In this document: positions 1-28,027 of the stretch, in pieces
How the letters are laid out: each line of letters begins with the position of its first letter
How positions within the stretch are numbered: the stretch's first letter is position 1
Source: a virus
Strand: one strand, 5' to 3'
Virus record (IMG/VR): IMGVR_UViG_3300042294_000385
Coordinates: 1 to 28,027 of that record
Length of the DNA: 28,027 nucleotides
Position numbers and translations under genes: made by a program
The notes under the pieces: generated by a model
The model's input: only the letters and a program-made list of their open reading frames with translations
The model's database searches: none
What the model was told of the DNA's origin: nothing

Positions 1-2
1 CT

Positions 3-743
3 GCTGAACTGGTTCGTGCTTCTGCTAATGGTATGCGTGGGTGTGGTCCGCTTGTTGCGGGTGCCCCAGGTTATCCTGCTGATGTTTCTGGTTTTTATAC
101 TGTTTGTGCTATGGACCCTGCAATGTCTGGGGACACTTTCACTGTTGCTATCAGTGGTGATCGTAATACTAAGAAACGTTATTTGTTGGATGCCAGCCGT
201 ATGCCTGCACCTACACCTCAGCGTATTCGTGAAATAATTTTTACTTGGACTGAAAAATATAAACCTGCGGTTTGGGTTATTGAGAAGAACGCTTTCCAAT
301 TGTTTTTAACTCAGGATGAAGAAATTAATGCTTTCTTGCAGTCAAGGGGTATTCGTCTTGTACAACATTACACGGGCAATAACAAGATGGATCTTGAATA
401 CGGGGTCGCTTCTCTTGGTACTTTGTTTGGCTCTTATGGTCCTGATGGTAAGCCAGCTAGGAATGCTCTTATTGAGTTTCCGCGAGCAGAGTCTGAAGGC
501 GTTAAAGCACTTATTGAACAACTGATCACTTGGTCTCCTGGTACTAAGAATAAGCAGGATGGGCCTATGGCTTTATGGTTTGCTGAAACACAACTTAGAG
601 ATTATGTGAACCAGCAGGGTTCTTACGGTAAGACTTGGGTTCGTAACCCTTTTGCTACACCAATTGATTTAGCCAAACGACAGGTTGTTGATTTGGAAGA
701 GTATGCACGCAAACAGCGTGCTGTTAACGCAGGATGGTATTAA
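3..743 (+). CDS. terL: Terminase large subunit, C-terminal nuclease part (5' truncated)
   Basis: The frame is open from the window edge, so the ATPase half lies outside and 246 residues are visible. The large terminase packages DNA into the prohead and cuts the concatemer at the portal. The visible part fits the RNase H-like nuclease domain. A beta strand ends in AMDPAMSGDT, whose first Asp (codon 114-116) is the expected metal ligand. A later VIEKNAFQ strand carries the second acidic residue (Glu codon 282-284), and a further Asp/Glu-rich segment lies near WFAETQLRDY. The position directly upstream of a portal-like gene supports the call. The stop codon overlaps the next gene's ATG by one base (TAATG). 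The family is a confident call; which subgroup it belongs to cannot be told from this fragment. Confidence 0.88.
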   Translation, partial: AELVRASANGMRGCGPLVAGAPGYPADVSGFYTVCAMDPAMSGDTFTVAISGDRNTKKRYLLDASRMPAPTPQRIREIIFTWTEKYKPAVWVIEKNAFQLFLTQDEEINAFLQSRGIRLVQHYTGNNKMDLEYGVASLGTLFGSYGPDGKPARNALIEFPRAESEGVKALIEQLITWSPGTKNKQDGPMALWFAETQLRDYVNQQGSYGKTWVRNPFATPIDLAKRQVVDLEEYARKQRAVNAGWY

Positions 744-1177
744 TGCCAAGACCAAAAGATAATAAAAACAAAACATCAATGGGTGCATCAAGAGCATACA
801 GCCGTAAGGGTGGCGCTGCTGATGTGCAAAAAGCAATCACTGCTAGTTCTAAAAAATTTGATGCAATGTCACCTGCACAGAAGAAAGCATACATTGCTAA
901 GCAAGCAAAGGCTATTGGTAAAACAACAGCACAGGTTGCTTCTATGGTTGGTGGCGCAAACTTGGCACGTAAAGGTGGGGTTGCTGCTGCTCGTAAAATT
1001 GTTCCTGCAAAAAAAGTTAAGCTTGACGAAAGCATTAATAAAATGAAAAAGGTTTTAAGTAATTCTAAAGGACCTGCAAGAACAACTCGCGCAAGTCAAC
1101 CAACAACAGAATTAGAAAGAAACATTGGTAGACATTCAGCGTTGAGAAAAAAGTTTCCAGATAAGTTCAAACCCTAA
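743..1177 (+). CDS. Small lysine-rich protein between terminase and portal
   Basis: This 144-residue, strongly basic protein (many Lys, Ala, Arg) has no recognised domain. An in-frame ATG exists at 734, but its upstream GG would sit too close to serve as a ribosome site. The ATG at 743 has AGGA at a normal distance and overlaps the terminase stop by one base, so I use 743. The central part (about residues 30-90) looks helical and Ala/Lys-rich, and the C-terminus ends in a basic KKFPDKFKP tail. Its place between terminase and portal, and its charge, would suit a DNA-binding virion or packaging accessory protein. That function is a guess from composition and neighbours only. Confidence 0.7.
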   Translation: MPRPKDNKNKTSMGASRAYSRKGGAADVQKAITASSKKFDAMSPAQKKAYIAKQAKAIGKTTAQVASMVGGANLARKGGVAAARKIVPAKKVKLDESINKMKKVLSNSKGPARTTRASQPTTELERNIGRHSALRKKFPDKFKP

Positions 1178-1185
1178 GGATAATT

Positions 1186-1698
1186 ATGGCACCTAAAGAA
1201 AAATATAAAGCTAACAAGAACATTAAGGTTTCTCAAAAAACTATTGATCAAATTAAGAAGCAAGGTATGTCTGCTTCTTTGAAATCATCCAATACTAGCG
1301 CAGAATATCGTGAAGCATTAAAGCGTATGTATGGTGAAAGAAGAGTTTCTAAAACTCAAAGTTCTCCTTCTAGGTCAGCAAATAGATCAGCTCCTGTTGG
1401 TGGTGTTCAAGGTTCATCTAGATATAAAAATATTATGGGTGGTGGTTCTACAGCTGCACCTGCTAAGAAAGCTGCTGTTAAACGTAACGCTGCCGGCAAA
1501 GTTGTTAATAAGCAAAGTTTTGCTGATTTAACTCCTGCACAACAAAAAGCTGTTACAGCAAAAATGAAAGCTGATCGTAGTAAAACTTCACGCACTATTG
1601 GTAAAGTTGTTGGTGCTGTTGCTGCACCGTTTGGTCCTGTTGGTGCTGCTGCTGCAGTTTATGGAACAAGACGAGATAAAAAGAAAAAAGGTAAGTAG
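1186..1698 (+). CDS. Small basic protein with Gly/Ala-rich tail
   Basis: The ATG follows AAGGATAATT, a good ribosome site, eight bases after the previous stop. The 170-residue product is Lys/Arg-rich throughout. Near the C-terminus (about residues 138-160) there is a run rich in Gly, Ala, Val and Pro (KVVGAVAAPFGPVGAAAAVY), followed by a very basic end (RRDKKKKGK). That run could be a short membrane-interacting helix or a flexible spacer. No family is recognised. It shares the lysine-rich style of the gene before it and ends on the GTG of the portal gene (one-base overlap), so the three are probably cotranscribed and translationally coupled. Confidence 0.7.
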   Translation: MAPKEKYKANKNIKVSQKTIDQIKKQGMSASLKSSNTSAEYREALKRMYGERRVSKTQSSPSRSANRSAPVGGVQGSSRYKNIMGGGSTAAPAKKAAVKRNAAGKVVNKQSFADLTPAQQKAVTAKMKADRSKTSRTIGKVVGAVAAPFGPVGAAAAVYGTRRDKKKKGK

Positions 1699-3527
1699 TG
1701 GCACGCAAGATTGAAGATATTGCTAACGCCTATCAACAATTAAAACAGCGTTACGCAAATCGTGATGCCCGTTGGGGTGACGTACTTGAGGTACGTAAAG
1801 GAAACATAAACCAAGTATTCCCTGGTTTGTTTCCAGCAGAATACCCTAAACCTATGGTGGCAAACTTTATTGACGTTGCCGCAAGAGACATCGCTGAAGT
1901 AATTGCACCACTGCCTGCTATTAACTGTTCAGCAACTAATGCTGTTTCTGATCGTGCACGTACCCGTGCTGACAAGCGTACAATGATTGCTGCCGGCTAC
2001 CGCGACACTTCACGTTTGCAAGTTGAAATGTTTACCGGTGCCGATAGATATATTACTTTTGGTGCTCTACCTTTTATTGTTGAAGCTGATTACGAAAACA
2101 ATGCCCCACGTATTCGCATAGATAACCCTATTAACTCTTATCCTGAGTTTGACCGCTTTGGTCGTTTGTTGTCTTATACAAAACTTTACATTAAAGCTGC
2201 ACAAGATCTTGTTAACGATTTCCCAGAATACGAATCTGTAATCCTTGGTAAGTTTGAGCAACGTGGTTCTATGCGCCCTATCCAACTTGTGCGATATATG
2301 GACAAAAACGAAACAGTTCTTTTTCTACCTGAACGCGCAAACTACATTTTACAACGCGCTAAGAATCCTCTTGGTAAACTTAATGTTGTTTTCGCTGTTC
2401 GTCCTGGTGTTGACTCTGATGAGCAACAACGCGGCCAGTTTGATGATGTTCTTTGGGTACAAGTCGCACGTGCCCGTTTTGCTACTTTGCAACTTGAGGC
2501 GGCACAGAAATCTGTTCAGGCACCTTTTGCTTTGCCTGCAGATGTTAACGTCCTTGAAATGGGACCTGACGCAACTATACGTTCTGCATCTCCTGAAAAG
2601 ATTAGACGTGTTGATTTAAATGTGCCCCCTGGATTATTTACCGAATCAGCAATACTTGATCAAGAAATGCGTATGGGTGCACGTTACCCTGAAGGTAGAC
2701 AAGGTGTAAGCCAAGGTTCTATTGTTACTGGTCGTGGTGTTGAAGCCCTTATGGGTGGTTTTGATACACAAGTTAAAACAGCGCAACAAGTTTTAGCTGA
2801 AGCATTGAAACAAGTATTTGAACTTTGCTTTGAACTTGATGAAAAACTTTTTGGCAATGTTGAAAAGACTGTGCGCGGCGTAGATGCTGGCGCACCGTAT
2901 GAAGTCACCTATACCCCTAAGAAAGACATTGATGGGGATTATACGGTTGACATCACCTATGGACTGATGGCCGGATTAAACCCCAACCAGGCTTTGGTAT
3001 TCGGACTTCAAGCGCGTGGAGACCAATTAATTTCCCGTGACTTCCTCCGCCGTCAGATGCCTTGGGAAATAAATGTAACAATGGAAGAACAAAAGATTGA
3101 AATTGAAAAACTGCGTGATTCACTTGTTTCAGCAATAAGTGGATACGCACAAGCTATTCCTTCTCTTGCAACACAGGGTCAAGATCCTGGTGAAATTTTA
3201 AGTCGTATTGCAACGGTAATAGCAGGTAGACAAAAAGGTCAACCTATAGAGCAGGTAATCGCGGAAGCGTTTGCCCCTCAAGCACCGCCTCCTTCTGCTG
3301 AGGCTGCAGCCCCTGGTATGGAACAACCCGTCCCCGGTTCCGCAGGTGAGGCTCCCTCCGGTGGTGCTTCAGGATTAAGTGCAATAACTGGTGGTCCACG
3401 TGGTGTGGTGCCAGGACAAGTGGGACCAGGTGGTAGACCACCTTTACAATCTTTACTAGCCGGGTTAACCGGTTCTGGTAAACCCACGCTATCTAGTAGC
3501 GTGACAAGAATGGTCCCTGCGGGCTAA
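1698..3527 (+). CDS. Portal protein
   Basis: The gene encodes 609 residues and starts at GTG, with AAAGG a suitable distance upstream and a one-base overlap with the previous stop. Portal proteins form the dodecameric ring at one capsid vertex through which DNA enters and leaves. The call rests on size, on position just after the terminase, and on an N-terminal region (about residues 1-75) of alpha-helical portal style, with KIEDIANAYQQLKQRY and a VANFIDVAARDIAEVIAPLP segment. A long helical part near residues 440-520 could be the crown/stem region. The last 100 residues or so are low-complexity Pro/Gly/Ala-rich, probably disordered. I see no fold-defining catalytic motif, so the name is strong by context and moderate by sequence. 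Confidence 0.8.
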   Translation: MARKIEDIANAYQQLKQRYANRDARWGDVLEVRKGNINQVFPGLFPAEYPKPMVANFIDVAARDIAEVIAPLPAINCSATNAVSDRARTRADKRTMIAAGYRDTSRLQVEMFTGADRYITFGALPFIVEADYENNAPRIRIDNPINSYPEFDRFGRLLSYTKLYIKAAQDLVNDFPEYESVILGKFEQRGSMRPIQLVRYMDKNETVLFLPERANYILQRAKNPLGKLNVVFAVRPGVDSDEQQRGQFDDVLWVQVARARFATLQLEAAQKSVQAPFALPADVNVLEMGPDATIRSASPEKIRRVDLNVPPGLFTESAILDQEMRMGARYPEGRQGVSQGSIVTGRGVEALMGGFDTQVKTAQQVLAEALKQVFELCFELDEKLFGNVEKTVRGVDAGAPYEVTYTPKKDIDGDYTVDITYGLMAGLNPNQALVFGLQARGDQLISRDFLRRQMPWEINVTMEEQKIEIEKLRDSLVSAISGYAQAIPSLATQGQDPGEILSRIATVIAGRQKGQPIEQVIAEAFAPQAPPPSAEAAAPGMEQPVPGSAGEAPSGGASGLSAITGGPRGVVPGQVGPGGRPPLQSLLAGLTGSGKPTLSSSVTRMVPAG

Positions 3528-3540
3528 GAAAAGGAAACAA

Positions 3541-3723
3541 ATGAAGTCATTTAGTGGCGGCAAGAAGCCAGCAAACCAAGGTTCTGCTGGAAAAGCATAC
3601 GAACAACCAGTTAAAAAATCTGGTGTTCCAAGTCCATCTAAACCAGGTATGTCAACAATTATGTTTGGCAAACAACCATCTGGTACACGTGGTACTTCAG
3701 CACCAAAACGCGCTGGAAAATAA
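3541..3723 (+). CDS. Very small basic protein, unknown
   Basis: A 60-residue product rich in Lys, Gly, Ser and Pro, with no hydrophobic core long enough for a stable domain, so probably disordered. The ATG has an excellent ribosome site (AAAAGGAAACAA) 13 bases after the portal stop. An overlapping alternative frame at 3554-3736 lacks a ribosome site and is rejected. The similarity in style to the basic proteins at 743 and 1186 suggests a shared class of virion or packaging accessory proteins, but no function can be assigned from sequence. Confidence 0.65.
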   Translation: MKSFSGGKKPANQGSAGKAYEQPVKKSGVPSPSKPGMSTIMFGKQPSGTRGTSAPKRAGK

Positions 3724-3748
3724 ACAATTAATTTAAGGACGTATATAA

Positions 3749-4195
3749 ATGGCAAGAGGTGGTAAAAGACCAACCGCACCGCAAAACAATCCAATGAATG
3801 TTAATGCGCGTGGTGGTAATGGTCAAAGCGGTGACGCTACACAAGCAGCCAAATACGTTCCAGATCTCCCATACGGAGAAGGAAAGGCTCTAATGCAAAC
3901 GCAGCAAGCTGCTCCTTTGGCTGCGGCTCCGAGTATTGAACAATCAGGTATGCCTTCGGGCCTCGCTTCAGCCGCAGCCTCACAACCTATTATCCCTTTA
4001 AACGCACCATCACAACGTTCTGATGAACCAGTAACATTTGGTGCTAACGCTGGTCCAGGTCCAGGAATGGATGCTCTTGGTTTAAGTTCTGCTACAGAAA
4101 GAACTGTTGCAGACATTCTTGCTGAGGTAGCACAATATGACACAACCGGTGAAGTACAAGCATTGTATGAACAGGCACTTCTTGGTGGGTATTGA
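3749..4195 (+). CDS. Hypothetical Pro/Ala/Gly-rich protein upstream of the giant virion protein
   Basis: This 148-residue protein has a disordered, Gln/Pro/Ala/Gly-rich first two thirds. It ends in a predicted helix (about residues 113-145, from SSATERTVADILAEVAQY to the stop) that could be an oligomerisation or docking segment. TAAGGACG lies upstream of the ATG at a slightly long spacing. The stop overlaps the ATG of the next, very large gene by one base (TGATG), so the two are likely translationally coupled, and this protein may be a partner or chaperone of it. I recognise no family. Confidence 0.65.
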   Translation: MARGGKRPTAPQNNPMNVNARGGNGQSGDATQAAKYVPDLPYGEGKALMQTQQAAPLAAAPSIEQSGMPSGLASAAASQPIIPLNAPSQRSDEPVTFGANAGPGPGMDALGLSSATERTVADILAEVAQYDTTGEVQALYEQALLGGY

Positions 4196-7100
4196 TGGCT
4201 GATGAGAACATACTTAAAGCCTCTAAAGAATTATATGCAGCCACTATGGTTGCAAATGTGCCTAGACAGGACAGACAAAAACTAGATTCTTTTGCTGGTT
4301 TAGTAAATAAGAATAGACAATTATTAAGTTTACCTGAAGCAGATGCTAGGGCAGAGTTTCTTAAACTTGATGAAGACTTACAAAAAACTTTAAAACAATT
4401 CAATCCTAAAGCAACTTTTGCTCAAGAAGAAGATCTATCATTTTTAGGTCAAGTTAAAGAAAAAGTTTTTGAACCGGCTATTCGTAATCTTGCAGTTTAT
4501 TCAAGCAGACTAACTGAACCGTATCGTGCAATTAGAACATCTATGGTTGAAGATATTCCTTTAGCTGAAGCTTGGAAAAAAGCTTATGACGGTAATGCTT
4601 TATTTGATAAACAACGTGAAACAAAAGTTGATGCTTATTATGATGCACCTGTAGCAAAAATTGCTAAACAAATTTCTACTGGTAAAACTATTGGTGAAGT
4701 TCTTTCTACTCTTGAAACACCTGAAGAAATTGCTGCTATGCAAAAAATGCTTATGGGTGGAACAGAGGGTGAAGTATTTGCTCGCGCTATCAAAGATTAT
4801 GATACAGCAAAAATATCAATTGGCCGTGACGCATTTTATGAACTGTTCAACATTGATCCAGGTGATTTTGGTGCTAACCGTAAAGCATTCAATAGATTTT
4901 CTGGAGCATTAGATTTAGCTACACAAATTGCTTTTGATCCTATTACTTATATTCCTATCGGTGGACAAGCTTATAAAGCATCACAATTAAGTATTTTAAA
5001 AATAGCCAATGCTACAGGTGATATTGCTGATTTAAGAATTGATAAAGCCTTTAATCCTAACACCTTGTTAGGTCGTGGGGTTAACAACTTCTTTGACGAA
5101 ATAGGTCAAGATATTAAAAAAATATCTGAAGCCACTGACGCTAGAGAAAAAGCACAATTACTTGCTAACGTTAGAAACAAATTTAAAGGTGACATTGACG
5201 ACACGGGTATTCAACAACTTGTTGATAATGAAGTCTTTGATGCCAATATGGCAAAAACTTTTATTCAAGATGTAGATAACGCTACAGCTATGTTAAACGG
5301 AAGATGGTCTGGATCACAACCTATTCTTCCAACCTATGGTGTTATTAAACAATTTAAAAACAACATTAAAACTAGTGTTGCGAGCATAACAGGTTTAAAT
5401 AAAATTAAAGTTGTTGATGATATTGATTTAAACAAAACAGACATTCTTCCATTTTTAGATACACAAGTTGATTTACTTCGCTCAGGTAATGTTGAAGAAA
5501 TCACAAAAATGAAAGATGTTATTAACAAATCTCAAACAGTGTTTGGTAGATTTGCTAGATTATTTGAAATTGCACCAAGTTTAAAAAATCTTAGAACAGG
5601 TATTAAGACTCTTTCAGATGGTAGAGAAATTGATGAAGGTTTAAAATCAACTAAAGACGTTGTTGCCCTTGCCCGTACAGCAGGTTTTGCTAAACCTATT
5701 GCTAATGAAATCGGTGCTCGTTGGATTAACGCCAATCAAGCACAACGTATCAAAATACGTGATGGTCTTGTTGCCACTATGGCACATAGTATGGGTCTGT
5801 CTTTAACAGATTCAGGTCGTGCAATTCTTAATAGAACTATTAATGTTTTAAAAAATGAAACATATGCTACACCACAAAAAGCAACTAAACAATATCTTGA
5901 TTCTTTTGGCTCATACAGTTCTGCTTTAAAGGAAATCGGTGGAGATGGTTTAGAAATAGATCCATCTAAATTTGGTGGTTCAAATCCTAAAGCTGTTGCT
6001 TTGTATCAACTTTCTGATGAACTTTCAATACCACCTATTCACGAATGGTATCGTGAAGCATATAGAACTAAAAACTGGTTTGTTAAAAGTATGGGACCTA
6101 CATTTAACAATAAGGTTTCCCAAGGTCTTGTTGATGCTTGGTCATTTTTAACTCTTGTTCCACGTCTTGGTATTCGTTCAGCAATAGAAGAAGCTATGAT
6201 GTTTGGTTTCGTTGCACCTTACGCTGCAGTTAAATCATTGTTTACAGATGGGTATAAAGCTCAACGTGCATTACGCCGTATAACTAACCTTGATAAAAAA
6301 GGTGGCTATCTTGATGCCGGACAACTATCTTTACCTATGCGTGCTTGGTATAATTACACACAAAAAGGTATTAACGAAGAATTAAGAGTAGCAAGAAAAG
6401 AATTAAAAGAAGCAGCAACTAACGCTAAAACTGGTAAAGATTTTCCATCGTTGATGGCTATTGCTATGCAAGCCTCAACTAAACCATTAAGAGGTTTGTC
6501 TAAAAAAGAAAACATTAAGTATGCTGAAGATTTTTATAAATACTCTTGGGGCACAAAAGCTTGGGAAGATATATCTGTTTCAGCCTCTCAAGGTGTTCGC
6601 CTTGAAATGCTTGCAGAAAAAGGTATGGGTTCACCTGAAGCTGTAGCAAAAATTTATGGTGATGTTGCAGAGTTTAGTACAGATCTTGCTAATGCTTTAA
6701 AGGGTCAACAAGCAACTGGTCCTTTTGATGTTATCCCTGTTCATTCTCCAGCTTTTTATATTAACTGGCAAGTTGAAGCAATTAAAGGAATACAACTTAA
6801 TGGCAAGTTAGGTAAGATTGCTGTTACACATTTAGATGATCCTGATACTGCAATTAGACTTATGAAAGAATATCTTGAAGATAATCCTGACATTGTTAAA
6901 AGATTTGTTAACGCTTATGAGGGTGAATCTTTAAGTCCATTACAACTTGCTGTAAGCATTTTTGCTAAGTCTTCAGAAATTTATCGTAACGCTGATGGTG
7001 CTATTAGTGAAAAACTATTAGGTCTTGTTCGTAAAAGAGAAGTTCAAAAAGATGGAACTGTAAAAATAGTTCTTAATCCTGATATTAATATGGATGATTT

Positions 7101-8994
7101 AAAAGCTTTAAATAAACAAGATCTTCCGGCAACAGTTTTAGGTAGACAGTTTGTACCTGTTGCTAAGAATCAAGGTGGGTTTATTAAGGCTATTCAAGAA
7201 AAGGGTTATTCTTGGATGGATCGTCAAATTGCTACCCTTACGCGCGAACCTTTCTTTTATGCTAACTGGCAAAGTTATCGTAAACAACTTACTGGTGTTG
7301 AAAATAAAAAAGTTCAACAACTTATGGGTAAAGGTTATTCAGAAGAAGCAGCAAGAGAGATTGCAGCAGAATATGCTTCAAATGCTGCTAATGATTTAGC
7401 TGTTAAACGTACTCTTGACTTTGTTGATAATCCAAACATTAGAACTAATATGGCTTGGAGTTTAAGAAACTTTGCACGTTTTTATCGTGCAACAGAAGAT
7501 TTCTATCGCCGTGCTTACAGAACAGCAATAAAGAATCCACAATCTCTTATTAGACTTCGTTTAACATCTGATGGTTTAGACCACGCAGGTTTTATTCACA
7601 ATGATGAAAATGGCGACAAGTATTTTATCTTTCCTACTGATGAAATTTTAACTGCAGCTTTTGCTCCAGTAACAAAAATTTTAACTGGTAAGACTTTGCA
7701 AACACCTATGCCTTTGCAGTTTACTGGTAAGATTAAAATGCTTACCCCATCATTAGATCCACAGTCTTCTATTCCAACTTTGTCTGGTCCTTTATCTGGT
7801 TTTTCAATGTATGCTTTATACAGAATGATGCCTAATTTTATGGCACCTGTTAAGGATCGTTTACTTGGTGTAGCTCTTGGTCCTCGTTCACAGAACGCTA
7901 GATGGACAGATGTTCTTATTCCTTCCAACGTTCGCCGTGCTGTTGATGCTTTGAATCAAGACGAACGTGAATCACAGTTTGCTTCTGCTGCTCGTAAATC
8001 AATTGTATATATGGCTGCTAATGGTGAAACTTTACCATTAGATGCAACAGAAGAACAAAAATTAGAGTACCGTCAAAAAATTGAAGGTATTGCTGCTAAC
8101 ATTGTGGTAACACGTTTCTTCCTTGGTTTACTTTCTCCAGTATCACCTCAACTAGGTTTTGGTCAAGATATTCCAGAGTATCTAAAAGATGCTGGTAACG
8201 TAAACTTTAAAGCAGAATTTAATAAACTGGTTAATGAAATTGTTATGACTGGTGAACCTGATGCTTATAACATTGCTTTGCAAAAATGGGCTAAGTTAAA
8301 ACCAGGTGTATTAGCTTACACTATTGGTGAGACTGATACTAATAAAATTGCTATCATTAAGAAAACAAATGCTGCTGCTAAATGGGTACGTGAAAACAGA
8401 GACCTTATTGCTAAATACCCTGAAGGTTCAGGGTTCTTTATACCTTATGCTGGTGAGTTTAATTTTGATGATTACACTTTCTTAAAGCGTGAAGGTTATA
8501 CTGAGGCTGTACCTATTGATGATTTTCTCAAGAAGGTAACTGTTGCTGAAGATAAAAGATCGTATTACGAATTAAAGAAAACCTTTGATGAAAGATTAGA
8601 TCAAACTTTTTCACCTTCATTAAAGGCTGCTATTCGTGATGAGTGGTCTTTGACTAAAGAAGATTTCTTATCTGATAAACCTTTGCTTATTCAAGAACTT
8701 GAAACAAGACAAAGTAAACAACAAATTGTTAACGCTGTCACAGACTTGCGTTCTATGGTTGATTCAGGGGATGCACCTAAAACTGAATTGGCTCGTAAAT
8801 ATAAAGAAATGCTTGACGCTTATGATAAAGCTGATTTAATGTTAAAGATGTTAACCAGTGATACTAAGGTTCAAAGACAACAGAAAGAAGCTGTACGCCA
8901 AAATGCGTATCGCAGAATTCAAGAAATAGCACAGGGCGACCCACAGGCTGAAATGACTGTTAGGGTTCTGTTCTCAGAATTATTAGGAGTTTAA
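4195..8994 (+). CDS. Giant 1599-aa virion protein, putative internal/ejection protein
   Basis: This is the largest gene here. A TTG at 4192 is in frame, but the ATG at 4195 fits the GGTGGG ribosome site and the TGATG overlap better. The product is mostly alpha-helical and Lys/Asp-rich, with a few hydrophobic stretches: around residues 245-262 (IAFDPITYIPIGG) and around 650-685, where several conserved-looking Trp, Pro and Arg residues precede a hydrophobic run. No protease, lysozyme or other enzyme motif was found by eye. Its size, its location between portal and scaffold, and two large neighbours of similar style recall the internal/ejection protein sets of podoviruses, which leave the capsid with the DNA and form a conduit across the envelope. 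A tape-measure role is the main alternative. Its function is inferred from context only. Confidence 0.72.
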   Translation: MADENILKASKELYAATMVANVPRQDRQKLDSFAGLVNKNRQLLSLPEADARAEFLKLDEDLQKTLKQFNPKATFAQEEDLSFLGQVKEKVFEPAIRNLAVYSSRLTEPYRAIRTSMVEDIPLAEAWKKAYDGNALFDKQRETKVDAYYDAPVAKIAKQISTGKTIGEVLSTLETPEEIAAMQKMLMGGTEGEVFARAIKDYDTAKISIGRDAFYELFNIDPGDFGANRKAFNRFSGALDLATQIAFDPITYIPIGGQAYKASQLSILKIANATGDIADLRIDKAFNPNTLLGRGVNNFFDEIGQDIKKISEATDAREKAQLLANVRNKFKGDIDDTGIQQLVDNEVFDANMAKTFIQDVDNATAMLNGRWSGSQPILPTYGVIKQFKNNIKTSVASITGLNKIKVVDDIDLNKTDILPFLDTQVDLLRSGNVEEITKMKDVINKSQTVFGRFARLFEIAPSLKNLRTGIKTLSDGREIDEGLKSTKDVVALARTAGFAKPIANEIGARWINANQAQRIKIRDGLVATMAHSMGLSLTDSGRAILNRTINVLKNETYATPQKATKQYLDSFGSYSSALKEIGGDGLEIDPSKFGGSNPKAVALYQLSDELSIPPIHEWYREAYRTKNWFVKSMGPTFNNKVSQGLVDAWSFLTLVPRLGIRSAIEEAMMFGFVAPYAAVKSLFTDGYKAQRALRRITNLDKKGGYLDAGQLSLPMRAWYNYTQKGINEELRVARKELKEAATNAKTGKDFPSLMAIAMQASTKPLRGLSKKENIKYAEDFYKYSWGTKAWEDISVSASQGVRLEMLAEKGMGSPEAVAKIYGDVAEFSTDLANALKGQQATGPFDVIPVHSPAFYINWQVEAIKGIQLNGKLGKIAVTHLDDPDTAIRLMKEYLEDNPDIVKRFVNAYEGESLSPLQLAVSIFAKSSEIYRNADGAISEKLLGLVRKREVQKDGTVKIVLNPDINMDDLKALNKQDLPATVLGRQFVPVAKNQGGFIKAIQEKGYSWMDRQIATLTREPFFYANWQSYRKQLTGVENKKVQQLMGKGYSEEAAREIAAEYASNAANDLAVKRTLDFVDNPNIRTNMAWSLRNFARFYRATEDFYRRAYRTAIKNPQSLIRLRLTSDGLDHAGFIHNDENGDKYFIFPTDEILTAAFAPVTKILTGKTLQTPMPLQFTGKIKMLTPSLDPQSSIPTLSGPLSGFSMYALYRMMPNFMAPVKDRLLGVALGPRSQNARWTDVLIPSNVRRAVDALNQDERESQFASAARKSIVYMAANGETLPLDATEEQKLEYRQKIEGIAANIVVTRFFLGLLSPVSPQLGFGQDIPEYLKDAGNVNFKAEFNKLVNEIVMTGEPDAYNIALQKWAKLKPGVLAYTIGETDTNKIAIIKKTNAAAKWVRENRDLIAKYPEGSGFFIPYAGEFNFDDYTFLKREGYTEAVPIDDFLKKVTVAEDKRSYYELKKTFDERLDQTFSPSLKAAIRDEWSLTKEDFLSDKPLLIQELETRQSKQQIVNAVTDLRSMVDSGDAPKTELARKYKEMLDAYDKADLMLKMLTSDTKVQRQQKEAVRQNAYRRIQEIAQGDPQAEMTVRVLFSELLGV

Positions 8995-10578
8995 TTGGCT
9001 GACAATGAAAAGTCTTTAGCGCAAGAATATAAAGACCTTAATGTTAAAATTAATAAGTTAAAGTCTGAACTTAAAACTTTAGTTAAAGAAGACAAAAAAG
9101 TTAATGTTGACAACTCTACTAAAATTAATGCTAAACAAAAAGAACTTACTGCTCTTGAAGAGCAACGTAAAAAGAATAGAGAAAGTTCTGAAGAGAAAGC
9201 TACTGTTGGCTTAGCTGCTAGAGAAAGTAAAAAGACTCAATCTGAATTAAAAAAAGTTGATGAAGAGATTGCTTTTATTGAACGTACAGGTAATCGTCCT
9301 ACTGTTCCTGGTCAACGAGGCCCTGCTATTGCAGCAACCGATGAGTATTTAAATACTTTAAAAACTAGACGTAATGAAATTATTAACAAACCTGTTGAAG
9401 AAGAAGAAGAAGTTAAAGCTGATGCTGGTTTTGAACAACCTTTAAAAACAGTTAGCAGTGATGCTGGTGGAGGGTTGAGAAGTAAAGATTTTCTATATTC
9501 TACAGTTATTGCTGGTCTTGATGTAAGTGCTGATATTGATCCTGCTAGACAAGCTGAACGTAAAGTTTTACCTGGTAGTCAAGATGGCGTATTTACAATT
9601 AATGACCCTGCTTTTGTTGGCGGAGAATACCTATTTTTAGGTACTGCTGGTACAGCTGAAACTTTCTCTAAACCTGTAGGTTATGAACAATTTGAATATG
9701 GTTTGTACAAGATGGCCCCTGAAGAGGTTATCAGTTACAAAAAGGCTTTAGGTTATTCTAATCCTACTTCTGTAGTAGATAAAAAGTTTAAAGACGATAT
9801 GCTTCAAGCTGCCCGTACAGTTTCTGAACTTAACTATGGTAATGCTGTTGCAGGTAAACGTGTTCAAGCATCCCTTGAAGGATATTTATCTACCCCAGAA
9901 AAATATGGTTTTGCTGCCACTGGTGTTAAAGCAGGTCCTTCTGCTGAAGAAGTTAAAGTTAAAGCGGATGCTATTAGAATCTATGCTACTGATCTTGGTG
10001 TTGGTTTGGATGATGCAGCTGTTAATAAACTTGCTCGCGAGTGGGCTGCAGGTAGATTTGATACAACAACTATTAAACCACAGATTGCTCGTTCAGGTAA
10101 GATTGATTTTGCTAAAGGTGCTGCTGCTGAGCAGTTAAATACTTTGAAAGAACTTGCTGGTTCTTATGGTATGCAGTATGACCAAGGTTGGTATAACACT
10201 GCTGCTACTAATGTTTTGACTGGTAAAGATGATATTGAAACTTACAAACAATATGTTAGAGACCAAGCTAAGTCTAAGTTTCCTACACTTGTGGCACAGT
10301 TAGACCAAGGTTTTACTGTTCGTCAACTTGCTTCTCCTTATATTCAGACTATGTCTAACATTCTTGAGATTGATCCTAATACTATTGGTTTGAATGATGT
10401 TTATGTTAATCAGGCTTTGACTGGTTTAGATGCTGAGGGTAAACCTTCTACTAAACCTTTGTGGCAGTTTGAGCAAGATCTTCGTAAGGACCCTCGTTGG
10501 AATTTTACTAAGAATGCTCAGGATAGTTTGATGAATACTACTCGTAAGGTTCTTCAAGATTTTGGATTGGTATCTTAA
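8995..10578 (+). CDS. 527-aa structural/ejection-type protein with coiled-coil N-terminus
   Basis: The gene starts at TTG immediately after the preceding stop, with TAGGAG seven bases upstream; no closer ATG fits. Residues 1-75 are a charged Lys/Glu heptad-like region, a probable coiled coil, followed by a Glu-rich linker near residue 138. The C-terminal 170 residues contain the conserved-looking blocks AREWAAGRFD, DQGWYNTAATNVL, RQLASPYIQTM, PLWQFEQDLRKDPRW and a final VLQDFGL. I recall this combination from large structural proteins of actinophages, but I cannot check it. Its position between the 1599-aa and 377-aa genes suggests that the three work as one virion-internal complex. Confidence 0.7.
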   Translation: MADNEKSLAQEYKDLNVKINKLKSELKTLVKEDKKVNVDNSTKINAKQKELTALEEQRKKNRESSEEKATVGLAARESKKTQSELKKVDEEIAFIERTGNRPTVPGQRGPAIAATDEYLNTLKTRRNEIINKPVEEEEEVKADAGFEQPLKTVSSDAGGGLRSKDFLYSTVIAGLDVSADIDPARQAERKVLPGSQDGVFTINDPAFVGGEYLFLGTAGTAETFSKPVGYEQFEYGLYKMAPEEVISYKKALGYSNPTSVVDKKFKDDMLQAARTVSELNYGNAVAGKRVQASLEGYLSTPEKYGFAATGVKAGPSAEEVKVKADAIRIYATDLGVGLDDAAVNKLAREWAAGRFDTTTIKPQIARSGKIDFAKGAAAEQLNTLKELAGSYGMQYDQGWYNTAATNVLTGKDDIETYKQYVRDQAKSKFPTLVAQLDQGFTVRQLASPYIQTMSNILEIDPNTIGLNDVYVNQALTGLDAEGKPSTKPLWQFEQDLRKDPRWNFTKNAQDSLMNTTRKVLQDFGLVS

Positions 10579-11712
10579 ATGGCTGTTGAAAAAAAACCAA
10601 GTAGGAAAGAATACTTAGTATCTCAAGCAAAGCTTTTACCTAAAGAACAACAAAATGCAGCAATTCAACAAATCAATGTTGCTGCTAAACAAAAAGGTGG
10701 AATAACTAAAGATAAGTTACAAGAACTTAATTTAGGTATTGAACGTGTTCTTTATGGTGCTGATGCATTAGGTGGTACTGCTGGTGCTAAACCTGGTGCT
10801 GCTGCAGGTACTACTCCTGAAGTTTCTGCCGAAGAAGCGGCAGCACGTGCAGCTAATGCAATTGAGAATTCTCGTCTTGAAAGAGAAAGAACAGACTGGG
10901 TTGAATACACAACTCAAGTGTTTAATAACTACGGTCTTGGTACTCTTGCCCCTAAGATTAAAGAATATGTTCAACAAGGTTTTACCCCTGACACTGTAAC
11001 ACTTAAACTTCAAGAAACCCCTGAGTATCAACAACGTTTTGCTGGTAACACTGCACGTAAAAAAGCAGGTTTACCTGTGTTGTCACCTGCAGAATATCTT
11101 GCAACAGAGTCAGCTTATAAACAAACTATGCGTAGTGCAGGTTTACCTACAGGTTTTTATGATGACCCTTCAGACTTTTCAACTTTTATTGGTGTAGATG
11201 TTTCTCCTGCTGAACTTAAATCACGTGTTGATATTGCTGCACAAACCATTGATGGTGCTGATCCTTTCTTTAAACAACAATTAAGAGAATATTACAATCT
11301 TGGTGATGGTGATATGATTGCTTATGCACTTGATCCTAATCGTGCATTGTCAGTGATTGAACGTCAAGCTCAAGCAGTTCAATTTGGTGCTGAGGCTACA
11401 CGTCAAGGTATTAGTGCACCTAAGTCTATGGCTGAAACTTATGCTGGTCTTGGTGTTACACAACAACAAGCCCGTCAAGGTTTTGAACAAGTTGCAGAAA
11501 TTTTACCTACAGCGCAAAGACTTTCCTCTATAACACCTGAAGCTGCTCCTGTTGGTTTAAGTGAAACAACTTCTGCTGTGTTTGGTGGAGAACAATCTGC
11601 TGACTATAAGCAAAGAATTAGAAGACTTTCTGAAATTGAACAATCAAGATTTGCTGGCCAATCTGGTGTAACCAGAGGTTCCCTTGCACAAGGAACACAA
11701 GGCCAGTTCTAA
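10579..11712 (+). CDS. 377-aa structural/ejection-type protein
   Basis: The ATG directly follows the previous TAA, with only a weak GGA-type ribosome site, so translation is probably coupled. Residues 60-95 are an Ala/Gly/Glu-rich linker. From about residue 105 there is a helical domain with FNNYGLGTLAPKIKEYVQQG and, further on, GLPTGFYDDPSDFSTFIG and VSPAELKSRV. The GFYD..DF...IG.DVSP.EL block is one I associate with actinophage tail or virion proteins. The tail end is Gln/Arg/Gly-rich and probably flexible. It ends the block of three large proteins; the 118-base gap that follows and the change to capsid genes mark an operon sub-boundary. Its function is inferred. Confidence 0.7.
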   Translation: MAVEKKPSRKEYLVSQAKLLPKEQQNAAIQQINVAAKQKGGITKDKLQELNLGIERVLYGADALGGTAGAKPGAAAGTTPEVSAEEAAARAANAIENSRLERERTDWVEYTTQVFNNYGLGTLAPKIKEYVQQGFTPDTVTLKLQETPEYQQRFAGNTARKKAGLPVLSPAEYLATESAYKQTMRSAGLPTGFYDDPSDFSTFIGVDVSPAELKSRVDIAAQTIDGADPFFKQQLREYYNLGDGDMIAYALDPNRALSVIERQAQAVQFGAEATRQGISAPKSMAETYAGLGVTQQQARQGFEQVAEILPTAQRLSSITPEAAPVGLSETTSAVFGGEQSADYKQRIRRLSEIEQSRFAGQSGVTRGSLAQGTQGQF

Positions 11713-11830
11713 AACCTACTAAGCGCACCGGCACTTAGAAGCGTAACCGAAGACCGGCAGTATGAGCCATCACAGATTCCCCTGTTTGTGTATGTGGCAT
11801 ACGACAACTTAATGAAAGGGAGTGGCTGCA
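11713..11830 (+). promoter_or_regulatory. Leader before scaffold/capsid genes with small inverted repeats
   Basis: This is the longest gap in the structural block up to this point. It holds a hairpin at 11719-11738 (CTAAG pairing with CTTAG, extended past one mismatch) and a GTATG-tgg-CATAC inverted repeat at 11790-11802, which is operator-like. AAAGGGAG (11815-11822) is the ribosome site for the ATG at 11831. No convincing -35/-10 pair is visible. The capsid genes need high expression, so a promoter or RNA-processing site here would be plausible but is not shown. Confidence 0.35.
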
Positions 11831-12289
11831 ATGGCCAACCAATACGAATACGAAGACGAAATAGAAGAACAAGATAATGGTCCCGCAGAATTGCGTAAGG
11901 CTTTAAGGAAAGCGCAAAAAGAAAGAGAAGCCATTGAGGCTGAACTCAATCAAATGCGTTCCGATATGCGTTCTCGTTCCGTCAAAGATGTATTGGCCTC
12001 AAAAGGTGTATCAGATAAACTAGCGAAACTTATTCCTAGTGATGTGAACACACCTGAACAGATTGATGCTTGGTTAAACGAATACAGTGATGTATTCGGT
12101 ATTAAACAAGATGAGCCTGTTCAACCTGCCGTTGATGAAGAAACAATCAACGCTAATCAACGAATCAATAATGTTACTTCAACAGCACAGAACCCTTCAG
12201 GTGAGCAAACGCAACACCAAAAGGTTATGGCTGCGAAAACAAAAGAGGAACTTGATCAGCTGTTGTTTGGTCAATCTCTCGGTAGATAA
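11831..12289 (+). CDS. Scaffolding protein
   Basis: This 152-residue acidic protein lies directly before the major capsid gene. A GTG at 11822 is in frame, but it overlaps the AAAGGGAG ribosome site, which is spaced correctly for the ATG at 11831. The sequence has the usual scaffold layout: an acidic Tyr/Glu/Asp start, a strongly charged helical coiled coil (about residues 20-50, LRKALRKAQKEREAIEAEL), a middle helical part, and a C-terminal helix with MAAKTKEELDQLLFGQ that may bind the capsid protein. Scaffolds direct prohead assembly and are removed before or during packaging. No protease gene is seen next to it, so exit of intact scaffold is likely. The call rests on position and composition. 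Confidence 0.8.
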   Translation: MANQYEYEDEIEEQDNGPAELRKALRKAQKEREAIEAELNQMRSDMRSRSVKDVLASKGVSDKLAKLIPSDVNTPEQIDAWLNEYSDVFGIKQDEPVQPAVDEETINANQRINNVTSTAQNPSGEQTQHQKVMAAKTKEELDQLLFGQSLGR

Positions 12290-12327
12290 CCGCAACTACT
12301 ATCAACCTTGAAAGAAGGTGAACTAAA

Positions 12328-13278
12328 TTGCCTACAGAAAATTATACTAGTACTAGCACCGCGTCCCTAGGAACTTCCTTGGTACAGACTGCTTATGACC
12401 GCTATGTAGAATTTGCTCTGCGTGCTATGCCACTTATCCGCGATGTTGCTGATAAGCGTCCTGCACAACAGGCTATGCCAGGTTCATCTGTCGTATTCCA
12501 GTTATACACTGATTTATCGGCAGTAACCGGCACTTTAACTGAAACTGTAGATCCAGATTCAGTAGCATTAGGTAATACAAGCAACGTAACTGTAACTCTT
12601 AACGAATACGGTAACGCTGCAATCGCAACACGCAAGTTAGAACTGTTCTCATTGTCTGATGTTGATCCAGCTATTGCTGACATCATCGCATTCAATATGG
12701 CAGATTCTATTGACAACTTTGCACAAACAGTGCTACGTCAAGGTTCAAACGTAATTTACTCAGGTGGTGGAACAACAACTACTGGTGTAACCGGTGGTTC
12801 TGTAATCACTTCAGCAAATATCCGTAGAGCTATTGCTAAATTGCGTGCAAACAAAGCTGTTCCACGTGTTGGTGAATTGTACTGGGTTGGTATACATCCA
12901 GAAGTTTCACACGACTTACGTGCAGAAACAGGCGCAGGCGGATGGCGTGAAGCACACGTTTACAACGAATCAGGTGCTGGCAATCTATGGCCAGGATCAA
13001 TCGGTGTATACGAAGGTGCAATGTTCGTAGAATCACCACGTTTGTACAATGCAACAGATGGTTCTTCTGGAACTACACGTGTATTCCGTACACTTATCTG
13101 TGGTAAACAAGCACTTGCTGAAGCAGTTGCTGAAGAACCACACGTAGTTATCGGACCTGTAACCGATAAGTTAATGCGTTTCCGTCCAATCGGATGGTAC
13201 GGCGTTCTTGGATTTGCTCGCTACCGCGAAGCATCCTTGTTCCGCATTGAGTCAACCTCAAGCATCAACAACGCCTAG
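12328..13278 (+). CDS. Major capsid protein, N4-gp56-like (HK97 fold)
   Basis: The gene encodes 316 residues that form the capsid shell. It starts at TTG with AAGGTG seven bases upstream; there is no suitable ATG nearby. The N-terminal part has ALRAMPLIRDVADKRPAQQ and a long beta segment with VTVTLNEYGNAAIATRKLEL. The C-terminal half contains ELYWVGIHPEVSHDLR, a GGWREAHVY loop and GWYGVLGFARYREASLFRIE. This arrangement, and the ending in particular, is what I expect of the N4-gp56 family of HK97-fold coat proteins. Position after the scaffold agrees. Codons here use more C-endings than in the flanking genes, perhaps reflecting high expression. A hairpin follows the stop. Confidence 0.88.
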   Translation: MPTENYTSTSTASLGTSLVQTAYDRYVEFALRAMPLIRDVADKRPAQQAMPGSSVVFQLYTDLSAVTGTLTETVDPDSVALGNTSNVTVTLNEYGNAAIATRKLELFSLSDVDPAIADIIAFNMADSIDNFAQTVLRQGSNVIYSGGGTTTTGVTGGSVITSANIRRAIAKLRANKAVPRVGELYWVGIHPEVSHDLRAETGAGGWREAHVYNESGAGNLWPGSIGVYEGAMFVESPRLYNATDGSSGTTRVFRTLICGKQALAEAVAEEPHVVIGPVTDKLMRFRPIGWYGVLGFARYREASLFRIESTSSINNA

Positions 13279-13326
13279 TTTTAGGCAAAATTGTAGCCCC
13301 TGCTTTCGGGTGGGGGTTACACCTTT
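13273..13326 (+). terminator. Hairpin element after the capsid gene
   Basis: A short hairpin (GCCTA-gttt-TAGGC, 13273-13286) overlaps the capsid stop codon. It is followed by a stronger one whose arms are GTAGCCCC (13293-13300) and GGGGTTAC (13313-13320), including one G-T pair. Only a short T run (CCTTTT) follows, so full termination is uncertain; attenuation or mRNA stabilisation would also fit. A similar arrangement is found at 26777-26813. Confidence 0.55.
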
Positions 13327-13337
13327 TAAGGAGAACA

Positions 13338-13598
13338 ATGGCATATTATTTTTTACCACCTACTGTTGAAGAAGGCCCTGCCGGTGGTGGCGCATTGTTT
13401 TATAGATATAAGTTAACTAGGGCTAATAGTGTTTTACAGAGGACTGACGGGTCCTATTATAGTGTTCGTACACCAAGCGTTGAGGAAACACAATCCGCTT
13501 TGTATTACTATCCAGGTGGACACAAGAATTTGATTTCAAATGCAGAACGCACAAGTTTAATTGCAGCCGGTTACGGCCCAAATATTATAGAGGAATAG
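13338..13598 (+). CDS. Small protein after major capsid, unknown
   Basis: The 86-residue product is rich in Tyr and Gly, with SYYSVRTPSVEETQSALYYY in the middle and no membrane segment. AAGGAGAACA gives it a strong ribosome site. Genes at this location in phages often encode decoration or connector proteins, but nothing in the sequence identifies it as either. It is followed without a gap by the next gene, so the two are probably expressed together. Confidence 0.65.
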   Translation: MAYYFLPPTVEEGPAGGGALFYRYKLTRANSVLQRTDGSYYSVRTPSVEETQSALYYYPGGHKNLISNAERTSLIAAGYGPNIIEE

Positions 13599-13946
13599 AT
13601 GACACCAGGTAGATACAATATGAAAGTTTATCAAGGCTCAACTTTTAGCCTTGCACCACAGTGGAAAATTGATGGCACATATGTTAATGTGACCGGTTAC
13701 TCTGCTGCTATGAGTGTTAAGAACTCACCTACTTCTGTTTCAACAATTGTTTCTTTAACTTCTTCTAACGGTAAAATCACTGTTGGTACAACTGATGGTA
13801 AATTTACTTTGAATCTTACTGCCGCTGAAACCACAGCTTTAGCTGCAGGTAATTATGTTTATGATCTTGAGGTTACTTCTCCCGGTGGTGTTGTTACACG
13901 TTTGTTAGAAGGTGGCTTTATCGTTTACGAGGGAGTTACCTCTTAA
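13599..13946 (+). CDS. Small beta-rich structural protein, possible Ig-like or fibre-base domain
   Basis: The protein is 115 residues long. The ATG directly follows the previous stop, with AGAGGAAT upstream. It is composed of alternating beta strands (YQGSTFSLAPQWKIDGT, YVYDLEVTSPGGVVTRLLEG, FIVYEGV), the pattern of a small Ig-like or baseplate N-terminal sandwich. Such domains are often found beside fibre genes, and the collagen-like fibre gene begins right after its stop. It may form the attachment base for that fibre or decorate the capsid. No specific family can be named. Confidence 0.65.
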   Translation: MTPGRYNMKVYQGSTFSLAPQWKIDGTYVNVTGYSAAMSVKNSPTSVSTIVSLTSSNGKITVGTTDGKFTLNLTAAETTALAAGNYVYDLEVTSPGGVVTRLLEGGFIVYEGVTS

Positions 13947-15569
<1,623 letters not shown>

Positions 15570-15577
15570 GAGTTATG

Positions 15578-15784
15578 ATGAGTGAACAAATATTTGTACA
15601 TAGAGATGGTCAACGTATAGAACTTACTGGTGTTGAACTTGAAGCATTTCTTGCAGATAGAGTACAGATGCAAGAAGAAGATATTGCTCGTCAAGTTGAA
15701 CTTGATACTAAAGCGGTACAAAAATCTGCTATACTTGAAAGACTAGGTTTAACCGAAGAAGAACTGAAAGTGGTACTATCCTAA
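15578..15784 (+). CDS. Small acidic fibre-associated protein, copy 1
   Basis: The protein has 68 residues. ATGs exist at 15575 and 15578; AGGAG is better spaced for the second. The N-terminus (FVHRDGQRIELTGVELEAFL) is unique to this copy. The C-terminus ends in AVQKSAILERLGLTEEELKV plus VLS, which is nearly repeated in the protein at 16644 and recognisable in the one at 17479. The product is helical and acidic. The constant C-terminus, variable N-terminus and placement after a fibre gene suggest a fibre-assembly helper or chaperone, which is inference. The stop overlaps the ATG of the next fibre by one base. Confidence 0.7.
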   Translation: MSEQIFVHRDGQRIELTGVELEAFLADRVQMQEEDIARQVELDTKAVQKSAILERLGLTEEELKVVLS

Positions 15785-16647
15785 TGGCTGTCTTAAAATA
15801 TTATAACACCACAACATCAGCCTGGGAATACATTGCAGCCTCAACCACAGCAAACTTTACCTCCTGGAAAAAAACTGCCGCAGGTGGAGAAACATCCGTT
15901 TCAGGAACAGACGACAACGCTGTAACCCTCTCCTACACAGTAGGCCTAGAACAAGTATTCATCAACGGTGTCCTACAAGTTCGTGGATCTGATTACACAG
16001 CTACAAATGGTACTTCTGTTACTGGTTTAACTGCGTTGGTTGCTGGCGATATTGTGACTGTGGTTTGTTATGCACCGTTTAATGTAGCTAATACTATTGC
16101 CCCAACAGTGGTTGATGCTAAGGGTGATTTGATTGCTGGTACGGCTGCTGACACTGTTGGTCGTTTGGCTGTTGGTGCTAATGATTTTGTTTTAACTGCT
16201 GCTTCTGGTGAGACTACTGGTCTTAAATGGGATTTTCCTAGTAAAATTTTACAAGTTGTAAGGGCAACTGATGCAACAGCACGAACAACCACTAGCACAA
16301 GTTCGGTTGATGCAAGTATAAGTGTTACGATTACGCCTAAAAAATCTACTAGCGCCGTTTTGCTTATTTGGAGTTTTCGTGGAACTCATTACACTACTTC
16401 AGATTTTGCACTTTTTTCAATAACTGATTCAAGTAACAACAATATTTCGGGTGCTGAATTTGGCGTACTTGGGTCAAATACAACAAGTCGCGTAGATTCA
16501 AGTATTACTTTAATTGGATATGCAACACCTGGTACAACTAGCGCCACAACTTACAAAGGTAGATTCCGAGTAGAAACCAACGGCACGGCTGAACTTCGTA
16601 ATAATTTACAAACAGGACAATTATTTGCAATTGAGGTAGCAGCGTGA
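15784..16647 (+). CDS. Fibre protein, modular, 287 aa
   Basis: The gene starts at the TAATG junction with the previous one. Residues 1-40 (LKYYNTTTSAWEYIAASTT) are a typical fibre-base motif. Residues 45-105 (VFINGVLQVRGSDYTATNGT onward) form a beta domain that I know from many phage fibres. Residues 110-155 contain AKGDLIAGTAADTVGRLAVG, a linker found in shuffled fibre proteins. The remaining C-terminal part, after KILQVVRATDATARTTTSTS, is a beta domain that probably acts as the tip. Codon choice changes sharply at about nucleotide 15990 and again near 16250, close to domain borders, which suggests assembly from segments of different origin. It overlaps the next small gene by four bases (GTGA). 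Confidence 0.78.
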   Translation: MAVLKYYNTTTSAWEYIAASTTANFTSWKKTAAGGETSVSGTDDNAVTLSYTVGLEQVFINGVLQVRGSDYTATNGTSVTGLTALVAGDIVTVVCYAPFNVANTIAPTVVDAKGDLIAGTAADTVGRLAVGANDFVLTAASGETTGLKWDFPSKILQVVRATDATARTTTSTSSVDASISVTITPKKSTSAVLLIWSFRGTHYTTSDFALFSITDSSNNNISGAEFGVLGSNTTSRVDSSITLIGYATPGTTSATTYKGRFRVETNGTAELRNNLQTGQLFAIEVAA

Positions 16648-16895
16648 TAAATAAAGCATCAGCAATTAAGTCTTTAAGACCAAATGTTGAATGGTCAATG
16701 AGTGGTGAAGATGTTGAAAATATTATTTGGCATACACCTAATGTTGATTCTTTAACTGAAGAAGAAGTCCAAAATGAAATTATTCGTTTAGAACAAGTGC
16801 AAGAAGCAGAACTTGATGCTAAGGCTGTACAGAAGGCTGCTATTTTGGAACGTCTTGGTTTAACTGAGGATGAGTTAAGGGTGGTGTTGTCATAA
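16644..16895 (+). CDS. Small acidic fibre-associated protein, copy 2
   Basis: The protein has 83 residues and starts at GTG, with GAGG seven bases upstream and a four-base overlap with the fibre gene. The N-terminal half (SLRPNVEWSMSGEDVENIIW) resembles a short motif I know from small proteins beside phage tail fibres. The C-terminal 25 residues (AVQKAAILERLGLTEDELRV onward) match copy 1 almost exactly at the protein level, while the codons differ widely. The two copies therefore diverged long ago or were acquired separately. A helper for the preceding fibre is the likeliest role, by inference. Confidence 0.7.
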   Translation: MINKASAIKSLRPNVEWSMSGEDVENIIWHTPNVDSLTEEEVQNEIIRLEQVQEAELDAKAVQKAAILERLGLTEDELRVVLS

Positions 16896-17479
16896 TGACT
16901 AGGTCACGTGATTTAGCCGACCTTGGAGATAACACTGTTTCTTTAGAAAGACAAGGTTTAACTCAAATTGTTCCAACTTCTGTTACTGTTGCTGGTGCTG
17001 GTTCATCTGGTTCTGTTTCATCTACTGGTGTAGTTTCATTTTCAACAACAACTTCAGTTATTGTTAATGGTTGTTTTTCTAGTGCTTATAACAATTATCG
17101 TATTATGTACCAAAATGACCCAAGTACTGGTGCATCTATGACCGCAAGATTTACAACTGGTGGCAGTGCTAACTCTAACGCTAACTATGATTTTCAATGT
17201 ACACAATTAGATATAGCAACAACATATACAAGAAACACTGGTCAAACAAGTTTAACTTTAGCAGTCAATGCTAACAACTCGGATATGGTTGGTTTCCTTG
17301 ATGTGTTTTTTCCATTTGCTTCAAGTAAAACTTATTGGAATGGTAAAGCGTACCGTTTTCTTGCTGACATTCTTCATAGTGGTGAATTTACTACCACTAC
17401 TTCTTTTGATGGTATTCAATTTATTCCATCTACCGGAACACTTGATGGTAAGTTTTATATTTATGGTTGGAGAAGTTAA
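16895..17479 (+). CDS. Short fibre/tip protein, 194 aa
   Basis: The ATG overlaps the previous stop (TAATG). The first 45 residues are an attachment segment (SRDLADLGDNTVSLERQGLT). The rest is a beta domain similar to the C-terminal tip of the collagen-like fibre: both have a VN..FSS.Y..Y start, a middle segment with SN.NYDF or SNYYYG, and a final F..STGT..G...YGY/W. The product looks like that tip with a short foot in place of the collagen stalk. It may be a separate adhesin or an alternative tip. The stop overlaps the following small gene by one base. Confidence 0.72.
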   Translation: MTRSRDLADLGDNTVSLERQGLTQIVPTSVTVAGAGSSGSVSSTGVVSFSTTTSVIVNGCFSSAYNNYRIMYQNDPSTGASMTARFTTGGSANSNANYDFQCTQLDIATTYTRNTGQTSLTLAVNANNSDMVGFLDVFFPFASSKTYWNGKAYRFLADILHSGEFTTTTSFDGIQFIPSTGTLDGKFYIYGWRS

Positions 17480-17679
17480 TGATTGATATTACTCCTGAAG
17501 ATTCTGTTGTTCCTATTTATCAGATTATTGAATCTAATGAAGAACTTGCTGAACGTCAAGCAGAACACGAAGCACAAGAAGAAGCCAAAACAGCACGCGA
17601 AACAGTTCGCGAATCTGCTTTAGCAAAACTATCCGCTTTAGGATTAACCGAAGAAGAAGTACAAGCAATAATCAAATAA
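17479..17679 (+). CDS. Small acidic fibre-associated protein, copy 3
   Basis: The protein has 66 residues. A TTG at 17467 is in frame, but the ATG at 17479 has GGAGA at the right distance and makes the same TAATG junction as its relatives. Residues 15-45 are a Glu/Ala-rich coiled-coil-like helix (ELAERQAEHEAQEEAKTARE). The end, ALAKLSALGLTEEEVQAIIK, is a diverged form of the tail found in copies 1 and 2 (both have GLTE(E/D)E followed by small hydrophobics). It completes the third fibre/helper pair. Confidence 0.7.
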   Translation: MIDITPEDSVVPIYQIIESNEELAERQAEHEAQEEAKTARETVRESALAKLSALGLTEEEVQAIIK

Positions 17680-17695
17680 CCATATTGGGGACGAT

Positions 17696-18766
17696 ATGAA
17701 AATAGCAGCATACACAATCGCACTAAACGAAGAAAAACACGTGATGCGATGGCTTGAAGGAACACGTGACGCAGACCTACGTGTAGTAGTAGACACAGGT
17801 TCAACAGACAGAACTGTTGCCCTACTGCAAGCAGCACCAAATGTCATAGTTCACCAAATATCAATTAAACCTTTTAGGTTTGATGATGCCCGCAACGCAG
17901 CCCTAGCTTTAATCCCAGACAACATAGATATTTGTTTATCCCTAGATATGGACGAAATACCTGAAAAAGGTTTCTTTCACACAGTGCGTGAAACGTGGGA
18001 AGCTGATACGGATCGTGGTTGGGTTTGGTGGGACACCGGTAACAAGTGGCGCAACAACAACAGACTTCATCGTAGGCACGGGTATCGTTGGATTAAACCT
18101 TGTCACGAAGTAACTTTTAAATACACACCGGGTGACGAAAAAACTTTAGAGTACGATTTGACAGTGTTTCATAAACCTGATGACACAAAGGCAAGAACTT
18201 ATTATTTACCTATGCTTGAAGCAGCAGTACACGAAGACCCACGCGATGCAAGAATGTGGGCTTATCTTGCACGCGAATACTATTTTCACAAAATGTGGGA
18301 CAAAGTTATTGAAACCGCTTTCGCAACATTAAACGCAGGTGGATGGTACGTTGAACGCTCCGCTGTGTGCCGTGCTGCAGGACAAGCCTCACAGGAACTT
18401 GGTAACAACGAGAACGCATTGAAATGGTTTCAAAGAAGTATTAAAGAAAACCCTACAGAACTTGAACCTTGGTTTAGTTTTGCACAGTTCTCATACACTG
18501 TCGGTAACTGGCAAGGATGCTGGGACGCTGCAAGCAAAGTCAACGAACTAGAACCATCAACACATTACTTGAACGACAAATCCATTTGGGACTGGCGTTG
18601 CTACGATCTGTTAGCTGTGTCTGGTTGGCAACTTGGTAAAAAAGATGAGGCTGTTAAGTTTGCTAAGATGGCCCTTGAGGCTAACCCAAAGGACGGGCGC
18701 TTACAAGATAACTTGAAGTGGTTGGAGGAAAACTATGTCGCTACACAGGCAGAGAACGCATCCTGA
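17696..18766 (+). CDS. Family 2-type glycosyltransferase with C-terminal TPR repeats
   Basis: The protein has 356 residues. Residues 1-100 carry the GT-A start of family 2 enzymes: YTIALNEEKHV, then VVVDTGSTDRTV (nucleotide binding), then LSLDMDEIPEKGF, whose acidic DMDE serves as the metal-binding DXD-type motif. Residues about 190-345 are helical TPR-like repeats (ALKWFQRSIKENPTELEPW; AVKFAKMALEANPKDGRLQ). The enzyme would transfer a sugar from a nucleotide sugar. Its place between fibre and small virion genes suggests the acceptor is a virion protein such as a fibre, though modification of host wall glycans is also possible. The ribosome site is GGGGACG. The early part uses many A/C-ending codons, unlike its neighbours. 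Confidence 0.85.
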   Translation: MKIAAYTIALNEEKHVMRWLEGTRDADLRVVVDTGSTDRTVALLQAAPNVIVHQISIKPFRFDDARNAALALIPDNIDICLSLDMDEIPEKGFFHTVRETWEADTDRGWVWWDTGNKWRNNNRLHRRHGYRWIKPCHEVTFKYTPGDEKTLEYDLTVFHKPDDTKARTYYLPMLEAAVHEDPRDARMWAYLAREYYFHKMWDKVIETAFATLNAGGWYVERSAVCRAAGQASQELGNNENALKWFQRSIKENPTELEPWFSFAQFSYTVGNWQGCWDAASKVNELEPSTHYLNDKSIWDWRCYDLLAVSGWQLGKKDEAVKFAKMALEANPKDGRLQDNLKWLEENYVATQAENAS

Positions 18767-19055
18767 GTATCAAGAGAATTGTTTTGGTTGTAAGGCTTCC
18801 ACGTTAGAGTTGCATCCTGGTGATGCAGCACATATGCGTGAGGTGCCTCGTAAGAAGTGGGACGCTGAACTTAATGCTTATGCTGATGCCAGAAGGCAAG
18901 GTATTCAACCTGCTGGTACAAGTATGAAAGCAATTAAGGATGCCCACAAGGCTAGTGAAAATCTTGGCAAACCCTACGATGGTGGAACAATGCCACCAGC
19001 AAACAGGTTAGCCAATAAAAAGGTAACGAAGGCTATGAACAAGATGGGAATATAA
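18735..19055 (+). CDS. Small actinophage-type CFGCK protein
   Basis: The protein has 106 residues. The gene starts inside the end of the glycosyltransferase gene (32-base overlap) with GGAGGAAAACT as a strong ribosome site, so the overlap is real. The N-terminus HRQRTHPEYQENCFGCK has a Cys-Phe-Gly-Cys pair that may bind a metal or form part of an interface. The C-terminal half is basic (RLANKKVTKAMNKMGI). I recall the HPEY...CFGCK opening from many small, uncharacterised actinophage proteins near tail genes. The function is not known to me. Confidence 0.72.
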   Translation: MSLHRQRTHPEYQENCFGCKASTLELHPGDAAHMREVPRKKWDAELNAYADARRQGIQPAGTSMKAIKDAHKASENLGKPYDGGTMPPANRLANKKVTKAMNKMGI

Positions 19056-19056
19056 T

Positions 19057-19218
19057 ATGTGTTACGAATGTGGATGTTACGGTGCTGTTAACCCTTACGG
19101 TGTTGGTGGTTCTGCTATAAACAATCCTGCTAAGGCAACTGATAAAACTCCTGCCCGCAGACCTCAACCAAAGTATGTTGAAGTTGGTAAGTACAAAAAC
19201 GAACCTAAAGGAAAATAA
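19057..19218 (+). CDS. Tiny Cys-rich protein (MCYECGC start)
   Basis: Read directly from the sequence: 53 residues. It begins MCYECGCYGAVNPYGVGG, with three Cys in the first seven positions, then a Gly/Asn/Pro-rich stretch and a basic Lys/Pro-rich end. The Cys cluster could bind a metal ion or, with partners, cross-link in the virion. There is no clear ribosome site except GGGAA at 19046, about right for the ATG at 19057. The stop overlaps the next ATG (TAATG). The coding call is supported by tight packing among similar tiny genes. Confidence 0.6.
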   Translation: MCYECGCYGAVNPYGVGGSAINNPAKATDKTPARRPQPKYVEVGKYKNEPKGK

Positions 19219-19352
19219 TGCCATACAGCAAATACTCTAAAAAACAAAAAGGTTTAGCTGCTATTGCTGAACCACGTAAGAAGATCACTGGTGCAGATTT
19301 AAAGAAAGCTAAAAAAATGTCCAGTATGAAGAAGATGGGTAAAGTTAAGTAA
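19218..19352 (+). CDS. Tiny lysine-rich protein
   Basis: Read directly: 44 residues, about a third Lys, with MPYSKYSKKQKGLAAIAEPR at the start and several Met near the end. The gene overlaps the preceding stop by one base and has AAAGGAAA upstream, a good ribosome site. It is too short for an independent fold and is probably disordered and nucleic-acid- or protein-binding. It belongs to a run of small basic genes at 19057-19787. Confidence 0.55.
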   Translation: MPYSKYSKKQKGLAAIAEPRKKITGADLKKAKKMSSMKKMGKVK

Positions 19353-19353
19353 T

Positions 19354-19632
19354 ATGGCTAAGTCTGCTGCGTGGCAACGCAAAGAAGGTAAGAACCCTAA
19401 AGGTGGGTTGAATGCTAAAGGTCGTGCTAGTGCTAAAGCACAAGGTATGAATCTTAAACCTCCTGTTAAAGCAGCGCAGGCTAAGAAATCACCAAAGGCT
19501 GCTGGTAGACGTAAATCTTTTTGTAGTCGTATGTGTGGTATGAAGTCTAAGTTGACTTCCGCTAAAACTGCACGTGATCCTAATTCACGTATAAACAAAT
19601 CACTAAGAGCTTGGGACTGTAACTGTAAATGA
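19354..19632 (+). CDS. Small basic phage protein (WQRKEGKNPKGGLNAKGR type)
   Basis: The 92-residue product begins AAWQRKEGKNPKGGLNAKGR. A second conserved block, GRRKSFCSRMCGMKSK, follows at about residues 51-66, then ARDPNSRINKSLRAW and a CNC ending. I recall close forms of these blocks in small proteins of cyanophages and other aquatic phages, sometimes labelled as a domain of unknown function. Four Cys (57, 61, 89, 91) make a possible C...C / C.C metal site. The stop overlaps the next ATG by four bases. The role is unknown; virion association is inferred from the surrounding genes. Confidence 0.72.
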   Translation: MAKSAAWQRKEGKNPKGGLNAKGRASAKAQGMNLKPPVKAAQAKKSPKAAGRRKSFCSRMCGMKSKLTSAKTARDPNSRINKSLRAWDCNCK

Positions 19633-19787
19633 AAAAGAAACCTGTTTGGGAAACAAAAAACCCTAAGAAGAAATCAACCAAGTTAACTCCGGCTAAGAAG
19701 GCTGCTGCTAAGGCACGTGCTAAAGCTGCTGGTCGTCCTTATCCTAATTTGATTGACAATATGGCTGTTGCGAGAAAGAAGAAATAA
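19629..19787 (+). CDS. Small basic phage protein (KLTPAKKAAAKARAKAAGRP type)
   Basis: Read directly: 52 residues. The start is PVWETKNPKKKSTKLTPAKK, followed by an Ala/Lys/Arg helix and GRPYPNLIDNM, ending in Arg/Lys. This is another small protein I have seen in almost this form in cyanophages and other aquatic phages, which makes conservation across host phyla likely. The Ala/Lys helix resembles histone-tail or nucleoid-protein segments, so DNA contact is plausible. It overlaps the previous gene by four bases (ATGA) and the next by one base (TAATG). Confidence 0.68.
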   Translation: MKKKPVWETKNPKKKSTKLTPAKKAAAKARAKAAGRPYPNLIDNMAVARKKK

Positions 19788-20065
19788 TGACTTATGGTTT
19801 TGCTGGCTCAACATTAGTTGACGAATTAAACAGACTTGCTAATGGTGGCGCATCTTACCCTAATCGTGATGTGTACCTTGATCAAGCAGGTGCAGCGAAT
19901 AAATGGGCTGGCACAACCGGTCTTGAATTACTTGGTTCACTTAATCAAAAAGCTGAAGCAGGTCGTAGCCCTAAAGATTATAAAGGTTTGAACGCTGTGT
20001 GTAATGAACTTGCGGGAACAACAGGCTTATCAGCCATTCCTGCCCTGAGAGAAGTTGAGGACTAA
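19787..20065 (+). CDS. Small protein with duplicated AGTTGL motif
   Basis: The protein has 92 residues. It contains two copies of a short motif: KWAGTTGLELLGSLNQKA at about residues 39-56 and NELAGTTGLSAIPALRE at about 73-89. The first half has STLVDELNRLANGGASYP. I recall the AGTTGL repeats from small proteins in actinophage structural modules, but their role is unknown to me. It is coupled to both neighbours by one-base overlaps and precedes the putative head-tail connector, so it is possibly a tail or connector component. Confidence 0.7.
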   Translation: MTYGFAGSTLVDELNRLANGGASYPNRDVYLDQAGAANKWAGTTGLELLGSLNQKAEAGRSPKDYKGLNAVCNELAGTTGLSAIPALREVED

Positions 20066-20958
20066 TGCCATCATTTTCCGACTTGGTTGATGAAACACTT
20101 ATTGCCCTATCTGGGTACACTCAACGCCAGGACCAATCAACTTATCTAACTGCTGCTATGACCGACACACAACTGACTATGACTGTTGCTGATGCAGCAA
20201 GTCTATCTAAAGGACTTGTTGAAGTTGGTGACGAGTTGATGTGGATTGAATCCTTTGACCGTGCCACTAACGTTGCAACCATTGCCCCTTATGGTCGTGG
20301 GTTTCGTTCAACACAAAAAGCCCCACACAACATTGGTGATCGTGTAACGATTTCCCCAAGTTTTCCTAAAGATGTTATTCGTAAACAAATAAACAACTCC
20401 GTTACCGGTGTGTTCCCTGATCTGTTTGGTGTGTTCTACACAACATTTAGTTTTATTTCAAGCCAAAACACCTATGAGCTTCCTTCGGAAGCTGATGAGA
20501 TTTTGCAAGTTATGTGGCAAACAACTGGTCCAACACAAGAGTGGTTGCCTGTCAGACAATATTCTATTAACAAGAACGCTTATGTTGGTACTTTTAATAC
20601 TGGTAAAACAATTTCTGTTTATGATGGTATTGTTCCGGGTCGCACTGTGCACGTGGTTTATTCACGTCAACCACAAGAATTGTATTTACCATCTGATGAT
20701 TTTGAAACAGTAACTAATCTTCCTATATACGCTAAAGAACCTGTTGTGTTAGGTGCTGCTTATCGTGTTGCAGGTTATTTGGATGTTTCACGCTTACCAG
20801 GTCAAAGCGCTGAGGTTGACCAAGTTGATCAGGCTTCACCTATTGGTTCAGGTGGAACTGTTACACGTGCTTTGTTTCAACTATATCAGCAAAGACTTAC
20901 TGTTGCTTCTAAACGCCAACAGGAAGATTTCCCAATTCGCGTAAGATATGGAAGGTAA
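20065..20958 (+). CDS. Putative head-tail connector/adaptor protein
   Basis: The protein has 297 residues. Residues 30-115 are a beta domain (VEVGDELMWIESFDRATNVA, then APYGRGFRSTQKAPHNIGDR). Residues 115-150 include FPKDVIRKQINNSVTGVFPD. The rest has YELPSEADEILQVMW and a helical end (RALFQLYQQRLTVASKRQ). The mixture of a small barrel with helices and the position before fibre genes suggest a ring component linking portal to tail, equivalent in role to the adaptor proteins of short-tailed phages. This is inferred; no diagnostic motif is present. A minor tail protein is the main alternative. Confidence 0.6.
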   Translation: MPSFSDLVDETLIALSGYTQRQDQSTYLTAAMTDTQLTMTVADAASLSKGLVEVGDELMWIESFDRATNVATIAPYGRGFRSTQKAPHNIGDRVTISPSFPKDVIRKQINNSVTGVFPDLFGVFYTTFSFISSQNTYELPSEADEILQVMWQTTGPTQEWLPVRQYSINKNAYVGTFNTGKTISVYDGIVPGRTVHVVYSRQPQELYLPSDDFETVTNLPIYAKEPVVLGAAYRVAGYLDVSRLPGQSAEVDQVDQASPIGSGGTVTRALFQLYQQRLTVASKRQQEDFPIRVRYGR

Positions 20959-20961
20959 GTA

Positions 20962-21744
20962 ATGTCTGTTAATCGTTATTATTCATCTGTTGCTATTGAT
21001 ACCACTTTAACTGGTGCTGTTAATGGTACAGCAACTTCTATTACTGTTGCTTCAGTGTCTGGGTTTCCTGCATCATACCCTTACACTTTGGCTTTAAGTT
21101 ATGACACATCAAGTGAGGAACTTGTTAACGTAACAGCTGCTGCTGGTACCACATTAACTATTGTTCGTGGTCAAGATGGTACTTCTGGTGTTGCTCACGA
21201 TGCTGGTGCCCAGGTTAAACACGTTGCTTCTGCACGTGATTACCGTGAACCACAAGAACATATTGCTGCTTCTTCTGGTGTGCACGGTGTTACTGGTGCT
21301 GTTGTTGGCACAACTGATACACAAACTCTTACTAATAAAACTTTAACCACACCAACTATTGGTTCTTTTGCTAATGCTACACACGGTCATACTGCTGCAG
21401 CAAGCGGTGGAACTCTTACAGGTGCAAGTATTTATTATGGTTTTAACACAAGCACTGGTTCTTCTTACACATTGGTATTGTCTGATGCTGGTAAAGTTTT
21501 ACCTGTAAATAATTCAAGTGCTAATACTGTCACTGTTCCTTTGAACTCTTCTGTAGCTTTTCCTACAGGTACTGCTGTAACACTTGTTCAAACAGGTGCT
21601 GGTCAAACAAGTATTACTGGCGCTTCAGGTGTTGCTGTTAACTCTGAAGGTTCAAGACTTAAACTTAAAGGACAATACGCTGCAACAACTTTGTTAAAAA
21701 CTGACACAGATACTTGGGTTGCCTTCGGTAACTTAGTATCCTAA
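20962..21744 (+). CDS. Tail fibre-like protein, 260 aa
   Basis: The gene starts three bases after the connector stop, with AAGGTAAGTA as ribosome site. The N-terminal domain (about residues 15-95) has SVSGFPASYPYTLALSYD, then EELVNVTAAAGTTLTIVRGQ and DGTSGVAHDAGAQVKHVASA, a barrel found in many phage tail and fibre proteins. At 113-130 it has TDTQTLTNKTLTTPTIGSF, a typical fibre linker, followed by GHTAAASGG and a final beta domain with PLNSSVAFPTGTAVTLVQTG. It is a tail fibre or baseplate-attached adhesin by domain style. Confidence 0.75.
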   Translation: MSVNRYYSSVAIDTTLTGAVNGTATSITVASVSGFPASYPYTLALSYDTSSEELVNVTAAAGTTLTIVRGQDGTSGVAHDAGAQVKHVASARDYREPQEHIAASSGVHGVTGAVVGTTDTQTLTNKTLTTPTIGSFANATHGHTAAASGGTLTGASIYYGFNTSTGSSYTLVLSDAGKVLPVNNSSANTVTVPLNSSVAFPTGTAVTLVQTGAGQTSITGASGVAVNSEGSRLKLKGQYAATTLLKTDTDTWVAFGNLVS

Positions 21745-21753
21745 AGGAGTCTA

Positions 21754-22812
21754 ATGCTTCTTTTTGCTTCTGCTGCTGCACCTTCTTTTAATGGTGGTAA
21801 TGTCACTGAAACTGATCTAAGAACGTTGATGGCTAACGTTGTTGAGGCTAACGTTGTTAGCCCAACATCTGGTGGCACTTTAACTCTTAATAGTGTTTCA
21901 CTTGGTTCATATGATTATACTGTTAAAAGTGGTGCTCAAACTGTTTCGTCTTTCACAGCATCTGATTGGTTTACTTCAACAGAGGATACCCGTTCAGCAC
22001 TTATTGCTGTTAATGGTAATTTAACAATTAACTCTGGTCAAACTTTCATTCCTTCCGTTAGGAAACTTTTTACCTGCATTTATGTTAAAGGTAATTTAAC
22101 TCTTAATGGTTCTATTAGTATGTCTGCACGTGGTTCTAATCATTCAGGTTCAGGTAACTCTGGTGGTTCCACAACTAAAGGTGCTATTCGTTTAGCCAAT
22201 GGTACATATAGTGCTGTAAGTAATCCACAGGTTCCTTCTGATGGTGCTGCTGCATCATCTAACGGTACTGATGGTCAAACCGGTGGTGGTGGTAAGGGTG
22301 GAGATAACCAAGGTACACCTGCTGCTGGTACATCTTTTTCCGGTGGTTCAGGTTCTACTGCTGCATCTTCTAATGCTGTTGCTAATGGTGGTCGTGGTGC
22401 TGATGCTATAGAAAATTTTGGTGCCAACATTTCTAACATCGGTGGTGGTGCTGGAAACCCTGGTGGTTCAGGATATGACGGTCCTGGTGGACCAGGAAAT
22501 TTATCTGGCGGTAACGGTACTGGTGGTGTGCTTGTTATTTATTGCACAGGAACTTTATCAGGCTCAGGAACAATTGTTGCTAACGGTACTAATGGTGGTG
22601 CAGCATATACAACAAATCCAGCATTTAGACCTTACGCTGGTGGTGGTTCCGGTGGTGGTTCTATCACAATATTTTACGGAACTGACACTTCATCTATTAC
22701 ACCTGCTGCAACAGGTGGTGCTGGTGGTCCAGCAACAAACACATCTGACCCTGGTTCAACATATCCAGGTAATGCTGGCGGTAACGGTACTGCTCGCAAA
22801 TTAGCACTATAA
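21754..22812 (+). CDS. Glycine-rich fibre or adhesin
   Basis: The gene has an AAAGGAGTCTA ribosome site. The 352 residues begin with a beta part (about 1-125) whose strands look like successive rungs (LIAVNGNLTINSGQTF; CIYVKGNLTLNGSISM), then a long Gly-rich portion (about 127-345) with runs such as TGGGGKGGDNQGTP, NIGGGAGNPGGSGYDGPGGP and AGGGSGGGSITIFYG. Known Gly-rich phage adhesins fold into polyglycine-II sandwiches with variable loops at the tip; I infer a similar architecture here. Receptor binding is likely but unproven. Confidence 0.75.
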   Translation: MLLFASAAAPSFNGGNVTETDLRTLMANVVEANVVSPTSGGTLTLNSVSLGSYDYTVKSGAQTVSSFTASDWFTSTEDTRSALIAVNGNLTINSGQTFIPSVRKLFTCIYVKGNLTLNGSISMSARGSNHSGSGNSGGSTTKGAIRLANGTYSAVSNPQVPSDGAAASSNGTDGQTGGGGKGGDNQGTPAAGTSFSGGSGSTAASSNAVANGGRGADAIENFGANISNIGGGAGNPGGSGYDGPGGPGNLSGGNGTGGVLVIYCTGTLSGSGTIVANGTNGGAAYTTNPAFRPYAGGGSGGGSITIFYGTDTSSITPAATGGAGGPATNTSDPGSTYPGNAGGNGTARKLAL

Positions 22813-22820
22813 GGAGAACA

Positions 22821-23072
22821 ATGACACTACAAGTAACTAAAAACATCATAACAAGATCACTAGCTTTATTCATATCTTTTGCTTTACCTTCAGTAGGTGT
22901 AGGTGCTTTTGCAGGCGTAGAACCAGTCAAAGCAGCAGCCATCGCCGGAGGCCTCGCTATTGCAGGTGTAGTAACAGACCTTGCCAGAGAGTTCCTGAAA
23001 GACGGAGACCTAACATTGGCTGAAGTTGACGAAGTATTTAAGAAAGCATCTAAAGGTAAAGGCGGCAAATAA
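22821..23072 (+). CDS. Small membrane protein, holin candidate
   Basis: The protein has 83 residues and AAGGAGAACA as ribosome site. There are two hydrophobic stretches (about residues 13-31 and 37-53), then a charged C-terminus with FLKDGDLTLAEVDEVFKKAS and a Lys/Gly-rich end. It is placed directly before the M23 endopeptidase gene, as holins often are. A holin would open the cytoplasmic membrane to release the lysin. Two other small membrane proteins lie further on, so which one is the holin is open. Codons use many C/A endings, unlike the fibre gene before it. Confidence 0.62.
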   Translation: MTLQVTKNIITRSLALFISFALPSVGVGAFAGVEPVKAAAIAGGLAIAGVVTDLAREFLKDGDLTLAEVDEVFKKASKGKGGK

Positions 23073-23074
23073 CA

Positions 23075-23476
23075 TTGGCCTCACCTATTGCTAACGGAAA
23101 AATAACCACACCATACGGCAAAGCCGGTAAGATGTGGAAGTCAGGAAAACACACTGGTGTGGACTATGCTGTGCCAACTGGTACAGATATTATCGCAGCC
23201 TGTGATGGGACAGTACAAGGCAACAACTGGGGTGCGGCCTACGGTAAACAAGTTATTGTTAAGGCCAATATCAATGGTAAAGACCTTTGGATGATATATG
23301 CTCACTGTTCAGAAACTTTTGTTAAAGCTGGAGCCAAGGTTAAAAAAGGTCAACATATTGCTGAATCTGGGAATACTGGTAACTCAAGTGGTCCTCATCT
23401 TCATTTTGAAGTAAGAGACGGTGCACGCTGGTCAGCTTCTAAAGATGTTGATCCTAAAGACGTTTTAGCGATTTAA
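23075..23476 (+). CDS. M23 family endopeptidase (endolysin)
   Basis: The protein has 133 residues and starts at TTG, two bases after the previous stop; the ribosome site is weak (AAAGG or AAGGCGG at a longer distance). All zinc and catalytic residues of an M23 metallopeptidase are visible: His26 and Asp30 in GKHTGVDYA, His77 in MIYAHCSE, and His108/His110 in GPHLHFEV. This family cuts peptide bridges of peptidoglycan. There is no signal peptide and no wall-binding domain; the protein is a minimal catalytic unit. With membrane protein genes on both sides it is most likely the lysis enzyme, though a virion-associated wall-opening role is possible. Confidence 0.88.
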   Translation: MASPIANGKITTPYGKAGKMWKSGKHTGVDYAVPTGTDIIAACDGTVQGNNWGAAYGKQVIVKANINGKDLWMIYAHCSETFVKAGAKVKKGQHIAESGNTGNSSGPHLHFEVRDGARWSASKDVDPKDVLAI

Positions 23477-24454
23477 TTGTTTAGACACTTCTCTAGCGTT
23501 TTCGCTATAGTTGTGTTAACAATTTTTGTGGCACAACCATCTTACTCTGATGATGTAACAATTAATCTTGATAACACAACCCCTTTTGTGGATGTGCCGG
23601 TTACTGTCACTGAACCTGTTGATGCAACAATTCAAACAACTACTGGCACACCACAAACTAATCCTGGGTTCATTGATTCTTGGATTGAACTATGGCAAGG
23701 TGCTATCAAACTTGCTGCTAATGATGATGGTGCACATAGTGCAACCAATGTTTTAGCTTCTATTATCACTATGCCTTTAGTGGCTGGTGAATATTTTATT
23801 CGTGCAACATCTTACGCTTACATTTGTTGTAACTCATATCCTACTGGGTCTTACTTGTTGTCTACCAATTTAACAGTAGCCACGCCAAGCCCATCACCAA
23901 CAGTGACAGAGCAGACACCAGAGCCAAGCCCTTCGCCAACTGAAAGTCTGACACCTACTCCAAGCCCATCTGAGACTTCAAGTGAGCAACCATCTCCTGA
24001 GCCTTCTCCGACTCCTTCAGAGACTCAGTCACAACCAGAGAGTCTTCCCGATCAAGATAATTCTCCAATGGTTCAACCGTCTCCAGAGTCTTTGCCAAGC
24101 GTGCCAATTGAAGAACCTCAAGTATCTGAGGCTCCAATTGAGCCAAACGTTTTAGAGCTACCTGTTGAGGACTTAACATCTAGCGACCTTTCCTTAGTTG
24201 ATGAAGTTGTACAAGATCAAGAATATGTTGTACAAGATGATTCGTTAAGTTTGCCAGAGTCAGTCCAACAAATATTTGAATCCATAAGTTCTGCATTAGA
24301 GTCCATTCCTGGTGGCGAGCAAGTTCTTGCTGCCGCCCAATTTGTTAATAATCTTGGTTCCGAGTTCACACCTGAAGAACGCCGTGAGGCGCAACAGGTA
24401 GTTCTCGGTGCAATTATCGTATCACAACTAGCAAACCCTAGGAGGGTTAAATGA
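23477..24454 (+). CDS. Exported protein with PPC-like beta domain and Pro/Ser/Thr stalk
   Basis: The gene starts at TTG directly after the endolysin stop. Residues 1-24 are a signal peptide (VFAIVVLTIFVAQPSYS core), with likely cleavage before DDVTIN. Residues about 26-130 look like a pre-peptidase C-terminal-type beta domain: DSWIELWQGAIKLAANDDGA, then MPLVAGEYFIRATSYA, then GSYLLSTNL, with adjacent Cys in ICCNSYP. Residues 136-225 are a Pro/Ser/Thr/Glu-rich stalk (PSPSPT repeats), then an acidic part, and residues about 250-325 are helical, ending in a basic tail. The layout suggests a secreted or wall-spanning protein, possibly a lysis accessory for the host envelope. Exact function unknown. 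Confidence 0.75.
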   Translation: MFRHFSSVFAIVVLTIFVAQPSYSDDVTINLDNTTPFVDVPVTVTEPVDATIQTTTGTPQTNPGFIDSWIELWQGAIKLAANDDGAHSATNVLASIITMPLVAGEYFIRATSYAYICCNSYPTGSYLLSTNLTVATPSPSPTVTEQTPEPSPSPTESLTPTPSPSETSSEQPSPEPSPTPSETQSQPESLPDQDNSPMVQPSPESLPSVPIEEPQVSEAPIEPNVLELPVEDLTSSDLSLVDEVVQDQEYVVQDDSLSLPESVQQIFESISSALESIPGGEQVLAAAQFVNNLGSEFTPEERREAQQVVLGAIIVSQLANPRRVK

Positions 24455-24648
24455 AACGTGTCTTGTCCTTTCTGGGACGACACTTCCGTGCTTGGTTCGC
24501 AGAGTCCTTCACACTTGTAGGTCTGCTTATCGCTTGGATTGTGCTTCCACCTGGAAGTACTCGTAGTGTTGTTGGTGTTGCCATAGTTTTTGCTTTTCTT
24601 TTGTGGACCCTTTCTGAGGTCACGTTTGATAAAGAGGATAAAGAGTAA
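24451..24648 (+). CDS. Two-helix membrane protein, holin candidate
   Basis: The protein has 65 residues. The gene overlaps the previous stop by four bases, with an excellent TAGGAGGGT ribosome site. There are two hydrophobic helices (about residues 19-33 and 39-55) separated by a short PPGST turn. The N-terminus is basic and the C-terminus highly charged (FDKEDKE), the layout of a class II holin. It is probably expressed with the exported protein and the next membrane protein. Confidence 0.65.
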   Translation: MKRVLSFLGRHFRAWFAESFTLVGLLIAWIVLPPGSTRSVVGVAIVFAFLLWTLSEVTFDKEDKE

Positions 24649-24872
24649 TGGTTTTAGAGAACGCAGCAATGTTTGCCACTGCCCTTGCAGGTGTAGTAAT
24701 TATTCTTTCAGCTTTGGCTTGGGTGTTTAAGAACTGGTTAAAAAATTATTTGCAGGAACTTAAACCTAATGGTGGTTCATCTATGGCTGATTCTGTTAAA
24801 CGTATTGAACAACGTATTGATTATTTGACTAAAGAAATGATGGACCATTTGAAGGGACATAATGGCAACTGA
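24648..24872 (+). CDS. Single-helix membrane protein with coiled coil
   Basis: The protein has 74 residues, starting at a TAATG junction. One membrane helix (about residues 7-27) is followed by a charged region and a helical tail with SVKRIEQRIDYLTKEMMDHL that could form a coiled coil. Small proteins of this layout often lie in phage lysis regions, as a holin or antiholin partner. The next gene starts 11 bases before its stop, so the two overlap. Confidence 0.62.
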   Translation: MVLENAAMFATALAGVVIILSALAWVFKNWLKNYLQELKPNGGSSMADSVKRIEQRIDYLTKEMMDHLKGHNGN

Positions 24873-26775
24873 GAGCATTACCGAACCGATTGTTAACCCT
24901 ATTGGGCTTGCAGGTTCCACAGCGCAACTTTACACAAACACTAGCAACATTTATGATGTTGCCATTGGTGGGCAACCTTTCCTTCTTGGAGCATCAGACA
25001 GATACCCTTACCAAAGACAAACAGCAACTTATCGTAAACAACAGTTTGATAACACTAAAGAAGTTGGTGAGCAAACTTTTGAAGGATGGTGGTTGAGAAG
25101 CCAATCATCTTTTCATCTTGGTGCTGGTATCAATTATCTTGACCCTTATCTTTCAGAGAATGTTCAGTATCGTTTTAATGATTCAGCTGGTGTTGATGTT
25201 TGGACACCTGGTCAGGTCACAATGTTGCCTGATACAGAAAATGTTTTCACTGTTTCCGATGACATTAATATGTTTGGTGCTATTGATTCATTAGACCAGG
25301 ACTGTGTGTTTGTTTCAGATGATGCTGTTCTTACACGTATTGCAGCAGATGGTACTGATGCAACTATTGCTTATGGTGGTTCAGGTTCTGATATTAAATC
25401 TCTTGCACAAGATGGTTTATATTATTATGCTGCCAATGCCACAGGTATTTATCGTGGTGATTTAACAGGTACCGGTGCAACGGGCACAAACTATTATCCA
25501 ACTAATAATACTAAAGTTGTTATATCTTATGTTAAGCAACGTATCGTTGCTGGTATTGGTGAAAAGATTTACGAAATAACACAAACACGTGGTGGCACAA
25601 ACCCTGACAGTAGTGATGCCAGGTACACACATCCTGATACTGGTTGGACTTGGTCTTCCATTGTTGAAGGACCTCAAGCAGTTTACGCTTCAGGTTATCG
25701 TGGAAACAATTCATCCATTTTCAAATTTACTTTAAGCACTGTTGGTGTTATGCCAACATTAACTAACGCTGTTACTGCAGCAGATTTTCCTGATGATGAA
25801 CACGTAACATCTCTTGGTGTTTACCTTGGAACATATATGATGATCGGTACCAATAAAGGTATTCGTGTTGGTATTATTGATGCTAACGGTGACATCAACT
25901 ATGGTCCATTAACTTACGAAAAATCTGATGCTACACACACAACGGCTTTTGCTTTTGAAGACAGGTTTGCTTACGCAACTGTAACAAATGCTATTGATGG
26001 CAAGTCTGGTTTGATTCGTATTGATTTATCTCAAGAAGTTGAACCTGGTCGTTACGCTTATGCTAAAGATTTATCTTCCGGTGTAACGGGTAATTGTCGT
26101 GCTGTTGCTTTCATTGGTGACACAGGCCGTGCAGCGTTCGCTGTTGCAGGTTCAGGTGTTTACTTTGAGAGTGCAACAAATAAAACCCCAACAGGTTTCT
26201 TGGACACAGGTTTCATTAGGTATGCAACTATTGAAAAGAAATATTTTAAGTTAATCAAACCAAGGTTTGACACACCAATGTTTGGTTCTTGTACTATTTC
26301 AACTAAAGAAATAGATGGTGATGTAACTTCCATTATCACTATCGCAGGTTCAACACCTGCGTTAAACACTGATCTTGCAACAAACATTGCACAACCACAA
26401 GAAGAATTAGCTTTTAGATTTACCTTTAACCGTTCATCAACTGATGCAACTAAAGGCCCAGTGTTTGACGGCTACCAAGTTAAATCTCTTCCTGCTGTAA
26501 CCAGGGCACGCCAATTAACTATTCCTTTAGTTAACTATGATTTTGAAACTGATCGTTACGGTGTTCAAAATGGTTACGAGGGTCGTGCTTGGGATAGGTT
26601 GCAAGCGTTAGAGAATCTTGAGGCTGCAGGTGACACTGTGGTGATTCAGGATTTTACTACTGGTGAGCAGGTTACTGGTTTGATTGAGCAGTTAAGTTTT
26701 GAAAGAACAACCCCGGCTGACCGTAGATATTCTGGTTTTGGTGGGATTATGTACGTGTCCATACGTACAGTTTAA
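24862..26775 (+). CDS. Large beta-rich tail protein, putative nozzle/hub
   Basis: The protein has 637 residues. The ATG has GAAGGGACA upstream and lies within the end of the previous gene. The N-terminus has an attachment segment (LYTNTSNIYDVAIGGQPF), then RQQFDNTKEVGEQTFEGWW-style blocks with RKQQFDNTKEVGEQTFEGWW visible. The centre consists of repeated beta strands in propeller style (DCVFVSDDAVLTRIAADGTD; KSLAQDGLYYYAANATGIYR; MMIGTNKGIRVGI). The C-terminus is a beta domain ending ERTTPADRRYSGFGGIMYVS. Beta-propeller nozzles are known in short-tailed phages, and together with the 20065 gene this would make a short tail. That reading is inferred; minor tail protein is the cautious name. Confidence 0.65.
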   Translation: MATESITEPIVNPIGLAGSTAQLYTNTSNIYDVAIGGQPFLLGASDRYPYQRQTATYRKQQFDNTKEVGEQTFEGWWLRSQSSFHLGAGINYLDPYLSENVQYRFNDSAGVDVWTPGQVTMLPDTENVFTVSDDINMFGAIDSLDQDCVFVSDDAVLTRIAADGTDATIAYGGSGSDIKSLAQDGLYYYAANATGIYRGDLTGTGATGTNYYPTNNTKVVISYVKQRIVAGIGEKIYEITQTRGGTNPDSSDARYTHPDTGWTWSSIVEGPQAVYASGYRGNNSSIFKFTLSTVGVMPTLTNAVTAADFPDDEHVTSLGVYLGTYMMIGTNKGIRVGIIDANGDINYGPLTYEKSDATHTTAFAFEDRFAYATVTNAIDGKSGLIRIDLSQEVEPGRYAYAKDLSSGVTGNCRAVAFIGDTGRAAFAVAGSGVYFESATNKTPTGFLDTGFIRYATIEKKYFKLIKPRFDTPMFGSCTISTKEIDGDVTSIITIAGSTPALNTDLATNIAQPQEELAFRFTFNRSSTDATKGPVFDGYQVKSLPAVTRARQLTIPLVNYDFETDRYGVQNGYEGRAWDRLQALENLEAAGDTVVIQDFTTGEQVTGLIEQLSFERTTPADRRYSGFGGIMYVSIRTV

Positions 26776-26776
26776 A

Positions 26777-26813
26777 GCCAATTTAAGGCACGTTTTAGCC
26801 CCTTACAGGGTGG
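26777..26813 (+). other. Element similar to the post-capsid hairpin region
   Basis: Just after the tail gene stop: GCC, a T/A-rich stretch, AGGC (26777-26793 region), then TAGCCCCT (26797-26804 region) and GGGTGG. The same order of blocks occurs after the capsid stop (13273-13316). The hairpin here is weaker because GGG pairs only with part of CCCC. It may be a degenerate terminator or an RNA-processing element. Confidence 0.4.
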
Positions 26814-26833
26814 TTTGGTGTAGGAATATACCC

Positions 26834-26859
26834 AGCCCCTTGTGAGGGGCTTTTTTTGT
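26834..26859 (+). terminator. Strong rho-independent terminator
   Basis: A perfect seven-base stem, AGCCCCT (26834-26840) and AGGGGCT (26845-26851), with a TGTG loop is followed by seven or more T residues. It closes the structural and lysis transcript after the last tail gene. It is the clearest terminator in the window. Confidence 0.9.
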
Positions 26860-26876
26860 TTTTTAAAATACTATGT

Positions 26877-26953
26877 TTATACTCGGAACCGCCTAAAGCG
26901 GTTCCTCGTTAACGGGTCGCTCGCACATACTCACCGGCTCGCTCCGAGTATAA
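26877..26953 (+). promoter_or_regulatory. Nested inverted repeats and TATAAT before the nuclease genes
   Basis: An 11-base arm TTATACTCGGA (26877-26887) is perfectly repeated inverted at TCCGAGTATAA (26943-26953). A local hairpin with arms GGAACCGC (26885-26892) and GCGGTTCC (26898-26905) shares three bases with the outer left arm, so the two pairings compete. The right arm contains TATAAT (26949-26954), a good -10 box, but no clear -35 lies 17 bases upstream. Transcription from it would start near 26961. GC-rich direct repeats (GGTCGCTCG; GGCTCGCTCC) fill the interior. This is either a promoter with overlapping operator or a structured RNA or terminator element; I favour a control region for the following operon. 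Confidence 0.5.
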
Positions 26954-26977
26954 TCGTATTGTCAAATGATTAGCAAC

Positions 26978-26998
26978 CGACACGCTTATGGCGTGTCG
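26978..26998 (+). promoter_or_regulatory. Perfect 8-base hairpin in the presumed leader
   Basis: CGACACGC and GCGTGTCG are separated by TTATG. It lies 12 bases after the ATG at 26966 and 36 bases before the ATG at 27035. If the gene starts at 27035 this is a leader hairpin, perhaps stabilising the transcript or controlling translation. Confidence 0.45.
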
Positions 26999-27034
26999 TT
27001 AAACGAATTACAAACCTGTGATATTGTGAACCTT

Positions 27035-27217
27035 ATGGAACCAATCATCGGGCACAGATCATTCTCATCCTTTACCTCCTGGATGAAATGCGGCAAAGCC
27101 TGGCAACTAGAACGCCAGCTACAAGCACCACAAATACCTGCGTGGTATTTCATCGGAGGCTCAGCCTTCCACGCGGCAGTAGAACAGTTCTTAAAAGAAC
27201 AATATGAAACCGATTGA
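27035..27217 (+). CDS. RecB/Cas4-like nuclease, N-terminal fragment as a separate gene
   Basis: The product has 60 residues from ATG 27035. An upstream in-frame ATG at 26966 would add 23 residues; it would be almost leaderless from the TATAAT box but includes the hairpin, so I prefer 27035, where the known motif begins a few residues in. The sequence GHRSFSSFTSWMKCGKAWQL and GGSAFHAAVEQF is the start of the RecB/Cas4-like PD-(D/E)XK nucleases: the first cluster cysteine (Cys19), and the motif I His46 and Glu50. The remaining nuclease motifs are missing because the frame stops here. They follow in another gene at 27412. Both ribosome sites for this gene are weak. Confidence 0.7.
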   Translation: MEPIIGHRSFSSFTSWMKCGKAWQLERQLQAPQIPAWYFIGGSAFHAAVEQFLKEQYETD

Positions 27218-27419
27218 CGAACTTGTACCTGATGAATCAAAACCAAAATTTGATTTAAGAGGAATACCAACACACGTATGCTTATGTGGTTGTAAAGTTT
27301 GGAATCTTAAAGTAATGTTTGAAGACAACGCAATCTCAATGTACTTTTTGGATATGTTTTGTTCAGCTTGTGGTAGCCCAGCTACCGCACCAACAGCAGA
27401 GGAATTAGATTGTGAGTAA
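27204..27419 (+). CDS. Small zinc-ribbon protein lying between the nuclease halves
   Basis: The protein has 71 residues. It starts 14 bases inside the end of the N-terminal nuclease fragment, with only a weak AAAAGA site, so it is probably translationally coupled. Residues 1-20 are acidic/Pro-rich. Then CLCGCKVW and, 23 residues later, CSACGSPATAPT form a typical two-knuckle zinc ribbon (Cys26/28/30 with Cys53/56), with the strand pair KVMFEDNAISMYFLDMFC between. Such ribbons often bind nucleic acid or protein. I have seen similar VC.CGC...EDNEIS.YFLDM.C..CG patterns in small actinobacterial phage proteins. It overlaps the next gene's GTG by eight bases. Confidence 0.72.
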   Translation: MKPIDELVPDESKPKFDLRGIPTHVCLCGCKVWNLKVMFEDNAISMYFLDMFCSACGSPATAPTAEELDCE

Positions 27420-28027
27420 AGATTTAGCAATCAAGTATTGGACTACCCATTTCCAAACTATGATTGATGAAAAAGCAGCAGCCACAGACACTATCCCTTC
27501 TGCTTGGCGTGCTGGCGGTCGCGCCACCAAAGCGTATCCGGAAAAAGAAAACGATATTTGGTGGCAAGACAACGGACCACAAATGGTTGACAATTTTATT
27601 CAATGGTGGAGAAATAATAAATGGTCAGTGTGGAACCACAACGGTGTTCTACAAGTTGAACCAGAATACAATGTGATGTTTGGTGACATACTTGTAAAAT
27701 CTTTTATTGATTTAGTTGCTGTCACACCTGAAGGTGACATTGCTGTTGTTGATTATAAGTCTGGTGTTTATATGCCTGACACAAATATGCAATTAGGTTT
27801 ATACGCTTGTGCTGTCCAAAGTGTAACCGGTGTTAGACCAACCAAAGGTTACTTCTATAACGCCCGACAAGGTATTATGGAAGACGCAGGGGACCTGTCT
27901 CGTTGGACAGTGCAACTATTTACGGAACTGTTTGCACAGTTTGAGAAAGGGATTCAGGCAGAAATTTTTTTGCCAAATCTTGGAATGATGTGCAAGTCTT
28001 GTTCTGTTAAAGATTACTGCCACGCTT
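27412..28027 (+). CDS. RecB/Cas4-like nuclease, C-terminal part (3' end outside window)
   Basis: Found by direct translation; the frame is open to the window edge. It starts at GTG with a very good AGAGGAA site seven bases upstream, and an in-frame TAG at 27406 shows that it is not continuous with anything upstream. It has 205 visible residues. The PD-(D/E)XK core is clear: Asp100 in SFIDLVAV, then Asp114 and Lys116 in VVDYKSG, then Gln127 in MQLGLYA. The terminal CKSC.....C (Cys194, 197, 203) supplies three ligands of a 4Fe-4S cluster; the first ligand would be Cys19 of the N-terminal fragment. It is a 5'-3' exonuclease-type fold expected in recombination or DNA processing. Codons use T/A endings. 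Confidence 0.82.
   Translation, partial: MSKDLAIKYWTTHFQTMIDEKAAATDTIPSAWRAGGRATKAYPEKENDIWWQDNGPQMVDNFIQWWRNNKWSVWNHNGVLQVEPEYNVMFGDILVKSFIDLVAVTPEGDIAVVDYKSGVYMPDTNMQLGLYACAVQSVTGVRPTKGYFYNARQGIMEDAGDLSRWTVQLFTELFAQFEKGIQAEIFLPNLGMMCKSCSVKDYCHA

Follow-up and report, generated by a model that had tools for sequence, protein, structure and literature searches.

The stretch of DNA that we analyzed (the window) is the entire IMG/VR virus record IMGVR_UViG_3300042294_000385 with a length of 28,027 bp, so its 3′ end is the end of the contig. Close to this end, on the plus strand, we found three overlapping ORFs in three different frames. The first (27035..27217, 60 aa) is the N-terminal piece (N) of a Cas4/RecB-like nuclease, recognized from the ORF list and from matches to Pfam and PHROG profiles. 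The second (27204..27419, 71 aa) encodes a zinc ribbon with the pattern CxCG ... CxxCG, and the third (27412..28027) is the C-terminal piece (C) of the nuclease, which begins with GTG and runs off the end of the record. N and the zinc ribbon overlap by 14 nt, the zinc ribbon and C by 8 nt. A sequence-only reading of this DNA had given the same three ORFs with the same coordinates and differing frames, and it had described the zinc-ribbon ORF as intact and overlapping both halves; all of this we found as described. In the window, C has 205 aa, compared to 220 aa in close relatives, and about 15 aa together with the stop codon presumably lie beyond the window end. Between the two halves remains a slot (27218..27411), which in relatives is either empty or filled with various small genes.

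The gene that precedes N is followed by an intrinsic terminator (26834..26857, plus strand) with a stem of seven pairs and a T run, so that a new transcription unit probably starts with the split nuclease. A TATTGT-like −10 box (27022..27034, plus strand; TGTGATATTGT in 27017-27034) is located 7 nt before the start codon of N and would leave only a short leader. The box is kept in most near relatives and is possibly a leaderless promoter; a sigma-70 scan did not call it. The stretch from the terminator to N is rich in palindromes (26878-26950), with GGAACCGCCTAAAGCGGTTCC and a GCTCGC...CGAGTAT repeat, and some of this is found again before N in relatives. An Rfam scan of 26700-28027 gave no match.

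For the genes that follow the nuclease we looked at the relative L010. Here, an L5 gp49-like protein, a DnaB-like helicase, a PDDEXK-like endonuclease (a weak match, below the cut-off), a methylase and parts of a primase are encoded downstream, which places the split nuclease of this phage in a replication module. A DnaB-like helicase is also found near the Cas4 exonucleases of mycobacteriophages, as it is near the L010 copy. The primase of L010, of the DnaG type, appears to be a second replication enzyme in two pieces, with a CHC2 zinc-finger part and a Toprim part in two overlapping ORFs (8879-9241 and 9096-9728). Just upstream of N and outside the slot, L010 additionally carries an HNH-like endonuclease ORF (4768-5193, minus strand), possibly a mobile element near the split gene; the window has none at this place.

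Motifs and predicted folds of the two halves

Both pieces match the same exonuclease family, PHROG_1870, N with an E-value of 1.4e-8 over profile positions 14-66 and C with 8.5e-36 over positions 77-287. Only about ten profile positions are left uncovered between them, which bears out the earlier suggestion that little is missing at the junction. N also matches PHROG_69 (1.7e-10, profile 89-140). C matches the Pfam family PDDEXK_1 (PF12705) with 7.7e-12 over profile positions 81-247, reaching 46.1 bits, where the cut-off is 22. N alone stays under this cut-off with 18.4 bits, but it aligns to the correct region of the profile (3-51). N and C are, as judged from these matches, consecutive parts of one Cas4/RecB-like PD-(D/E)XK nuclease. 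Further matches of N were to two short families, PHROG_20222 (74 aa, E 0.027) and PHROG_31737 (146 aa, E 3.4e-4), hinting that other phages may encode such N-terminal fragments separately too.

The placement of the motifs was confirmed as the sequence-only reading had it. N holds the first cysteine, Cys19 (27089-27091), and the motif-I histidine, His46 (27170-27172); its invariant residues are H7, S9, S11, C19, G20, L25, G41, G42, H46, A48 and E50. C contributes Glu83 (27658), Asp100 (27709), the D-x-K motif Asp114-x-Lys116 (27751-27759), the QxxxY motif with Gln127 and Tyr131 (27790-27804) and finally three cysteines, Cys194, Cys197 and Cys203 (27991, 28000 and 28018). The motif set of PF12705, which consists of the motif-I His, the Asp, (D/E)-x-K and QxxxY, is hence complete. 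Usually, though perhaps not of necessity, all of these motifs reside on one polypeptide, while here they are shared out over two ORFs in different frames. The putative Fe–S ligands are divided in the same way, with one N-terminal cysteine in the first piece and three C-terminal ones in the second.

The predicted structure of the intact relative L096 has a confident core (mean pLDDT 73.6) and low pLDDT in the first ~35 residues and in the C-terminal Cys region. The model matched AdnA with a Z score of 11.8 (195 residues, 4.7 Å) and the Argonaute-associated Cas4-family protein ACE1 with 10.7; Dna2 was matched too. L096 is accordingly modeled as a PDDEXK nuclease fold, and the split point falls between the motif-I helix (41-60) and the next helix (76-95). 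C by itself is also predicted to fold well (pLDDT 82.8; it matches AdnA at Z 9.7 across 174 residues), and in the light of this model N might in part be dispensable. One may go further and take N as a peptide in its own right, with a DNA-binding or regulatory role, and C as a nuclease that acts by itself, such that the halves would no longer make up one enzyme. The Asp, D-x-K, QxxxY and the three Cys of C, together with its independent fold, fit this idea. N, however, matches a contiguous N-terminal section of the exonuclease profile and has retained exactly the first Cys and the motif-I His, which the family normally carries in cis.

Occurrence, conservation and origin of the split

We scanned viral contigs with C, with its relatives and with profiles, and classified the loci by profile HMMs of both halves. 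This gave 157 distinct split N and C pairs and five intact genes, a ratio that reflects our sampling and is no census, because many more records of mycobacteriophages and Cutibacterium phages have the intact form. Nearly all split pairs are from IMG/VR contigs out of many samples, and the break is at the homologous place in every split locus that has both halves. The intact exceptions are one freshwater lineage (L096, L097 and L104 with duplicates), mycobacteriophage Pepe and Cutibacterium phages. In isolated actinophages, one ORF of ~260-315 codons encodes the homologue. For mycobacteriophage PackMan, one BLAST line suggested a split, but inspection showed the gene to be intact. The A1 profile gave no relatives when bacterial and archaeal genomes were searched with it.

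Since contigs collected with C might be a biased set, a second search was run with N only. All 80 loci obtained, which overlap largely with the contigs found earlier, were split, with no intact gene and no orphan half among them. LanE43-AprF5 (F5) and LanE43-AprE7 (E7), two lytic ‘Ca. Planktophila’ phages that have been isolated and are described in PMC10202952, carry the split as well. In the complete genome of F5, the two halves are the sole PDDEXK_1 matches. The occurrence in isolates excludes an assembly error as a general cause.

Both nuclease halves and the zinc ribbon are under purifying selection. Over 15 sampled pairs, dN of the halves was 0.02-0.24 while dS, where computable, was several-fold higher, with N and C behaving alike; for the zinc ribbon, too, dN was well below dS. 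The motifs follow this trend. The D-x-K and QxxxY patterns were found in all 152 distinct split pairs inspected for them, the N-side CG...GG..H pattern in 149 and the strict C..C.....C pattern of C in 140.

These data allow us to weigh two of the alternatives. Split coding sequences in metagenomic contigs frequently result from decay or faulty assembly. Here, 157 distinct pairs, which come from many samples, and the isolates share the identical break, the motifs are intact and dN is well below dS. A pseudogene in decay or a faulty assembly is therefore exceedingly improbable. The sequence-only reading had likewise preferred a two-gene nuclease over decay, and this view is now strongly supported by the clade-wide conservation, the selection and the isolated lytic phages. 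It would have been given up for intact relatives at this position and no other split case, which is clearly not the situation with 157 split pairs. The split looks ancient and functional rather than like a broken gene. The idea that C acts alone loses ground as well, given that N stands upstream of a C in 80 of 80 loci and that the constraint on N is about equal to that on C. We consider it unlikely, though it is the strongest of the alternatives.

In the tree, two split clades appear, one with the window and the other with F5. The intact L096 lineage and the Cutibacterium sequences are placed near the F5 clade on weakly supported branches. The AU test does not reject a single origin (p = 0.243); two origins, or one origin followed by re-fusion, would also fit. 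The gene was probably split once or twice, long ago. In most of the 31 tree representatives with an empty slot, C is read in frame +1 relative to N, and the two overlap by 8-23 nt. The simplest origin of the split in these genomes would hence be a small indel, with an internal start codon rescuing the translation of C.

The same +1 arrangement is what one would expect if a full-length chain were still made by programmed ribosomal frameshifting or another recoding event at the N stop. However, a single stop cannot bridge halves that are 168-955 nt apart with other ORFs between them (194 nt in the window, up to 955 nt in the classified set). Furthermore, both frame shifts occur among the slot-empty forms, and the codons at their N stops vary, with only one prfB-like CTT_TGA. 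C also has its own start codon, and C starts are enriched in Shine–Dalgarno sequences, since 38% have at least five matching bases compared to 9% of random positions. Recoding is for these reasons judged quite unlikely. In the window, AGAGGA is located a few bases upstream of the GTG of C (27412). The ribosome site noted earlier at this start is therefore present, and the C starts are enriched as a group, but the word “strong” was slightly overstated for an exact match of four bases.

The slot between N and C

Of all ORFs in the slot, the zinc ribbon is the most frequent. In relatives, the slot contains nothing, the zinc ribbon, the zinc ribbon with at least one other ORF, or quite different ORFs (62, 64, 60, 73, 107-109 and 218 aa). 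Besides the zinc ribbon we count about a dozen families of small ORFs, called mechanically, so that a few may be wrong frames; the family F2 resembles the zinc ribbon read in a shifted frame. The zinc-ribbon ORF of the window had no match in Pfam or PHROGs, and the slot ORFs that were tested against both gave neither a confident function nor a match to a homing endonuclease.

The spacing is mostly tight. In slot-empty genomes the N and C ORFs mostly overlap by 1-23 nt. When the slot is filled, its first ORF as a rule adjoins N or overlaps it, and nearly every last ORF shares 1-17 nt with C; the spacing is looser in a few loci. This is the pattern that one would expect of coupled translation.

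Could the zinc ribbon be an obligatory structural or DNA-binding subunit, so that the enzyme is a complex of three chains? Its frequency in the slot and the purifying selection acting on it would agree with this. But the slot is empty in the close relatives L017 and L023-L025 and holds unrelated ORFs elsewhere. The ribbon was found in 5 of 14 related records and is missing from the other nine, several of them ~40 kb long, and in F5 it is encoded ~5 kb from the split nuclease on the opposite strand. On the tree, we count at least six gains or losses of the zinc ribbon and at least seven changes between occupied and empty slots. The zinc ribbon is consequently a frequent companion and not a required part; it could serve as an optional accessory, and a three-subunit enzyme has a very small probability. 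The earlier proposal of a third subunit is hence not upheld. Of the three-gene order of the window, the N and C halves recur in relatives, while the middle gene varies or is absent.

A probable two-chain nuclease and its relation to known systems

Taking the data together, we favor with a probability of roughly 0.77 a conserved two-polypeptide Fe–S nuclease that would be expressed from one operon, with halves that fold into one enzyme and a gene-insertion slot between them. According to this model, an actinophage exonuclease of the Cas4 family (PDDEXK_1) is produced as two polypeptides, with the break placed in the loop between the motif-I helix and the helix that follows. N and then C would be translated in succession by overlapping or coupled initiation and would co-fold into a single nuclease. 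N would give the first Fe–S cysteine and the motif-I His, which would complete the active site in C, and C would give the Asp, D-x-K, QxxxY and the other three cysteines. From the motif placement we infer, soundly as we believe, that the cysteine of N and the three of C may hold one Fe–S cluster, shared by both chains, that acts as a “staple” tying them together. The assembly of N with C and the nuclease activity are likewise expected from the motifs. The junction would have turned into a tolerated insertion site, in which small phage genes, chiefly the zinc ribbon, overlap the halves tightly. The bolder version, in which the two chains form an obligate natural heterodimer stapled by the cluster and the break is an exchange site for small genes that possibly tune the enzyme, seems to us an even bet.

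Such a split enzyme with complementary catalytic and metal-binding residues could be used to test an Fe–S cluster as a clamp between subunits, and the cultured phages E7 and F5 together with the intact homologues allow the comparison. The system also bears on how phages turn a break within a conserved gene into an insertion slot. The hosts of E7 and F5 (‘Ca. Planktophila’) are abundant freshwater bacteria. Because an N piece of 60 aa below the Pfam cut-off is easily missed, the nuclease of abundant freshwater phages may appear in annotations only in truncated form.

In Cas4 itself, four cysteines surround a single cluster and the active site is of the RecB type, and Cas4 Pcal_0546 retains DNA cleavage after Cys mutation (PMC4176176), so the Fe–S cluster may be structural. 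AdnA, with its nuclease domain, and ACE1 are among the best structural matches and share the PDDEXK fold, but each has the whole domain in one chain, and AdnA is, unlike the split nuclease, fused to a helicase. The actinophage Cas4-family/RecB-like exonucleases, such as Mycobacterium phage Pepe gp66 and Propionibacterium phage PHL037M02 gp36 (PHROG_1870, PF12705), are homologous over both halves and share the motifs. They are uninterrupted ORFs, compared to two ORFs here, with ~27-35% identity to C. Proteins of pfam12705 in Mycobacterium and Propionibacterium phages are reported in PMC5704561, where a search for the words “split”, “truncated” and “frameshift” found none. In our literature search by phrases, which could miss one, no split of an actinophage Cas4-family nuclease was described.

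Genes in pieces are known from T4-like phages, namely NrdA of Aeh1 (mobE), the topoisomerase gene 60 of T4 (mobA) and the polymerase 43A/43B of phages 25 and 44RR. Split phage enzymes reassemble, and the split products of Aeh1 and phage 25 were shown to function (PMC2988022). In these cases, as in ours, a DNA-metabolism enzyme of a phage is co-encoded as separate polypeptides, whose coding regions flank another gene or a spacer. The T4-like splits, described from individual phages, contain homing endonucleases or an untranslated spacer. A homing endonuclease within or beside the break is common among genes in pieces, but not universal. The split nuclease, in contrast to the T4-like cases, is spread over a large clade, none of its tested slot ORFs is a recognized homing endonuclease, and its likely Fe–S ligands are divided between the chains. 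With a split coding region, two conserved parts and known intact relatives, it is of the known “genes in pieces” kind; what is new is the clade-wide conservation, the division of the Fe–S ligands and the variable cargo slot.
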